NCBI GenBank assembly: GCA_002284895.1
Contig: CP015605.1
Span: 248,001-312,000 of the forward strand
Reading direction: 5' to 3'
DNA length: 64,000 nucleotides
DNA from: Actinobacteria bacterium IMCC19121
Lineage (GTDB): Bacteria; Actinomycetota; Actinomycetes; Nanopelagicales; Nanopelagicaceae
The notes under the pieces were generated by a model. It saw only the letters and a list, made by a program, of their open reading frames with translations, did no database searches and had not been told where the DNA came from. Shown here in pieces: positions 1 through 64,000 of the stretch. Position 1 is the stretch's first letter. Each line of letters starts with the position of its first letter. The position numbers were made by a program, and so were the translations under genes.

Positions 1-265
1 AAATTAAAGTAGCAATCGCTTCAATTTCACCGGTCATAATTTCAAATGCTTTGCGCAAAATCTCAGATCGATATCGAGGCGCGGTTTTTGCCCAGGATTC
101 TGCTGCTGCATCGGCGGCAGCAATTGCGGCTTCGCACTGCGCATCAGAGGCCAAAGAAACTTCGGCAATTACTGAGTTATCACTTGGATCATGGACGGCT
201 ACCTTGCTAGCGCCCTCTACCCATTGGCCATCGATATATAGCTGTGTATGCATAGCGGCAAGCAT
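1..265 (-). CDS. NAD(P)-dependent aldehyde dehydrogenase, N-terminal part (cut by window edge)
   Basis: Reverse-strand translation gives an aldehyde dehydrogenase N-terminus (QLYIDGQWVEGAS, then a DPSDNSVIAEV segment and an alanine-rich helix), as in succinate-semialdehyde or betaine aldehyde dehydrogenases. Only about 88 residues are inside the window, so the catalytic Cys and Glu are not visible and the substrate cannot be named. The start may be the ATG at 265 or the in-frame ATG at 253; neither has a clear ribosome binding site, and the frame stays open further upstream. It diverges from the APC permease gene across a short palindromic region. Oxidation of an amine-derived aldehyde would fit the polyamine importer elsewhere in the window, but this is inference. 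Confidence 0.75.
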   Translation of the reverse strand, partial: MLAAMHTQLYIDGQWVEGASKVAVHDPSDNSVIAEVSLASDAQCEAAIAAADAAAESWAKTAPRYRSEILRKAFEIMTGEIEAIATLI

Positions 266-323
266 ACGCTCAGCCTGCGAGAAGTTGAAGCCAATGCGCT
301 CTACGATAGAGCCTTGAAATAAT

Positions 324-340
324 ATTGCGTTATACGCAAT
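324..340. promoter_or_regulatory. Inverted repeat in divergent promoter region
   Basis: A perfect 7-bp inverted repeat with a 3-bp centre, ATTGCGT-TAT-ACGCAAT, lies between the divergent aldehyde dehydrogenase and permease genes, just before the permease ribosome binding site (AAAGGAGC at 343-350). A reverse-strand TATTAT at 319-324 could be a -10 element for the dehydrogenase. The symmetry and position suggest an operator for a dimeric repressor, but no regulator is identifiable here. Confidence 0.4.
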
Positions 341-355
341 AAAAAGGAGCTTTGA

Positions 356-2692
356 GTGCCTAAGTCATGGACTGATGACGCCCCAACACCGGTTGTGCTT
401 CAAGACCATGCACACCTAAAAGATTCCTTTTTCTACACTCTTAAACGACGCTTATTAGGAAACCCTCTCAATCGTCACTCTTTAGGTCACCAACGTTTAA
501 GCAAGAGATACGCGCTTGGAATTTTATCTAGCGACTGTATTTCTTCTTCTGCATATGGGTCAGAACAGATTCTTATTGCACTTCTTCCAGCATTTGGTTT
601 AGCTGCATTTGCAATTTTGATGCCAATGACTGCGGTAGTTCTTATCATTTTATTAATCATTACTTTGTCATATCGCAATGTTATTAACGTTTATACAAAA
701 ACTGGCGGGGCATACATAGTTTCCCGAGATAACTTCGGTCCCGTGGTTGCACAAATTGCAGCTGTTGCATTGATGCTCGACTACATCGTGACGGTAGCAA
801 TCCAATCAGCAGCTGGTGTGGCAGCAATCATTTCAACTTTCCCTTCATTGCATCCATGGAAAATTCCAATGATTCTGCTTGTCATAGTGTTGTTAACATT
901 TGGCAATCTGCGCGGAGTGAAAGAAGCAGGCAAAGCTTTCGCAATGCCAACTTACTTCTTTATTAGTTGTATGTTCATTGTTTTTAGCATCGGCATCTAC
1001 CGCAACTTCAATGGCACTCTTGAGACTTTATCGACTGATCAGGTCGGTGCGGTTCCACTTGGAGAGAGCCAAGGACTTCTCACATTTGCCGCCATTTTCA
1101 TCTTGCTTCGTGCATTTGCTAATGGTGGCTCATCACTAACTGGACTTGAGGCCATCTCTGATGGTGTTGCCCTCTTCCAACAACCAGAAGCGGTCAATGC
1201 CCGCCGTACCTTGTTTATCATGAGCGGGTTGCTCGGCACATTAGTTCTAGGTGTTTCTTGGTTCGCCCACCGCATTTATGCAATGCCATATGAATCTGGC
1301 ACACCAACAGTTATTTCTCAGATTGCCAAGACAATTGTGGGTGACGGTGTATTTGGTCAAATAATGTTCGTAATGGTTCAGGCGGCGACAATGTTAATTT
1401 TGTTCGCTGGCGCAAACACCACATACAGCGCTTTCCCTTTGCTCTGTAACTTCGTTGCAACTGATGGATATCTACCTCGCCAATTAACAAAGCGTGGACA
1501 CCGTTTAGCTTTCTCTAATGGAATCCTGCTTCTTTCAGGCGGTGGAATTTTCCTCGTTCTCATAACTGCCGGATCAGTTGAGCACTTGGTTGCTTTCTAT
1601 GCTCTTGGTGTTTTTACTGGCTTTACTTTGGCAGGCTTTGGAATGACACGACATGCCTTGCGCAACAAAGAAGGACACTGGAAAGCAAAAGTATTTATTA
1701 ATGCACTTGCTGGCTCTGTGTCATTTTTAATCGTAATAATTTTCTCAGTTGTTAAATTCACTGAAGGTGCCTGGCTTGTGCTTGTCACTGCCCCAATTCT
1801 TGTTGTTACTTTCTTGCGCTTGCGTCGCCAGTATGACCGTGAACAAGAAGCTCTTTCAGTTAAGCGCCATCAAGAGCGTGCTACGTCAATTGCTCGTCAC
1901 GATGTAACAATCTTGGTAGATAGCGTTGATATTGCAACCGTTGGCGCAGTTCGTTACGCCCGCAGCCTTAAGCCACGTAACTTAACTGCAGTTCACTTTG
2001 TCATTGATGATCGTCGAGCTGAAGAGATTCAGAAGGCGTGGGCTAAATCTGATGCTCTCGATGATGTGACTTTGGAACTTATTGATTGTCCTGATCGTCG
2101 ATTAGCTAATTCAGCTTTGGATTATGCAATTCGCCTAACAGAAAAGGAAGAAGTTGAATTAACTCTGCTTCTACCGCGACGTTCTTACTCACGCTTCTTA
2201 GGTCGTTTACTTCATGATCAAACAGCTGAAGAAATCGCTGCTCCTATTTCGCAATTACCTCGTGTAGTTGCAACAATTATTCCTTTCGACGTTGCTCGCA
2301 TTACTTCTGGTGCAAAGCTCGATGTGCATCACCCACAAGAAGTTAAGAAAGTAGTGAAGCAATCAGTACCTACTCCTAAAACAAATGCACCAATAAATGT
2401 TGAACCAATAAGCCATTACGCAGAAAATGTCACCAAAATCGGGGAGATTGAGTGGCGCAAGCGCGCTCAAGTGCAAGGGCGTGTAACTTCGATTAAAACT
2501 GCGCCACGTGGCTCTGCTCCAGCTCTTCAAGTTGAAATCTGGGATGAAACTGGCGGAGTCTCATTGCAGTTTTTAGGACGCCGTGAAATTGCAGGCCTTG
2601 AAGTTGGTTCACAGATGCGTGCTGAAGGTATGGTCGGTGAAGATGAAGGATCTATGGTGATTCTTAATCCTTCTTACGAACTCCTTGTATAA
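356..2692 (+). CDS. APC-superfamily permease fused to USP-like and OB-fold domains
   Basis: A 778-residue inner-membrane transporter. Residues ~55-500 form about 12 hydrophobic segments of the amino acid-polyamine-cation superfamily (SSSAYGSEQ and TKTGGAYIVSRDNFGP are typical). Residues ~507-655 are soluble and resemble a universal-stress/UspA-like fold. Residues ~685-778 look like an OB-fold (RVTSIKTAPRG, EIWDETGG, GMVGEDEGSMVI). In mycobacteria a permease of this type and a separate small OB-fold protein sit close together near the Trk K+ uptake genes, so this appears to be a fusion of both. GTG start at 356 follows a good AAAGGAGC site. The substrate is unknown. The 3' end overlaps convergent tadA by 29 bp. 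Confidence 0.8.
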   Translation: MPKSWTDDAPTPVVLQDHAHLKDSFFYTLKRRLLGNPLNRHSLGHQRLSKRYALGILSSDCISSSAYGSEQILIALLPAFGLAAFAILMPMTAVVLIILLIITLSYRNVINVYTKTGGAYIVSRDNFGPVVAQIAAVALMLDYIVTVAIQSAAGVAAIISTFPSLHPWKIPMILLVIVLLTFGNLRGVKEAGKAFAMPTYFFISCMFIVFSIGIYRNFNGTLETLSTDQVGAVPLGESQGLLTFAAIFILLRAFANGGSSLTGLEAISDGVALFQQPEAVNARRTLFIMSGLLGTLVLGVSWFAHRIYAMPYESGTPTVISQIAKTIVGDGVFGQIMFVMVQAATMLILFAGANTTYSAFPLLCNFVATDGYLPRQLTKRGHRLAFSNGILLLSGGGIFLVLITAGSVEHLVAFYALGVFTGFTLAGFGMTRHALRNKEGHWKAKVFINALAGSVSFLIVIIFSVVKFTEGAWLVLVTAPILVVTFLRLRRQYDREQEALSVKRHQERATSIARHDVTILVDSVDIATVGAVRYARSLKPRNLTAVHFVIDDRRAEEIQKAWAKSDALDDVTLELIDCPDRRLANSALDYAIRLTEKEEVELTLLLPRRSYSRFLGRLLHDQTAEEIAAPISQLPRVVATIIPFDVARITSGAKLDVHHPQEVKKVVKQSVPTPKTNAPINVEPISHYAENVTKIGEIEWRKRAQVQGRVTSIKTAPRGSAPALQVEIWDETGGVSLQFLGRREIAGLEVGSQMRAEGMVGEDEGSMVILNPSYELLV

Positions 2693-3122
2693 ATTCTTTC
2701 AACAAAGCTGAGCACTCTTCTTCAAGCACTCCACCGCGAACTTCTAGTTTATTAAGAGCTCGGGGATCTCGAATAACGTCCCATACTGAGCCAACAGCAC
2801 CACCTTTTTCATCCCATGCACCAAAGATAAGTGTGGAGATTCGAGATTGCGCAATAGCGCCAGCACACATTGGACAAGGTTCAAGTGTCACAACAATCGT
2901 GTGGTTTTCTAAACGCCATTCCCCCACCGCTTGCGCAGCTTTTCGAATAGCAACAATTTCTGCATGCGCAGTTGGGTCATTGTTTAATTCACGCTCGTTG
3001 TGGCCAGTAGCAATAATCTCACCAGCATTATTAATGATGAGTGCACCAACAGGAACATCCCCACTGGCGCTAGCTTGTTGCGCAACAGCTAAAGCTGCGC
3101 GCATTAACTCTTTATCGTTCAC
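2664..3122 (-). CDS. tadA: tRNA-specific adenosine deaminase TadA
   Basis: Deaminates A34 to inosine in the anticodon of tRNA-Arg(ACG), letting one tRNA read CGU, CGC and CGA. The 152-residue protein carries the zinc cytidine deaminase motifs: H53-A-E55 (zinc ligand and catalytic Glu) and PCPMC with ligands C83 and C86. Length is normal for TadA. Its likely substrate tRNA-Arg(ACG) is encoded at 25769-25841. The ATG overlaps the stop of the upstream gene (ATGA), indicating translational coupling with the deaminase-associated protein. The 3' end overlaps the permease gene tail to tail. Confidence 0.95.
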   Translation of the reverse strand: MNDKELMRAALAVAQQASASGDVPVGALIINNAGEIIATGHNERELNNDPTAHAEIVAIRKAAQAVGEWRLENHTIVVTLEPCPMCAGAIAQSRISTLIFGAWDEKGGAVGSVWDVIRDPRALNKLEVRGGVLEEECSALLKEFIQGVRKKD

Positions 3123-3661
3123 AGCTCTAATAACTCTGCAAACTGATCGCCAAATCCTAATCGATTAGCAATCGCTTCAAGTTGTTCGTCTGGAAATAAC
3201 TCACCGTCATCACATAGTGCTGAAATCTCCATGCCATTCATTCCAAGATCTGCCAAGATTTCTAAGTTACCAATCGGACTCGACTCATCATCATCTTCTG
3301 GAATTGGAATGTCTGCAATTTCTAACAATTCTTCTGCAACTTCATAATCAAGGGCAGCTGTTGCATCACTAAGGAAAAGTGAAATGTGAGCACCTAAAAC
3401 ACGAATTAAAATAAAGAACTCTTCGTCAATTGAAATCAAAGCAATTGATCCACCATTTGTTTGTTGGGCCTTAAGCCGTGAAATTATCTGCCCAATGTCA
3501 TTTGGATCCGGCAATATCCCTAAGGTCCAGCGACCATCTTCATGCCATGCAGCTACGGCTATATCTAACTCATTTGTGAGACTGATTACTTTTGGCGCAT
3601 CTTCGGCTAAAACGTCAAACTCTTCGATGTCTTCTGCGAGGTCATCATCAAATTCAGCCAT
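3119..3661 (-). CDS. tRNA adenosine deaminase-associated protein
   Basis: A 180-residue acidic protein starting MAEFDDDLAEDIEEFDVL. It fits the actinobacterial family named for its position next to tadA; its biochemical role is not established. The reading frame is open 68 codons further upstream, but that part is antisense to upp and unlike the family, so the ATG at 3661 is chosen. There is no Shine-Dalgarno before it, and the upstream hexamer AATCAT at -12 to -7 is a weak leaderless-type -10. It overlaps tadA by 4 bp and diverges from upp. Co-production with TadA suggests a partner or assembly role (inference). Confidence 0.82.
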   Translation of the reverse strand: MAEFDDDLAEDIEEFDVLAEDAPKVISLTNELDIAVAAWHEDGRWTLGILPDPNDIGQIISRLKAQQTNGGSIALISIDEEFFILIRVLGAHISLFLSDATAALDYEVAEELLEIADIPIPEDDDESSPIGNLEILADLGMNGMEISALCDDGELFPDEQLEAIANRLGFGDQFAELLEL

Positions 3662-3715
3662 GCTCAGATGATTCCACTCATTGGAAAGGATTGAAAGCCC
3701 TGTAAGGTAATGCCT

Positions 3716-4354
3716 ATGAAAGTTCATGTTGCCAATCACCCACTTATTGCCCACAAATTGACGGTTTTGCGCGATGAACGTACTGATTCCCCAACATTTC
3801 GCCGTTTGGTTGAAGAGCTCGTAACTCTTCTGGCCTACGAAGCAACTCGTGACATTCGCACACACAGTGTTGAGATAACAACTCCAGTTACCAAGACCAA
3901 GGGCCTAAAAATGGCCGAGCCTCGCCCAGTCGTTGTTCCAATTTTGAGAGCAGGACTTGGAATGCTCGAAGGTATGAGCAAGTTAATGCCAAATGCAGAA
4001 GTTGGTTTCCTTGGCATGGTTCGTGATGAAAAAACTTTAAAGGCGAGCACATACGCCAATCGTTTACCTGAAGATTTATCTGGTCGCCACGTATTTGTAT
4101 TAGATCCAATGCTTGCAACTGGTGGAACGCTAATTGCAGCCTTTCATTATTTGCTCGACCTTGGGGCAACTGAGATCACAGCAATTTGTATCTTGTCAGC
4201 ACCTGAAGGTGTGAAAGCTGTGGAAGATGAGTTCTCTGCAAGTAAAGTGCCAATCAATATTGTCACTGGCGCTCTAGATGAAAAACTCAACGAACATGGT
4301 TACATCGTTCCAGGTCTTGGCGATGCCGGCGATCGTTTATACGGAGTCGTATAA
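3716..4354 (+). CDS. upp: Uracil phosphoribosyltransferase
   Basis: Pyrimidine salvage enzyme converting uracil and PRPP to UMP in the cytosol. The 212-residue sequence begins [20 protein letters not shown], matching the family N-terminus, has RAGLGM, the PRPP loop [10 protein letters not shown] and the uracil-binding C-terminal [12 protein letters not shown]. An in-frame ATG lies six bases earlier at 3710, but AAGG at 3704-3707 is correctly spaced for 3716. Transcribed with the malic enzyme gene, whose ATG follows directly after the upp stop (TAAATG). Diverges from the tadA-associated gene. Confidence 0.95.
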
Positions 4355-5731
4355 ATGGCAGCCACTTCCCCAGGATATGGAATTACTATCCGTGTTGAGG
4401 GTCCTCCATCTGCTCAACCTGTAGCACTTGCAACAACTGTTATTACTGCAGCTGGTGCAACCATTACCGCGCTCGATGTAGTTGAATCTCTTTTAGAAAA
4501 AGTAGTTTTAGATATTACATGTGACACTATTGATTCGGCGCACGCTGACCAAATCACTATTGCACTTGCAAAGAATCCTGAACTCACAGTTCGTAAAGTA
4601 AGTGATCGAACATTCTTGCTCCACCTTGGCGGAAAGATTGAAATTCAATCTAAAGTTCCACTAAAGACTCGCGATGATCTCTCCCGTGCTTACACACCAG
4701 GTGTTGCCCGCATTTGCCAGGCTATCGTTGCTGATCCAGCAGATGCTCGCCGCTTAACAATTAAGCGCAATACCGTGGCAGTTGTAACCGATGGATCTGC
4801 AGTACTAGGCCTTGGAAATATCGGTCCCGCCGCGGCTTTGCCTGTTATGGAAGGAAAAGCTGCGCTATTTAAGCGCTTTGCAGATGTTGATGCATGGCCT
4901 GTTTGCCTGGACACACAAGATGTTGATGAAATTGTTCGCACAGTTCAGTTAATCGCACCTGTCTATGGCGGAATTAACTTAGAAGACATATCCGCTCCTC
5001 GATGCTTTGAAGTTGAGCGTCGCCTGCGTGAACTTCTAGATATTCCAGTTTTTCATGATGACCAACATGGAACAGCAATTGTTGTTCTGGCTGCGCTTCG
5101 AAATGCCTTGAAATTAGTTAAAAAGGATCTCGGTTCAGTCAAGATTGTTTTGAGTGGCGTTGGTGCTGCAGGAAATGCCATCGCCCGTCTGCTCACACTT
5201 AGCGGGGCAAAGAACATAATTGGCTTTAATCACCACGGCGTAATCCATAATGACATGAAATCTGAAGATTCAATGCAGCAGTGGTTCATTGATAACAGCA
5301 ATCCAAATAACTTTATTGGCACAATGCCAGAGGCTCTAGTTGGTGCCGATGTATTCATCGGCGTGAGCGCACCAAATATTCTCAAAGAAGCTGACATTGC
5401 AACTATGGCAAAGGGTTCCATTATTTTTGCGCTAGCAAATCCAGATCCTGAGATTGATCCCGTTGTGGCACGTAAGTATGCAACTGTTGTTGCTACAGGT
5501 CGCAGTGATCAACCAAATCAAATTAATAATGTTTTGGCTTTCCCTGGAATCTTTCGCGGATTACTTGATGCCAATGCTCACAAAATTACCGATAATCTAT
5601 TAGTTGCAGCAGCAGAAGCGATTGCTGACTGTGTATCTCCCGAACAACTCAACGCCTCTTTTATTGTTCCCAGCGTTTTTGATCCAAATGTGACTAAAGC
5701 GGTAGCTGCGGCGGTTAAGAAGTCAGTGTGA
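4355..5731 (+). CDS. NAD(P)-dependent malic enzyme with N-terminal ACT domain
   Basis: Oxidative decarboxylation of malate to pyruvate. Residues ~1-92 form an ACT-type regulatory domain ([19 protein letters not shown]), suggesting allosteric control by an amino acid. The catalytic part has the malic enzyme signatures [42 protein letters not shown] and FHDDQHGTA (metal and substrate ligands), then a Rossmann segment [15 protein letters not shown]. The 458-residue length matches ACT-malic enzymes of actinobacteria. GGAG at about 4342 precedes the start. The gene is coupled downstream to DedA-1 by a GTGA overlap. Confidence 0.93.
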
Positions 5732-6333
5732 TTGAACTAGCTGCATCATTTGATGCTCAACTATCAAACCTTGCTCCATACCTGATTTATCTAGTTACAG
5801 GTGCAATTATTTTCTTTGAAACTGGCGTTCTGTTTGCTTTTTTTCTTCCCGGCGATTCAATCCTCTTTAGTGCCGGTTTGGTTGCAGCAGCCCATAATGA
5901 TGTAAACATTGTCATTCTTGTAAGCGTCATCTTTATTGCTGCATTTTTCGGAGACCAAATTGGTTTTGTTTTGGGCCGATTAGTGGGCCGGCCTTATCTT
6001 GAAAGGCATGACTCTCCGCGCATGCAGAAAATGATTGCCCGCTCTGAGCGCTTTTACGAACAAACAGGATGGTGGGCAGTAGTTGCTGCACGCTTCTTTC
6101 CATGGATTCGCACCTTTGTCCCGCCTATAGCAGGTGCATCAAAGATGAACTACTACAAATTCTTATCAGCTAACGCACTCGGTGCATTGTTGTGGGGTGT
6201 GGGAATAACTCTTGCTGGCTATTACGCAGCCACATTGCCGTGGGTAAAGACTTGGTCTTATGCAATTGCAACATTCTTTATTTGTGCGTCTTTGGTTTCT
6301 GCACTCGTGAACTACTTACGCCACCGGCGATAA
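5728..6333 (+). CDS. DedA-family membrane protein (1)
   Basis: A 201-residue integral membrane protein of the DedA/SNARE-associated family, whose members act as lipid carriers or in envelope homeostasis. Visible family features are FFLPGDSILFSAGL, GDQIGFVLGRLVGRP and the re-entrant FFPWIRTFVPPIAGAS motif with its conserved Arg and Pro, then a C-terminal membrane segment. Starts with GTG at 5728, overlapping the malic enzyme stop (GTGA). The last 56 bp overlap the DMT gene on the other strand, the longest tail-to-tail overlap in the window. A second DedA gene lies at 12231. Confidence 0.9.
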   Translation: MIELAASFDAQLSNLAPYLIYLVTGAIIFFETGVLFAFFLPGDSILFSAGLVAAAHNDVNIVILVSVIFIAAFFGDQIGFVLGRLVGRPYLERHDSPRMQKMIARSERFYEQTGWWAVVAARFFPWIRTFVPPIAGASKMNYYKFLSANALGALLWGVGITLAGYYAATLPWVKTWSYAIATFFICASLVSALVNYLRHRR

Positions 6334-7222
6334 CACCCAAGTACGTCATCACAATTCCAGTAACAAGATAAGCACTCACATTCACACCATTTGTTGGTGA
6401 AATGAGATCAATTACTAAAGACCCGACTAATTGACCACCAACACTAAAGAGTGTGAAAGTTAGAACCCCTAGGTGTTGGACGATGGTTGACGTAAAAGCA
6501 ATGTAAATAACGCCAATTACACCGCCGGTATAAATCCACGATGGACCTACAGGGAGTGCAACTAATTCAATCTTTCCAATTAGCACGCCGCCAAGGATAA
6601 GAATCACAAGAAGAGATGTGCCAGTAATGAAGTTAAGAAGTGATGTTGTAAAACTTTGATGTGAATACTCATTGATTTGTCCGTTAAGGGCCCGCTGCAC
6701 ACCCACCACCGCACCAGCAATACATCCTAAAACAACTGCGGCAATAGAAAGATTCTTGGCATCAATGCGATCAAAGACTGAAACAAAGACGGCTAAAACA
6801 GTCAAAACTGCAGCTGCCACGCGTCGCTTTGAAATGAGTTTTTTCCCGCCACCAGTAAGTCCAATTCGATCCACAACCAGTGACATTGCTGTTTGTCCTG
6901 CAATTGATGCCACTGAATAGATAGCAACACCAATGAGTGGAACGATATGCGTTTGAATCGCAACAAAGCTGCCACCCAGTGCTCCAGCAAGTAATTTCCA
7001 GCGGGCAATCTCCTTGTTAGCAACTGCAGTGCGTAGATTGCTTATTCCCTCTTTAATCGAAGGATTTAGCGCAGCTATCACCGCAATAATGATTAACCCT
7101 GAACCAAAGGAAACAAGGGCTGCTTCTAAACCATTGTTGAGCCGATGTGAGAGCTCTCCATTTGCTCGCGCTTGTAGGGCAATCATTAAGCCTGAAAGCG
7201 CGGCTAATAAATCTAAACGCAT
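6278..7222 (-). CDS. DMT-family transporter (YdcZ/DUF606 type, duplicated)
   Basis: A 314-residue protein with about ten hydrophobic helices, made of two similar halves. Each half starts with an ALQARANG- or VQRALNGQ-like motif near a helix end, characteristic of the DUF606/YdcZ branch of the drug/metabolite transporter superfamily. Substrate unknown; export of a metabolite is typical for the superfamily. The ATG at 7222 directly follows the YqhA-family stop, so the two are one transcription unit. The 3' end runs 56 bp into DedA-1. Confidence 0.82.
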   Translation of the reverse strand: MRLDLLAALSGLMIALQARANGELSHRLNNGLEAALVSFGSGLIIIAVIAALNPSIKEGISNLRTAVANKEIARWKLLAGALGGSFVAIQTHIVPLIGVAIYSVASIAGQTAMSLVVDRIGLTGGGKKLISKRRVAAAVLTVLAVFVSVFDRIDAKNLSIAAVVLGCIAGAVVGVQRALNGQINEYSHQSFTTSLLNFITGTSLLVILILGGVLIGKIELVALPVGPSWIYTGGVIGVIYIAFTSTIVQHLGVLTFTLFSVGGQLVGSLVIDLISPTNGVNVSAYLVTGIVMTYLGVIAGGVSSSRVQKPKTHK

Positions 7223-7753
7223 TTACTGATGCGTGCCGTGAAATTCTCGCTTGTCGGCAATCCAATCCATCAGTGCAAATAAAACGCCAGAGGCGACAAA
7301 TGTTAGGTGAATAATGATTCTCCATTTAGTTCCGCCACCAACATGGTCCTGACCAGACAGTTCAATAAAGTCTTTGAGAAGTTCTATTACTGAAATTGCT
7401 ACAAGTGAACCAATTAACTTAATTTTCAATCCGCTAAAGTCAATTGTTCCCATCCAGTGTGGACGATCTTTTGATTCTGTTGCCACATCAATTCGAGAAA
7501 CAAAGTTCTCATATCCTGCAAAGATAACCATCAAGATGAGGTTAGCAAGCAAAGTTAAATCGAGTAGCGCGAGCAGATCTAGAGTAAAGCTCTGAGGAGT
7601 TGCATCACCAATTTTTTCAGCTAAATGAATAAATTCGATGATAAAACGGTAACCCAAGAGAACCAGTGCACCTACTAACCCTAAATACAGTGGAGCAAGT
7701 AGAAAGCGAGAGCGAAAAAGAACTACTTCTATAGCGTGCGAAAGTTGACTCAT
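7223..7753 (-). CDS. UPF0114/YqhA-family membrane protein
   Basis: A 176-residue predicted inner-membrane protein with about four hydrophobic segments. The N-terminal FRSRFLLAPLYLGLVGALV and the LIGSLVAISVIELLKDFIEL region match the YqhA (UPF0114) family, whose function is unknown. A reverse-strand TAAAAT occupies -13 to -8 before the ATG and there is no Shine-Dalgarno, so a leaderless message is likely. First gene of a two-gene unit with the DMT transporter. Confidence 0.82.
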   Translation of the reverse strand: MSQLSHAIEVVLFRSRFLLAPLYLGLVGALVLLGYRFIIEFIHLAEKIGDATPQSFTLDLLALLDLTLLANLILMVIFAGYENFVSRIDVATESKDRPHWMGTIDFSGLKIKLIGSLVAISVIELLKDFIELSGQDHVGGGTKWRIIIHLTFVASGVLFALMDWIADKREFHGTHQ

Positions 7754-7760
7754 GTAGAGG

Positions 7761-7766
7761 ATTTTA
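7761..7766 (-). promoter_or_regulatory. -10 element of leaderless YqhA-family gene
   Basis: Reverse-strand TAAAAT (TANNNT) placed 8-13 bases before the ATG at 7753. No ribosome binding site lies between. Confidence 0.45.
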
Positions 7767-7768
7767 AC

Positions 7769-9538
7769 TTATCCCTCAAGCAAAACTGTGACCTGAAGCC
7801 ATTCTTCCTCGAGTCTGTTTTTCTCACCCCGCAACTGCGCTATCTCATTGGTAATTTCAAGCAAACGTTCTGCATTAAATGATGATTCTTCTTGCTCACC
7901 CTCTAATTCAGTAATCCGAGAATCGGCTTTCTCCATTTGTCGCTCAAGGCGCACTTTGTCTTTCTTAAGTTGTCTTTCTTCGGCGGCACTAGAAGTCTTC
8001 TTCTCCTTGGGAGCGCTGGCATCAGGTTGCAAAGCTTCGTGGCGAAGCTCTAAATATTCATCCACTCCGCGAGGAAGATCTCGGACATTCTTATCTCCTA
8101 ACAATCCAACAAAGCGATCACACACGCGCTCTAAGAAATATCTATCGTGGGAGATAACAATCAGAGTTCCACCATAACCATCAAGTAAATCTTCCAGCTC
8201 AGTCAGCGTCTCGATATCAAAATCATTTGTTGGTTCATCCAGTAAGAGAACATTGGGGCTATCCATGAGCAAACGTGTGAGTTGTAGGCGGCGTTTTTCA
8301 CCACCTGATAAATCACCAACAGGAGTCCATTGAGATTCTCTATCAAAGCCTAAGCGCTCACAGAGCTGTGAAGCTGATAGTTCTCGTCCACCACCGATTT
8401 CAACACGGTTAGCAACTTTTTCAACTGCTTCTAATACTCGCCATGTTGGATCTAACTCGTCTAGATGCTGCGTAAGGAATGCTGCTTTAACAGTAATTCC
8501 AGTTACAAGTTTGCCTGATGTTGGTTGGATTTCACCTACTAGAGTTTTCATTAACGTTGTTTTTCCTGCGCCATTCACGCCCACTATGCCAATGCGATCA
8601 CCTGGGCCAACATTCCAATACAAATCACTAATTAATTCATTGTCTCCAAGTTTTACTTGAACATGGTGTGCCTCATACACCGTCTTACCTAGACGGTTAA
8701 GGGCAAACTTAAGTAATGCTCCTTGATCACGCGGTTCAGGTTCTCCTGCGATTAACACGTTAGCTGCATCAACTCGAAATTTTGGTTTGGTCGTGCGCGC
8801 TGGTGCTCCCCTTCGAAGCCAAGCCAGCTCTTTCTTAATCAACATATTACGGCGCTGATCTAAAACAGATGCTTGGCGGGATCGTTCAGCTTTTGATAAA
8901 ACAAAGGCGCTGTATCCACCATCGTATTCTTCAACTTTTCCATCGACAACTTCCCATGTGCGATCTGTTACGGCATCTAAGAACCAGCGATCATGTGTTA
9001 CAACTGTTACGGCTAGACCTTTTCGATTATTCAAATACTGCGCCAACCAGGCAACGCCTTCAACATCTAAGTGATTTGTTGGCTCATCTAACAAAATCAG
9101 ATCAAGTTCATTGATGAGTAGCTTGGCTAATCCCACTCGTCGGCGTTCTCCACCAGATAACTGACCAAACTTGCGATCAAAAATATGATCATCAAAAGAA
9201 CCAAAGAGTCCTGTGAAGACTTCGCGAATATTTGGCTCACTTGCCCATTCATGTTTTGCGGTATCCCCTAAAACAACTTCGCCCACCGTGCTCTCAGGAT
9301 TAGCTGAATCGACTTGAGATAACAAACCAATGCGCGCAGAATTAGATTTTGTCACGCGGCCTGCATCTGGTTTTTCAACGCCTGCAATGATCTTCATGAG
9401 CGTGGATTTTCCTGAGCCGTTTCGCCCAACAATGCCGATGCGATCGCCTTCAGATACTCCTAAAGAGACGCCTATAAGTAGCTCTTTGATATCAAAGGCT
9501 TTTGAGACCTCTTCGATATTTACAACATTGCGCGCCAT
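7769..9538 (-). CDS. ABC-F family ATPase, Uup type
   Basis: A soluble protein of 589 residues with two ABC ATPase cassettes and no membrane domain. Cassette 1 has Walker A GRNGSGKST, signature LSGGERRR and LLDEPTNHLD; cassette 2 has GVNGAGKTT, LSGGEKRR and LLDEPTNDFD. Residues ~515-589 form a charged coiled coil, the C-terminal extension typical of Uup-like ABC-F proteins. ABC-F proteins act on ribosomes to relieve stalled or aberrant translation; Uup is also linked to DNA structure stability. Starts at ATG 9538 with reverse TACGCT at -14 to -9, overlapping the kynU promoter. Confidence 0.92.
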   Translation of the reverse strand: MARNVVNIEEVSKAFDIKELLIGVSLGVSEGDRIGIVGRNGSGKSTLMKIIAGVEKPDAGRVTKSNSARIGLLSQVDSANPESTVGEVVLGDTAKHEWASEPNIREVFTGLFGSFDDHIFDRKFGQLSGGERRRVGLAKLLINELDLILLDEPTNHLDVEGVAWLAQYLNNRKGLAVTVVTHDRWFLDAVTDRTWEVVDGKVEEYDGGYSAFVLSKAERSRQASVLDQRRNMLIKKELAWLRRGAPARTTKPKFRVDAANVLIAGEPEPRDQGALLKFALNRLGKTVYEAHHVQVKLGDNELISDLYWNVGPGDRIGIVGVNGAGKTTLMKTLVGEIQPTSGKLVTGITVKAAFLTQHLDELDPTWRVLEAVEKVANRVEIGGGRELSASQLCERLGFDRESQWTPVGDLSGGEKRRLQLTRLLMDSPNVLLLDEPTNDFDIETLTELEDLLDGYGGTLIVISHDRYFLERVCDRFVGLLGDKNVRDLPRGVDEYLELRHEALQPDASAPKEKKTSSAAEERQLKKDKVRLERQMEKADSRITELEGEQEESSFNAERLLEITNEIAQLRGEKNRLEEEWLQVTVLLEG

Positions 9539-9546
9539 GATGGGAG

Positions 9547-9556
9547 AGCGTACCTT
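9547..9556. promoter_or_regulatory. Overlapping divergent -10 elements of uup-like gene and kynU
   Basis: The 24-bp gap holds AGCGTACCTT. Read forward, TACCTT (9551-9556) is at -12 to -7 of kynU; read in reverse, TACGCT (9552-9547) is at -14 to -9 of the ABC-F gene. The two hexamers share the central TA. TTGCGC at 9528-9533, 17 bp upstream of the forward hexamer, may be a weak -35. Confidence 0.55.
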
Positions 9557-9562
9557 TCCTTC

Positions 9563-10834
9563 ATGAACGTTACTGACCGCGCTTATGCTCTAGAGCTAGA
9601 TAAAAACGATCCTCTGGCTCATTTCAAATCACAATTCGTGGTCACAGACCCGCAGATGTGTTATTTGGATGGAAATTCATTAGGTCGTCTTCCAAAAGAG
9701 ACTATTTCTGCCGTGAACAATCTCATGACTGAATGGGGCTCAGAAGTTGTAACCGGTTGGGGCCATTGGGTTGATGAAGCGCAGCCAACCGGGGATTTAC
9801 TAGGCCAAGCAGCTTTAGGTGCAGCTCCTGGACAAATTCTTGTCTGTGACACAACATCAGTTAACTTCTATCAACTTTGTCTTGCGGCGGTGCATGCACG
9901 TCCTGGTCGTAAAACAATCATCACAGATGCTGCAAACTTTCCGACAGATCGATACATCCTTGATGGAATTGCTAAGCAGTTCGGCTTAAAACTTGTCCTT
10001 ATCCAAAATGAAGATTCTGCAGTTGCAACACATGAGCGCATCACAACACAAGTTCTTGCTCCATATCTCAGTGATGATGTTGCACTTGTAACACTACAAG
10101 TTATTCAATATCGCTCAGGTGCTAGAACAGACATCAAATCAATTACCGACCAAGTACGTGCAATTGGTGGTTTAGTTGTTTGGGATGCCAGCCATGCAGT
10201 TGGTGCAATTGAATTAAACCTTGATGCAAACGGAGTTGATCTTTGTGTTGGTTGCACATATAAATATGGAAACTCAGGTCCAGGTTCACCTGCTTGGTTA
10301 TATGTAAGCAAAAAGATTCAAAAAGAATTACAAGTTCCAATTCAGGGTTGGTTTGCGCAAGATGCCCAGTTTGAAATGGGGCCAGTATTTGAGCGAGCAC
10401 AAAACATCCGCGGCTTCCAGATTGCTAGTCCATCACTGATCGGTATCCGCTGTGTTCAAACAGCTTTTTCAATGATTAAAGAGGCTGGCATAGATGCAAT
10501 CGCACATAAGGCTGCAGTTGGCACACAGCTGATGATCAATCTTTATGATGCCTGGTTAGCTCCACTTGGATTTGTACTTAACACTTCACGCGATGCTAAA
10601 GAGCGTGGTGGACATATCTCATTGGTTCACCCAGATGCTGCTCAGATATGCGTTGCAATGCGCGAGATTTCTAATGTAATTCCTGACTACCGCACGCCTA
10701 ATTCAATCCGTTTGGCTATCTCACCACTTCCAACATCATTTGTTGAAGTATGGGATGGTTTTGAGAGAACGCGCGATCTAGTGGCATCTGGCCAATACAA
10801 AACAATAAAAGAGGGCGGTTCACGAGTCACATGA
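9563..10834 (+). CDS. kynU: Kynureninase
   Basis: PLP enzyme cleaving kynurenine to anthranilate and alanine in tryptophan breakdown. The 423-residue sequence has CYLDGNSLGRLP, TDAANFPTDRYI, DASHAVGAIELNL and the PLP-lysine motif CTYKYGNSGPG with the lysine at residue 234, all as in bacterial kynureninases. The message is predicted leaderless (TACCTT at -12 to -7). It overlaps kynA by 4 bp (ATGA). No kynurenine formamidase gene, which catalyses the intervening step, is present in the window. Confidence 0.95.
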   Translation: MNVTDRAYALELDKNDPLAHFKSQFVVTDPQMCYLDGNSLGRLPKETISAVNNLMTEWGSEVVTGWGHWVDEAQPTGDLLGQAALGAAPGQILVCDTTSVNFYQLCLAAVHARPGRKTIITDAANFPTDRYILDGIAKQFGLKLVLIQNEDSAVATHERITTQVLAPYLSDDVALVTLQVIQYRSGARTDIKSITDQVRAIGGLVVWDASHAVGAIELNLDANGVDLCVGCTYKYGNSGPGSPAWLYVSKKIQKELQVPIQGWFAQDAQFEMGPVFERAQNIRGFQIASPSLIGIRCVQTAFSMIKEAGIDAIAHKAAVGTQLMINLYDAWLAPLGFVLNTSRDAKERGGHISLVHPDAAQICVAMREISNVIPDYRTPNSIRLAISPLPTSFVEVWDGFERTRDLVASGQYKTIKEGGSRVT

Positions 10835-11625
10835 GCGAAAACTTCGATTCAGCACTGACATACACATCTTATTTAGCCGTAGATGAACTCTTAAGCTTGC
10901 AGCGTCCACTCTCACAAGGGCCAGAGCATGATGAGATGCTTTTCATCATCATTCACCAAACTTATGAGCTCTGGTTCAAACAAATCATCCATGAATTTGC
11001 AGAGGCCCAGCGCTCTATGGAATCTGGTGATACTCATTATTCCCTAGCAATTCTGGGACGCATCCGTACGATTTTAAAAGTCTGTGTTACACAGATTGAT
11101 ATTTTAGAAACTATGACACCTTTGCAGTTCAATGCATTCCGCTCATATCTTTCATCATCAAGCGGTTTTCAATCTGCACAGTTTAGAAAAGTAGAGGCGT
11201 TACTTGGACGCCGCGATAATAAAATGGCTGGACACTTACCGCCTGCAATTCAAGCTGAAATTGCTTTAATCACTGCAGGTAATTCAGTATGGGATTCAGC
11301 TTTGGCTTATTTATCAAAGCGTGGACACGCAATTCCTACTGATGTTCTAGAACGAGATCGCGCTTTGCCATATGAGGCTAATCTGCGCGTCCAAGATGTT
11401 CTACTTGCAGTTCATACGAAAGATCCTGAGAGTGCAATGATTTGTGAGCGCTTGGTGGATATTGATGAAGGAATGCAAGAGTGGCGCTATCGCCATGTGA
11501 AGATGGTGGAGCGCACAATCGGTCACAAAATTGGTACTGGTGGTTCAAGCGGTGTGGAATACCTTGCAAGTACTTTATTTGCGCCAGTATTTAAAGATTT
11601 GTGGGAAATTCGTTCACGCTTTTAA
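10831..11625 (+). CDS. kynA: Tryptophan 2,3-dioxygenase
   Basis: Haem dioxygenase opening the indole ring of L-tryptophan to give N-formylkynurenine. The 264-residue sequence is typical: IIHQTYELWFKQIIHE in the active site, SGFQSAQFRKVEALLG, then WRYRHVKMVER holding the axial haem histidine and IGTGGSSGVEYL, the substrate-carboxylate loop. Translationally coupled to kynU. The stop TAA shares the palindrome TTAA with the stop of the convergent nitroreductase gene. Confidence 0.95.
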   Translation: MSENFDSALTYTSYLAVDELLSLQRPLSQGPEHDEMLFIIIHQTYELWFKQIIHEFAEAQRSMESGDTHYSLAILGRIRTILKVCVTQIDILETMTPLQFNAFRSYLSSSSGFQSAQFRKVEALLGRRDNKMAGHLPPAIQAEIALITAGNSVWDSALAYLSKRGHAIPTDVLERDRALPYEANLRVQDVLLAVHTKDPESAMICERLVDIDEGMQEWRYRHVKMVERTIGHKIGTGGSSGVEYLASTLFAPVFKDLWEIRSRF

Positions 11626-12197
11626 TTCGGTAAACCTTTAACCACAATCTCTTCTAATGCTTTGCGCTCTCGTGGTGCATTTTCTCTCTCTAACATTGCC
11701 CCTTGTAATAGCTCAGCCGGTGCTTGCCTACCAATTGCTATAACTGCAATCGGTGTAAGAGAAGGATCTACTCCTAGATTTTCCCCAGCTTTAGTAGCAT
11801 CAAAGCCAGTCATTTGGTGAGCAACAAGTCCGCGGTGGTGTGTTTCTACAACCATTTGAGCAACAGCAAGACCGCAGTCATAGAGATAACCCTTATTTGG
11901 TGTTCCGTCTTCGCGCGTGTGAACGCCAGCAACAACAATTAACACAGATGCGCGGTGGGCCCATCCCTGATTAAAAGAAACTAAAGAATCTAAAATCTGC
12001 GAAAAGGTTTCGTCCCCGCGATGTCCAACAAAGAATCTCCAAGGCTGTCCGTTGTGTGCTGATGGTGCCCAGCGAGCAGCTTCCAATATTGCCAATAGAT
12101 CTTCTTTTGATAGAACAGCTGCTGCATCTAATGAGCGAGGGCTGCGTCGATTGGCTAATACTTCATTAATTTCTACTGCAGTCTGTGCTTTCATCAT
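11622..12197 (-). CDS. Nitroreductase-family FMN oxidoreductase
   Basis: A 191-residue flavoprotein of the nitroreductase superfamily. N-terminal RRSPRSLDAAAVLSKEDL and WAPSAHNGQPWRF are the FMN phosphate and ring contacts; GLAVAQMVVETHHRGL and PIAVIAIGR are the usual helix and strand. The physiological substrate cannot be read from sequence. Reverse-strand TAGACT lies exactly at -12 to -7 of the first ATG (12197), so that one is chosen over the adjacent ATG at 12194. Convergent with kynA. Confidence 0.88.
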   Translation of the reverse strand: MMKAQTAVEINEVLANRRSPRSLDAAAVLSKEDLLAILEAARWAPSAHNGQPWRFFVGHRGDETFSQILDSLVSFNQGWAHRASVLIVVAGVHTREDGTPNKGYLYDCGLAVAQMVVETHHRGLVAHQMTGFDATKAGENLGVDPSLTPIAVIAIGRQAPAELLQGAMLERENAPRERKALEEIVVKGLPN

Positions 12198-12203
12198 TAG
12201 TGC

Positions 12204-12224
12204 AGTCTAAGTGCAGGCTAGAGT
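12204..12224. promoter_or_regulatory. Divergent leaderless promoters, nitroreductase and DedA-2
   Basis: In the 33-bp gap, reverse TAGACT (12209-12204) sits at -12 to -7 of the nitroreductase ATG and forward TAGAGT (12219-12224) at -12 to -7 of the DedA-2 ATG. Neither gene has a Shine-Dalgarno sequence. Confidence 0.55.
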
Positions 12225-12230
12225 TCTCGC

Positions 12231-12854
12231 ATGTCGGGATGGATTCACCACAGTGCTGATTGGCTAGTGGCACACAACTTAGAAACTCCCCTTTTTATTC
12301 TTCTCATTCTTTTTGCATTTGCTGAAGCTGCTGCCTTTGTGGGCTTTGTTTTGCCAGGTGAAACTTCTTTATTAATCGGTGGAGTCTTGGCACATTCAAA
12401 AGTTTGGCCATTATGGCTCTTTATTGTTTGCGCAGTCCTAGGCGCAATAGCTGGAGATTCTGTTGGTTATGAAGTTGGAAAACATTTTGGTCCACGAATT
12501 AAAACAACTCAATTTGGAAAATTCGTAGGCGAAAAGCGTTGGAAGCTGGCTGAACATATTTTTGCTAAATACCATGGAGGGGCGATCTTTTTTGGTCGTG
12601 CCCAAGCACTCTTACGTGCTCTTGTGCCAGCCCTTGCTGGAATGCACCAAGTTCCGTATAGAACTTTTCTAAAATGGAATGCTGCTGGAGGAATTGTATT
12701 TGGAACTGCTGTCGTGCTCCTTGGATATGAATTTGCTAATTCACTTGCATCACTTGAAAAATATCTCAAGTACTGGGCTTTTTTTGCTCTTGCGGTTGCA
12801 GTGAGCGTAATTATGGTTTTAAAAAATAGATTAGAAAAAATGATTGAAGGCTAG
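12231..12854 (+). CDS. DedA-family membrane protein (2)
   Basis: A 207-residue DedA/SNARE-associated protein, divergent from DedA-1 in sequence. Shows FVGFVLPGETSLLIGG, GAIAGDSVGYEVGKHFGP, FFGRAQALLRALVPALAG (the re-entrant motif with its arginines) and a C-terminal membrane helix followed by a lysine/arginine tail. Probably a lipid or envelope-precursor carrier. Leaderless start at ATG 12231. Its TAG stop abuts the TAA stop of the convergent glycosyltransferase gene with no space for a terminator. Confidence 0.88.
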   Translation: MSGWIHHSADWLVAHNLETPLFILLILFAFAEAAAFVGFVLPGETSLLIGGVLAHSKVWPLWLFIVCAVLGAIAGDSVGYEVGKHFGPRIKTTQFGKFVGEKRWKLAEHIFAKYHGGAIFFGRAQALLRALVPALAGMHQVPYRTFLKWNAAGGIVFGTAVVLLGYEFANSLASLEKYLKYWAFFALAVAVSVIMVLKNRLEKMIEG

Positions 12855-14267
12855 TTACTTCTTAATTTTTTCGACTAAATCTCCATATGCTTCTTGTGCA
12901 ATCTCTTCTCGCTTTGCTCTATATCCAGGACTTGCATCCGTAATGAGGTGTTCAAAGCGAGTTCCTGACTTAATCAACTTCTGAAGAGTTGCAGAATCTG
13001 TTGAATCACCAAATATAGGTGGCTCCTCTTTGGTGATTTGAACATCTTTGTGGGGGTTAATGAATCGATAGACCAATGCAACGCGACGCAAACCTAAATT
13101 CGCAACATGCCGTAATCCGCGATTAAAGTGATCTTGAATCATTAAGCGCTTAAACGTTAATGACTTGGCTTGTTGTGGAGTCTGTTCCTTTGTGAGTGCA
13201 AATAGCATGTCTGCAATCTCTTGTCCCCCAGTTGTATTGGAAAGCTCTGCGCATTTTGCAGATAAACCAGCACGCACTTGTGGGTCCTGTAGTTTCTTAA
13301 CTGTCTTTGTAATATCAGCTAAATCTGCTTGATCTGCGCGTAATGCAAAGCCAAAATCATGACACCAACGGGCTCGAGCCTCTTGATCATCGGTTCCACG
13401 AATGTTTGATACAAACACTGTTGGTACCTGTGCTGGCAATAGCTCGTGCACACCGTTATATCCAGTTGCACATATACCAGCATCAAATGCATGCAACACT
13501 TTTGCTAGCGGAAAATAGCGCGCAACTTTTATGTCTAGTCCCTCTGGAGCTAAAGAGTTTCCATCTTTATCAATTGGGGCTTTAGTTAAAATCACTTGCA
13601 AGTCTTTCCAGCCAAGTAAACCTTCCAGAGCTGCAGTCATCTTGTGGTTAACATCGCTATCACCTGTTCCAAGTTGAACTAATGCAACTGGACGGTTTTG
13701 ATCAAGACCTAATGCTTTACGGGCATCGGCGCGAGATAATGCATCTTCTTTTCTAAAAAGTGAAACAGGAGATGTTAAAACAGAGTCTTTGCGCTTTGAT
13801 GTTGGACCAAAATCGTATGCACGGGCAATGTCGCCAGGCTCAACAATTGCATCCATCATCTTTGCTTGTAAACCTAAAATGAAGCGTTGCGGTTTTTTTT
13901 GCCACAGTCCACGTCGCACCCATACAAGTTTTAATTTGGGGTTTGCATTACGCGCAGCTATTACACCTGGGTAAGGAACAACGCCATCAAAAGATAAAAC
14001 TTTTGCATCTGTCTCTTCAACTAACGCTAAAAGGCGATCGCGTAAGTATGCATCCCACTTTTCGCGTGACATCCATAAGCGATCTCGCCCTGGGATGTAT
14101 TCGCAACGAATACCCATGAAGGAAGGAATCTCTGCAATTCCACCAGCCATTGAAACGATAATTGGATTTGCAACAGGCTTTAGTGCAAGGGCGACGGCGC
14201 TTGCTCGTGCCAAATGGCCCATTCCAACTCCATTGCTGGTTGCAAGGATGATTGTGGGTTTGGACAT
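12855..14267 (-). CDS. GT-B fold glycosyltransferase (MurG/GT28-like)
   Basis: A 470-residue protein. The N-terminal ATSNGVGMGHLARASAVA matches the glycine-rich acceptor-binding loop of MurG-like glycosyltransferases; the second domain contains VALVQLGTGDSD and a GYNGVHELLPAQVPTVFVS nucleotide-sugar binding region. Residues ~370-470 form an extra charged C-terminal segment that I cannot assign. No signal peptide or membrane segment is evident. Donor and acceptor unknown. Reverse TAGGCT at -13 to -8 points to a leaderless start at 14267. Divergent from the polyamine ABC operon. Confidence 0.75.
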   Translation of the reverse strand: MSKPTIILATSNGVGMGHLARASAVALALKPVANPIIVSMAGGIAEIPSFMGIRCEYIPGRDRLWMSREKWDAYLRDRLLALVEETDAKVLSFDGVVPYPGVIAARNANPKLKLVWVRRGLWQKKPQRFILGLQAKMMDAIVEPGDIARAYDFGPTSKRKDSVLTSPVSLFRKEDALSRADARKALGLDQNRPVALVQLGTGDSDVNHKMTAALEGLLGWKDLQVILTKAPIDKDGNSLAPEGLDIKVARYFPLAKVLHAFDAGICATGYNGVHELLPAQVPTVFVSNIRGTDDQEARARWCHDFGFALRADQADLADITKTVKKLQDPQVRAGLSAKCAELSNTTGGQEIADMLFALTKEQTPQQAKSLTFKRLMIQDHFNRGLRHVANLGLRRVALVYRFINPHKDVQITKEEPPIFGDSTDSATLQKLIKSGTRFEHLITDASPGYRAKREEIAQEAYGDLVEKIKK

Positions 14268-14274
14268 GGCACGA

Positions 14275-14316
14275 AGCCTATCTATTAGTTACTTCTGAGC
14301 CCATTTTGAGTAAAGT
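14275..14316. promoter_or_regulatory. Divergent leaderless promoters, glycosyltransferase and polyamine ABC operon
   Basis: Reverse TAGGCT (14280-14275) is at -13 to -8 of the glycosyltransferase ATG. Forward TAAAGT (14311-14316) is at -13 to -8 of a GTG at 14324, which selects that start among several in-frame candidates for the ABC ATPase. Confidence 0.5.
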
Positions 14317-14323
14317 CAGCGGG

Positions 14324-15295
14324 GTGTCTGGCACTGTGATTGTTTCCATTAAAGGGCTCACCCGATCCTTTGGTGACGTGCGTGCAGTTGCTGGAGTTGA
14401 CCTAGATATCTATGAAGGCGAATTCATAACTCTGCTTGGTCCATCAGGCTCAGGCAAAACAACAGTTCTTCGCATGATTGCAGGTTTTGAGAAACCAGAT
14501 TCTGGATCTATTGAATTGGCCGGTAAAGATGTTTCTCAACTTCCTCCCTATGAGCGAGACGTGAATACTGTTTTTCAGGATTACGCACTATTTCCACATA
14601 TGAACGTCATAAGCAATATTGAATATGGATTAAAAGTTAAAGGTGTTGCTAAACACGAGTGCAACGCTCGCGCAGTTGAAGCTCTTAAGCAAGTTCGTTT
14701 GGAAGGTTATGGTGAAAGAAAACCATCTCAACTCTCAGGCGGACAAAGGCAACGCGTAGCACTAGCCCGTGCATTAGTGAATAGACCATCGGTTTTGCTT
14801 CTTGATGAGCCTCTAGGCGCATTGGATTTAAAATTGCGCGAACAGATGCAAATTGAATTGAAGGAGTTGCAGCGAGCCGTTGGGATTACGTTCATATTTG
14901 TGACTCACGATCAAGAAGAAGCGCTGACAATGAGTGATCGAATCGCAGTTTTTAACAATGGAAGAATTGAACAACTAGGCAGCCCTCGTGAAATTTATGC
15001 AAATCCAGTAAGTGCTTTCGTATCTGAGTTTGTTGGTCAAACTAACCGAATTAGCATTGAAAGCGTGAGAATTAATATCCGACCAGAAGCAATTACGGTT
15101 TCAAAGTCACAAACTTCAGGAAATCGTTCACTACAAGGAACTCTGCGCGATGTAATTTTCGTAGGTGCTACTACACGATATTTAGTGGACACAAGCTGTG
15201 GCACTGTTATTTCAGTGGTTCCGGTGGGTGAACTTAAAATAGGTGATGCTGTAACTGTCTCATGGGAAAAGGAAAAGGAATTCCTGGTTCATTGA
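14324..15295 (+). CDS. potA: Polyamine-type ABC importer ATPase
   Basis: Energy-coupling ATPase of a spermidine/putrescine-class importer. About 323 residues: Walker A GPSGSGKTT, signature LSGGQRQRVALARAL, Walker B LLLDEPLGALD, switch His VTHDQEEAL, and a C-terminal TOBE region (IESVRINIRPEAITVS). The frame is open from 14252, but that part is antisense to the glycosyltransferase. Start candidates are TTG 14306, GTG 14324 and GTG 14336; GTG 14324 is preferred for its TAAAGT -10. Followed by the binding protein and two permeases. PotA naming rests on family resemblance and operon content. Confidence 0.88.
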   Translation: MSGTVIVSIKGLTRSFGDVRAVAGVDLDIYEGEFITLLGPSGSGKTTVLRMIAGFEKPDSGSIELAGKDVSQLPPYERDVNTVFQDYALFPHMNVISNIEYGLKVKGVAKHECNARAVEALKQVRLEGYGERKPSQLSGGQRQRVALARALVNRPSVLLLDEPLGALDLKLREQMQIELKELQRAVGITFIFVTHDQEEALTMSDRIAVFNNGRIEQLGSPREIYANPVSAFVSEFVGQTNRISIESVRINIRPEAITVSKSQTSGNRSLQGTLRDVIFVGATTRYLVDTSCGTVISVVPVGELKIGDAVTVSWEKEKEFLVH

Positions 15296-15350
15296 AGAAC
15301 TAGGGTGCATATTCAACCGCTGAATATGTTAAGTAAAGATGGAGGTACAG

Positions 15351-16544
15351 ATGCATAAGAAGCGTCTGGTTTCACTAATCGCTGTTGCTTCAGTAGCAGC
15401 GCTCATTCTCGCTGGTTGCAGCTCAGGTAGCGACTCTGCATCCGATAGCGGTGTACCTAAAGTAGACATGATGAAAGAGCTTGGCGCTGGTGAAGGCCAG
15501 GTAAATATCGTTGCTTGGGCTGGATATGTCGAAAATGGTTCAACAGATCCAAATGTCGACTGGGTTACTGGTTTCGAAAAAGAAACTGGTTGCAAAGTTA
15601 ACGTTAAGAATGGTGCTACATCAGATGACATGGTCGCATTAATGAAGACCGGTGAATACGACGTAGTTTCTGCATCTGGTGATGCCTCACTTCGTCTAAT
15701 TTATGGTGGCGATGTTGCACCTGTTAACACAGACTTAATTCCAAACTATGCAGATATCTTTGAAAATCTTAAGATGCAGCAATGGAACTCAGTAGATGGT
15801 GTTGCATACGGTATTCCGCACGGTCGTGGAGCTAACTTATTGGCGTACCGCACAGATATTGTTAAGCCTGCACCAACTTCATGGGCTTCAGTATTTGATG
15901 TGAACTCACCTTATAAGGGCAAGATCACAGCGTATGACTCACCTATTTATATTGCTGATGCAGCACTTTATTTGATGGAGACAAAGCCAGAGCTTGGGAT
16001 TAAATATCCTTACGCTCTAGATCAAACCCAGTTTGATGCTGCTATTGAGGTTCTAAAGGCTCAGAAGCCACTTATTGGCGAGTACTGGGGCGATTACCTC
16101 AAGCATGTTGCATCACTTAAATCAGGTGGAACAGTGCTTGGTACAACCTGGCAAGTAAATATCAATCTTGCAAAGGGTGAAGGAACTAAGGTTGAAGGCA
16201 TTAAACCATCAGAAGGTTCAACTGGTTGGTCAGATACATGGATGGTTAGCAGCAAAGCTAAGAATCCAAACTGTGCATACATGTGGATGAACCACATTGC
16301 ATCACCTGCAGCAAATGCAGGAGTTGCAGAATGGTTCGGAGAAGCTCCATCTAATGCAAAGTCTTGCGACCTAACTGCTGATAAGAACCACTGTGCAACT
16401 TTCCATGCTGCAGATGATGCTTACTGGGAAGATGTTTACTACTGGAATACAGCAACTGAAGCTTGCCTTGACGGTCGTACAGACGTGAAATGCGTCCCTT
16501 ACGCCGAATGGGTTAAAGCTTGGTCTAGTTTGCGCAATTCATAA
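15351..16544 (+). CDS. potD: Polyamine-type ABC substrate-binding lipoprotein
   Basis: A 397-residue extracytoplasmic binding protein. It has a lipoprotein signal: positive MHKKRLVSLI, hydrophobic core, then LILAGCSS lipobox with the acylated Cys. The mature part resembles PotD/PotF (VNIVAWAGYVENG, YDVVSASGD, GIPHGRGANLLAYR, TTWQVN). An in-frame ATG at 15339 contains the GGAGG (15341-15345) that serves ATG 15351, so 15351 is the start. Possible ligands are putrescine, spermidine or related amines; not decidable here. An intrinsic terminator follows directly, which should make this the most abundant product of the operon. Confidence 0.9.
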   Translation: MHKKRLVSLIAVASVAALILAGCSSGSDSASDSGVPKVDMMKELGAGEGQVNIVAWAGYVENGSTDPNVDWVTGFEKETGCKVNVKNGATSDDMVALMKTGEYDVVSASGDASLRLIYGGDVAPVNTDLIPNYADIFENLKMQQWNSVDGVAYGIPHGRGANLLAYRTDIVKPAPTSWASVFDVNSPYKGKITAYDSPIYIADAALYLMETKPELGIKYPYALDQTQFDAAIEVLKAQKPLIGEYWGDYLKHVASLKSGGTVLGTTWQVNINLAKGEGTKVEGIKPSEGSTGWSDTWMVSSKAKNPNCAYMWMNHIASPAANAGVAEWFGEAPSNAKSCDLTADKNHCATFHAADDAYWEDVYYWNTATEACLDGRTDVKCVPYAEWVKAWSSLRNS

Positions 16545-16550
16545 GTAATA

Positions 16551-16582
16551 AACCGGGCGTGGGTTAATTCCCACGCCCGGTT
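16551..16582 (+). terminator. Intra-operon intrinsic terminator after potD
   Basis: Perfect 13-bp stem (AACCGGGCGTGGG / CCCACGCCCGGTT) with loop TTAATT, followed by TTC and a T-rich stretch. It lies between the binding-protein gene and the permease genes, which have their own ribosome binding site at 16593, so it probably acts as a partial terminator setting protein stoichiometry. Confidence 0.88.
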
Positions 16583-16606
16583 TTCTTTATAAGAAAGGAG
16601 TCGTAC

Positions 16607-17466
16607 GTGTTAATTTCTTTATCGAACTATTTGCACAAAAGAGATCGCCTGCGGCTCGTTGCACTTTTAACTACTCCAGTCTTATGGCTTGTAGTTGCTT
16701 ACTTAGGCGCATTAGCAATGCTTCTAGTAACTGCATTCTTTACGATTGATAGTTTTACAGGAAATGTTATTCAGCAGTTCAATCTAGGTAATTTTCAAGA
16801 CATGCTCACAGATGCTGCCTATAAGAATGTTGTTTTACGAACACTTGGCATTGCAATAAGCGTTACATTGATTTGCTCTGTTCTAGCAATCCCTATGGCT
16901 TTTTACATGGCCAAAATTGCTAGGCCTCGTTCGCAAAAGATCCTTGTTGCACTTGTTTTAACTCCACTGTGGGCTTCCTACTTAGTAAAAATCTACGCCT
17001 GGCGAACAATGCTCGAACCCGGAAACGGTGTCTTGGATTGGCTTCTAGGCCCAATAGGGATTCATTCGCCTGGATTTGGTGGGCCTGCAATCATTATTGG
17101 ACTTTCATACCTGTGGCTTCCGTACATGATCTTGCCAATCTATGCAGGGTTAGAACGCCTACCAAATAATCTCTTGGATGCTTCAGGTGATCTCGGCGCA
17201 CACAATTTCTATACTTTTAGAAAAGTAATTCTCCCACTTATATTCCCAAGCTTGGTTGCTGGGTCGATGTTTACTTTTTCTCTGAGCTTAGGTGATTACA
17301 TCACAGCTCAAATTATTGGCGGTAAATTACAGATGCTCGGTAATGTTGTTTATCAAAACTTCAGTATTAATCTACCTTTTGCCGCAACTATCGCAATGAT
17401 TCCAGTGTCAATCATGGCTCTTTATCTATACCTCGTGCGCCGCACGGGTGCGTTAGCGAGTATGTA

Positions 17467-17467
<1 letters not shown>
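16607..17467 (+). CDS. potB: Polyamine-type ABC importer permease 1
   Basis: A 286-residue inner-membrane permease with about six hydrophobic segments. The cytoplasmic coupling (EAA-like) loop is seen as DASGDLGAHNFYTFRKVILP, which contacts the ATPase. PotB-like residues LTPLWASYLVKIYAWR are present. GTG start at 16607 follows a strong AAAGGAG (16593-16599). Its TAA stop overlaps the ATG of the second permease by one base (TAATG). It should form a heterodimeric channel with potC. Confidence 0.9.
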
Positions 17468-19732
<2,265 letters not shown>

Positions 19733-19738
19733 TTAGGG

Positions 19739-20665
19739 ATGTCTAATCCACTTATTTCAGCGCGTGGTTTGACCAAGAAATTTGGAGATTTCACCGCAGT
19801 TAATGCCGTGGACTTCGATGTAGCCAAGGGTGAGTCCTTTGGCTTGCTTGGACCTAACGGCGCAGGTAAATCAACGATCATGCGTGTTCTTGCGGCAACA
19901 TCTCAGCGCACAAGTGGAACCGTAGAAATCCTTGGGAAAGACCCTGAATTATTTGGCCCTCTTGTACGTGCCCACCTTGGAGTTGTACCCCAGCAAGACA
20001 ATCTTGATGGCGAATTAACTGTGACTGAAAACCTTTACATTTATGGTCGTTATTTTGGTTTGTCAAAGAAGTTTATTAAAAACAAGATCGAAGAGCTTCT
20101 TGAGTTTGCACAATTAGAAGAAAAGCGTGATGCAAAGGTTGAAGCGCTCAGTGGTGGAATGAAGCGCCGTCTAACAATTGCCCGTGGGCTTGTTAGTGAA
20201 CCAGATATTTTGTTATTGGATGAACCAACTACTGGGCTTGACCCACAAGCGCGCCATATTCTCTGGGATCGCTTGTTCCGTCTGAAGGAACAAGGCGTAA
20301 CCCTTGTTTTAACTACACACTTTATGGATGAAGCTGAACAATTGTGTGATCGCCTCGTTGTGATGGACAAAGGTTCAATTATGGCCGAAGGATCTCCAGC
20401 ATCTTTGATTAAGCAGTATTCAAGTAAAGAGGTACTGGAAGTTCGATTTGGAAGTGATCGAAATAAAGAGATTGCCCCGCAACTTGCAACGATGTGTGAG
20501 CGCATGGAGACTCTGCCGGATCGCATTTTGATGTACACAGAAGATGGTGAAAAACTCCTTGAAGAAATCACTCACGCTGGAATGCATGCAACCACTTCAC
20601 TTGTTCGCAGAAGCTCACTTGAAGATGTCTTCTTGCGCCTAACTGGAAGAACTTTGATTGAATGA
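19739..20665 (+). CDS. ABC-2 type exporter ATPase (NodI/DrrA-like)
   Basis: A 308-residue ATPase: Walker A GPNGAGKST, Q-loop VVPQQDNLD, signature LSGGMKRRLTIARGL, Walker B ILLLDEPTTGLDP and switch His TTHFMDEAE. The C-terminal ~90 residues resemble those of NodI/DrrA-type export ATPases. It should power the two following ABC-2 permeases to export a lipid, polysaccharide or drug-like compound; the cargo is not apparent. Leaderless start; ATGA overlap with the next gene. Confidence 0.88.
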   Translation: MSNPLISARGLTKKFGDFTAVNAVDFDVAKGESFGLLGPNGAGKSTIMRVLAATSQRTSGTVEILGKDPELFGPLVRAHLGVVPQQDNLDGELTVTENLYIYGRYFGLSKKFIKNKIEELLEFAQLEEKRDAKVEALSGGMKRRLTIARGLVSEPDILLLDEPTTGLDPQARHILWDRLFRLKEQGVTLVLTTHFMDEAEQLCDRLVVMDKGSIMAEGSPASLIKQYSSKEVLEVRFGSDRNKEIAPQLATMCERMETLPDRILMYTEDGEKLLEEITHAGMHATTSLVRRSSLEDVFLRLTGRTLIE

Positions 20666-21474
20666 ATGCGGGTATTGATGTTCCTACTATTCAACGTTTT
20701 GGAGCTTTGTATATAGCTTCGGCACGTTTGAAATCAATGTCTAAGTGGCGAACCATCATCGCGGCGGTAGATATCGGAAATCCGCTGTTTTACTTAATTG
20801 CAGTGGGCATTGGTATTGGCGTCATGGTTGAGCAAGGATCGGGCACAAGCGGTACAAATGGCATTAAATACATATCTTTCATCGCACCTGCCCTATTGGC
20901 TAACACTGCTATTACAGGAATTATGGATGAAACAGTTTTTCCTACTATTGAGGGCTTTAAGTGGCGCAAACTTTTCTTTGCGCAAAACTCAACTCCAATA
21001 ACTGGTCGACAAATTGCAATCGGTGTTTACCTAGCTGCGCTTTTTCGCGCGCTCTTTGCAGTAATCGCTTACTACATTCTCTTGCTTGCCTTTGATGTTG
21101 TTAACTTTGGAATCAGTATCCTGCTAGTGCCTATTGCCGTTCTAGGTGGGGGTGCTTTTGGTGCACTGATGCTGTTTGCAGCAGCAAAAATTGAAAAAGA
21201 AGATCAATTCTTCAACATACTAGGTCGCTTGGTCATTATGCCGATGTTCTTGTTCTCGGGAACTTTCTTTCCTTTGACATCAATGCCGGTTTATTTGCAG
21301 CCTATTGGATGGATTTCACCACTGTGGCATGCAACCGAACTAGGTCGTGAGTCTGCTTTTGATTACGGAATTAGCACCACAATGGTTGTTGTTCACCTTG
21401 TTTTCCTCTTTACCTTGCTTGTCATTGGTCTAGGCCTTGCGACTCGTCAATTTGAACGGCGGTTATCAAAGTGA
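20662..21474 (+). CDS. ABC-2 type exporter permease 1
   Basis: A 270-residue membrane protein with about six hydrophobic segments in the ABC-2 arrangement (NodJ-like), including FFPLTSMPVYLQPIGWISPLWH before the last helices. The ATG overlaps the ATPase stop (ATGA) and the stop overlaps the GTG of the next permease (GTGA). Pairs with permease 2, which has similar length and layout, presumably as a heterodimer. Confidence 0.85.
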   Translation: MNAGIDVPTIQRFGALYIASARLKSMSKWRTIIAAVDIGNPLFYLIAVGIGIGVMVEQGSGTSGTNGIKYISFIAPALLANTAITGIMDETVFPTIEGFKWRKLFFAQNSTPITGRQIAIGVYLAALFRALFAVIAYYILLLAFDVVNFGISILLVPIAVLGGGAFGALMLFAAAKIEKEDQFFNILGRLVIMPMFLFSGTFFPLTSMPVYLQPIGWISPLWHATELGRESAFDYGISTTMVVVHLVFLFTLLVIGLGLATRQFERRLSK

Positions 21475-22283
21475 GTAATGCTGTAGATATTGCAATGAAC
21501 CGTAGGTCAACAGCTATGTATGCGGGTCGACCTTACGTATTGCTAGAGCGTGGTTGGCTTGCATTTAGATCTACCAATTGGGTCCCAGTTGTTACCGGTT
21601 TTGTTGAGCCGGTTCTTTTCTTGTTGGCTTTTGGTTACGGAATGGGAAACCTTATTGGAGATGTGACTACAGGAAACACAACTATTGATTACACCTTGTT
21701 CATCGCACCAGGGTTGCTTGCAAATAGTGCAATGAATGGTGCGATTTATGATTCAACTTGGAATGTTTTCTGGAAACTTAATGAGTCTAAGTTGTATAAG
21801 ACAATGCTCTCAACTCCACTTGGGCCTCTAGATATAGCACTGGGAGAAATTACTTGGGCTTTGATTAGAGGTCTTGTGTACTCAATTGGTTTCCTAACGG
21901 TCGTAACTGCTCTTGGTTTAACACCGAGCTTCTGGGCAATCTTGGCAATCCCTGCAGCTTCGCTTATTGCATTTGGTTTCGCCTCATTTGGAATGGCGGT
22001 CACCTCTTACTTTAAAACTTACCAACAGATGGGCTTCATTAACTTCGTATTGCTCCCAATGACTTTATTCTCAGGCTCTCTCTACCCGATCTCTGTTTAT
22101 CCAGATTGGTTAGAAAAAATAATCATGGCTTTGCCTCTATGGCATGGAATTGAGCTAGTGCGCGCTTTTTGGTTTGGGGAAATAAACTCTGGAGTTTTCG
22201 TGCATGTTACTTATTTTGTTGTAATGATCGGAATAGGACTTTTTGTAACATCCCGCCGATTGCGTGCACTTTTCTTGCGCTAA
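21471..22283 (+). CDS. ABC-2 type exporter permease 2
   Basis: A 270-residue ABC-2 permease paralogous to its neighbour, with about six hydrophobic segments and LYPISVYPDWLEKIIMALPL in the position of the neighbour's FFPLTSMPVYLQPIGWISPL. The N-terminal 35 residues precede the first membrane segment. Starts with GTG at 21471. Last gene of the exporter operon; after the stop there is a T-rich tract with only a short GCG/CGC hairpin (22277-22286) as possible terminator. Confidence 0.85.
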   Translation: MSNAVDIAMNRRSTAMYAGRPYVLLERGWLAFRSTNWVPVVTGFVEPVLFLLAFGYGMGNLIGDVTTGNTTIDYTLFIAPGLLANSAMNGAIYDSTWNVFWKLNESKLYKTMLSTPLGPLDIALGEITWALIRGLVYSIGFLTVVTALGLTPSFWAILAIPAASLIAFGFASFGMAVTSYFKTYQQMGFINFVLLPMTLFSGSLYPISVYPDWLEKIIMALPLWHGIELVRAFWFGEINSGVFVHVTYFVVMIGIGLFVTSRRLRALFLR

Positions 22284-22367
22284 CGCTTTTTTAACTTTTT
22301 TTACCTTTTTTCCCTTTTCCCCGCATGACACACCCGGCTTTTTTGGGGGTTGCATTTAAAAAACGGC
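22284..22367 (+). other. Pyrimidine-rich intergenic tract
   Basis: Successive T-runs separated by AAC, ACC or CCC (22287-22320) follow the exporter operon, then ACACCC...GGGGGT with a T6 between. A GCG-CTAA-CGC hairpin straddling the stop plus the T-run may terminate transcription. TTGCAT at 22350-22355 is a -35 candidate for the next gene. Confidence 0.35.
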
Positions 22368-22401
22368 ATGAGATACTTAGGCCTTAGTTCGAAAGAACTA
22401 A
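22350..22401 (+). promoter_or_regulatory. Alternative promoter and 5' hairpin before aminotransferase
   Basis: TTGCAT (22350-22355), a 16-bp spacer and an extended -10 TGAGATACT (22369-22377) would start transcription near 22384. From exactly there runs a perfect 7-bp hairpin TTAGTTC-GAAA-GAACTAA (22384-22401) with a GNRA tetraloop. Two further small hairpins follow at 22414-22426 and 22433-22449. This reading competes with the leader-ORF model. Confidence 0.4.
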
Positions 22402-22475
22402 AAACCGAACCGGGAGAGTACTTCTCAAACGAGTTTCAAAAGCTGAAACCTTTGCCGTACAAGTTTTACCAATGA
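22368..22475 (+). CDS. Possible 35-residue leader ORF coupled to the aminotransferase
   Basis: ATG at 22368 opens a frame of 35 codons (MRYLGLSSKEL ... PLPYKFYQ) whose TGA overlaps the aminotransferase ATG exactly as ATGA. The aminotransferase has no Shine-Dalgarno, which such coupling would explain. The peptide is charged in the middle and aromatic at the end (Tyr, Phe, Tyr, Gln) and shows no domain or signal peptide that I recognise. Against it: no clear ribosome binding site or -10 precedes its own ATG, and the same bases can be read as a promoter plus a structured untranslated leader. Treat as a hypothesis. Confidence 0.35.
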   Translation: MRYLGLSSKELKTEPGEYFSNEFQKLKPLPYKFYQ

Positions 22476-23866
22476 TTACCCAAACTAATCACAGAGAAAC
22501 ATTTAGATTCGTCCCTTCAACATCTACTCCTGTCTCACCTGAGCGAGTAGCCCAACTCCTAAAAGCTGAATGGGAGTTATTCACCAAGCAAACTGGCAAG
22601 AGCGCTGAAGAGAGCAAGCGCGCCCTTAAGTCATTGCCTCTGGGCGTAACTTCTAGCTTCCAGCACTGGGACCCATATCCAATCTCGATTGTGAGCGCTA
22701 AGGGCGCCTGGATGACTGATGTTGATGGTCGCCAGCTCCTCGATCTCTCTATGGGCTTTGGAGCCATGTTGGCAGGTCACCTAAACCCAATAATCGTGGA
22801 GGAAGTAAAGAAGGCGCTTGAAACTGGAACTCTCTTTGTAACTCCATCTCCTATTTCAACTGATGCTGCAGAGCGCATCTGTCGCCGCTTTGGTATTGAT
22901 CAAGTTCGTTTCACTAACTCTGGAACTGAATCAACAATGTATGCCGTTCGCACAGCACGCGCTGCAACAGATAAGAATGCAATAGTTAAAATTGAGGGCG
23001 GCTATCACGGTAGCTATGACCCATTTGTTGTCTCAAGCAAGCCACCCATCGACAAGATCGGTGATGAAAACGATCCCATCGCTCATGTTCCAGAAGGAAT
23101 CGTTCCAGGTGAGATCTACGTTGTTCCTTATAACAACGCAGATGCCCTAGAGCGCACTTTCAAAAAGCATGCATCATCGATTGCTTGTTTCATTCTTGAG
23201 CCAGTTCTTGAAAACCTGGGCATCGTTTTGCCAGATGAAGGTTACTTAGAGCGAGTTCGTGAACTTTGCGATGAATACAACGTTGTTTTAATCTTTGATG
23301 AAGTTAAAACAGGTTTAACTGCAGGACATCAAGGCGCAGCGCAGCGTTTAGGTGTTACTCCAGACTTAATTACTCTTGCAAAATCAATCGGCGGCGGACT
23401 TACACTCGCAGCCTTTGGTGGCAAGAAGAAGTACATGGACTTTGTTACTAATGGAAAAATGGCCCACTTTGGAACATTTAACGGTAATCCCCTTGCAATG
23501 GCAGGCGTTCGCGCAGCCGATAAAATTTTTACGCATGACTCTCTAGCCCAAGCTGAAAAATTCAATCAACAGGCACTAGAACGCATCAATGCAATCATTG
23601 AGCAGTACCAACTACCAGCTCACACTGTTGGTTTTGGTGTGAAGGGCTGTATTACGTGGTCCACAGAGCCAGTTCGTAACTACCGTGATTACAAAGCCAC
23701 AGATTTTGCTGTTGCTGAGCTTTCATGGCTATGGTCACTTAACCGCGGAATCATTACGCCTCCGGGATTAGATGAGCAGTGGTTAATCTCGCTGGCTCAC
23801 GGTCAAAAAGAAGTCGATATTTTGGTGGAGGATTTCGAATCCTTTGCTAAAGCTTTGCGTTCATAA
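22472..23866 (+). CDS. Class III PLP aminotransferase (GSA aminomutase-like)
   Basis: A 464-residue fold-type I PLP enzyme resembling glutamate-1-semialdehyde aminomutase and related omega-aminotransferases: VDGRQLLDLSMGFGAMLAGH, FTNSGTESTMYAVRTARA, EGGYHGSYDP, LIFDEVKTGL and TLAKSIGGGLTLAAFGG with the Schiff-base lysine. It is longer than haem-pathway GSA aminomutases and carries an N-terminal ~60-residue extension, so a catabolic omega-amino acid or polyamine-derived substrate is as likely as haem synthesis. The start lacks a Shine-Dalgarno. Glutamate dehydrogenase follows 19 bp downstream, suggesting linked transamination and glutamate turnover. Confidence 0.82.
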   Translation: MITQTNHRETFRFVPSTSTPVSPERVAQLLKAEWELFTKQTGKSAEESKRALKSLPLGVTSSFQHWDPYPISIVSAKGAWMTDVDGRQLLDLSMGFGAMLAGHLNPIIVEEVKKALETGTLFVTPSPISTDAAERICRRFGIDQVRFTNSGTESTMYAVRTARAATDKNAIVKIEGGYHGSYDPFVVSSKPPIDKIGDENDPIAHVPEGIVPGEIYVVPYNNADALERTFKKHASSIACFILEPVLENLGIVLPDEGYLERVRELCDEYNVVLIFDEVKTGLTAGHQGAAQRLGVTPDLITLAKSIGGGLTLAAFGGKKKYMDFVTNGKMAHFGTFNGNPLAMAGVRAADKIFTHDSLAQAEKFNQQALERINAIIEQYQLPAHTVGFGVKGCITWSTEPVRNYRDYKATDFAVAELSWLWSLNRGIITPPGLDEQWLISLAHGQKEVDILVEDFESFAKALRS

Positions 23867-23885
23867 AACTAACGGGAAGAAGAAA

Positions 23886-25124
23886 ATGACAACGGAGTCA
23901 GCTCTTCAAACCGCTCGGACGCAGTTGCGTCGAGCTGTTGAACTACTACAACTTACCGAAAATGATTGGCAAACCCTTTCCACGCCCCGTCGCATCCTTG
24001 AAGTAGCAGTTCCGCTTCGCCGTGATAACGGAAATGTGGAGATGTATAAAGGTTTTCGCGTTCAATACTCAACAACACGTGGTCCTTCAAAGGGCGGTGT
24101 TCGCTTTCACCCAGATATAGATATGGATGAAACCGTTGCTCTTGCCATGTTAATGACATGGAAATGCGCACTTACTAACTTGCCGTATGGCGGTGCTAAA
24201 GGTGGCATTGCAGTTGATGCGCACACACTTTCTTTAGGTGAGAACGAGCGCCTCACTCGTCGCTACACATCAGAGATCTTGCCCATCATTGGACCAGAGC
24301 GTGATATTCCAGCACCTGATGTTGGAACTGATGAACGCAACATGGCCTGGATGATGGACACATACTCAGTTAATGCAGGTTTTTCTGTTCCCGGAGTTGT
24401 CACAGGAAAACCAATTGTTTTAGGTGGCTCACTTGGTCGCACATCTGCAACTGGTGATGGCGTCGCAATTTCCACAATAGAAGCACTTAGAGTTAAAGGC
24501 ATTGATCCCAAAGGTGCAACTGTTGCTATTCAAGGCTTTGGAAAAGTGGGTTACTGGGCAGCAATTGCCCTTGAAAACCTAGGTCTTAAAGTTGTTGCAG
24601 TCAGTGATGTCAGCGGTGGTGTGACTGGTTTTTCATCAGTTGCGCAGCTCTGGAAATACTTCCAAGCCAATGGCAACCTAAACATGCCTGGCACAGACAA
24701 AATCACACAGGAAGAACTACTTCACTTAGATGTTGATGTTCTTATCCCTGCAGCCTTAGCTGACTCTGTTACTGAGAAAACTGCCAGTGGAATTAAAGCC
24801 AAGATCATTGTTGAAGGCGCTAACGCCCCAACAACTCCTGGTGGAGATCAGATTCTTAATGAGAATAAAGTGCTGGTAGTGCCAGATATTTTGGCTAACT
24901 CAGGCGGTGTAATCGTTTCTTACTTTGAATGGGTCCAGGACAAGCAAAACTACTTCTGGAGCGCTGATGAGGTCAAGCAAAACCTTAATGACATCATGAT
25001 GAAATCATTTAGAGAAGTTGAGCATATGGCCACAGATAAGAAGGTTTCTTGGCGCGAAGCAGCTCACATGATCGGTGTTGCACGTGTTGCCGAAGCCCAC
25101 AGATTACGTGGTCTCTACCCGTAA
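23886..25124 (+). CDS. gdhA: Glutamate dehydrogenase (Glu/Leu/Phe/Val family)
   Basis: Reversible oxidative deamination of glutamate to 2-oxoglutarate and ammonia. The 412-residue sequence has KGGVRFHPDIDMDETVALA, catalytic-lysine segment TNLPYGGAKGGI, APDVGTDERNMAWMMD and Rossmann motif AIQGFGKVGYW. The frame opens at 23844 but ATG 23886 follows GGGAAGAAG and matches family length. Co-directional with the aminotransferase. Coenzyme choice is not readable with confidence. The 3' end overlaps pcp by 21 bp. Confidence 0.92.
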   Translation: MTTESALQTARTQLRRAVELLQLTENDWQTLSTPRRILEVAVPLRRDNGNVEMYKGFRVQYSTTRGPSKGGVRFHPDIDMDETVALAMLMTWKCALTNLPYGGAKGGIAVDAHTLSLGENERLTRRYTSEILPIIGPERDIPAPDVGTDERNMAWMMDTYSVNAGFSVPGVVTGKPIVLGGSLGRTSATGDGVAISTIEALRVKGIDPKGATVAIQGFGKVGYWAAIALENLGLKVVAVSDVSGGVTGFSSVAQLWKYFQANGNLNMPGTDKITQEELLHLDVDVLIPAALADSVTEKTASGIKAKIIVEGANAPTTPGGDQILNENKVLVVPDILANSGGVIVSYFEWVQDKQNYFWSADEVKQNLNDIMMKSFREVEHMATDKKVSWREAAHMIGVARVAEAHRLRGLYP

Positions 25125-25700
25125 TACATCCAGAGCTATTTCAACTCCTGCAACCATCTGTCTAATCGGCATGGTTGGCAAAGCTGGATACTCTTTGCGT
25201 TGTTCATCCATTAATGGCACATGCATAAACCCGCTACTAATTGAAGAATCCTTTAAGTAATCCTGCAACACATAAAAAATGTGATTACAGACAAATGTTC
25301 CAGCGCTCAGTGAAATTGAAGCAGGGATTCCTGCTGCCTTCATTGATGTAACCATCTTCTCAATGGGAAGTGTTGAGAAATACCCATCAGGGCCATCAGC
25401 GATAATTCTCTTTCCTAGAGGTTGATTACCTGCATTATCTGCAATCCGGGCATCATCTAAGTTAATTGCAATGCGCTCAGGCATAATTTCACTTCGTCCA
25501 ACTGCTAAACCTAAGCAGAGCACAGCAGTTGGTTTGTGAAGTTCGATAAGCTCTTTGAGTTTGCTACTGGCTTGCCCAAAAACCACCGGCAATATCGCAG
25601 TTACAAGATCATCACCTTTGAGCGCTTTAACAATCTCAGCTGATGGGTTGAGCGCTGATTTATCAAAGGCTTCAAAGCCTGTTACAAGGATCTTGGACAT
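25104..25700 (-). CDS. pcp: Pyrrolidone-carboxylate peptidase (pyroglutamyl peptidase I)
   Basis: Cysteine peptidase (C15) removing N-terminal pyroglutamate from peptides in the cytosol. The 198-residue protein begins ILVTGFEAFDKSALNPS, the family signature. The catalytic triad is visible as Glu in MPERIAINL, Cys in AGTFVCNHIFY and His in GFMHVP. AATACT at -12 to -7 before the ATG is a near-consensus -10, and no Shine-Dalgarno is seen. Overlaps gdhA tail to tail, so glutamate-releasing and glutamate-deaminating enzymes are neighbours. Confidence 0.93.
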   Translation of the reverse strand: MSKILVTGFEAFDKSALNPSAEIVKALKGDDLVTAILPVVFGQASSKLKELIELHKPTAVLCLGLAVGRSEIMPERIAINLDDARIADNAGNQPLGKRIIADGPDGYFSTLPIEKMVTSMKAAGIPASISLSAGTFVCNHIFYVLQDYLKDSSISSGFMHVPLMDEQRKEYPALPTMPIRQMVAGVEIALDVLRVETT

Positions 25701-25733
25701 GGCATAAGTATTACCTATGTAAAAAGAAGAAAA

Positions 25734-25760
25734 GCCCCCGGTGTGAAAGGCACCGAGAGC
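25734..25760 (-). terminator. Intrinsic terminator of tRNA-Arg
   Basis: On the reverse strand GCTCTCGGTG pairs with CACCGGGGGC (10 bp including G-U pairs) around a CCTTTCA loop, followed by TTTTCTTCTTTTT. It lies directly downstream of the tRNA. Confidence 0.8.
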
Positions 25761-25768
25761 TTAACTTG

Positions 25769-25841
25769 TGCGCGCGAAGGGATTCGAACCCCTAACCTTC
25801 TGATCCGTAGTCAGATGCTCTATCCGTTGAGCTACGCGCGC
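25769..25841 (-). tRNA. tRNA-Arg (anticodon ACG)
   Basis: 73-nt cloverleaf: acceptor GCGCGCG/CGCGCGC, anticodon arm TCTGA-CTACGGA-TCAGA with anticodon ACG, T arm AGGGG-TTCGAAT-CCCTT. Discriminator A; the CCA end is not encoded and must be added by the pcnA product at 53326. A34 is the expected TadA substrate. Confidence 0.95.
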
Positions 25842-25866
25842 TTATTTAGTTTTGTACAGCCTGCGC

Positions 25867-25894
25867 ATCTTACCTTCTTTTCATTCAGTGCCAA
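25867..25894 (-). promoter_or_regulatory. Promoter of tRNA-Arg
   Basis: Reverse strand: -35 TTGGCA (25894-25889), 16-bp spacer, -10 TAAGAT (25872-25867), giving a short 5' leader before the tRNA at 25841. Confidence 0.55.
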
Positions 25895-25920
25895 AATGCG
25901 TGAACTGTGCGTAAATAAAG

Positions 25921-25956
25921 CACAAAGGGCGCCAGATTGCTCCGACGCCCTTTGTG
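25921..25956 (-). terminator. Terminator hairpin after 5'-nucleotidase gene
   Basis: An 11-bp perfect stem CACAAAGGGCG / CGCCCTTTGTG with a 14-nt loop, 12 bp beyond the nucleotidase stop. In the reverse direction it is followed by CTTTATTT, a modest U-tract. Confidence 0.7.
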
Positions 25957-25968
25957 ATTACTACTTAA

Positions 25969-27984
25969 TTAGCCAACCTTTTTCACACGTCCATCAAGGA
26001 CTGGAACTTGGGTGACCTTTCCTGCTGCCATATCGGCCTTTAGTGCATCTACAAATACATCAAGTAGAGCGCCATAAACCTTGGCTTTTGCAGGTGAGAA
26101 CACATCAACATAACCATCGCCACCATAAATGATGTAGTCGAGAGTTGTGAGTGTGTATTCAGTTGCATCCTTAGCAATTGCAGTTCCATCGTTCTTTGTT
26201 ACAGAAACGATTCGACTTCCAACTGGCTTTGAAGCATCAAATGAGAACTTCAAACCAGATACTTGAGGGAAACGTCCATCAGCTGGATAGTTTCCGCCCA
26301 CACCGTTTTCAAGTGCTTTCCAAAGGTTTGCACCTGTAACAACAGTTGTTGCTACTTGGTTACCGAATGGATAAACAGTGAGTGCATCACCCAGTGTTAC
26401 ATCAAGTGGACCAGAACCTGTGCGAACAAGTGCGGTGTTCGCTGGGATGTATGTCTTTGCAGGGAATGTGTCACGGATACCGCCACCATTTGAAATTGCA
26501 AAGTCAGTCTTGTATTTAGCACGTAGAAGATCAGCGATGTAAATACCCATTGGGTTTTCACCTGAACGCTCAACTGCAGGTGATCCACCACGTGGGAAGA
26601 CACCTGAAACTGAACCGATTTTCACGTCAAGCTTGGCAGTTAATTGATCTTTGTACTTCTTAATCAGTGCCGCACCTGTTGCATCAGCAGTAGTAACTGT
26701 GCTCACCACACCAGTGTTAATAGTTGGTGTTGCAGCCTTTAGAACATGCTGCAATGAAGAGCCCACTACATTGCCGTTTTGAACGCAAATCTGTGAACGT
26801 GTGTACTCAACGCCAGCGTTGCGAACTTCACCGAGTAGAACTGGTGCTTGCGCGCGTCCTGCTGGAATCAATGTTGAGAATGTCTGGTGGCTGTGACCAC
26901 CATAGATAACTGAAGCACCCTTGATCTGGGCTGCCATATTGTTATAGAGACCTTTGGCAACACCATCTGAGTTTTCAGTCCATCCTTGGTGAATCAAGAC
27001 AACCACAATCTCAGCGCCAGCTTCTTTAGCTTCAACAATTGCCTTGTTGACTCCAACGACACCTGGATCGATTTGAATTGTCTTTTTAGCACCTGATGCA
27101 TCTGTGTAATCAAGGTTTCCAGGAAATACCTGCTCGATTGTCTCTGGAGTATTAGCTCCAACGATTCCAACCTTAAAGCCACCACGATCAATGATTGTGA
27201 ATGCCTTTGCAGCCTTGGTTCCTGATTTGAGAGCAGCTAATGACTCTGAGCCGTAGTTAGAGACAACCCATTGGAAATCAGAGGCGCCAATAACCTTTTG
27301 AACGTGAGCCAAGTTGCGGTCATGTTCGTGGTTACCAAATGTTGAAACATCGACCTGCATGAGGTTCATTGATTCAATTGTTGGCATTTCTTCAAACTCT
27401 GTTGAGATTGGTGGTGCTGCGCCAATGTTGTCACCAGATGAAAGGGTGATTGTGGCAGCTGCGGCTTTGCGATCTGCAGCAAAGTTGCTCATAAGAAGAG
27501 GTGTTCCAAATGAGGTTCCAGTTTCAATCGCTCCGTGCAAATCACTAAATTGCAATAACTGCAAAACGCGGTTGCTGGCAGATGAAACCTTAACTAGTTG
27601 AGCTGCAGTAAAACTCTGCTTAGAAATTCCTGGCTTAGAGAAACCATAAGCATTAACTGCTTGAACAGTTGGGGTTCCTCCTGGTTGACCAACAACTACA
27701 GGCATAGTTACAACTGAGTGATAACTAGCTGGGACATAAATTGGGCAAGAACCAGCGCCGGCTGAAACTACATAACCAGTTACTGCTGGTGAGACATCAC
27801 TAGCTGGTGTCCACTTAACAACAACACCGCGAGCGCCAATATAAGAGGTGACATTTGTCGGAGCACCCGGCAGCGAATAGGTCGCAGCTTGTGCACTTGG
27901 AATTAGTAGGGAGACTAATAATGCGATGGCTGTGGCAAGTGCGCCAAAGCCTGTGAATTTTCTTGTTGTGAGGGTTTGTTTCAT
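25969..27984 (-). CDS. Secreted 5'-nucleotidase / metallophosphoesterase (UshA-like)
   Basis: A 671-residue exported enzyme hydrolysing nucleotides or related phosphate esters. Signal peptide at residues ~1-33 (KQTLTTRKF, hydrophobic core, SAQA cleavage region), then a fibronectin type III-like domain (~35-110), a calcineurin-type metallophosphoesterase domain (FSDLHGAIE, SSGDNIG, TFGNHEHD, YGGHSHQT metal ligands) and the C-terminal 5'-nucleotidase domain (SNGGGIRDTF, YPFGN, YGGDGY). No LPXTG or membrane anchor at the end. An in-frame ATG at 28038 would add 18 residues before the signal peptide, so ATG 27984 is preferred. Organic-phosphorus scavenging is the likely role. Confidence 0.9.
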   Translation of the reverse strand: MKQTLTTRKFTGFGALATAIALLVSLLIPSAQAATYSLPGAPTNVTSYIGARGVVVKWTPASDVSPAVTGYVVSAGAGSCPIYVPASYHSVVTMPVVVGQPGGTPTVQAVNAYGFSKPGISKQSFTAAQLVKVSSASNRVLQLLQFSDLHGAIETGTSFGTPLLMSNFAADRKAAAATITLSSGDNIGAAPPISTEFEEMPTIESMNLMQVDVSTFGNHEHDRNLAHVQKVIGASDFQWVVSNYGSESLAALKSGTKAAKAFTIIDRGGFKVGIVGANTPETIEQVFPGNLDYTDASGAKKTIQIDPGVVGVNKAIVEAKEAGAEIVVVLIHQGWTENSDGVAKGLYNNMAAQIKGASVIYGGHSHQTFSTLIPAGRAQAPVLLGEVRNAGVEYTRSQICVQNGNVVGSSLQHVLKAATPTINTGVVSTVTTADATGAALIKKYKDQLTAKLDVKIGSVSGVFPRGGSPAVERSGENPMGIYIADLLRAKYKTDFAISNGGGIRDTFPAKTYIPANTALVRTGSGPLDVTLGDALTVYPFGNQVATTVVTGANLWKALENGVGGNYPADGRFPQVSGLKFSFDASKPVGSRIVSVTKNDGTAIAKDATEYTLTTLDYIIYGGDGYVDVFSPAKAKVYGALLDVFVDALKADMAAGKVTQVPVLDGRVKKVG

Positions 27985-28060
27985 GGCCTTATCTAAGCAG
28001 TACTCAATTTCGCTTAAGTGATTTTTAGGTAACGACATGATTACTGCAGAGTGAAAAAGG

Positions 28061-29329
28061 TTACGCCAGTCCCAACTTTAAAAGCTCATCGCGCTCAACA
28101 CTCTTAACCCGAGGTTTACCCTTTGGCTCACCCGCAGCCACCTCGGCAGCATTAATTTTCTGCCACGCACTTTGATCAACAACTACCTGATGAGTCAATA
28201 ACTCTGAAATATCGCCAGCAGCTTTAGGTGTTTTTAAATCACTGATCATTAGTTCAACAACTGCTGCTGCATCTGATTTATTAGTGCCAATTACTCCTGA
28301 TGGGCCGCGCTTTGCCCAACCAACCACATACAAATTCTCGCTCACGCGTCCGTCAGTATTAACAACTTTGCCGTTTTCATATGGCACGCCATCTATTCCA
28401 GCTGCTTGATAGCCAATAGCTGTAATCACTAATCCGCACTTAATAGTCACATCACCGCTAGGAGTTGAATACACAACGCCTTCAACGTGATCTGTGCCAA
28501 TGATTTGCTTGGGGGTGTGCTGGAAAAGAAAGCGCATCGTGCGCTCATGTTCACTTTTTTGTGACTCTGCAATCAAAAGCATTGCATCCAAGTTACTTTT
28601 CACATCTTTTTCAGGCTCTGCTCCTGCACGAACTATCGCAGCATCAATATCTTCTTTGTTAATGACAACATTGGTGTGTTCAAGCTTGGGTAGTTCTCGA
28701 AGTTCCGGGGAAGTAAAAGCTGCATGCTCTGGTCCACGGCGAGCGCTGATATAAACATCGCGCACAGCACTTGCTTTAAAGGCATCAATTGCATGATCTG
28801 CGGTATCTGTTGGATCTAGCTCACTTGGCTCTAACGCCAACATACGTGCAACATCCATTGCAACATTGCCTGCGCCAATTACTACAGCCGTATCGCAATC
28901 AAGTGGGACTTTTACATCAACATAATCTGGATGTGCGTTATACCAGGGGACAAAATCTGCAGCAGATAAAGAGCCAGGCAAATCTTCTCCCGGTATACCT
29001 AACGTCTTACCTAGCGCCGATCCGGTTGCAATAACAACTGCGTCATATTTTTCTTTGAGTTGGGCAACGCTTATTTCACTGCCAATTTCAACGTTAGCAA
29101 AGAGGCGAAAGTTAGGATCTGCTGCGATCTTTTCAAAGACTTTAGAAACAGTCTTAATCTTTGGATGATCTGGTGCGACACCGCTTCGAACTAATCCCCA
29201 TGGTGTGGGAAGACGTTCAATCATGTCTATTGAAAAAGTGCGATCTTCATTTTGTTGATTGTGTAAGGCTTGCGCTGCAAAATAGCCCGCTGGTCCTGCG
29301 CCAACGATTGCTACTTTAAACAATGGCAC
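28061..29329 (-). CDS. fprA: Ferredoxin/adrenodoxin-type NADP+ reductase (FprA-like)
   Basis: FAD flavoprotein moving electrons between NADPH and ferredoxin. About 422 residues: FAD motif AIVGAGPAGYFAAQAL, SGVAPDHPKIKTV, NAD(P) motif VVIGAGNVAMDVARML, SARRGPEHAAFTSPELREL, and GWAKRGPSGVIGTNK, all as in adrenodoxin-reductase-type FprA of actinobacteria. AGGAG (29340-29336) directly touches a TTG at 29335 but is 6 bases from GTG 29329, so GTG 29329 is chosen. It lies 24 bp downstream of tRNA-Ser(GCT) and may be read through from it. Confidence 0.9.
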   Translation of the reverse strand: MPLFKVAIVGAGPAGYFAAQALHNQQNEDRTFSIDMIERLPTPWGLVRSGVAPDHPKIKTVSKVFEKIAADPNFRLFANVEIGSEISVAQLKEKYDAVVIATGSALGKTLGIPGEDLPGSLSAADFVPWYNAHPDYVDVKVPLDCDTAVVIGAGNVAMDVARMLALEPSELDPTDTADHAIDAFKASAVRDVYISARRGPEHAAFTSPELRELPKLEHTNVVINKEDIDAAIVRAGAEPEKDVKSNLDAMLLIAESQKSEHERTMRFLFQHTPKQIIGTDHVEGVVYSTPSGDVTIKCGLVITAIGYQAAGIDGVPYENGKVVNTDGRVSENLYVVGWAKRGPSGVIGTNKSDAAAVVELMISDLKTPKAAGDISELLTHQVVVDQSAWQKINAAEVAAGEPKGKPRVKSVERDELLKLGLA

Positions 29330-29353
29330 AGCCAACTCCTTTAATCATTCTTC

Positions 29354-29445
29354 TGGCGGAGACGAGGAGATTTGAACTCCTGAAGGGTTTAACCCCTTAC
29401 CTCGTTAGCAGTGAGGCGCACTCGACCGGGCTATGCGACGTCTCC
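29354..29445 (-). tRNA. tRNA-Ser (anticodon GCT)
   Basis: 92-nt type II tRNA including an encoded CCA end (29354-29356). Acceptor GGAGACG/CGTCTCC; anticodon loop CTGCTAA with anticodon GCT; long variable arm AAGGG-GTTAAA-CCCTT; T arm AGGAG-TTCAAAT-CTCCT. The anticodon stem CCTCA/CGAGG has an A-C mismatch at the pair closing the loop. Confidence 0.93.
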
Positions 29446-29457
29446 GAGTACAGGGGA

Positions 29458-29505
29458 AGTTTAGCGTGTGGGTGGTTGGCTACCAATTCTCTTCACCATT
29501 ACGCT
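29458..29505. promoter_or_regulatory. Back-to-back promoters of tRNA-Ser(GCT) and pepP sharing a -35 palindrome
   Basis: Reverse: -35 TTGGTA (29486-29481), 17-bp spacer, -10 TAAACT (29463-29458) for the tRNA. Forward: -35 TTGGCT (29476-29481), 18-bp spacer, -10 TACGCT (29500-29505), at -12 to -7 of the pepP ATG. Both -35 elements come from the near-palindrome TTGGCTACCAA. Confidence 0.55.
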
Positions 29506-29511
29506 CACCAT

Positions 29512-30954
29512 ATGGAAAATTCAGACAAAGCGTTGGATACCGGCAGCAAGCGCGTTTATGACGTTGCGCCATCAGAGATGTTTGGCGAGTTCATGAAAAC
29601 TGGTTGGGCACCAACTCCTTTGACTGGAATCGTTCAGGACGAAGTAATTCCTTACTGTGTTAAGCGTCGCGAAGTTCTTTCAGCTGCCTTTGCTGGGTTA
29701 AGAGTTGTATTGCCAAGTGGTGAATTAAAGCAACGCAGCAATGACACTGATTATGACTATCGCCCTCATAGCGCTTTTGCTTACTACACCGGTGTGCAAG
29801 GTGTTGAAGCAAACCCACATGCCGTTCTTGTTATGGAACCCAGCGATGAAGGCCACACGCCAATCTTGTTTATCAATCCCCGATCTACTCGTGACACTGA
29901 TGCATTTTTCCGCGATGCTAAAAATGGTGAGCTCTGGGTTGGTCGTCGTTTCACAACCGATGAAGCGGCACAGCGCTATGGCATAGAAGTTCGCCCAGTA
30001 ACTGAGTTGGCTGCATTCCTTAAAGGTGGCAAAGCTGTTGCACTTCATGGATATGACGAAATTGTTGATGCGAACGTAAAGGTGCATGCACGCGCTGAAG
30101 AACTTATTAATTTTGTTTCTGTTGCCCGTCTTATCAAAGATGAGTATGAGATTCGTGAAATGCAAAAAGCTGTTGATGTTACTCACCGTGGTTTTAGTGA
30201 TGTAATCAGTGTTCTCCCTGCAGCAGTTAACACACCGCGCGGTGAGCGTGTTGTCGAAGCTGCCTTCTTTGGTCGTGCACGTGTTGAAGGAAACACTCTT
30301 GGCTATAACACCATTGCGGCAAGTGGTTCACATGCATGTGTGTTGCACTGGAATCGCAATGATGGTGAAGTAAAACCTGGGGATTTGTTGTTACTAGATG
30401 CTGGCGTGGAAGTAGATTCTTATTACACAGCCGATATAACAAGAACCTTTCCCGTGAGTGGAAAATTCACACCCATACAACGCTCGCTCTATATGTTGGT
30501 CTATGAGTCACAGAAAGCTGGAATTGCTGCGATTAAAGCCGGTGTTCCTTTTCTAAATATAAATCGCGCCAGCCATGCTGTTTTAGTACAGGGTTTAATT
30601 GATATGGGGATCATCACGATGAGCCTTGAAGAGGCTATGGATCCAAAGGTGAGTCTGCATAAGCGATGGACACTTCACGGAGTTGCTCACATGTTAGGTA
30701 TGGATGTTCATGACTGTGCTCAAGCACGCGCTGATCAATATCGAGATGGTGTGCTGGAGGCAGGAATGATTTTAACTGTTGAGCCAGGGCTCTATATTCA
30801 AAGTGATGATGAGTTATTCCCACCTGAATATCGCGGCATTGGAATCAGAATTGAAGATGACGTCCTTGTAACTGAAGATGGTTGTATTAACTTGTCTGAA
30901 AACATTCCTCATCACCCAGATGAGATTGAAAGCTGGATGGCTTCTTTACGCTAG
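29512..30954 (+). CDS. pepP: Xaa-Pro aminopeptidase (aminopeptidase P)
   Basis: M24B metallopeptidase removing N-terminal residues linked to proline. 480 residues: N-terminal creatinase-like domain (VLPSGELKQRSNDTDYDYR, FAYYTGVQG), then the pita-bread domain with dinuclear metal ligands in LLLDAGVEVDSYYTADITRT (two Asp), GVAHMLGMDVHD (His), VEPGLYI (Glu) and RIEDDVLVT (Glu). The frame is open from 29323 through the tRNA, which is spurious; ATG 29512 has no Shine-Dalgarno but has TACGCT at -12 to -7. Overlaps crcB by 9 bp at the end. Confidence 0.93.
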   Translation: MENSDKALDTGSKRVYDVAPSEMFGEFMKTGWAPTPLTGIVQDEVIPYCVKRREVLSAAFAGLRVVLPSGELKQRSNDTDYDYRPHSAFAYYTGVQGVEANPHAVLVMEPSDEGHTPILFINPRSTRDTDAFFRDAKNGELWVGRRFTTDEAAQRYGIEVRPVTELAAFLKGGKAVALHGYDEIVDANVKVHARAEELINFVSVARLIKDEYEIREMQKAVDVTHRGFSDVISVLPAAVNTPRGERVVEAAFFGRARVEGNTLGYNTIAASGSHACVLHWNRNDGEVKPGDLLLLDAGVEVDSYYTADITRTFPVSGKFTPIQRSLYMLVYESQKAGIAAIKAGVPFLNINRASHAVLVQGLIDMGIITMSLEEAMDPKVSLHKRWTLHGVAHMLGMDVHDCAQARADQYRDGVLEAGMILTVEPGLYIQSDDELFPPEYRGIGIRIEDDVLVTEDGCINLSENIPHHPDEIESWMASLR

Positions 30955-31281
30955 CGAAAGACCAAACCAAGCAGCAAGTAAGCCCAAGCCTAGCGATAAA
31001 ACAAGATTGAGGCCTGCCTCTTTATAGCGCTTTAGTTCATATGCAAGGAAAATATCAAGCATAAATGTTGACCACGTTGTGAACGCTCCCGCAAACCCAA
31101 TTGCAAGCAAGTCATGGACGTGTTCTGAACTATTGAAAGTTAATCCTAAAAGAAAGGAACCTAAGATATTTACTAGAAATATTCCGTAAGGCTGTCTGGA
31201 AAATCTTCTTATGTATTGATCAATTGCAAAGCGTGCCGGTGCACCTATAGCGGCTCCAATAATTACATACATCATATTCAT
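30946..31281 (-). CDS. crcB: CrcB/Fluc fluoride channel subunit (2)
   Basis: A 111-residue, four-helix membrane protein exporting fluoride as part of a dual-topology dimer. Family motifs: GAAIGAPARFAIDQYI near the N-terminus, VNILGSFLLGL (pore Asn) and FAGAFTTWSTFMLD (the TTFST-like phenylalanine box, here TTWST). The ATG overlaps the stop of the preceding crcB (ATGA). Paired genes of this kind usually encode oppositely oriented subunits of a heterodimer. Overlaps the end of pepP by 9 bp. Confidence 0.9.
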   Translation of the reverse strand: MNMMYVIIGAAIGAPARFAIDQYIRRFSRQPYGIFLVNILGSFLLGLTFNSSEHVHDLLAIGFAGAFTTWSTFMLDIFLAYELKRYKEAGLNLVLSLGLGLLAAWFGLSLA

Positions 31282-31631
31282 GAGCGGACCGGAATAATCC
31301 TGCGTGCAAGCGGTAGAACAATTACAACAATCATCAAAGAGAAAATAAGATTATGGGCCAAGAAAAGTAATCCGCCATCTTGTGGTTCTAATGCTTGCGC
31401 GGTTACTGCAGAAAATGTTGTGAGCCCTGCACAAAAGCCAGGAAGTAGAAGGTGTCGAAGCTCTGTGACTCCTCGGCGCTCCATCAATACAAGTAGTGCG
31501 CTAGCTAGAGCAACACCAATCATGTTTGCGGCAAGAGTTCCGCTGCGATCATCGGAAATGGCAAGGCCTAAGCCGTAGCGCACTAGAGTTCCAGCGACAC
31601 CGCCTACCGAGACAAGAACTAGCGATTTCAG
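31278..31631 (-). CDS. crcB: CrcB/Fluc fluoride channel subunit (1), probable CTG start
   Basis: First of two tandem fluoride channel genes. The only ATG/GTG/TTG start (GTG 31583) would omit the conserved first helix. Reading upstream in frame gives LVLVSVGGVAGTLVRYGLGL, the normal CrcB N-terminus, back to a CTG at 31631 that overlaps the preceding stop as CTGA, analogous to ATGA/GTGA coupling. With this start the protein has 117 residues, the usual length. Other motifs: AANMIGVALASALL and FCAGLTTFSAVTAQ. The CTG initiation is inferred. Confidence 0.78.
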   Translation of the reverse strand: MKSLVLVSVGGVAGTLVRYGLGLAISDDRSGTLAANMIGVALASALLVLMERRGVTELRHLLLPGFCAGLTTFSAVTAQALEPQDGGLLFLAHNLIFSLMIVVIVLPLARRIIPVRS

Positions 31632-31981
31632 TGTGGCAAAGCTTTCTTAGCAACACCTGAAACAAGGCGAGTAACAACACTAATCACTAACGCTGCTAAT
31701 ACTGCCGACCAGAAGTTTGTAACATCCAAACTCTCACTCCAGTCAGCAAGTAACATCAAAATCGCTGCATTGACAACTACTAGAAATAATCCAAGAGTTA
31801 GGATCACTGCAGGTAGTGTTAAAAGCTTAAGCAGGCTTCCAAGGGTTGCATTGAGTAAGCCAAAGAGAAGTGCAACCCATAGATACGTTGTGAAACCACC
31901 CAGGACATCTATTCCAGGAATCAACGCTGTTGCAACCCAAAACGATAAAGCTAGAGCTGCCCAACTGCGTAGAAGTTTCAT
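31628..31981 (-). CDS. Phage-holin-4_2 / YvlD-like membrane protein
   Basis: A 117-residue protein with about four hydrophobic helices. GIDVLGGFTTYLWVALLFGL and LLKLLTLPAVILTLGLFLVV match the phage_holin_4_2 (DUF360) family of small bacterial membrane proteins, which despite the name are mostly chromosomal and of unknown role. It lies 7 bp after sdhB in the same direction and is coupled to crcB, so these membrane genes may be the tail of the sdh operon. Confidence 0.8.
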   Translation of the reverse strand: MKLLRSWAALALSFWVATALIPGIDVLGGFTTYLWVALLFGLLNATLGSLLKLLTLPAVILTLGLFLVVVNAAILMLLADWSESLDVTNFWSAVLAALVISVVTRLVSGVAKKALPH

Positions 31982-31988
31982 GTATCTA

Positions 31989-32747
31989 TTAAAGACCCTC
32001 GCGCTTGCGAATCTTGGAACCTAGCCAGCGTGCAGGATCATATTTAATGTCCACTACGCGCTCCTTCATAGGAATGATGGCGTTATCGGTGATTCGAATG
32101 TGCTCAGGGCATACCTCGGTACAGCATTTGGTGATGTTACACATTCCAAGGCCATGCTCTTCTTGAGCCGTCTTTTTGCGATTCTTCAAGATATCTAATG
32201 GGTGCATATCTAGCTCTGCGATGCGAATGAAGAATCGAGGTCCAGCAAAAGACTTCTTGTTCTCTTCATGGTCGCGAACTACGTGACAAACATCCTGACA
32301 CAAGAAACATTCAATGCATTTGCGGAACTCTTGGCTGCGCTCAACATCTACTTGTTGCATGCGTGCATCACCTGGAGCTAAATCTGCAGGAGGTGCATAG
32401 GCAGGGATTTCCATTGCCTTTTTGTAGTTAAAGGAAACATCAGTCACTAAATCTTTAATGACAGGAAATGCACGAAGTGGCGTGACAGTAATTGTCTCCC
32501 CTTCAGGATATGAAGCAACCTGTGTCATACAAGCCAGACGTGGTTTTCCGTTGATTTCCATGGAACATGAGCCACATTTACCCGCTTTGCAGTTCCAGCG
32601 AACAGCAAGGTCGCCCATTTGTGTTGCTTGAACACGATGGATTACATCTAGAACTACTTCGCCTTCATTGACTTCTACTTGAACATCTTTGAGTTCACCA
32701 GAATCAGAGTCACCACGCCAGATGCGAAGATTAAGTTTGCGCGCCAT
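31989..32747 (-). CDS. sdhB: Succinate dehydrogenase iron-sulfur subunit
   Basis: Electron-transfer subunit of complex II, 252 residues. N-terminal [2Fe-2S] domain with CKAGKCGSCSMEINGKPRLAC; C-terminal ferredoxin domain with CIECFLCQDVCHVV and CNITKCCTEVCPEHI cysteines for the remaining clusters. ATG overlaps the sdhA stop by one base (TAATG). Order C-A-B and the single membrane subunit resemble the mycobacterial Sdh1 type. Confidence 0.95.
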   Translation of the reverse strand: MARKLNLRIWRGDSDSGELKDVQVEVNEGEVVLDVIHRVQATQMGDLAVRWNCKAGKCGSCSMEINGKPRLACMTQVASYPEGETITVTPLRAFPVIKDLVTDVSFNYKKAMEIPAYAPPADLAPGDARMQQVDVERSQEFRKCIECFLCQDVCHVVRDHEENKKSFAGPRFFIRIAELDMHPLDILKNRKKTAQEEHGLGMCNITKCCTEVCPEHIRITDNAIIPMKERVVDIKYDPARWLGSKIRKREGL

Positions 32748-34627
32748 TAGTTGGATCCGCCTTTCGCAATTTCTTCCGGTGTCATGTATTTCTCCAACTC
32801 ATGCACATCAAAGAGATCAAATAGCTCTTTAGGTAGCATCGGTAGAACTTGTTCACGAACATTTACTTTTGTGCCATCAAAGGATGAGATGTGGTTGACC
32901 TGGCGCCACTTGTTATTCATGCCCGGGAAGTCATCACGTGTGTGTCCACCGCGAGATTCTTCACGCGCGATTGCAGATTTAGCAGTGCTTTCTGCAACCA
33001 ACAACATATTGTCTAAGTCAAAAGCTAAGTGGAATCCTGGGTTGAACTTACGTCCACCGCTTACAGAAACATTTGCACTGCGTTTTCTAATATCTGCAAT
33101 CTTTTCGATTGCACTTTGCAGTTCGGCACCTGTGCGGATAATTCCCACTAAATTGTGAGTAATTTCTTGTAGTTCTGCGTGCAAGGAGTAAGAGTTTTCT
33201 CCGCCTTCACGATCAAATGGGGCTTGAATCTTTGCTGCAGCCGCTGTAATTGCTGCTTCACTCACTGGATTCTTTCCACTATTTTTAACATATTGCGCCG
33301 CTGCAGCACCTGCGCGGCGACCAAATACCAAAAGATCTGTCAGTGAGTTTCCACCTAAACGATTTGAACCATGCATTCCACCAGCAACTTCGCCAGCTGC
33401 AAATAATCCTGGAACTCCAACAGCTGCTGCGGTATCTGGTTCTACTTCAACTCCGCCCATGACGTAGTGGCATGTTGGGCCAACTTCCATTGGCTCCTTT
33501 GTAATGTCCACGCCAGCTAGTTCATAGAACTGGTGCCACATAGATGGAAGGCGCTTTTTAATAACTTCAGCAGATAAACGCTTAGAAACATCGAGGAATA
33601 CTCCGCCATGCTCAGTTCCACGTCCTGCTTTTACTTCAGTATTAATTGCGCGTGCAACTTCATCACGTGGCAAAAGCTCAGGTGGGCGGCGGTTGTTGTC
33701 TTGATCTTCATACCAACGATCGGCTTCTTCTTCATTGTCTGCATACATCTTCTTAAATACTTCTGGGATGTATTTGAACATAAAGCGTTCACCGACATTA
33801 TTCGTTAAAACTCCACCTTCACCACGAACAGATTCAGTTACTAAAATTCCGCGAACCGATGGTGGCCAGACCATTCCTGTTGGGTGGAACTGCAAGAACT
33901 CCATGTCCACAAGATTTGCACCGGCTTTTAATGCAAGTGCATGTCCATCGCCAGTACCTTCCCATGAATTAGAAGTAATCTTGAAAGTCTTACCAACTCC
34001 ACCAGTTGCAATTACTACTGCAGGTGCTTCAAATAAAACTTCTGCACCAGTCTCGCGCCAGTAACCGTAGGCACCAGAGACTTTGCCATTTTCTTTCAAG
34101 ATATCTATAATTGTTAATTCAGCAAATACTTTGATGTTGCACTCCATGTCGCCAAAGTCGCGACCATCTTGCTGTTGCAGAGCAACAATGCGCTGTTGCA
34201 TTGTTCTAATTAACTCAAGACCGGTGCGATCTCCTACGTGTGCAAGGCGTGGATACTCATGTCCACCAAAGTTACGTTGTGAAATCTTTCCTTCTTTAGT
34301 GCGATCAAAGAGCGCGCCCCATACTTCTAGCTCCCAAATACGATCTGGGGCTTCTTTGGCATGTAATTCAGCCATGCGGTAATGATTAAGGAATTTACCG
34401 CCGCGCATAGTGTCGCGAAAGTGAACCATCCAGTTGTCATTGTCATTGACGTTACCCATTGATGCAGCTGCGCCACCTTCGGCCATAACTGTGTGGGCCT
34501 TACCAAATAGTGATTTACAGATGATTGCTACGCGCAATCCTGCTTCTCTGGCTTCAACGGCAGCGCGCAAACCAGCACCGCCTGCTCCAATAATAAGGAC
34601 ATCGTAATTATGGCGTTCGATAGTCAT
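32747..34627 (-). CDS. sdhA: Succinate dehydrogenase flavoprotein subunit
   Basis: Catalytic 626-residue subunit oxidising succinate to fumarate. Motifs: FAD dinucleotide loop LIIGAGGAGLRAAVEA, covalent-flavin histidine HTVMAEGGAAASMGN, substrate-site FLQFHPTGM, TCHYVMGGVEVEPDT and GSNRLGGNSLTDLLVFGRRA. Spacing to sdhC is 12 bp and it overlaps sdhB by one base, so the subunits are made from one message. Length and motifs are regular. Confidence 0.96.
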   Translation of the reverse strand: MTIERHNYDVLIIGAGGAGLRAAVEAREAGLRVAIICKSLFGKAHTVMAEGGAAASMGNVNDNDNWMVHFRDTMRGGKFLNHYRMAELHAKEAPDRIWELEVWGALFDRTKEGKISQRNFGGHEYPRLAHVGDRTGLELIRTMQQRIVALQQQDGRDFGDMECNIKVFAELTIIDILKENGKVSGAYGYWRETGAEVLFEAPAVVIATGGVGKTFKITSNSWEGTGDGHALALKAGANLVDMEFLQFHPTGMVWPPSVRGILVTESVRGEGGVLTNNVGERFMFKYIPEVFKKMYADNEEEADRWYEDQDNNRRPPELLPRDEVARAINTEVKAGRGTEHGGVFLDVSKRLSAEVIKKRLPSMWHQFYELAGVDITKEPMEVGPTCHYVMGGVEVEPDTAAAVGVPGLFAAGEVAGGMHGSNRLGGNSLTDLLVFGRRAGAAAAQYVKNSGKNPVSEAAITAAAAKIQAPFDREGGENSYSLHAELQEITHNLVGIIRTGAELQSAIEKIADIRKRSANVSVSGGRKFNPGFHLAFDLDNMLLVAESTAKSAIAREESRGGHTRDDFPGMNNKWRQVNHISSFDGTKVNVREQVLPMLPKELFDLFDVHELEKYMTPEEIAKGGSN

Positions 34628-34639
34628 AGTCGATTCCCC

Positions 34640-35440
34640 TTAGAAGAAGTAAAAGTTTGTCCAGGCACCAGTTGCAACTTCGCGGACATAAATGTCTGCA
34701 AATGCAACTGCGGCAAGTGAGTACCAAGCAAATTGTTGGTGCTTGTGATTAAGGATTGAAACCCATGTCCATAACTTGTATCGCACTGGGTGCTTAGAGA
34801 AATGCTTTAAGCGTCCGCCAACTGTGTGACGGCATGTGTGACAAGAGAGTGAGTAGAACCAAAGAAGTGTTGAGCTAAGAAGTAATACAAGAGAACCAAC
34901 GCTTGCATGTCCCCATTGTCCTTCTGGGTTCTTGAAAGAAATGATTGCGTCATAGGTTAGAAAGACGTTGAACACTAAACCTGCATAAAAAAACCAACGG
35001 TGAGCGTTTTGCAAGATAAGTGGTGCGCGAGTTTCGCCAGTGTATTTCTCATGTGGCTCCGCAACTGCGCATGCTGGTGGTGATAACCAAAACGCTCGGT
35101 AGTAAGCCTTGCGGTAGTAATAACACGTCATTCTAAAACCAAGTGGGAAGATCAAAATAATTAAAGCTGGTGACAATGCAAAGTTAAGAACTTGTGCACT
35201 CACTGGTGTGAAGCCAGCGATGGTTGAACCTTCAACACATGCCTCTGATAAGCATGGTGAATAGAAAGGTGAGATCAGCGGTTCAGTGAAGTAATAAGCA
35301 TTTTCAAATGCTCGAAATGTTGCGTAGATGATGAATGAGAAGAGAACACCAAAAGTTATAAGCGGTTGTAACCACCACTTATCTGTACGTAGCGTGCGCT
35401 CTTTAATCTTTGCGCGCGTTGGTGAAAAAACACCTGACAT
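34640..35440 (-). CDS. sdhC: Succinate dehydrogenase membrane subunit
   Basis: A 266-residue membrane anchor with five or six hydrophobic helices and several histidines suitable for haem b and quinone contacts (SLSCHTCRHTVGG, LNHKHQQFAWY). Resembles the long single anchor of actinobacterial Sdh1-type complexes. The frame is open to 35467, but ATG 35440 has GGGGGAG six bases upstream and is chosen. First gene of sdhCAB. Confidence 0.85.
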   Translation of the reverse strand: MSGVFSPTRAKIKERTLRTDKWWLQPLITFGVLFSFIIYATFRAFENAYYFTEPLISPFYSPCLSEACVEGSTIAGFTPVSAQVLNFALSPALIILIFPLGFRMTCYYYRKAYYRAFWLSPPACAVAEPHEKYTGETRAPLILQNAHRWFFYAGLVFNVFLTYDAIISFKNPEGQWGHASVGSLVLLLSSTLLWFYSLSCHTCRHTVGGRLKHFSKHPVRYKLWTWVSILNHKHQQFAWYSLAAVAFADIYVREVATGAWTNFYFF

Positions 35441-35491
35441 GAATAACTCCCCCGGCACCATTGGCAATAACTAGGGGTAAGTCTCCTCTTA

Positions 35492-35513
35492 GAGTGAAAA
35501 TTCGGCTAGAAAT
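35492..35513. repeat. Direct repeat copy 1 (upstream of sdhC)
   Basis: GAGTGAAAATTCGGCTAGAAAT, nearly repeated at 35674-35695 on the other side of tRNA-Ser(TGA); CGGCTAGAAAT is identical. Two one-base differences in the left part. This 120-bp gap otherwise holds only the sdhC ribosome binding site. Confidence 0.5.
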
Positions 35514-35560
35514 AGTCACGCCTAATGGCTATGAACTCAGCCACAAAGGTAAAGAAAAAA

Positions 35561-35646
35561 TGGCGGAGGGCGTGGGATTTGAACCCACGAAACTTTCGTT
35601 TGCCGGTTTTCAAGACCGGTGCACTCGGCCGCTATGCGAGCCCTCC
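35561..35646 (-). tRNA. tRNA-Ser (anticodon TGA)
   Basis: 86-nt type II tRNA with encoded CCA (35561-35563). Acceptor GGAGGGC/GCCCTCC, anticodon arm CCGGT-CTTGAAA-ACCGG with anticodon TGA, variable arm CGAAAGTTTCG, T arm GTGGG-TTCAAAT-CCCAC. Located near serS. Confidence 0.95.
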
Positions 35647-35653
35647 GTGGGAG

Positions 35654-35659
35654 AGATTA
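35654..35659 (-). promoter_or_regulatory. -10 element of tRNA-Ser(TGA)
   Basis: Reverse TAATCT, 8 bases before the mature 5' end, so transcription would begin essentially at the tRNA. Repeat copy 2 occupies the -35 region. Confidence 0.45.
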
Positions 35660-35673
35660 CCCGAAGATGGCCG

Positions 35674-35695
35674 GAGTCGAAAATCGGCTAGAAAT
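35674..35695. repeat. Direct repeat copy 2 (upstream of tRNA-Ser TGA)
   Basis: GAGTCGAAAATCGGCTAGAAAT, matching 35492-35513. It reaches the stop codon of the HAD gene and spans the expected -35 region of the tRNA promoter. Confidence 0.5.
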
Positions 35696-36507
35696 TAAGC
35701 GGGTAGATCTAACAACTTCTCGATAACTATTGCCACGCCATCGCTGTGATGTGATGGAGCTACATCTTTTGCATATTTGATTCCATCAGGGTGTCCATCA
35801 GCCATTGCATATGAACGCCCGCACCATTCAAGCATTGGAAAATCATTCGGGTTATCGCCAAATGAAACACAATCAGCGGCGTCAATCCCAAGGCGCCCAG
35901 CAACTTTTGCAAGTGTCGTTCCTTTAGAGATTCCAAGAGCTGAGATTTCAAGAAGTGACTCTCTTGCATTTGAATGTGTCACAGTTGCAAACCCATCAAG
36001 TTCACGGAGTGCAACTTCCAACATTTCATCCGATGTTAGTTCACCACCACTACAACGGGCCAACATTTTAAATACTGGTCCTTTTGCTGCATCTTCAATT
36101 CTTTCAACGCCAACATTATCTAAACCGATATCCCATCTAGGAACATATGATTTTTCACGGTGGTAGTAATCATGAGTTTCAATTGCAAAAGAGATTTGCG
36201 GAATTGCTGTGCGCAATCGCTGTGCGATTTCAATCTGTTGATCTTTTGAGATCATCCACTCTTCAGTAACTTCGCGCTTTTGTAAGTCATAGAGCATTGC
36301 GCCGTTTCCACAAATTGCTTCACCAAAACCAAAAGCTTCTCTAATCTCATTCATCCAGCGCGGTGGGCGGCCGGTTACAAAATAAATATGAACACCAAGA
36401 TCGCGCGCTCGTGTGAAGGCATCAATTGTGCGTTGTGTGATTGTTCCGTCGTGGTGAACGATTGTTCCGTCTAGATCTGTTGCAATAAGTTTGGGGCGCT
36501 TACTCAC
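35695..36507 (-). CDS. HAD-superfamily hydrolase (Cof type)
   Basis: A 270-residue phosphatase of the Cof/HAD-IIB group. Motif [10 protein letters not shown] (nucleophile and acid Asp), motif II in VTGRPPRW, motif [18 protein letters not shown] and [14 protein letters not shown] (metal-binding Asp pair). The cap domain lies between. Such enzymes dephosphorylate sugar phosphates or cofactors; the substrate is not predictable. GTG start overlaps the serS stop (GTGA), so it is coupled to serS. Confidence 0.88.
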
Positions 36508-37763
36508 ACCAACTCAAATCGTTCTTTACCAAGAAATGGTTGTAGCGCCTTAGGAATATTGACAGTTCCATCTGCATTTTGGTGGTTCTCTAAAATCGCA
36601 ACAATCATGCGTGGAATGGCAACTAACGTTCCATTTAATGTTGCAACAGCCTTTGTGCCATCAGCATCTTTGTAACGGATATTTAGGCGGCGGGCTTGAA
36701 ACTCTGTGCAGTTAGAAGTACTCGTGACTTCACGGTATGCATCCTGCGTTGGAATCCATGCTTCGCAGTCGAATTTACGGTTAGCACTTGAGCCAAGATC
36801 TCCTGATGCCACATCAATAACACGATATGGAATCTCCATTGCATCCAGGAAGTCTTTCTCCCATTGCAAAATACGAGCATGCTCTGCTTTTGCTTGATCT
36901 GGGTGGCAGAAAGAGAACATTTCAACTTTATCAAATTGGTGAACACGAATAATTCCGCGAGTATCTTTTCCATACGTTCCAGCTTCACGGCGAAAACATG
37001 AGGAGTAGCCGGCATAGCGCATTGGAAGTTTGTCTCCTGATAAAACTTCATCCATATGCATTGCAGCCAGTGGAACTTCAGAAGTTCCTACTAAGTACAC
37101 ATCATCTTTTTCAATTCTGTAAACATTCTCAGCAGCTTGTCCAAGAAATCCTGTGCCTTCCATTGCTGCTGGATTAACCAGCACTGGAGGAATAACTGGA
37201 ACGAAACCAGCTTTAACTGCCATAGAGATTGCATAGTTAACAAGTGCAAACTCAAGAAGAGCGCCTGAACCTGTTAAGTAATATGAACGAGAGCCCGCAA
37301 CCTTTGCACCGCGCTCTGTATCAATTGCACCTAGAAGTTTTCCTAGCTCGACGTGATCTTTTGGTTCAAAATCAAACTTGCGTGGTGTTCCAACATGTTC
37401 TAGAACTTTGAAATCTGCTTCGCCACCAATAGGTGCATCAGGATCAAGCACGTTTGAAAGCTGCATTACTAGCGCTTTGGTGTGCTCCTCTGCCTCCGCG
37501 CGCTTGCTATCAGCCTCTTTAACAGCAGTTGCTAACTCTTTAGCGTTTTCAAGAAGTGCGGTTTTCTCATCACCTTTGGCTGCGCCTACTGATTTAGATA
37601 AAACGTTTTGTTCTGCGCGTAGTTTTTCAAACTTTTCGATTGCAACACGGCGTAGTTCATCTGATGCAATTATCTGATCAACAATAGATGCATCTTCACC
37701 GCGACCCGTTTGTGATGCACGAACTGCATCTGGGTTCTCGCGAATGAATTTAACGTCGATCAT
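36504..37763 (-). CDS. serS: Seryl-tRNA synthetase
   Basis: Charges tRNA-Ser; class II synthetase of 419 residues. N-terminal ~110 residues form the long antiparallel coiled coil that holds the tRNA variable arm; then motif 2 [19 protein letters not shown] and motif 3 [23 protein letters not shown] overlaps the pheA stop. Two tRNA-Ser genes lie nearby (29354, 35561), one in the same transcriptional direction just downstream of the HAD gene. Confidence 0.97.
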
Positions 37764-38590
37764 TTACCGGCCTTTTCTCGTGGATATGAACCTAGGAAGC
37801 GAATATCTTCACAGATTGCTCGCAACGCTTCTACTGTCTCCTTTACTGGAGCATCGTTAACGTGGCCCTCGGCATCAATAATGAAATGGTAATGGCCAAG
37901 TTCTAGACCTGTTGGACGTGACTGAATAAAAGTTAAGTTAACGTCGCGCTTAGCGAACTCAGTCAAGATATCGAGCAAGGCGCCAGCGTGATCGATGCCG
38001 ATAAAGACAGCAAGGGATGTGCGATCAAAGCCTGTTGCCTTAGGTGGAGTTGTTGGCTTTGAGACCAAAACAAAGCGAGTAACAGCACCGACAATGTCGC
38101 CGATGTTATCTGCAATAACTGTAAGTCCGTAATGAGCTGCAGCAACTGGGGCTGCAATAGCTGCATCAAATTCTCCGCGACCAATTGCTTCGGCTGCTGC
38201 TGCAGTTGATGCGGTTGCGATTAATTCTGCATCTGGATAATTCTTAGCAATATATGCACGGCACTGGGCTTCTGCATGTGGGTGTGTAGCAATGCGGCGA
38301 ATATCAACGGTGTCGCGCTTAGACATCAGCGCAAAAGAAACTGGCAATGTAACTTCACCAACGATAGAAAGTGGTGTTCCTGTTGCTAATTCATCAAGGG
38401 TTCGTGCAACAACGCCTTCAACAGAGTTCTCAATGGGCACTAGTGCAAAGTGCGCTTTACCAACTCGCACCGCATCTAGAGCTGCCGTCACATTTGCGTA
38501 CGGGATGAGGGAATCATTTGAAGAAGTGATCTTTTTAAGAGCAGCTTCGGTGAATGTTCCTTTTGGACCTAAATACGCGTATGTGCTCAC
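37760..38590 (-). CDS. pheA: Prephenate dehydratase
   Basis: Converts prephenate to phenylpyruvate for phenylalanine synthesis. 276 residues: catalytic domain [33 protein letters not shown] and the TRFVLVS motif with the active-site Thr; C-terminal ACT domain ([33 protein letters not shown]) for feedback by phenylalanine. GTG start at 38590, three bases after the upstream gene's stop. Coupled to serS. Confidence 0.95.
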
Positions 38591-38593
38591 TGA

Positions 38594-39271
38594 CTAATGA
38601 TACCCGAGCACCTTGCGTGCATATGACGGGTTATTTGTAATAAGGACCTCAACACCATTTTCTAAGCAGAAGCGCATATCGTCGGCATCATCAACGGTCC
38701 AGACATATAAAGGCTTGATTGCATGGGTCATCTCTGGATTTGAGCGTAGATACTCCACGCTTGGACCAAGAATCGGTGCAGATGTAAATCGTTGCATCAA
38801 AAAATTGAATTTATCTTCCAAAAGGGCCACGGTCTTTTGTTGTGGGTTGATCTTTCGAATATTTTCAATTGCTAGCCAAGAAAACGACATCAAGACAATA
38901 TCTGTTTCTAACTCTTCTTGTTCTAGTAGTTCTAAGACTTTTTTTTCAACCAAACTTCCTTGCGGAACTGGATGTTTAGTTTCAATCGCAAGTTCCATAT
39001 CGTTATCTCGGGCAAGTTCTAATAATTCTTCGAGCAACATCGCTTGTGGGTAATGCTGCTTAATTTGAGGGTATGTCATCTCGGCAATGCGACCTGCATA
39101 TCCAGCGGTGCGCTTCATATCAGCGTCGTGCCATAACAACATCTGGTTATCTTTTGTCAGGCGGACGTCGCACTCCATGCCATCAGCGCCTTGATCAACG
39201 GCAGCTTTATATGCATCCATGGTCATCTCTGGGAAATCTATAGAGGCTCCGCGGTGGGCATATATTTTCAT
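38594..39271 (-). CDS. Glycerophosphodiester phosphodiesterase
   Basis: A 225-residue GDPD-family enzyme releasing glycerol 3-phosphate from glycerophosphodiesters. Motifs: YAHRGASIDFPEMTMDAYKAA, GADGMECDVRLTKDNQMLLWHD (metal Glu/Asp and catalytic His) and IETKHP. No signal peptide, so it works in the cytosol. Leaderless start: reverse TAATCT at -12 to -7 of the ATG. Heads a unit with pheA, serS and the HAD gene. Confidence 0.92.
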   Translation of the reverse strand: MKIYAHRGASIDFPEMTMDAYKAAVDQGADGMECDVRLTKDNQMLLWHDADMKRTAGYAGRIAEMTYPQIKQHYPQAMLLEELLELARDNDMELAIETKHPVPQGSLVEKKVLELLEQEELETDIVLMSFSWLAIENIRKINPQQKTVALLEDKFNFLMQRFTSAPILGPSVEYLRSNPEMTHAIKPLYVWTVDDADDMRFCLENGVEVLITNNPSYARKVLGYH

Positions 39272-39277
39272 GATTAA

Positions 39278-39297
39278 AGATTAACAGGGGTTAGGCT
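39278..39297. promoter_or_regulatory. Divergent leaderless promoters, GDPD operon and PP2C-kinase operon
   Basis: Reverse TAATCT (39283-39278) at -12 to -7 of the GDPD ATG; forward TAGGCT (39292-39297) at -13 to -8 of ATG 39305 of the PP2C gene. The gap is 33 bp. Confidence 0.55.
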
Positions 39298-39304
39298 TAT
39301 GCCC

Positions 39305-40078
39305 ATGAGCGCTATTTACTTCCAGAGCAGTGCGCGCTCGGCTGACGGTTTACAGCGCAGTGGAAATGAAGATTCTGCTTTTGTTTCTGGTCGCCTCATT
39401 GCAGTTGCTGATGGAATGGGCGGACATGCTGGCGGTGAAGTTGCATCAAAGATTGCAATTAAAGCTCTACAAAAACTTAGTCCGGTACTCACAAGTTCAG
39501 AGATTGATTCTGACTCTGTAGAAGATTTACTTCTTAACTCACTTTTCACAATTGATTCACAGATTGGTGACTACGCAGAAGAAGCAATTGAACTGCGCGG
39601 GATGGGAACAACTCTTACTGCGCTACTGGTTGTTGATTCAAACATTGCGCTGCTGCACGTGGGAGATTCTCGTTGCTATCGCCTGCGCGGTAACACGCTT
39701 GAACAGTTGAGCAATGACCACACAGTTATTCAAGAACTTCTCGATCAAGGTGCTATTTCACAATCTGATGTTGCCGATCACCCGCAACGCTCTGTTTTAA
39801 CTCAAGCGCTCATGGGTCAGGGCACAGTAACTCCTGTTTTGCAGATCTATGAAGTAAAAGAGAAAGATCGTTATCTGCTGTGTAGTGATGGTTTATCCAG
39901 TGTTTTAACTGAAAAAGAGATTAAATCCTTATTAAAGAAATCTGATAGATCTGATGCTCTTAAAGCCCTCATTGATGCTACTTATGTAAATGGTGCACCA
40001 GATAACGTCACTGTTATTGTTGCCGACATAACCGGTGAAGAAGTAACAACTAATGAAGTTTTAGGAGCGGCGCAATGA
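39305..40078 (+). CDS. PP2C-family Ser/Thr protein phosphatase
   Basis: A 257-residue metal-dependent phosphatase: SADGLQRSGNEDSAF, VADGMGGHAGGEVAS, GMGTTLTALLV, LLHVGDSRCYRLR, LCSDGLSSVL and GAPDNVTVIVAD supply the metal-binding aspartates. Unlike mycobacterial PstP it has no C-terminal membrane anchor. ATG 39299 is also in frame, but the -10 spacing favours 39305. Overlaps the kinase gene by ATGA, so phosphatase and kinase are made together and probably act on shared targets in cell-wall growth or division. Confidence 0.92.
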   Translation: MSAIYFQSSARSADGLQRSGNEDSAFVSGRLIAVADGMGGHAGGEVASKIAIKALQKLSPVLTSSEIDSDSVEDLLLNSLFTIDSQIGDYAEEAIELRGMGTTLTALLVVDSNIALLHVGDSRCYRLRGNTLEQLSNDHTVIQELLDQGAISQSDVADHPQRSVLTQALMGQGTVTPVLQIYEVKEKDRYLLCSDGLSSVLTEKEIKSLLKKSDRSDALKALIDATYVNGAPDNVTVIVADITGEEVTTNEVLGAAQ

Positions 40079-41625
40079 TTAACTCGCTCTTTGGTGATCG
40101 CTACAAACTCGGCGAAATGATTGGCACTGGCGGTATGGCCGATGTCTATGTCGCCGAAGACACTCGCCTTGCTCGCCAAGTAGCAATAAAAGTATTGCGC
40201 AGTGATTTAGCGCGTGATCCTTCATTTGTAGCCCGCTTTAGAAAAGAAGCGCTAGCTGCTGCTGGTTTAAATCACCCTGGAATTGTTGCGGTTTATGACT
40301 CAGGTGAAACCCCTGCTCCATACATAGTGATGGAGTTGGTTTCTGGCCACACTTTGCGCGACCTCATTCATAAAGGCGAGCGTGTTCCACTTAAGCGCGC
40401 ACTTGAAATCGGTGAAGGAATTTTAGCCGCGCTCGAATATTCACATGAGCGTGGAATTGTTCACAGAGATATCAAACCTGCCAACATCATGATCACAGAT
40501 CACGGTGATGTGAAGGTGATGGATTTTGGTATTGCGCGTGCTCTTGCAGATCTTGGTGCAACGCTCACTAGCACGTGGAACATTGTTGGTACTGCTCAAT
40601 ATCTCTCTCCTGAACAAGCTCTGGGTGAGGTTGCAGATTTGCGCAGTGATATTTACTCAACTGGATGTTTGCTCTATGAAGTATTAACTGGACAGCCACC
40701 ATTTACTGGTGAAACTCCTGTTTCTATTGCCTACCAACATGTTTCTGGAGTTCTAGTTGCACCTAGCAAGATCCAACCTGAACTACCTGAAGGTGTTGAT
40801 GTCATTCTCTCTGTGGCACTTGCTAAAAAACCAGAGGATCGTTATCAATCAGCAGGATTGATGCTCGATGATTTGTTTAAAGTGGGAACTGGCCAAGCTT
40901 TAACTACAACTATTCCAAAAGTTAAAATCTCGCGCCGAAAAGTATTAGTGGGTGCGTTGAGTTCAGTTCTTGCAATTACAGTTATTGCCGCTGGGTTATT
41001 TGTTACCCGACCAGCCGTTGATTCCAATAATCTGCCTCAAATCCCTAACGTTGTGGGATTAACCCAGGTGGATGCGCAGGCTCTTTTGAAAGATTATGTT
41101 GTAACTATCCAACGTGCCCACGATGGAAGAATTCCAATAGATCGAGTTGCTAGCCAAATACCTCTAGCAACAACACGTGCGCAAAAGGGTTCTGGTGTTG
41201 TTCTAACTGTTTCAGATGGGCCGGGAGATGCGATTATTCCTGCAGATTTAGTGGGAATGTCACTCATTGATGCTCGCGCAGCCCTAAGCGCCGTTGGCTT
41301 AGTTGTTTCTCGCACAGAAGCAGTGCCTTCTGATGAAGCTCTAGGAACTGTTTTGAAAGTAACACCAGAACCTGGTTCAACTATTACTGCAGGTAGTGGA
41401 GTTGTATTACAAATTGCTAGTGGTCAGGTTGTTGTTCCTGCCCTCATTGGTGTGGATGCAATTCAAGCTAGAACTCTTCTTGTTCAAGCTGGATTCTTAG
41501 TTAATGCCCTTGATGCATATGATGCAAACCAGCCAATTGGAGTTGTTATCAGACAGGCACCAGATGGTGGAACTACACAAACAATTGGTAAGTCAGTAAC
41601 AATTACTGTTAACAAAGCACCTTAA
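40075..41625 (+). CDS. pknB: PASTA-domain Ser/Thr protein kinase (PknB-like)
   Basis: A 516-residue membrane kinase. Kinase domain residues ~10-270: glycine loop IGTGGMADVY, AIKVL lysine, HRDIKPANIM, DFGIARAL, activation segment TSTWNIVGTAQYLSPEQA. One membrane helix at ~305-325 (VGALSSVLAITVIAAGLFV), then three extracellular PASTA domains (starting near IPNVVGLTQ, IPADLVGMS, VPALIGVD) that sense peptidoglycan or lipid II. Mycobacterial PknB has four PASTA domains. Here rodA and pbpA are absent beside the kinase, unlike in mycobacteria. Convergent with dnaB, 13 bp apart. Confidence 0.93.
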   Translation: MINSLFGDRYKLGEMIGTGGMADVYVAEDTRLARQVAIKVLRSDLARDPSFVARFRKEALAAAGLNHPGIVAVYDSGETPAPYIVMELVSGHTLRDLIHKGERVPLKRALEIGEGILAALEYSHERGIVHRDIKPANIMITDHGDVKVMDFGIARALADLGATLTSTWNIVGTAQYLSPEQALGEVADLRSDIYSTGCLLYEVLTGQPPFTGETPVSIAYQHVSGVLVAPSKIQPELPEGVDVILSVALAKKPEDRYQSAGLMLDDLFKVGTGQALTTTIPKVKISRRKVLVGALSSVLAITVIAAGLFVTRPAVDSNNLPQIPNVVGLTQVDAQALLKDYVVTIQRAHDGRIPIDRVASQIPLATTRAQKGSGVVLTVSDGPGDAIIPADLVGMSLIDARAALSAVGLVVSRTEAVPSDEALGTVLKVTPEPGSTITAGSGVVLQIASGQVVVPALIGVDAIQARTLLVQAGFLVNALDAYDANQPIGVVIRQAPDGGTTQTIGKSVTITVNKAP

Positions 41626-41638
41626 GACATTGTTTTAA

Positions 41639-43087
41639 TTAAGCACCGAAGGAGTTATCTTCACTGGCTCCAGCTTCGCGCTGTTGTGTCCAGTCTTGTC
41701 CACCACCAGGGTTTTGTGGCATGTCATAGAAGCGTGCATAGTGAAGCTGTGCTGAAACTGTAATTGTTCGAGTTGGCCCGTTACGGTGCTTAGCAACAAT
41801 TAAATCTGCCTCACCTGTGCGGTTTTGTTGGTCATACATATCATCACGGTGAAGCAAGATAACTACGTCAGCATCTTGTTCAATAGAACCTGATTCACGA
41901 AGATCAGAGAGCATTGGCTTCTTATCTGAGCGCTGTTCAGGAGAACGGTTGAGCTGTGAGATAGCGATAACAGGGATATTGAGCTCTTTAGCCATTAACT
42001 TCAAGTGGCGGGAGAACTCAGATACTTCCTGCTGACGATTTTCAACCTTTTTACCTGATGACATCAACTGTAAGTAGTCGATAACAATGAGCTTTAAGTT
42101 ATGGCGCTGCTTCAAGCGTCGTGCTTTAGCACGGATCTCCATCATTGAAAGATTGGGTGAATCATCAATAAATAAAGGTGCTTCAGAGATCTCACCCATA
42201 CGACGGGCAAGTCGTGACCACTCATCATCTGAGAGTGTGCCCGCACGAATATTGTTTAAACCAACGCGCGCTTCAGCAGAGAGCATGCGCATCGTGATTT
42301 CTGATTTAGACATTTCAAGAGAGAAGATGACAGAGGTTTGTCCTTCATGAATGGACGCGTGACGGGCAATATCTAGACCCAATGTTGATTTACCCATTGC
42401 AGGACGAGCAGCCAAGATAATCATGTTACCTGGATGGAATCCATGAGTAAGAGCATCTAGATCTTTGAATCCACTCTTCACACCTTCAATACCAATTCCT
42501 TTAGAGATTGCTTCAATCTCATCGAGTGCTTGTGGAAGTAAAGTAGAGAGTTGAACGTAATCCTCTGATGCACGGCGCTCTGTTACTGCATAGACCTCAG
42601 CTTGTGCTTGATCCACCATGTCATCGACTTCACCTTCTGAGGTGTAACCGAGTTGAACAATCTTTGTTCCAGCTTCAACTAAGCGGCGCATGATTGCATG
42701 TTCACGAACAATCTTTGCGTAGTATCCAGCGTTAGCTGCTGTTGGAACAGATGAGATAAGCGTGTGAAGATAAGGAGCACCGCCAGCACGTGCAATATCA
42801 CCGCGCTTAGTTAACTCAGATGAAACTGTTACAGCATCAACTGGTTCACCACGGCCATACAAATCAATAATTGCGTCGTAAATTAACTCATGTGCCGGGC
42901 GGTAGAAATCGCGATCGCGAATAATTTCAATAACATCTGCAATTGCGTCTTTAGATAAAAGCATTCCACCTAAAACAGATTGTTCTGCAATGAGATCTTG
43001 TGGTGGTGTGCGTTCAAAATCTGCACCAATGGAAGAAATATTGTTATCGCGCGGTGCGCGATTACTAGGAAGTTCTGCGATGCTCAC
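41639..43087 (-). CDS. dnaB: Replicative DNA helicase
   Basis: Hexameric helicase of the replication fork, 482 residues, with no intein. N-terminal domain begins at LIAEQSVLGGMLLSKDAIAD; RecA-like domain has Walker A AARPAMGKSTLGLDIA, SLEMSKSEITMRMLSAEA, Walker B LIVIDYLQLM and DLRESGSIEQDADVV. GTG start at 43087 is preceded by GGGAGG with 8-base spacing. A 275-bp region with DnaA-box-like repeats lies upstream. The family cluster rpsF-ssb-rpsR-rplI normally next to dnaB is separated here by the DMGDH-like and kinase-like genes. Confidence 0.97.
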   Translation of the reverse strand: MSIAELPSNRAPRDNNISSIGADFERTPPQDLIAEQSVLGGMLLSKDAIADVIEIIRDRDFYRPAHELIYDAIIDLYGRGEPVDAVTVSSELTKRGDIARAGGAPYLHTLISSVPTAANAGYYAKIVREHAIMRRLVEAGTKIVQLGYTSEGEVDDMVDQAQAEVYAVTERRASEDYVQLSTLLPQALDEIEAISKGIGIEGVKSGFKDLDALTHGFHPGNMIILAARPAMGKSTLGLDIARHASIHEGQTSVIFSLEMSKSEITMRMLSAEARVGLNNIRAGTLSDDEWSRLARRMGEISEAPLFIDDSPNLSMMEIRAKARRLKQRHNLKLIVIDYLQLMSSGKKVENRQQEVSEFSRHLKLMAKELNIPVIAISQLNRSPEQRSDKKPMLSDLRESGSIEQDADVVILLHRDDMYDQQNRTGEADLIVAKHRNGPTRTITVSAQLHYARFYDMPQNPGGGQDWTQQREAGASEDNSFGA

Positions 43088-43182
43088 GCGTATAACCTCC
43101 CATGTGCCACTGACAAGTGAATTCCTTGTAGGCGTAACTTAGGTGCCAGCCCCACTTTTGAGCGAGAATTGCTTGGGGGTGA

Positions 43183-43258
43183 TGGGGATAAAGCTGTGGG
43201 TAAGTGGGTGGATAAGCGTGTTTTCCTGTGTACAAAGCGGTGGATGAATTGTGGGTAA
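43183..43258 (-). promoter_or_regulatory. Cluster of DnaA-box-like 9-mers upstream of dnaB
   Basis: Reverse-strand 9-mers TTATCCCCA (43191-43183), TTACCCACA (43203-43195), TTATCCACC (43215-43207) and TTACCCACA (43258-43250) each differ by one base from TTATCCACA; TCATCCACC (43247-43239) differs by two. All face the same way and the first three are spaced exactly 12 bp. This is the largest gene-free stretch of the window (43088-43362). It also contains a 7-bp hairpin at 43349-43366 at the end of the preceding gene. Confidence 0.6.
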
Positions 43259-43362
43259 GTGGTGAGAGGTAACCCCTACTCTGAAAAAGCGCAGGTCAGA
43301 GGCGCATCTTTTTGCAGTGCATTGTGCATAAAAGTATTTCTGTAAATCTTAAATCGTGAGAT

Positions 43363-45813
43363 TTAACAACGAATTCGCTCATTTGTTGGATCAAAGAGTG
43401 GCTCTGCACAAATTACACCCGTACGCCAGTTACCAAAGAACTCAACGTCCACACTTGTGCCAACGCCTGTGTGCTCGATTGGTAGGTAGGCATAAGCAAT
43501 TGCCTTTTTAATTGTGTAGCCCTGGCCACCAGATTTAATACGGCCAACAATCTTTGACCCGATTCGAATGGGTTCTGATCCAAACGGCACACATGTGATG
43601 TCATCAAAAGTAATTGCAACTAATTTACGTGAAAGATTACTTTGCGCAGCAATAGCTGCTTCTTTGCCGTGGAAATTTTCTTTCTTGAGTGAAACTGCAA
43701 AGCCAAGACCTGCCTCATAAGGATTAGTTTCAGTGTTTATTTCACCCGCCCATGCGCGATAACCTTTTTCAAGTCGTAAAGATTCAATTGCGCGGTAACC
43801 ACAGGCTTTAATTCCCTGCGCTTTACCTGCCGCCATAATCTTTTCCCACAGCGCTAACCCTTGTTCGGTTGGAACATAGAGTTCCCAACCCAGTTCACCA
43901 ACGTAGGTAAGCCTTGTTGCGCGCACTTTAATATCACCCACAGTAATTTCCTGTGAACTCATAAATGGAAATGCTGCGTGGGAGAGATCTGTGCTGGTTA
44001 ATGATTGCAAAATCGCTCTGGACTTTGGCCCCATGATTCCAAAGCAGGCAAGATCTTTTGTAATGTTTGTAATCTCAACTCCATCAAATGAATGTTCTCT
44101 GCGCATCTTCTCTAACCAACCAAAATCATGCACCGAAAATGCAGTTCCTGTGACAATCATGAATTCATTCTCACCGGTTTGTGTGACGGTGTAGTCAGAT
44201 TCAATGCCGGCTTTTGAGTTAAGCGCCTGTGTGTAGGTTGTTTTGCCAACACCTTTAACGACATTATTTGCACAGACGTAGTTAAGAAATTCACCTGCTC
44301 TAGCCCCACTTATGCGGGCCTTGGCAAAGCTAGATTCATCAAATAAACCAGCGTTATTGCGCGTTGCATAGTGCTCTACTTGCACCGCATTTGACCAGTG
44401 ATTTCCTAACCAATCCTTGGGGCGTAGTGCATCGTTTCCAATATTGGTTGAATAAAAATTGACGCGCTCCCATGATGATTTCTCACCAAAGACTGCGCCA
44501 TTAGCTTTGTGCCACTCATAGACAGGGGACATAAATTTAGGCCGCGCAGATTTGCGTTCTTCACTTGGGTAGTGAATGTCGTAGTACTGCTCGTAGTTTT
44601 CTGTAATGCGCTGTAACGTAAAATCAGGAGATTCATAGGATGCACCGAAGCGTTTGATATCCATATGCCATAAATCCATCGTTGGCTCACCTGCAACAAC
44701 CCACTCAGCAACTACTTTGCCAATTCCACCTGCTCCTGCAATTCCGTGGGCACAAAAACCTGCAGCAACAAAGAAACCACCGACTGATGTTTCACCTAAA
44801 CAGAACTCATTATCTGGTGTGAAGCCCTCTGGTCCATTGATAAAGCTTTTAATTCCAACTTCTGCCATTTTAGGCACACGCTTTTGTGAAGCTTCAGCTA
44901 TATCTGCAAAGCGATTCCAGTCTTCTGCCAACAACGAATTGTTAAAGTTTGCTGGAATGTCATCGATATTGTTGTAGTCAGCAGACCATGCCTTTGATGT
45001 GCGCTCATATCCACCCATCAGTAAACCTGATACTTCTTGACGGAAGTAAATCAAATTGTCTGGATCACGCAGTGATGGCAAGAATGGGGCATCCTGTGGC
45101 ATGAAGTTTTCAGTAATTAAGTATTGGTGACTCATTGGAACAATTGGGACGCGAACATTGACCATGCGTGCTATTTGCGGTGCATACATTCCACCGCAGT
45201 TAACAACTATTTCGCATTCAATCTCACCTTTGTCGGTAACAACACTGCTCACTCGTCCATTTGTTGTTTTAATCTCAAGGACTCTGGTGTGTGTGAAGAT
45301 CTGAACGCCTTGCCTGCGAGCACCGGCAGCTAAGGCCATTGCCAGCTGTGAAGGGTCGACTTGGCCATCTGAGGCCATATAACAAGCGCCAACAACACCT
45401 TCTAGGTCAATGAGAGGAAAGAGGTCTTGGGCCTCTTTAGGTGAAATCTCTTTTAAATCTAAACCAAAAGTTTTAGCCCAACCGATTTGTCTGCGGATCT
45501 CTTGCATGCGCTCAGGTGTGGAAGCCAACTTAATACTGCCGCACTCGCGCCAACTTGGGGGTGTCTCTGTTTGTTGTAGTTTTCTATAGAGATCAACGGA
45601 GTGCATATTCATTAACGTCAGCGTTGGATCTGCGCGTAGTTGACCTACTAAGCCTGCGCTATGGAATGTAGAGCCGCTGGTAAGTTCATTCCTATCCAGC
45701 AAAATGACATCTTTTTCGCCAAGCTCGGCTAAATGATAGGCAACCGATGTTCCGCCCACGCCACCACCAATAATGATGATTTTTGCTCTGGTTGGGACTG
45801 CTGACACGGCCAC
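43363..45813 (-). CDS. FAD-dependent dimethylglycine/sarcosine dehydrogenase-like protein with GcvT domain
   Basis: An 816-residue two-part enzyme. Residues ~1-400: DAO-type FAD oxidoreductase (IIIIGGGVGGTSVAYHLAEL, SGSTFHSAGLVGQLR, VNCGGMYAPQIA, FVAAGFCAHGIAGAGG). Residues ~430-816: aminomethyltransferase (GcvT) and its C-terminal barrel (TRNNAGLFDESSFAKA, RLTYVGELGWELYVP, YRAIESLRLEKGYRAWAGEI). This layout is that of dimethylglycine or sarcosine dehydrogenases, which demethylate glycine derivatives and pass formaldehyde to tetrahydrofolate. Starts at GTG 45813 with reverse TACATT exactly at -12 to -7, not at the longer open frame to 46062, which is antisense to the divergent gene. Confidence 0.88.
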   Translation of the reverse strand: MAVSAVPTRAKIIIIGGGVGGTSVAYHLAELGEKDVILLDRNELTSGSTFHSAGLVGQLRADPTLTLMNMHSVDLYRKLQQTETPPSWRECGSIKLASTPERMQEIRRQIGWAKTFGLDLKEISPKEAQDLFPLIDLEGVVGACYMASDGQVDPSQLAMALAAGARRQGVQIFTHTRVLEIKTTNGRVSSVVTDKGEIECEIVVNCGGMYAPQIARMVNVRVPIVPMSHQYLITENFMPQDAPFLPSLRDPDNLIYFRQEVSGLLMGGYERTSKAWSADYNNIDDIPANFNNSLLAEDWNRFADIAEASQKRVPKMAEVGIKSFINGPEGFTPDNEFCLGETSVGGFFVAAGFCAHGIAGAGGIGKVVAEWVVAGEPTMDLWHMDIKRFGASYESPDFTLQRITENYEQYYDIHYPSEERKSARPKFMSPVYEWHKANGAVFGEKSSWERVNFYSTNIGNDALRPKDWLGNHWSNAVQVEHYATRNNAGLFDESSFAKARISGARAGEFLNYVCANNVVKGVGKTTYTQALNSKAGIESDYTVTQTGENEFMIVTGTAFSVHDFGWLEKMRREHSFDGVEITNITKDLACFGIMGPKSRAILQSLTSTDLSHAAFPFMSSQEITVGDIKVRATRLTYVGELGWELYVPTEQGLALWEKIMAAGKAQGIKACGYRAIESLRLEKGYRAWAGEINTETNPYEAGLGFAVSLKKENFHGKEAAIAAQSNLSRKLVAITFDDITCVPFGSEPIRIGSKIVGRIKSGGQGYTIKKAIAYAYLPIEHTGVGTSVDVEFFGNWRTGVICAEPLFDPTNERIRC

Positions 45814-45819
45814 ATATGA

Positions 45820-45829
45820 AATGTATCCT
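45820..45829. promoter_or_regulatory. Overlapping divergent -10 elements (DMGDH-like and kinase-like genes)
   Basis: AATGTATCCT: forward TATCCT (45824-45829) at -12 to -7 of GTG 45836; reverse TACATT (45825-45820) at -12 to -7 of GTG 45813. The hexamers share the central TA. CTGACA at 45801-45806, 17 bp before the forward hexamer, is a good -35. Confidence 0.58.
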
Positions 45830-45835
45830 GAATGC

Positions 45836-46750
45836 GTGTCTGACGATAGTGTCCTTGAGCAAGAGTTCGGTGAACGTTTCAATAAAATCGCCCTGCTCAA
45901 AGCCCGCACATCTATTAAAGAACTCTCCGGGGGATTAACCAATAGAAACTTTCTTATAGAAACTCCGGACGATAAATACGTGGCCCGAGTCTCTAGTAAC
46001 TCCTCATCTTTTCTTTCTATCGATAGAGGCTCTGAGTTTATAAACACCACTATTGCCGGCAAGGGCGGCGTGGGAGCCGAAGTGTTGGATTACATACCCG
46101 GTGAAGGTCTACTTCTTATTTCCTACATCAGCGGCAAAACCTTTGGCGCCGATGATGTTGCCGCGAACTTGCCCCGCATTGCAACCAGTTTGCGCAACCT
46201 TCACGCACTTGAGCCTTTTGATCATGAGTTCAATATGTTTAATACACAGAGTAATTATTTAAAGATTGTAAAAGAGCAGGGCTTTAGAGTTCCAGAAGGT
46301 TATGTGGATTTTGAACCTATGGTTGCACAAATCAAAAAAGCTTTTGAAGTTCTCTTTGAAGGTTTGGTGCCCTGTAATAATGATTTATTGCCAGGCAATT
46401 TCATCGATGATGGAAAGAAAATCTGGCTTATTGACTATGAATACTCAGGAAATAATGATGCCTGCTTTGAGATTGGCAACGTCTGGGCAGAGGCCTTTCA
46501 ACCCATAGAAGCACTTGAAGAGTTAGTCACCGCTTACTACGGCGCACATCGCCCCGACAAAGTTGCACGTGCTTGGTTATGGGCGCTGATGGCAAAGTAT
46601 GGATGGACTCTGTGGGCATCAATTCAAGATTCAGTAAGTGAGATTGAATTTGATTTCTGGGAGTGGGGAATGTCTAAATACGATTTAGCTAGAAGTGAAT
46701 TCACAAGTGAGTACTTCAAAAAAGCTTTGGTGGCAGTTACAACCAAATAA
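45836..46750 (+). CDS. Choline/ethanolamine kinase-like phosphotransferase
   Basis: A 304-residue protein of the APH/choline kinase fold: ELSGGLTNRNFLIET (substrate/ATP loop), YVARVSSN with the ATP-binding segment, the catalytic loop CNNDLLPGNFI and metal motif LIDYEYSGNNDACFEIGN. The loop normally begins His-Asn-Asp; here it is Asn-Asn-Asp, although the catalytic Asp and later Asn remain. Frame is open from 45773, but GTG 45836 has TATCCT at -12 to -7. Its divergence from a dimethylglycine/sarcosine dehydrogenase-like gene hints at choline-derived substrates (inference). Confidence 0.8.
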   Translation: MSDDSVLEQEFGERFNKIALLKARTSIKELSGGLTNRNFLIETPDDKYVARVSSNSSSFLSIDRGSEFINTTIAGKGGVGAEVLDYIPGEGLLLISYISGKTFGADDVAANLPRIATSLRNLHALEPFDHEFNMFNTQSNYLKIVKEQGFRVPEGYVDFEPMVAQIKKAFEVLFEGLVPCNNDLLPGNFIDDGKKIWLIDYEYSGNNDACFEIGNVWAEAFQPIEALEELVTAYYGAHRPDKVARAWLWALMAKYGWTLWASIQDSVSEIEFDFWEWGMSKYDLARSEFTSEYFKKALVAVTTK

Positions 46751-46754
46751 AAAA

Positions 46755-46776
46755 GCCCGCCGCATAAGCGACGGGC
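46755..46776. terminator. Bidirectional terminator between kinase-like gene and rplI
   Basis: Stem GCCCGCCGC / GCGACGGGC (one C-A mismatch) with ATAA loop. On the reverse strand it is followed by TTTTTTATTT, ending the rpsF-ssb-rpsR-rplI unit; forward it is followed by CTTCTTACT. Confidence 0.82.
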
Positions 46777-46792
46777 CTTCTTACTAATTACT

Positions 46793-47239
46793 TTATTCTG
46801 GGACTACAGAAACTGTAATCTTTGCAACGATATTGTGGCCAAGTGCGACCTTCACATCGTGGTTTCCAGTCTTTTTGATATGTCCGGCAGTCTTAATTGA
46901 GTGACGATCGATATCTAGACCAACAGCTGCCTTGATTGCACCAGCAACATCTTTATCTGTTACTGAACCAAACAGAGCGCCCTTTGCGCCAACCTTTGCC
47001 TTAGCAACAACAGTTGCTGACTCAAGCTTGGCCTTGATCTCTTTAGCGTGGTCGATATCGCGGACTTCACGAGCAGAACGCGCACGGCGAATGCTCTGAA
47101 TCTGCTTTTCTCCACCAAGTGACCATGCAATTGCATTTCCGCGTGGCAACAAGAAGTTGCGTGCGAAGCCATCTTTAACAGTTACAACATCTCCTGCAGA
47201 ACCAACGCCTGCAACTTCACGAGTAAGGATGAGTTTCAT
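46793..47239 (-). CDS. rplI: 50S ribosomal protein L9
   Basis: 148 residues with the L9 N-terminal domain (MKLILTREVAGVGSAGDVV, VKDGFARNFLLPRGNAI), the long connecting helix and C-terminal rRNA-binding domain (GALFGSVTDKDVAGAI). Last gene of rpsF-ssb-rpsR-rplI; GGGGA precedes the ATG and the terminator at 46755 follows. Confidence 0.97.
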   Translation of the reverse strand: MKLILTREVAGVGSAGDVVTVKDGFARNFLLPRGNAIAWSLGGEKQIQSIRRARSAREVRDIDHAKEIKAKLESATVVAKAKVGAKGALFGSVTDKDVAGAIKAAVGLDIDRHSIKTAGHIKKTGNHDVKVALGHNIVAKITVSVVPE

Positions 47240-47251
47240 AGTCAGTTCCCC

Positions 47252-47539
47252 TTATCGCGCTGTTGATGTGTAAGGAAGTAGTGCTACTTCACGGCTGTTC
47301 TTTACCGCAGTTGCGATTGAACGCTGGTGCTGTGTGCAAGCACCTGTAACGCGGCGAGCGCGGATTTTGCCGCGATCTGAGATGTACTTGCGAAGGGTCG
47401 CAATATCTTTGTAGTCGATATAGGTGACCTTCTGCTGGCAGAAGCTGCATGGCTTCTTCTTAAATTTCTTATTCAGGGCAGCGGCTTTTGCGCCCTTATT
47501 CTTCGGTTCACGAAGAGTTTTGTTATTTCTTGCTCCCAT
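47252..47539 (-). CDS. rpsR: 30S ribosomal protein S18
   Basis: 95 residues with the S18 core ([38 protein letters not shown]). The N-terminal extension is basic, and CSFC plus a later Cys suggest a zinc-binding (C+) version. AAAAGGAG precedes the ATG. Sits between ssb and rplI; partners S6 in the small subunit. Confidence 0.96.
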
Positions 47540-47595
47540 TGTGGTGCTCCTTTTCGGGCCCTAGTTATGAACTAGGAATGGATGGATAGGTTGGT

Positions 47596-48102
47596 TTAGA
47601 ACGGTGGCTCGTCGGTTGTTGAGGATGCTCCCCAACCTCCGCCTGCCGGTGAAGATGAAGCTGCTGCCCAAGGATCTTCGTTAAATGAATCAGCTGCAGC
47701 AGGTGCAGAGAATCCGCCACTTGTTCCGCCAGCGCGTTGGGTCTTAGTGACCTTTGCAGTTGCGTTACGTAGTGATGGTCCGACTTCATCAACTTCTACC
47801 TCAAAGACAGTGCGCTTTTCGCCTTCTTTAGTTTCATAAGAACGTTGCTTCAAGCGACCAGAGAGAATGACGCGCATTCCTTTTGTCAGTGACTCTGCAA
47901 CATTTTCAGCTGCTTGACGCCAGATCTGACACTGAAGGAAAAGGCTCTCGCCATCTTTCCATTCATTAGTTTGCTTATCTAAATAGCGTGGGGTTGAAGC
48001 TACACGAAACTTTGCAACCGCTGCACCCGAGGGTGTAAAGCGAAGCTCTGGATCATCGACAAGGTTGCCGATCATTGTGATTGTTGTATCTCCTGCTGCC
48101 AT
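47596..48102 (-). CDS. ssb: Single-stranded DNA-binding protein
   Basis: 168 residues: N-terminal OB-fold ([58 protein letters not shown]), a glycine- and alanine-rich linker, and the acidic protein-interaction tip ending DEPPF. Binds ssDNA at forks and recruits repair and replication partners. GAGGAAA precedes the ATG. Confidence 0.96.
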
Positions 48103-48145
48103 AACTATTTCCTCATCTCTACTCGTGGAGTCCGTGCTTAATTAA

Positions 48146-48430
48146 TTATTCTGGGCGAATTACTTTGGTGCGCAGAATTGCTTCATTCAAATTGAGTTGG
48201 CGATCCAACTCTTTGATTGCAGCTGGTTCGCAGTTCATATCGATGACTGCATAAATACCTTCGCCTTTTTTCGCAATTTCAAAAGACATACGACGACGGC
48301 CCCACAAGTCGAGCTTGTTGACGGTTCCACCGCTGTCTTTGATGATCTTGAGATATGTTTCTAGGCTTGGTGTGACTGTGCGTTCTTCAAGTTCTGGATC
48401 AAGAATGACCATAAGTTCATAGTGACGCAT
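48146..48430 (-). CDS. rpsF: 30S ribosomal protein S6
   Basis: 94 residues; [19 protein letters not shown] start and [19 protein letters not shown] core are diagnostic. GGAGG is present but 12 bases from the ATG and lies inside a predicted leader stem, suggesting translational control. First gene of rpsF-ssb-rpsR-rplI. Confidence 0.96.
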
Positions 48431-48491
48431 GCGTTAACCCGACCTCCTCTGGACTAAGACGGCCACGGCATTTCCGTGACAGGAGGGTTAA
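48431..48491 (-). promoter_or_regulatory. rpsF leader with Shine-Dalgarno in a stem
   Basis: In the reverse direction TTAACCC (48491-48485) can pair with GGGTTAA (48440-48434), extended by TCCT with AGGA after a 4-nt bulge, enclosing a second hairpin CACGG-AAATG-CCGTG (48478-48464). The stem covers the GGAGG. Many bacteria autoregulate this operon through an S6:S18-binding leader; whether this matches that motif cannot be decided by eye. Confidence 0.45.
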
Positions 48492-48531
48492 TACTTTCCT
48501 TCATCAAACCACCAGGGCCCGATCAAGGAGG

Positions 48532-49725
48532 TTAAGGGTAAGGCTTAGAGGCCTCAAAGAGTAAATCGAACAGGGATCCCTGTGTATTTCGGGCCTCCAG
48601 AGCCCGCTTTATGAGGACCCAGGCCAGATAGATAGTTGCGGCGATGCGGATCAGCGTGATGGTGGCATAGCCGCCCTCCTGCAAACCAAATTTCGCACCG
48701 GTGAAAAGAGCTAAGTGCTGCCAGATAGCAACGTGATACAGCGTCTCTGCAATCTGCCAGATCCAAAAAGCGTGCAAATCCTTTTTATTAGTAAGTGCAA
48801 TAACTGCCAACGGCGTTAACCACAATACATACTGCGGTGAATAGACCTTGCTAGCAATCATCACAATTGCAAAAACAATAAAGGCAACAGATGCCAGAGT
48901 GGGTGTGTTCTTTACTTCAAAGAGGAAAATGACAAAATAAGTTATCCCGAAGAGTAATAACAAAATAGATAAATAATTTAAGTTAGCAAGGCCCAGGCCT
49001 AATTGATTAAAGGCTAACCACAAAGAACCCCAGTCAGCTTCTCGCTCCAAATTAAGTTTATAGAAGCGCCACCAACCACTTGGAGTTGTTAGCGCAAATG
49101 GAAGATTGATTGCTAACCAAATAACAAATGTGGTTGCAGCATATTTAACCATCTCTCTGATTTGGTTTGAGCGCCAGAGAATAAAGATGATAGGTAGAAG
49201 TAGGAATATCGGTAAGAACTTAGTTGATATTGAAACTGCTAAAGCAATAGAGCTATATAGGTATTGTTTTCTATCAAACCAATATATTGCCAGCATCATT
49301 GTTGCAATTGCCCATAGATCCCAGTTGATATAAAGGGAGGCAATCATGGCTGGTGCTAATGGAAGTAGGTATGTGAACTCTGGTTTTATTCTATAAACAA
49401 TAAATACAAGCCCAATAAATAGCAGGGCTAATAGAAAAGCATTGAAATTAAAGTAAGAGATAGGTGAATGAGCAACAAAAGAAGTTGCATACATAACTAA
49501 TCCGGTAAGTACTGGGTATTCAACTGCGTTGGTATCACTTGCATATGGCCACTTGTTATCAACCATTCCTCGCTCACCAAAAAGTGAAGGAAGATCGCTA
49601 TAACAGGCGTGAATGTATTGATCTGGCGTGGCCCAGTTGGTGTCCTGGCACGGTGAAAACTTAATGAAAGAGAGCAGTGCGGCAAAAATAGCTAGGGCAA
49701 GTAATGCCCGCGTGCGCATTGCCAT
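48532..49725 (-). CDS. Polytopic membrane glycosyltransferase (GT87/DUF2029-like)
   Basis: A 397-residue protein with about ten hydrophobic helices. An early extracytoplasmic loop carries acidic and Tyr-Pro motifs (TPDQYIHACYSDLP, VEYPVLTGLVMY), and CTKFLP-like and YSPQYVLWLTPL segments follow, as in polyprenyl-phosphate-sugar-dependent mannosyltransferase-like proteins. In mycobacteria a related gene occupies the same place between ponA1 and rpsF, so a role in cell-envelope glycan assembly is likely. ATG overlaps the ponA stop by one base (TAATG). Confidence 0.8.
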   Translation of the reverse strand: MAMRTRALLALAIFAALLSFIKFSPCQDTNWATPDQYIHACYSDLPSLFGERGMVDNKWPYASDTNAVEYPVLTGLVMYATSFVAHSPISYFNFNAFLLALLFIGLVFIVYRIKPEFTYLLPLAPAMIASLYINWDLWAIATMMLAIYWFDRKQYLYSSIALAVSISTKFLPIFLLLPIIFILWRSNQIREMVKYAATTFVIWLAINLPFALTTPSGWWRFYKLNLEREADWGSLWLAFNQLGLGLANLNYLSILLLLFGITYFVIFLFEVKNTPTLASVAFIVFAIVMIASKVYSPQYVLWLTPLAVIALTNKKDLHAFWIWQIAETLYHVAIWQHLALFTGAKFGLQEGGYATITLIRIAATIYLAWVLIKRALEARNTQGSLFDLLFEASKPYP

Positions 49726-51623
49726 TACGGTTTGCGGGTTTGCTTTCCACCGGAAGTTATAACAACTGGATCAAGTCCACCGATATTTGAAGGTGCTGGG
49801 AAATCCATTACTGGTTCGCCTTTGAGTGCGCCTTTCATAAACGCAGTCCAAATTCTGGCTGGGAAAGTTCCACCTGTAACAGAGGTCAATCCACCAATTC
49901 CATTGAGTGATTCAGATGCGCTATCGCGAAACAAAGCAACGGAAGCTGCTAACTGCGGTGTGTAAGCACTAAACCAGGCAGAGGCGTTGGACTGAGATGT
50001 TCCAGTCTTTCCTGCAGCTGGACGGCCAAGTGCAAGTGCTGCTGCACCTGTTCCACCAGTAATTGTTCCTTTGAGGGCGTAGGTTAAATCAGCCATTACT
50101 TCTTTACTAAATACTTCTTGAGTCTCTTGCTTTGCTTCATATAAAACACCTTTGTTGGAACCGATTACTTGGGCAACTAAGTAAGGCTTAGATTTAATAC
50201 CTTGGGCCGCAAAAGTTGCATATGAGTTTGCAACATCTATGACGTGTGGGCTTGCAACACCTAGAACAACAGAAGGAGTTGGCATCATTGCAATTGACTC
50301 TGGAATTCCTGCACGCCGTGCAACATCAACTACTGCAGCTGGTCCCACTTTAATTCCTAGAGGAACAAAAACTGTATTGACTGAGTGTTTAGTTGCATAG
50401 AGAAGATCTATTTGACCCCAACCTTCATCACCATAGTTGGAAACAATGTATGGCTTTCCTGCATCATCAAATGTTTGTGGTGAATCACCGTTCCACATTG
50501 ACGTTAACGGAATGCCTTGTTCAAGTCCTGCGATGATTGCAAAAGGTTTAAAAGTTGAACCAGCCAGTGCAATGGATTGTGTTGCATCACTGAGTTGGCG
50601 CTGTAAGTAATCCCGGCCACCATAAAGTGCCACGATTTCACCGGTTCCAGGCCTAATTGCAACTAGACCAATATGTAGATTCTCTGGAGCCTTTGCTGGA
50701 TAAAACTTATTAACTGCATCAACGGCAGATTGTTGCGCCTTTTGATCTAATGTTGTTTTAATAACAAGGCCACCCACTAGAAGTTGGTCTTGTGTAAATC
50801 CAAGTTTAACTAATTCTTTTGTTACAGCTTCAATGATGTGACCTTTAGGTCCACTGAGCTGTCCTGAAGTTGAACGTGGTGCAACTGTTGGAAACTTCAT
50901 TTTTGCAGCTGCATCTTTATCTAACCAACCAGCATCAATCATTCCTGTTTTAACGTATTCAAAACGGGCTTGCAAACGCTCTAGGTTTCCCTTTTTAAAT
51001 GCTGGGTCATATAAACCAGGAGAGCGCAAAATAGATGCAATCACTGCAGCTTGCGCATTTGTTAGTTGATCAACGTTGCGGTTGAAATATTGCTGGGATG
51101 CGGTCATCACACCATAGGAACCGCGACCAAAGTAAATAGTGTTTAAGTAACTTTCAAAGATTTGATCTTTAGAGAGTTGGTTTTCTAATTTAATAGAAAT
51201 AACAAGTTCTTTAATCTTTCTTTGAATCGTTCTACTTGGAGTTAAAAAGGCAGTCTTTGCATATTGCTGCGTGATAGTTGAACCACCTTGCAGTGATCCA
51301 CCCTTTAAATTGTTGACAACTGCTCGCAAAATTCCTGTGACAGAGAAGGCGCGGTTAGAGTAAAAACCACGATCTTCTGCAGCAAGGACTGCGTGGCGCA
51401 CATTCAGTGGAATCTTTGCAAGCGGAACAATTTGGCGGTTCTGAGTTCCAACGCGACCGATTTCTTCACCATTTGAATATTGAATAATCGTTGATTGAGA
51501 ATTCACATAAGCGTTGGCATCTGGAATATCTACAGTGAAGTAAGCCAGGGCAAAAAGAACAGATCCGGCAATGAAACCAAAGCCGCCTAGAAAGACAGCT
51601 GATCTGATCAGGAACTTACGCAT
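49725..51623 (-). CDS. ponA: Class A penicillin-binding protein (bifunctional)
   Basis: A 632-residue peptidoglycan synthase. N-terminal membrane helix (~8-30), GT51 glycosyltransferase (AVLAAEDRGFYSN, GGSTITQQYAKTAFL, KIKELVISIKLENQLSKDQI, YLNTIYFGRGSYG), transpeptidase motifs STFK (residues of LAGSTFKPFA), SVN (KHSVNTVFV) and KTGT (AGKTGTSQ). No PASTA domain. In mycobacteria and Streptomyces a class A PBP gene occupies this place upstream of rpsF. Nine bases downstream of the DUF5318 gene. Confidence 0.95.
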   Translation of the reverse strand: MRKFLIRSAVFLGGFGFIAGSVLFALAYFTVDIPDANAYVNSQSTIIQYSNGEEIGRVGTQNRQIVPLAKIPLNVRHAVLAAEDRGFYSNRAFSVTGILRAVVNNLKGGSLQGGSTITQQYAKTAFLTPSRTIQRKIKELVISIKLENQLSKDQIFESYLNTIYFGRGSYGVMTASQQYFNRNVDQLTNAQAAVIASILRSPGLYDPAFKKGNLERLQARFEYVKTGMIDAGWLDKDAAAKMKFPTVAPRSTSGQLSGPKGHIIEAVTKELVKLGFTQDQLLVGGLVIKTTLDQKAQQSAVDAVNKFYPAKAPENLHIGLVAIRPGTGEIVALYGGRDYLQRQLSDATQSIALAGSTFKPFAIIAGLEQGIPLTSMWNGDSPQTFDDAGKPYIVSNYGDEGWGQIDLLYATKHSVNTVFVPLGIKVGPAAVVDVARRAGIPESIAMMPTPSVVLGVASPHVIDVANSYATFAAQGIKSKPYLVAQVIGSNKGVLYEAKQETQEVFSKEVMADLTYALKGTITGGTGAAALALGRPAAGKTGTSQSNASAWFSAYTPQLAASVALFRDSASESLNGIGGLTSVTGGTFPARIWTAFMKGALKGEPVMDFPAPSNIGGLDPVVITSGGKQTRKP

Positions 51624-51632
51624 TACTTAAGG

Positions 51633-52046
51633 CTACCTTGTGGCGTAATCCTCGTCCTCCAAGGTGCGTACCTTGCGGGGTGCCTTGCGTTCATGGCCAT
51701 CACCCAAAATGAATGAGGCACACAGGTGATTCCAAGAACAACCTCTACACACCTCAACGAGATAGACGCGAAACTCTCCAAACTCACTTTCCATCTCCGT
51801 TAACTCTTTTTCATTCTTAATGCGACCTGAGTACTGACCTAACTGTTCACCGAACGCGTAACGAAGTTCAACTAGTTCACTCTTCTTACATACCGGGCAG
51901 TTGCGGCTCACTTTCTCGCCATGCCACTTAGCTGCCCGCATTAAGTAGGGATCAGCGTCGCAGGCATCAACAACACCACGAAAGAGGGCCATCAAAGTGG
52001 CGCGCTTATCGAGCGAATAGTCGATGAACGAACGTTTAGATTTCAT
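51633..52046 (-). CDS. DUF5318 protein
   Basis: A 137-residue actinobacterial protein of unknown function, conserved beside ponA (Rv0049 position in M. tuberculosis). Contains CPVCKK and a later CRGCSW pair, a likely zinc-binding set of four cysteines, and charged ends. Reverse TATTCT at -14 to -9 of the ATG and no Shine-Dalgarno suggest a leaderless message. Probably co-transcribed with ponA. Confidence 0.85.
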   Translation of the reverse strand: MKSKRSFIDYSLDKRATLMALFRGVVDACDADPYLMRAAKWHGEKVSRNCPVCKKSELVELRYAFGEQLGQYSGRIKNEKELTEMESEFGEFRVYLVEVCRGCSWNHLCASFILGDGHERKAPRKVRTLEDEDYATR

Positions 52047-52054
52047 TGGAGTAA

Positions 52055-52082
52055 AGAATAAACCTAATTAAGCCAGTACGCT
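52055..52082. promoter_or_regulatory. Divergent leaderless promoters, DUF5318-ponA and MFS genes
   Basis: Reverse TATTCT (52060-52055) at -14 to -9 of the DUF5318 ATG; forward TACGCT (52077-52082) at -13 to -8 of the MFS ATG. Confidence 0.5.
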
Positions 52083-52089
52083 CTTCATT

Positions 52090-53361
52090 ATGAGTTTCCT
52101 CGGTTTACTCAGACACCCTAGGTTCTCCCGCTTGCTTGCAATCCGCTGGACTGGGCAAGCAACCGATGGCATCTTTCAAAGCGCTTTAGCTTCTTTTGTT
52201 CTTTTCTCTCCTGAGCGCCAAGCAAATGCATTAAACGCAGCTCTTGGCTTTGCTGTTGTCTTATTGCCGTATTCAATCGTTGGACCATTTGTTGGAACAA
52301 TCCTGGACCGTGTTTCACGCCAACGTGCATTATTTTTTGCAAACCTTGCTCGCAGTGCAAACTTATTACTTGTTGCACTCTTCATTTTTAGTGGCACAAC
52401 TGGAGTTGAGCTAACCGCTGTTGTTCTCATTGCTTTTGGAATCAACCGCTTAATTCTTGCCGCACTCTCTGCTGGATTGCCACTACTCATCGATGCAAAA
52501 TCACTCATCACTGCAAATGCAACGGCGGTTACTGGTGGATCTGTATTGGTTGTTATTGGTGGCGGTATTGGTGTGGGAGTGCGAGCAATTACTGATTCAT
52601 TAGCTATTGCCAATCATGCCGATGCACTCTTAATTCTCATTGCTAGCGGTGGTTATTTCACAGCTGCCCTTTTAAGTGGCCGCTTAAATAAATACGAAAT
52701 TGGCCCACTAGAGCATGAAAAGAAGCAGGCAAGTTTTATGCAAGGCATTACAGAGATGCGCGAAGGTTTCCAATTCCTGCGCATTCACTCTGATGCTGCC
52801 CGTGGAATCTTGGCAACTGCTGTGCACCGCGGAGGATTAACTGCGCTAACTCTCACAGCTCTATTGCTTGAGCGAAATTCTTTTAATGATCCTAATTTCC
52901 CCGAGCAAGGCCTAAAAGGATTTGGATTCGCCCTTTCATTTGCCGGAATAGGCGTCTTTCTTGGGGCATTTTTAGCACCATACGGAGTTTCTAAAGTGGG
53001 CCGGCACCGTTGGATTCGTTTGGCAATTCTTACAAGTGCTGCCTGTCCCTTAATTTTGGCCGCTACACAAACTCAAGTCACATTAATTCTTACAGCGTTC
53101 TTAGTTTCTTTCTTTGGCCAAAACTTAAAAGTTACTAATGATGCACTCGTTCAATCTAAAATTGATGACTACTATCGCGGTCGTGTGTTTGCGGTCTATG
53201 ACGTTGTAGTAAATGGTGCAATTGTCTCTGGTGGATTAATTGCAGCGCTCTTGCTTCCAACTTCTGGTTTGGGCGCAACGGTTCCGCTATGTGTGAGTGC
53301 GGCTTACTTGTTAGTGGGAGTGCGATTACTTCGCGCTTCTGTCTTTCCACCAGTGAAGTAG
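52090..53361 (+). CDS. Major facilitator superfamily transporter
   Basis: A 423-residue protein with about twelve hydrophobic helices. The loop after helix 2 reads GTILDRVSRQRALFFAN, the MFS motif A (G-x-x-x-D-R-x-x-R-R), and a central cytoplasmic stretch separates the halves. Substrate unknown; efflux is common for this subgroup. Leaderless start at ATG 52090. Overlaps the end of pcnA by 36 bp. Confidence 0.85.
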   Translation: MSFLGLLRHPRFSRLLAIRWTGQATDGIFQSALASFVLFSPERQANALNAALGFAVVLLPYSIVGPFVGTILDRVSRQRALFFANLARSANLLLVALFIFSGTTGVELTAVVLIAFGINRLILAALSAGLPLLIDAKSLITANATAVTGGSVLVVIGGGIGVGVRAITDSLAIANHADALLILIASGGYFTAALLSGRLNKYEIGPLEHEKKQASFMQGITEMREGFQFLRIHSDAARGILATAVHRGGLTALTLTALLLERNSFNDPNFPEQGLKGFGFALSFAGIGVFLGAFLAPYGVSKVGRHRWIRLAILTSAACPLILAATQTQVTLILTAFLVSFFGQNLKVTNDALVQSKIDDYYRGRVFAVYDVVVNGAIVSGGLIAALLLPTSGLGATVPLCVSAAYLLVGVRLLRASVFPPVK

Positions 53362-54765
53362 TGCCTCGGTAGCTTTCTCTTCACCGATTTGTCCTTGCTC
53401 AAGACGTAGCTCCATAAGAAAGTCCATCGCTGCGCCAACATCGCGTGATGGTTTTAAGTTCAATAACTCCATCACTTGTTGTCCATCTAGATCCGGGCGA
53501 ATCTTTGACAACTCTTCCTGTTCCATTAAAACTTCAATGCGTGCTTCTAGTGAGTCATACACACTTGCAAGACGGGCAGCTTTAGTTTTATTGCGAGTAG
53601 TGCAATCAGCGCGGGTGAGAACATGTAAATGAGTCAGTAAATCACCGGCATCTCGGACATATCTGCGTACGGCAGAATCAGTCCATTCTCCATCTCCGTA
53701 GCCATGAAAGCGCAGGTGCAAGGTAGTTAATAGCTCAACAGCTTCAACTGTGTCACCATCAAAGCGAAGTTCAGATAAACGCTTTTTAGCAAGGCGGGCA
53801 CCCACTACTTCATGGTGATGAAATGAAACCCCGCCGCCTTCTATGAAGGCGCGAGTCTTTGGTTTTCCAATGTCATGGAGCAGTGCAGCCAGTCGAATAA
53901 CAAGGTTGGGACCACCTAGGCGATCTTCATGTTCGATTGCTTGTTCTAGAACTGTAATCGAGTGCTCATACACATCCTTGTGGTGGTGATGCTCATCGAC
54001 TTCAAGGCGCAGCTTAGGAATCTCTGGCAGAACTAAATCAGCAAGGCCAGTATCAACTAATAATGTAATTCCCTTGCGCGGATTATTAGACATGAGAATC
54101 TTTGTGAACTCATCACGCACGCGCTCAGCTGAAATAATTGAAATACGATGTGCCAACTCTTTAATTGAAGCTAGCACAGCAGGTTCGATTTCGAAATCTA
54201 ATTGAGAAGCAAAGCGAGCAGCACGCATCATGCGAAGTGGATCATCATTAAATGAATCATTGGGTAAACCTGGTGTGCGCAGAGTTTTTTCTGCTAAATC
54301 TTTTAAACCATTAAATGGATCAATGAACTCAGGCTTATTAGTAGTTAACTCCAACGCCATAGAATTAACTGTGAAATCACGACGTGATAAATCACCGTTG
54401 ATATCTTTGCCATATTCAACTGATGGTTTGCGTGAATCAGCATCGTAATGTTCGCTTCGATATGTAGTTACTTCAACTGTTGTGTCACCGCGCTTACCTG
54501 CAACAGTTCCAAATGCAATGCCGGTATCCCAAACATTTTCTGCCCATTCATTTAAAATCTTTTTTGTTTCTTGTGGCAAAGCATTTGTTGTGAAATCTAA
54601 ATCATTACCGAGTCTGCCTAAGAGCGCATCGCGCACAGGTCCGCCAACCAATGCCAAAGTAAAGCCTTTGGCTTTAAAGGATTGCGCTAGAGAACTTGCC
54701 AGCGGGGCTCGTTCAATAAGTGAGCGAATGGCTAACTCGCCCGCGGCTCCTAATGCGTTACTCAC
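53326..54765 (-). CDS. pcnA: CCA-adding tRNA nucleotidyltransferase
   Basis: Adds or repairs the 3' CCA of tRNAs; needed here because tRNA-Arg(ACG) lacks an encoded CCA. About 479 residues: LVGGPVRDALLGRLGNDLDF (nucleotidyltransferase signature with metal Asp pair), RRDFTVNSMALEL, PFNGLKDL, RMMRAARFASQL, then an HD domain (ALLHDIGKPKT). GTG 54765 with reverse TAACCT at -14 to -9 is preferred over the frame's 54810 limit, which would overlap the divergent nudix gene. Confidence 0.94.
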   Translation of the reverse strand: MSNALGAAGELAIRSLIERAPLASSLAQSFKAKGFTLALVGGPVRDALLGRLGNDLDFTTNALPQETKKILNEWAENVWDTGIAFGTVAGKRGDTTVEVTTYRSEHYDADSRKPSVEYGKDINGDLSRRDFTVNSMALELTTNKPEFIDPFNGLKDLAEKTLRTPGLPNDSFNDDPLRMMRAARFASQLDFEIEPAVLASIKELAHRISIISAERVRDEFTKILMSNNPRKGITLLVDTGLADLVLPEIPKLRLEVDEHHHHKDVYEHSITVLEQAIEHEDRLGGPNLVIRLAALLHDIGKPKTRAFIEGGGVSFHHHEVVGARLAKKRLSELRFDGDTVEAVELLTTLHLRFHGYGDGEWTDSAVRRYVRDAGDLLTHLHVLTRADCTTRNKTKAARLASVYDSLEARIEVLMEQEELSKIRPDLDGQQVMELLNLKPSRDVGAAMDFLMELRLEQGQIGEEKATEALLHWWKDRSAK

Positions 54766-54773
54766 AATAAGTA

Positions 54774-54791
54774 AGGTTAGAGCAGTACCCT
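54774..54791. promoter_or_regulatory. Divergent leaderless promoters, pcnA and nudix-murJ operon
   Basis: Reverse TAACCT (54779-54774) at -14 to -9 of pcnA GTG 54765; forward TACCCT (54786-54791) at exactly -12 to -7 of the nudix ATG 54798. Confidence 0.55.
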
Positions 54792-54797
54792 TGCTCC

Positions 54798-55367
54798 ATG
54801 ATCCCGGCACCTGGTGCGGGCAGCGAAGGTACGAAAAAGAAGCGGAAGCGTAAGCGCCCCGCTAACCGCGGCCCCCAAACACAGAGTTCTTCTAACCCTG
54901 AAAAAACTCCTCACCCAAAAAACAAACGTCCTTATGCCAAGCGCGTGGATGAAGTCAGCGCTGGCGGGTTAGTTATTGATTCCTCTGGCACACAAGGCTT
55001 ATTAATTGGCCGAATTGATCATAAGGATTCAACTGGAAAACGAATTTTATGGTCTTTACCAAAAGGTCATATAGAAAAAGGTGAAACACCAGAACAAGCT
55101 GCAATTCGTGAGGTGGCAGAAGAAACAGGAATTACATCTTCTATCACTAGATCCTTGGGAGTGATTGATTTTTGGTTTATGGCTGGGGGTCAACGCATTC
55201 ATAAAACAGTTCATCACTTTATGTTTACTGAGGTAAGCGGGGAACTAACTCCTCAAATCAGTGAAGTAGATGAAGTCTCTTGGTTTCCATTAGCTGAAAT
55301 TGTGGATCGCTTGGCTTATCCAGATGAAAAGAAGCTAATCGCTAGAAGTGGCCAGTTGAGCCCATGA
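54798..55367 (+). CDS. NUDIX hydrolase with basic N-terminal tail
   Basis: A 189-residue protein. Residues ~1-48 are rich in Lys, Arg and Pro (KKKRKRKRPANRG) and probably disordered or nucleic-acid binding; the rest is a NUDIX fold with the complete box GHIEKGETPEQAAIREVAEE-TGI. In mycobacteria the same position holds mutT4, so hydrolysis of a modified nucleotide or dinucleotide is plausible, not proven. Coupled to the next gene by ATGA. Confidence 0.88.
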   Translation: MIPAPGAGSEGTKKKRKRKRPANRGPQTQSSSNPEKTPHPKNKRPYAKRVDEVSAGGLVIDSSGTQGLLIGRIDHKDSTGKRILWSLPKGHIEKGETPEQAAIREVAEETGITSSITRSLGVIDFWFMAGGQRIHKTVHHFMFTEVSGELTPQISEVDEVSWFPLAEIVDRLAYPDEKKLIARSGQLSP

Positions 55368-56479
55368 AAAAACTCATAGGTTCACTTCTAACTGCATTCT
55401 TTTTGTTCGCACCGCTATCACCTGTTCAAGCAGATTCGGCCATAGTTCGAATCATTAGCCCGGCACATCAGACTTTCACTGGTGAATTTAGAAATGATGA
55501 TTTAGCACAAGAGTTAACTCCATCAGGAAGATTAGGCCAATTGGTTTATGTCTCAGCTTCACGTTCGAAAATTTGGGTTATAGATCCAGCATTAATCGAT
55601 GAGGTTATTGCGATGACCGGTGAATACAAATTAGCAACTGATGCGGAGCCTCTCGGTTCTAAAATTGCCTCTGATTGGTTAATACAGTTACAGAAAGTAA
55701 CTAGAGCAAATGAAGTTATCGCACTTGCTTATGGAAATCCTGATGTTGCACTTGCCACTTCTTTAGCTCCAAGTGAGTTAAAGATGTATTACACATTTGG
55801 TAAATCACAGCTGCAGGTTGCGTTGGGGCGCATTGTGCGCAGCGAGCCAGATGGTGGCTGGAGCACAGGCAAATCAAAGCTCAACCCAGTGTTAAAAAAG
55901 AATTACAGCGATAGCCGCAAAGCATTGACCCGCCTGTCACGCGCTGTTGAAGATCCAGAATTAATGATGATGCGAGCCCGATTAAGCCGTCTTTTATCTC
56001 CATCTCTAGATAAAGATTCGCGCGACTATTTCTCATATAGTGCAAAGGCTGCAGTTGATGCCCAGGTGCGAAAGCTGCGAATTAATCCAGGCAAATATCA
56101 AGTCACAACCGACTCTGCAAAATTGCCTGTAACAATTATTAATGAGTTCAATGTTGATGTCATGGTCAATGTGGAAATGACGCCAATGAACACAAGAGTT
56201 GTTGTTGAGAACTTCGCCGGTGTTGTTGTGCCAGCAAACTCTAAGAAGCAGTTAGAGCTCACCCTAGATGTCATTGCCCCCGGTGAGACCACAATTTTCG
56301 CTCAGATCACCGATGCTACGAGTGTGGATGTCGTACCCGCATCGATTCTGCAGATTAATTCCACAGTTATTGATAAACGTGTGACATGGTTTACCATGGG
56401 GGCAGCCATCCTGCTCTTGCTTGCAGCTGTTACTCAAAGTGTTCGTCGAGTGAAAAAGGGGCGCAAAGATGAAATCTAA
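55364..56479 (+). CDS. Secreted/membrane-anchored protein, DUF6049-like (short)
   Basis: A 371-residue protein with signal peptide (KKLIGSLLTAFFLFAPLSPVQADS) and one C-terminal membrane helix (VTWFTMGAAILLLLAAV) followed by a short basic tail. The region before the helix is beta-rich (VTIINEFNVDVMVNVEMTP). It fills the position of the Rv3909/DUF6049 gene between the nudix gene and murJ, but that family is usually about twice as long. Assignment rests largely on synteny. Possibly a partner of MurJ in envelope synthesis. Overlaps murJ by 11 bp. Confidence 0.65.
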   Translation: MKKLIGSLLTAFFLFAPLSPVQADSAIVRIISPAHQTFTGEFRNDDLAQELTPSGRLGQLVYVSASRSKIWVIDPALIDEVIAMTGEYKLATDAEPLGSKIASDWLIQLQKVTRANEVIALAYGNPDVALATSLAPSELKMYYTFGKSQLQVALGRIVRSEPDGGWSTGKSKLNPVLKKNYSDSRKALTRLSRAVEDPELMMMRARLSRLLSPSLDKDSRDYFSYSAKAAVDAQVRKLRINPGKYQVTTDSAKLPVTIINEFNVDVMVNVEMTPMNTRVVVENFAGVVVPANSKKQLELTLDVIAPGETTIFAQITDATSVDVVPASILQINSTVIDKRVTWFTMGAAILLLLAAVTQSVRRVKKGRKDEI

Positions 56480-58106
56480 TGAACTATTCCGCGCCTCAGG
56501 AATCATGGCACTTGGCACAATCATTTCTCGTATTACAGGATTTATTCGAGGCATCTTAATTGTTGCCGTTCTTGGCACTGCACTGCTTGCAGATACTTAC
56601 AATGTTGCAAACACCATGCCAAATATTTTGTATAACTTACTTGTCGGCGGTGCATTAACTGCAATCTTCATTCCACAATTAGTGCGATCTTTTGATCATG
56701 AAGATGGTGGGGATGGTTTTGCTTCTCGTTTAATCACAACAATTTCCATAATTTTATTTGCTCTAGTTGCTGTAGGAGTGTATTTCGCCCCAGCTCTGGT
56801 TCGTCTATACGCACCAGAATTTTTCACTCCGGGATTTGAAGCAGAAAAAGATATTGCAATTGCATTCACCCGCTACTGTTTGCCTCAAATCTTCTTCTTA
56901 GGCCTGTTCACGATGCTGGGCCAAGTAGCAAATGCCCGTGGTTCCTTTGCCCCACTGATGTGGGCACCGATAGCCAATAACCTCGTTGGCATAGTCCTAT
57001 TTGGGGCGTTCCTTGTTTTCTCACCATCTGTGAGTGCAGATAATATTTCAAACATCCAAGTGCAGATTTTGGGATGGGGAACAACCCTGAGTGTGGTTGT
57101 CCAAGCGTTGGTTTTAGTTCCGGTGATTAATAAATTAGGAATAAAGCTACGCCCTCAATGGGGAGTAAGTGGCCTTGGTAAATCATTTGGTTTAGCAGGT
57201 TGGACTTTGATTTATGTATTGATTTCACAGCTTGGCTATTTGGTAACAGTTAACGTTGCTACAAGTGCTGCAGTGCGAAGTGCGCAAGAAGGAATAGAGA
57301 GTGGAGTCGGTTATACGCCTTACACATATGCCTACTATGTAATGTTGTTGCCGTATTCGATCGTAACAATCTCAATCATTACAGCTATTTTGCCTCACAT
57401 CTCACGGCTTGCATTAGAGAAGAAAGCTGATGAGGTTCGTGAGCAGTTGGTTCGAGCAATACGACTTGTTGGTGTTATAACGATTCCGAGTGCAGTCGCA
57501 TTTCTATTGTTTGGTCCACTCATTACTTCCGTAATTTTCATAGGTATCCCGGTTGAGGATTCCAGATACATTGGTTATGTATTGGCAGCATTGAGTTTTG
57601 GTCTAGTTGCATTTTCTATTAACATAATTCTCATTCGTGGTTTTAATGCTTTTGAAGATACTCGCACACAAGTTATTTCAATATTGATTATTAACATTAT
57701 TGCAGTTGGACTCTCCTACCTCTCACTTGCCACACTTCGCAACCAATGGGTGACAATTGGTTTAGGTGCAGCCTTCTCGATCTCATATTTGCTTGGTTTG
57801 TTAGTTACTTTGTCGCTACTCAAAAAACATACTGGGAAAATTTCTTTGAAAGACTTCGGTGGCCAACACCTTCGTCTCTTCGGTGCTTCTTTCGGTGTGA
57901 TGTTGCCACTTTTCGCATTAACGCAATATTTAGATTGGGTTGGTGTTGAAATGAGCCAAATTGCTAGAGTAGGAGAGCTAGCAGTTGTTATGGGCGCAGC
58001 ATTTATTGGCTACTTAATTGCAGGCAAAGCCGCTGGTGTTGAAGAAATCACAATGATTAGACATCTAAAGAACTCTGTTTTACGACGTCCTGGCGCAGCG
58101 GAATAA
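56469..58106 (+). CDS. murJ: Lipid II flippase MurJ
   Basis: A 545-residue MOP-family flippase with about 14 helices, translocating lipid II across the membrane. N-terminal ASGIMALGTIISRITGFIRG, MPNILYNLLVGGALTAIFIP and FFLGLFTMLGQVANARGSF match MurJ/MviN. Mycobacterial MviN carries an additional intracellular pseudokinase and a further domain; these are absent. AAGGGG precedes the ATG. sigM, which usually follows in actinobacteria, is missing: trxB begins 32 bp later. Confidence 0.93.
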   Translation: MKSNELFRASGIMALGTIISRITGFIRGILIVAVLGTALLADTYNVANTMPNILYNLLVGGALTAIFIPQLVRSFDHEDGGDGFASRLITTISIILFALVAVGVYFAPALVRLYAPEFFTPGFEAEKDIAIAFTRYCLPQIFFLGLFTMLGQVANARGSFAPLMWAPIANNLVGIVLFGAFLVFSPSVSADNISNIQVQILGWGTTLSVVVQALVLVPVINKLGIKLRPQWGVSGLGKSFGLAGWTLIYVLISQLGYLVTVNVATSAAVRSAQEGIESGVGYTPYTYAYYVMLLPYSIVTISIITAILPHISRLALEKKADEVREQLVRAIRLVGVITIPSAVAFLLFGPLITSVIFIGIPVEDSRYIGYVLAALSFGLVAFSINIILIRGFNAFEDTRTQVISILIINIIAVGLSYLSLATLRNQWVTIGLGAAFSISYLLGLLVTLSLLKKHTGKISLKDFGGQHLRLFGASFGVMLPLFALTQYLDWVGVEMSQIARVGELAVVMGAAFIGYLIAGKAAGVEEITMIRHLKNSVLRRPGAAE

Positions 58107-58138
58107 AGAAGATAAGTTACGGGTTATAAGGAGCACAT

Positions 58139-59068
58139 ATGAGTGAAATTAGAGATGTTGTAATTGTTGGATCAGGCCCAGCTGGATACACAGCTGCTAT
58201 TTACGCATCTCGCGCACAGTTAAACCCAATTATTTATGAGGGTTCAGTAACTGCAGGCGGCGCGTTGATGAACACAACTGAAGTTGAAAACTTTCCTGGC
58301 TTTATTGATGGTGTGATGGGTCCAGATTTGATGGACAGTATGCGAAAGCAAGCTAAGCGCTTTGGCACAGAATTAATCACCGATGACATTGTTGAAATGG
58401 ATTTAGCGGGTGATATCAAGATTTTGAAAGATGGTTCAGGAAATACTGTTAAAGCAAAAGCTGTCATTCTTGCAACAGGTAGTGCTTATCGCGAAATTGG
58501 TTTGGTAAATGAAAAGCGTTTATCTGGTCACGGTGTTTCTTGGTGTGCTACATGTGATGGTTTCTTCTTCCGCGGACAAACAATTGCAGTTGTTGGCGGT
58601 GGAGACTCAGCAGTTGAAGAAGCAACTTTTCTCACTCGTTTTGCTGACAAGGTTATTTTGATTCACCGTCGTGATTCATTGCGCGCATCAAAGATCATGG
58701 CCGAGCGCGCAGCAAGCAATCCTAAGATTGAATTTTTGTGGAACTCTGAAGTTACAGACGTGCTAGGTGCTGACAAAGTTTCTGGATTAAAGATTAAGAA
58801 CACAGTTGATGGATCTGAATCAACATTAGATGTCACTGGTTTATTTGTTGCTATCGGACATATCCCCCGTAGTGAATTAATCATTGGCCAAATCGATCTA
58901 GATTCTGAAGGCTATGTAAAGGTTGAAGATAGATCCACTAGAACAAATATCAAGGGCGTCTTTGCCTGCGGTGACTTGGTGGACCACACCTACCGCCAGG
59001 CAATCACCGCCGCTGGCTCTGGCTGCGCCGCAGCGTTAGATGCTGAAAGATTTCTCTCAGGACACTAA
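58139..59068 (+). CDS. trxB: Thioredoxin-disulfide reductase
   Basis: NADPH-dependent FAD enzyme reducing thioredoxin, 309 residues. FAD motif [17 protein letters not shown], redox-active CATC ([13 protein letters not shown]), NADPH motif [13 protein letters not shown], and [19 protein letters not shown]. Strong ATAAGGAG ribosome site eight bases before the ATG. Followed 37 bp later by trxA with its own site. Confidence 0.97.
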
Positions 59069-59105
59069 AGTTCTCAACCTCAACACATACATCAAGGAGT
59101 AAATA

Positions 59106-59429
59106 ATGGCCACGAGCAAAGTAACTACAGCGACATTTGATGCTGAGGTTTTAAAGAGCAGCACGCCTGTATTGGTGGATTTCTGGGCGGAATGGTGTGG
59201 CCCATGCCGTGCTGTGGGACCAATTCTTGAAGAGATTTCAAATGAATACGGTTCAAAGCTAAAGATCGTAAAGCTCAACACTGATGAAGAGTCAGCAATA
59301 GCGATTAAGTATGGAATTTCATCGATTCCAACTATGAACGTCTTTGTTAACGGCGAAATCGTGAAGACAATTGTTGGAGCTAAGCCAAAGCCTGCGATGT
59401 TGAAGGAACTTGAAAGCTTTCTCTCTTAA
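59106..59429 (+). CDS. trxA: Thioredoxin
   Basis: 107-residue thioredoxin with VDFWAEWCGPCRAVGP (active CGPC), buried Asp region and cis-Pro in SSIPTMNVF. Reduced by the adjacent TrxB and supplies electrons for ribonucleotide reductase and repair enzymes. AAGGAG precedes the ATG. Confidence 0.97.
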   Translation: MATSKVTTATFDAEVLKSSTPVLVDFWAEWCGPCRAVGPILEEISNEYGSKLKIVKLNTDEESAIAIKYGISSIPTMNVFVNGEIVKTIVGAKPKPAMLKELESFLS

Positions 59430-59434
59430 ATAAA

Positions 59435-60427
59435 ATGTCAGAGCTTTCTGAATCCGAGATTCGATCTTTTCAACAGGCCCGCGGCTTAAGCGTCACGGGT
59501 CTTGTTGATGAGGTTACTGCTCGCGCTCTAGAAGAAGCGCGGTGGAAACTGGGAGATAGATCGCTCAATCTGCAAGAATCGCCATTAATGCATGGTGATG
59601 ACGTTGCCGCTTTGCAATCGCGTTTAACTGAAATGGGTTTTGATTGTGGCCGTGTCGATGGAATTTATGGTCCCCGCACTGAATTAGCAGTCAAAGATTT
59701 TCAGAAATCAGTGGGTGCAACAGTTGATGGTAAATGTGGTCCTGCAACAATCATTGCTCTTATTCGTTTAACTAAAATAGTTTCTGGCGGTGCGCCCTCT
59801 ATTTTGCGCGAGAGTGCAAATCAGAAAAATCGTGGACCGGCACTTGCTAATAAAACAATTGTTTTAAACCCAGATGGTGATGATCCACTTGTTTATGATG
59901 TTGCAGTTCGAACAGAAGGTCGTTTGCTTGCACTCGGTGCTTCGGTTTTCTTAACTCGTGGTGAAAAGAATAATCCCTCTGAAAGTGAGCGAATAGCTTT
60001 CACAAATAACAGCAATGCTGATTTGATGATTTCACTTCATGAAGATAGTTATAAGAATGAAAACGCACATGGTGCAGCAACTTACTTTTATGGCAGTGAA
60101 GCACATGGCGTCCACTCAATTGTTGGAGAAAGATTTGCTTCACTGGTTCAGCGCGAAATATGTGCACGTACTGATTTTGCCAACTGCCGCACACATGCCA
60201 TGACATGGGATTTATTGCGTTTAACAAAAGCACCAGCAGTTCGTATTGATTTGGGTTATAAAACTAATCCTGGCGATATTGGACGAATGTCTCGTCCTGA
60301 TTTTCGTGATGTGATTGCAGAAGCCCTCGTTATTGCAATTCAGCGCCTCTATTTAGCTGCTGAAGATGATGCAAAAACAGGAACTTTGCGTATTTCTGAT
60401 CTGCGCAAAGCCGGTATCCGTCGATAA
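59435..60427 (+). CDS. cwlM: CwlM-like peptidoglycan-binding amidase homologue, probably inactive
   Basis: A 330-residue protein lacking a signal peptide. Residues ~1-35 and ~45-110 are peptidoglycan-binding-1 repeats (SFQQARGLSVTGLVDEVTA; ALQSRLTEMGFDCGRVDGIY); residues ~138-320 are an Amidase_3 fold. The zinc/catalytic positions look altered: the usual DPGHGG reads NPDGDDP, and the usual V-E near the end reads RIDLGYKTNP, while the middle ISLH histidine remains. In mycobacteria CwlM is a cytoplasmic regulator of MurA rather than an amidase. Position after trxA matches the conserved order. No Shine-Dalgarno is seen; it starts 6 bp after trxA. Confidence 0.88.
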   Translation: MSELSESEIRSFQQARGLSVTGLVDEVTARALEEARWKLGDRSLNLQESPLMHGDDVAALQSRLTEMGFDCGRVDGIYGPRTELAVKDFQKSVGATVDGKCGPATIIALIRLTKIVSGGAPSILRESANQKNRGPALANKTIVLNPDGDDPLVYDVAVRTEGRLLALGASVFLTRGEKNNPSESERIAFTNNSNADLMISLHEDSYKNENAHGAATYFYGSEAHGVHSIVGERFASLVQREICARTDFANCRTHAMTWDLLRLTKAPAVRIDLGYKTNPGDIGRMSRPDFRDVIAEALVIAIQRLYLAAEDDAKTGTLRISDLRKAGIRR

Positions 60428-60439
60428 TTAGTGTTCGGC

Positions 60440-60455
60440 CATGTGCCGGCATATG
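60440..60455. promoter_or_regulatory. Near-palindrome before aminotransferase gene
   Basis: CATGTGCCGGCATATG is symmetric except for one base pair and ends 13 bp before the ATG at 60469, in the promoter region (GAGACT at -12 to -7). It could be an operator. Confidence 0.3.
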
Positions 60456-60468
60456 GGAGACTTAAGCC

Positions 60469-61731
60469 ATGTCTGAAATAACGCCACGTTTTACAACCGG
60501 AGCGCCTCAAAATCTAGAGGAGCGCTTTGCTGGACGTGCTGCGCATATGCAACCCAGTGAGATTCGCACACTCTTTGCTGTTGCATCTAGACCTGAAATT
60601 GTTTCTCTAGCTGGTGGAATGCCAAATCTTTCAGCACTTCCTATGTCAATGATGGCTGATGTTGTCCAAAAACTTATTTTAACTAATGGCCAAGAGGCTT
60701 TGCAGTACGGAAGCGGACAAGGACATCCAAAACTTCGCGAACAGATCTGTGAAGTGATGGCGCTAGAAGGCATTCGCGCTAACCCTGATGATGTTTTAGT
60801 AACAACAGGATCCCAGCAAGCTTTAGATTTAATTTCTCGTATCTTTATTGATCCAGGCGATGTTGTTTTAGCTGAAGCACCTTCCTATGTTGGAGCACTC
60901 GGTACTTTCCATCAATATGAAGCCAAGGTAGTTCATGTTGAAACTGATGATTTGGGATTAGTTCCAGATGGTTTGCGTGCTGCTATTAAAAGTGTGCGCG
61001 CATCGGGCCGTCGAATTAAGTTTTTATACACAATCCCTAACTACCAAAACCCTTCAGGTGTTCTACTTCCTGCAGATCGCCGTACTGAGATCTTAAATAT
61101 TTGTCGCACAGAGGGCATCTTTGTAGTTGAAGATAACCCTTATGGCCTGCTTGGCTTTGATAAGCCATCGCCTAATGCCATGCGAGCAGAAGATTCAGAG
61201 AATGTAATTTATTTAGGGTCCTTTTCAAAGACGATAGCCCCTGGAATGCGCGTGGGTTGGGCGCTCGTGCCATCTTCTCTGAAAGAGAAGTTAATTATTG
61301 CTAGTGAATCCTCAATTTTGTGCCCTTCAAATTTTTCACAGCTAACGATTTCTAGTTACTTAGCCGATCAACCGTGGCGCGATCAGATTGCATCTTTTTG
61401 CGATCTCTATAAAGTGCGCCGCGATGCAATGCTTGAATCATTAGATGAGCACTTCCCAGTAACTGCTAAATGGACAAAGCCTGGCGGTGGTTTCTACGTC
61501 TGGGTTACTTTGCCTGAAGAAATCGATACTAAAGCGCTTATGCCAAAAGCAATTGTTGCCAAGGTTGCATACGTTCCCGGCACAGCTTTCTATGCAGATG
61601 GTTTTGGTTCTTGGTCAATGCGTTTGTCATATTGCTACCCAACACCAGAGCGCATCCGTGAAGGTGTGAAAGCTTTGAGTGGGGTTATAAAGACTGAGAT
61701 GGCTCGCCGCGGCGGAAACCAACTTAATTAA
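60469..61731 (+). CDS. PLP-dependent aminotransferase (LysN/2-aminoadipate type)
   Basis: A 420-residue fold-type I aminotransferase without a GntR DNA-binding domain. SLAGGMPNLSALP, LQYGSGQGHPKLREQI, TTGSQQALDLISRIF, TIPNYQNPSGVLL, VVEDNPYGLL and the lysine motif GSFSKTIAPGMRVGW match the LysN/MocR-core group, which transaminates aromatic, branched or 2-aminoadipate substrates. The actual substrate is unclear. It is inserted between cwlM and parB; the stop shares TTAA with the parB stop. Confidence 0.85.
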   Translation: MSEITPRFTTGAPQNLEERFAGRAAHMQPSEIRTLFAVASRPEIVSLAGGMPNLSALPMSMMADVVQKLILTNGQEALQYGSGQGHPKLREQICEVMALEGIRANPDDVLVTTGSQQALDLISRIFIDPGDVVLAEAPSYVGALGTFHQYEAKVVHVETDDLGLVPDGLRAAIKSVRASGRRIKFLYTIPNYQNPSGVLLPADRRTEILNICRTEGIFVVEDNPYGLLGFDKPSPNAMRAEDSENVIYLGSFSKTIAPGMRVGWALVPSSLKEKLIIASESSILCPSNFSQLTISSYLADQPWRDQIASFCDLYKVRRDAMLESLDEHFPVTAKWTKPGGGFYVWVTLPEEIDTKALMPKAIVAKVAYVPGTAFYADGFGSWSMRLSYCYPTPERIREGVKALSGVIKTEMARRGGNQLN

Positions 61732-62591
61732 TTATTAATCGCCTTAGCAATTCGCTTCAAATCCTCAGCTCCAGCAAATTCAATAACAATTGTTCCCTTT
61801 TTTATACTGCCTTGAATGGAAACTCGTGTGTCCAGTGTGTCACCCATGGTGTCCGCGATCTCTTGAAGTTCAGGACTTGCAGACTTTGTCGCCTTTAACT
61901 TCTTTGCACCTTTTCGCTTTGGCGCGCCAGTTGAAATGATTTCCTCAGTTGCGCGCACGCTCAAACCCTCAGCAACAATTCGCGCGGCTAGTTTTTCAAT
62001 CTCACTTGAATCACTAAGACCCAAAAGTGCGCGAGCATGTCCAGCGCTAAGTGCTCCGGTAATAAGTTTTTGTTGCACTGCAGTTGGTAAGTTCATTAAA
62101 CGAATGGTGTTTGAGATTAACGGGCGTGATCGTCCAAGTTTCGCCGCAAGTTCATCGTGTGTGCAGTTAAAGTCTGTAAGAAGTTGTGAGTAGGCAGCTG
62201 CCTCTTCTAATGAGTTAAGTTGGCTGCGATGGATGTTTTCGATCAGCGCTTCGCGCAAAAGTTCATTATCTGGAGTTTGGCGAATAATTACTGGAATTGT
62301 TTTTAATCCTGCAGCTATAGCTGCGCGGAATCTGCGCTCTCCCATGATGAGTTCATAAGAACCATTTGGTTTCTGGCGAACAACAGGTGGTTGCAAGATG
62401 CCGATCTCTTTAATAGATGCGGTTAATTCATTTAAGGCATCAACATCAAAGTGTTGGCGGGGTTGACGTGGGTTAGCAGATATCAGATTGACATCGATTT
62501 CATTTTGAGTTGCAACTTCCTGCCCAGCAACAGTTAATGATGTTGGAATCAATGCATCTAGATTTGTGCCGAGTCCTCCACGACGTGCCAT
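61728..62591 (-). CDS. parB: Chromosome partitioning protein ParB
   Basis: A 287-residue centromere-binding CTPase. N-terminal ParB/Sulfiredoxin domain (NPRQPRQHFDVDALNEL, MGERRFRAAIAAGLKTIPVI with the GERRxRA motif), arginine patch region ENIHRSQLNSLEEA, helix-turn-helix (DELAAKLGRSRPLISNTIRL) that reads parS, and C-terminal dimerisation region. ATG overlaps the parA stop by one base (TAATG). Loads condensin and organises the origin. Confidence 0.96.
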   Translation of the reverse strand: MARRGGLGTNLDALIPTSLTVAGQEVATQNEIDVNLISANPRQPRQHFDVDALNELTASIKEIGILQPPVVRQKPNGSYELIMGERRFRAAIAAGLKTIPVIIRQTPDNELLREALIENIHRSQLNSLEEAAAYSQLLTDFNCTHDELAAKLGRSRPLISNTIRLMNLPTAVQQKLITGALSAGHARALLGLSDSSEIEKLAARIVAEGLSVRATEEIISTGAPKRKGAKKLKATKSASPELQEIADTMGDTLDTRVSIQGSIKKGTIVIEFAGAEDLKRIAKAINN

Positions 62592-63502
62592 TATGCAATC
62601 TCGCCTTCGCGCTTGTAATTAATTGAAACAACATTTGAATCAAAAGGTTTGCCGCGCTCAGCTAATTCACGAGCAACTGACATATAAGCAATGGCACCTG
62701 GTGATGTTGCGTCATAAGTCATTACTGTTTGATTAAATCCTGGCGCCTCTGAAACTCTCACAGCACGTGGAATGGGAATATCAATTAATTCATTTGGATA
62801 ATGCTTGCGGATCTCATCTGCAACATCATTAGCAAGCCGTGTGCGACCATCAAACATTGTTAAAACAAAAGTAGAAAGCTTAAGTGATGAGTTCAAACGC
62901 TTCTTAACTAATTCATATGTTTTTAATAGTTGTGATAAACCTTCTAGTGCGTAGTATTCACATTGAATAGGAATCAACATTTCTTTTGCAGCAGTTAATG
63001 CATTGATAGTTAATAAACCAAGTGATGGTGGACAATCAATAAAAATATAATCAAGTGGCTCACCTCCAGCAATGCGTTGTGTTGCTAACTCATCAATGGC
63101 GTCTTTTAATCGCATCTCACGTGCAACCATTGGAACTAATTCAATCTCTGCTTGTGCAAGTGAAGTATTTGATGAAACACATTCAAGTGAAGGAAAACCT
63201 TTAACTTTTTGTATTGCTTGCGACATTGTTAAATCGCCCATGAGAACTTCATAAATTCCGGCGTTTTCTAGGTGCTCTACCCCCAAGGCAGTTGAGGCAT
63301 TTCCTTGAGGATCTAGATCAATAACTGCCACCCGCAGGCCACCCATAGAAAGAGCTGCAGCTAGGTTGACTGTGGTGGTGGTTTTGCCGACCCCACCCTT
63401 TTGATTTGCTACCGTGATGATTCGAAGGGAGGCTGGTTTTGCCATCGCCTCTTTGAGGCGGCGAACGCCAATAACCTTCTTTGTTTCACGTGAATCAGTC
63501 AC
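62591..63502 (-). CDS. parA: Chromosome partitioning ATPase ParA
   Basis: A 303-residue deviant Walker ATPase: IITVANQKGGVGKTTTTVNL (two lysines), VIDLDPQGNAS, IFIDCPPSLGLLTINAL, VVLTMFDGRT-like region. Moves ParB-parS complexes over the nucleoid. GTG start at 63502 gives about 29 residues before the Walker core, normal for actinobacteria. Codons 2-7 contain a parS-like site. Lies 9 bp after rsmG. Confidence 0.95.
   Translation of the reverse strand: MTDSRETKKVIGVRRLKEAMAKPASLRIITVANQKGGVGKTTTTVNLAAALSMGGLRVAVIDLDPQGNASTALGVEHLENAGIYEVLMGDLTMSQAIQKVKGFPSLECVSSNTSLAQAEIELVPMVAREMRLKDAIDELATQRIAGGEPLDYIFIDCPPSLGLLTINALTAAKEMLIPIQCEYYALEGLSQLLKTYELVKKRLNSSLKLSTFVLTMFDGRTRLANDVADEIRKHYPNELIDIPIPRAVRVSEAPGFNQTVMTYDATSPGAIAYMSVARELAERGKPFDSNVVSINYKREGEIA
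63482..63497. promoter_or_regulatory. parS site inside the 5' end of parA
   Basis: TGTTTCACGTGAATCA matches the parS palindrome TGTTTCACGTGAAACA at 15 of 16 positions. A second CACGTG core follows at 63500-63505 without the flanks. Confidence 0.85.
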
Positions 63503-63511
63503 GTGGGCTAG

Positions 63512-64000
63512 TTAAGCACCTTTGCGCACTTCTACTATGCGTCCAAGCTCAATGCCGTCAAGATTTACCTCATGGAGCATCGCTTTTGGCACCGATTTCA
63601 TCTCTTCTTCGGCAGATTTGCCCTTAATGGCCATAAGGGAGCCGTTGGTCTTTAAAAGGTGCCAGCTCATTTTCTTCAACTTCTCAAGAGGGGCCACTGC
63701 CCTAGCTGTTACATAGTGGGCAGTTGTGCGCACATCTTGGGCTTGGCCGCGGATAACCTCAATATCTAGGCCTGCCACGGCCTCTTTGAGGAACTCAACT
63801 CTGCGCTCAAGGGGCTCAATCAGTGTCACTTTTAGGTCTGGACGGGCTAGAGCAATCACGATTCCAGGCAGACCTGCCCCTGAGCCGATATCAAAGACTA
63901 TGGAGCCCTCTTTGAGCAGGGAGGTCACGGGCAGGCAGTTAAAGATATGGCGATCCCAGATCTTGTCAGCTTCTCGGGGACCGATTAATCCACGCTCAAT
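63512..64000 (-). CDS. rsmG: 16S rRNA (guanine527-N7)-methyltransferase RsmG (cut by window edge)
   Basis: Methylates G527 in 16S rRNA (GidB). The visible 162 residues run from IERGLIGPREADKIWDRH, continue through the SAM-binding FDIGSGAGLPGIVIAL, VTLIEPLERRVEFL and VTARAVAPLEKL, and end normally. About 40-50 N-terminal residues lie beyond the window. In actinobacteria rsmG is followed on the origin side by jag, yidC, rnpA, rpmH and dnaA, so oriC should be a few kb to the right. Confidence 0.95.
   Translation of the reverse strand: MERGLIGPREADKIWDRHIFNCLPVTSLLKEGSIVFDIGSGAGLPGIVIALARPDLKVTLIEPLERRVEFLKEAVAGLDIEVIRGQAQDVRTTAHYVTARAVAPLEKLKKMSWHLLKTNGSLMAIKGKSAEEEMKSVPKAMLHEVNLDGIELGRIVEVRKGA

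Follow-up and report, generated by a model that had tools for sequence, protein, structure and literature searches.

The window analysed here is the whole 64,000-nucleotide stretch at positions 248001-312000 of the 1,506,415-base single contig of Actinobacteria bacterium IMCC19121, a freshwater bacterium with a genome of ~1.5 Mb. The gap 5' of dnaB (43088-43362, 275 bp) is bounded by a co-directional gene pair, and it is the largest gene-free stretch among the main ORFs kept, as the preliminary description of this DNA had said. The same-strand neighbour upstream of dnaB, with its end at 43363, was identified by Pfam as a FAD oxidoreductase/GCV_T fusion. Together with a second gene, choline-kinase-like and on the opposite strand, it occupies 43363-46750 and separates rplI from dnaB, while in many relatives rplI adjoins dnaB. 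The dnaA gene was found at genome positions 314582-315979, 2.6 kb past the window end and followed by dnaN, and the DnaA it encodes has Bac_DnaA and Bac_DnaA_C domains. The canonical dnaA/oriC is 23.5 kb from dnaB with rsmG (GidB) in between, which confirmed the earlier expectation of an origin more than 20 kb away, beyond rsmG. The DnaA-box array itself has a context that is not of the dnaA-dnaN type, being flanked by a dehydrogenase-like gene and dnaB.

Table 1 Features at the dnaB locus of IMCC19121, in window coordinates.
Feature	Coordinates	Strand	From dnaB start	Remarks
Inverted repeat ATCTCA-N5-TAAGAT	43346..43362	-		Conserved; 20 bp upstream of first box
TACTTT	43331..43336	-		Conserved; possible -10 hexamer
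Upstream DnaA box TTATGCACA	43323..43331	-	-244	1 mismatch; abuts TACTTT; outside span 43183-43258
TGACCTGCG element	43290..43298	-		Conserved
DnaA box TTACCCACA	43250..43258	-	-171	1 mismatch; paired with 43239 at 2-bp spacing, 3 mismatches over both boxes
Weak DnaA box TCATCCACC	43239..43247	-	-160	2 mismatches
Weak DnaA box TTGTACACA	43227..43235	-	-148	2 mismatches
DnaA box TTATCCACC	43207..43215	-	-128	1 mismatch
DnaA box TTACCCACA	43195..43203	-	-116	1 mismatch; double box with its neighbours
DnaA box TTATCCCCA	43183..43191	-	-104	1 mismatch from TTATCCACA; conserved in 33-sequence alignment
TAAGTT	43136..43141	-		Kept in nearer relatives; lies downstream of array, possibly a second -10 hexamer
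TTGTCAGTG element	43108..43116	-		Conserved
GGGAGG	43096..43101	-		Conserved; likely dnaB ribosome-binding site
dnaB, replicative helicase, 482 aa	41639..43087	-		GTG start; Pfam DnaB_C 4.4e-108, DnaB N 1.2e-34

As listed in Table 1, the cluster spans 104-171 bp upstream of the dnaB start. Five co-oriented 9-mers had been described here; the single orientation was correct, but the number was not, as the span 43183-43258 contains six. Three of them are indeed in exact 12-bp phase (starts 43183, 43195 and 43207), and four are one mismatch from the consensus TTATCCACA, as had been noted (43183, 43195, 43207 and 43250). On the plus strand of the 275-bp gap, no 9-mer with one mismatch from TTATCCACA was found. 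Tandem boxes separated by 2 or 3 bp, the arrangement that defines a double DnaA box, are also present in the array. According to the part of the E. coli account available, DnaA of that species prefers box pairs spaced 2-3 bp, which are required at nearly all of its targets (PMC11317965).

The clustering of the boxes was compared with chance. Over its full length the window shows no enrichment, with 17 9-mers at ≤1 mismatch against 15.5 expected. Four boxes on one strand within 76 bp were reached in none of 60 window shuffles (55 gave 1 and 5 gave 2), and five same-strand boxes in the intergenic gap in none of 3000 (maximum 3, once). In the 320 kb examined of the genome, three sites carry ≥3 same-strand boxes within 150 bp: the dnaB array with 5, the dnaA-dnaN gap with 3, and the rpmH-dnaA gap with 3, where rpmH was assigned from gene order. 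The dnaB array, with its 5 boxes in 149 bp, is the largest of these.

Double boxes were then counted in the whole genome. With a 3-bp spacer and ≤2 mismatches there are only three, one before dnaA and two in the dnaB array, and with a 2-bp spacer and ≤2 mismatches there is one, in the dnaA-dnaN gap; at 3 mismatches the genome-wide count was uninformative, the reversed-pattern control being about equally frequent. Among 18 complete genomes of the family, of which 17 are single contigs and one is in 3 contigs, 40 double boxes with 3-bp spacing and ≤2 mismatches were found, against 0 for the reversed control. By script, 18 of these were assigned to dnaA/oriC and 21, from 13 genomes, to the region upstream of dnaB, and the 40th is located 30-50 bp before a contig end, with the dnaA match starting at base 20 of the same contig. 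If that contig is circular, the 40th is also at the dnaA promoter, and all 40 are then at dnaA/oriC or dnaB. Five of the 18 genomes have no 3-bp-spaced pair at dnaB, and the four whose dnaB upstream was examined showed other spacings or fewer boxes.

To examine conservation within the order, 110 dnaB loci were collected, 80 from one genome collection and 30 from further genomes. Loci whose match starts late (L077, L081), loci of other orders (L082-L090) and loci with too little upstream DNA (L066, L078) were left out, and the remaining 97 upstreams were reduced to 79 by k-mer similarity; close relatives are still among the 79, and shared ancestry inflates every statistic computed over relatives. 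Within the last 300 bp before dnaB, at least two sense boxes were present in 78/79 of these non-redundant upstreams and at least three in 64/79. The 79 upstreams hold 265 sense boxes in all, a mean of 3.35 sense versus 0.03 antisense. Control segments of the same loci gave sense means of 0.03 (first 300 bp of dnaB), none (dnaB 601-900) and 0.01 (-600..-301), with 0.00-0.03 boxes per strand across these coding and distal controls, and permuted consensus sequences gave a mean of 0.07, the largest being 0.52. In an alignment of 33 sequences from nearer relatives, box columns were 86% identical versus 68% elsewhere, a value reached by 0/274 circular shifts of the box mask. The preliminary description had named conservation in relatives as a test that unconserved boxes would fail, and boxes kept in 78 of 79 upstreams passed it. 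The nearest identified gene upstream of dnaB was rplI at 49/80 loci and a choline-kinase-like or dehydrogenase-like gene at 18, and it was not identified or out of reach at 13; because this neighbour varies among loci, the array is linked to dnaB and not to the neighbour gene. All these results indicated a genuine cluster, one that is conserved and not due to chance. Eight of the public records collected (L018, L022, L026, L032, L034, L041, L042 and L059) are titled as Streptomyces griseus or Bifidobacterium breve MAGs, yet their dnaB is 83-93% identical to that of IMCC19121, and the titles look wrong.

We next compared the array with the boxes at oriC. The oriC boxes of IMCC19121 include TTATCCACA twice and TTATCCCCA twice, so that the same consensus is in use at both places, including the variant TTATCCCCA common to the dnaB array; a differing consensus at the true oriC had been named as evidence against the proposal. 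Perfect boxes are few in the dnaB arrays of the order (21/265), where TTACCCACA, TTATCCCCA and TTATCCACC are the commonest. In 15 complete genomes, 3/53 boxes were perfect at dnaB versus 43/112 at oriC, and the oriC fraction was higher in 13/15; the oriC box counts are lower bounds, as some oriC loci are cut by a contig end. Across the class, 45/140 sense boxes were perfect under the wider consensus TTRTCCACA, and therefore the sub-consensus character of the boxes, and with it the idea of an ATP-DnaA gauge, is limited to the order.

The spacing of the boxes follows the DNA helix. Box-box distances in the order are mostly 11-12, 20-24, 31-33, 42-44, 53-56, 64-67, 73-76 bp and onward, with empty stretches between, and different clades use different multiples of the helical repeat. 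The best period over the 79 upstreams was 10.7 bp (R 0.83), the pair counts not being independent. A separate test with 135 pair distances from 55 class genomes outside the order gave a best period of 10.9 bp, with a mean cosine of 0.61 versus 0.26 for the 99.9% null; after reduction to one entry for each distinct distance in each family, 10.7 bp still gave 0.39, which was not reached in 20000 draws. Box positions in the order were phased to an upstream TGAGA anchor (R 0.79; present in 56/79 sequences and picked by a heuristic) and unphased to the start codon (R 0.23). This pattern is compatible with nucleoprotein structures of any kind, a regulator of dnaB being just one of them.

The anchor is part of a TCTCA-N5-TGAGA repeat, which precedes the first box by 20 bp in 27/56 anchored sequences; in 7 further anchored sequences the distance was 19 bp, and those inspected had a different TGAGA. 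By the rule used, 23/79 sequences have no anchor, including near relatives of the window with the form TAAGA. The form ATCTCA-N5-T[AG]AGAT, phased with the DnaA boxes, has a single occurrence in the 320 kb examined. A sigma-70-type promoter scan of the dnaB upstream region found none, and the promoter geometry suggested by the hexamers in Table 1 is guesswork.

To determine how far the array extends, the 600 bp upstream of dnaB were scanned at ≤1 mismatch to TTRTCCACA in 55 of 143 class genomes outside the order, from 27 families, chosen for family spread and a listed N-terminal match. The mean was 2.55 sense and 0.76 antisense boxes, with 0.08 in shuffles; at least one sense box was present in 54/55 genomes and at least two in 44/55. 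The same scan of 40 of 89 genomes from other classes of the phylum, nearly one per family, gave on average 0.43 sense and 0.50 antisense boxes, with a sense box in 11/40, figures obtained with unrefined start codons and for classes that might use other boxes. These results suggested that the array is typical of the class Actinomycetes and mostly absent outside it within the phylum. The 27 families presumably include that of Mycobacterium, and the array, as shared by the class, is plausibly homologous to the dnaB site described in mycobacteria.

In the part of that report available, IDAP-seq in M. tuberculosis revealed five strongly bound DnaA regions, including those upstream of dnaB and in rpmH-dnaA, ChIP-seq in M. 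smegmatis revealed homologs of the same five, dnaB upstream included, and a mycobacterial DnaA mutant with reduced binding upstream of dnaB under-expressed dnaB (PMC7738170). The mycobacterial site (the Rv0057 region in M. tuberculosis, and M. smegmatis) is like that of IMCC19121 in class, gene and upstream position. It differs in that DnaA binding there was measured by IDAP-seq and ChIP-seq, while at the IMCC19121 array it is predicted from sequence; the boxes of the latter are phased on one strand and mostly deviate from the consensus by one base, whereas the available part of the mycobacterial account gives no box number, orientation or phase (PMC7738170). With this experimental precedent, the earlier suggestion that a DnaA-binding locus away from oriC is tied to dnaB is well supported at the sequence level. 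DnaA binding upstream of dnaB is thus already known in mycobacteria, and so is this kind of site. In Caulobacter, dnaB is a member of the DnaA regulon and has predicted upstream DnaA boxes (Hottes 2005, as reported in PMC8203912); dnaB is also linked to DnaA control there, but Caulobacter is of another phylum, and nothing indicates that the two sites share an ancestor. The double DnaA boxes of E. coli likewise have a tandem 2-3 bp spacing, but the pairs named in the available part of that source are at other genes, mutH, polA, purH, nrdA and mioC (PMC11317965). In the open-access literature, with subscription papers mostly outside our search, we found no published account of a class-wide, phased DnaA array before dnaB. 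From these limited searches, the class-wide conservation, the one-strand helical phasing and the one-base-off boxes in the order are apparently unreported.

We consider it probable that this array binds DnaA cooperatively and is a cis-regulatory element of dnaB that couples its expression to the level or state of the initiator, because of its conservation, phase, exclusivity and linkage to dnaB, the cognate Bac_DnaA_C domain, and the mycobacterial and E. coli literature. DnaA monomers would line up along one face of the DNA on the co-oriented boxes, given the whole-turn spacing with the closest boxes 2-3 bp apart, and the bound monomers would assemble into a cooperative oligomer. Since most boxes deviate from the consensus by one base, how far they are filled should be governed by cooperativity, and hence probably by how much ATP-DnaA is present. 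This complex would in turn set dnaB transcription, so that helicase supply would track the initiator level, and initiation and helicase supply are probably wired together. We lean towards activation of dnaB over repression, judging from the mycobacterial mutant data in the available part of PMC7738170. A bolder reading, which we put forward only tentatively, is that the array is a class-defining element of the Actinomycetes: an ATP-DnaA gauge of helically phased, one-way boxes, sub-consensus in this order, together with a protein on the phased TCTCA-N5-TGAGA, switching dnaB transcription as initiation-competent DnaA accumulates. The gauge idea is based on the sub-consensus boxes and on the finding that S. 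coelicolor DnaA, like M. tuberculosis DnaA, binds weak boxes better with ATP, as reported in the part of the source available (PMC3411110).

DnaA boxes outside oriC are known from datA of E. coli and from DnaA-box clusters of Streptomyces, which are defined by titration or ATP hydrolysis; the Streptomyces clusters near oriC titrate DnaA. The dnaB array is likewise outside oriC, but it is gene-linked and oriented. It could be a sink of this type for titration or inactivation, which, duplicated soon after initiation at ~21-26 kb from dnaA, would lower free DnaA and delay re-initiation, the position at dnaB being incidental. The rank of the array as the largest same-strand cluster of the 320 kb, the dnaA-dnaB separation of 20.6-25.8 kb in the 5 genomes read directly, and the location of the Streptomyces clusters are consistent with this. 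We still regard it as unlikely, since a sink needs neither an orientation facing dnaB nor attachment to dnaB, and both are class-wide (2.55 sense versus 0.76 antisense in 55 genomes); dnaB boxes further from consensus than the oriC boxes would also be odd for a sink. Titration may nevertheless accompany the regulatory role of the array.

That dnaB marks a second or alternative replication origin seems very improbable, although the boxes there are at least as dense as at oriC and an AT-rich 40-mer lies at the edge of the region. At the dnaA-dnaN gap the gene context is the canonical one, with boxes on both strands and an AT-rich 40-mer as well, the lowest GC in 40 bp being 25% there and 27.5% at the dnaB upstream, whereas the boxes before dnaB are all one-way and the region is a 275-bp gap in a co-directional pair. 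As the main reading, a second origin was rejected on the canonical context and two-strand boxes of dnaA-dnaN. The GC-skew analysis proposed earlier was run and was uninformative: cumulative skew is nearly flat over ~260-364 kb, around dnaA and with the window included, so that skew does not place the origin, and the minima disagree (raw 340 kb, third-position 447 kb, gene-orientation 301 kb). Least credible of all is that 9-mers resembling DnaA boxes arose by chance or general drift because the gap is AT-rich, or that the region encodes a structured leader RNA in place of protein sites. The window total of 9-mers at ≤1 mismatch is at chance level, but chance clustering was rejected by the shuffles, the conservation in relatives and the reversed-pattern control of zero, and the class specificity (11/40 outside the class by the same method) also argues against it. 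A known structured RNA was rejected as well, since no Rfam family came near its threshold and the best match was far below its gathering score.

To our knowledge, how actinobacteria hold replication to once per cycle is poorly understood. A short element kept in the class, mostly absent outside it, and joining initiator and helicase would offer a defined target for this question, testable both in laboratory species that can be cultured and in abundant freshwater bacteria. The results also suggest that in these streamlined genomes only two places, dnaA/oriC and dnaB, are left as the best predicted targets of DnaA.
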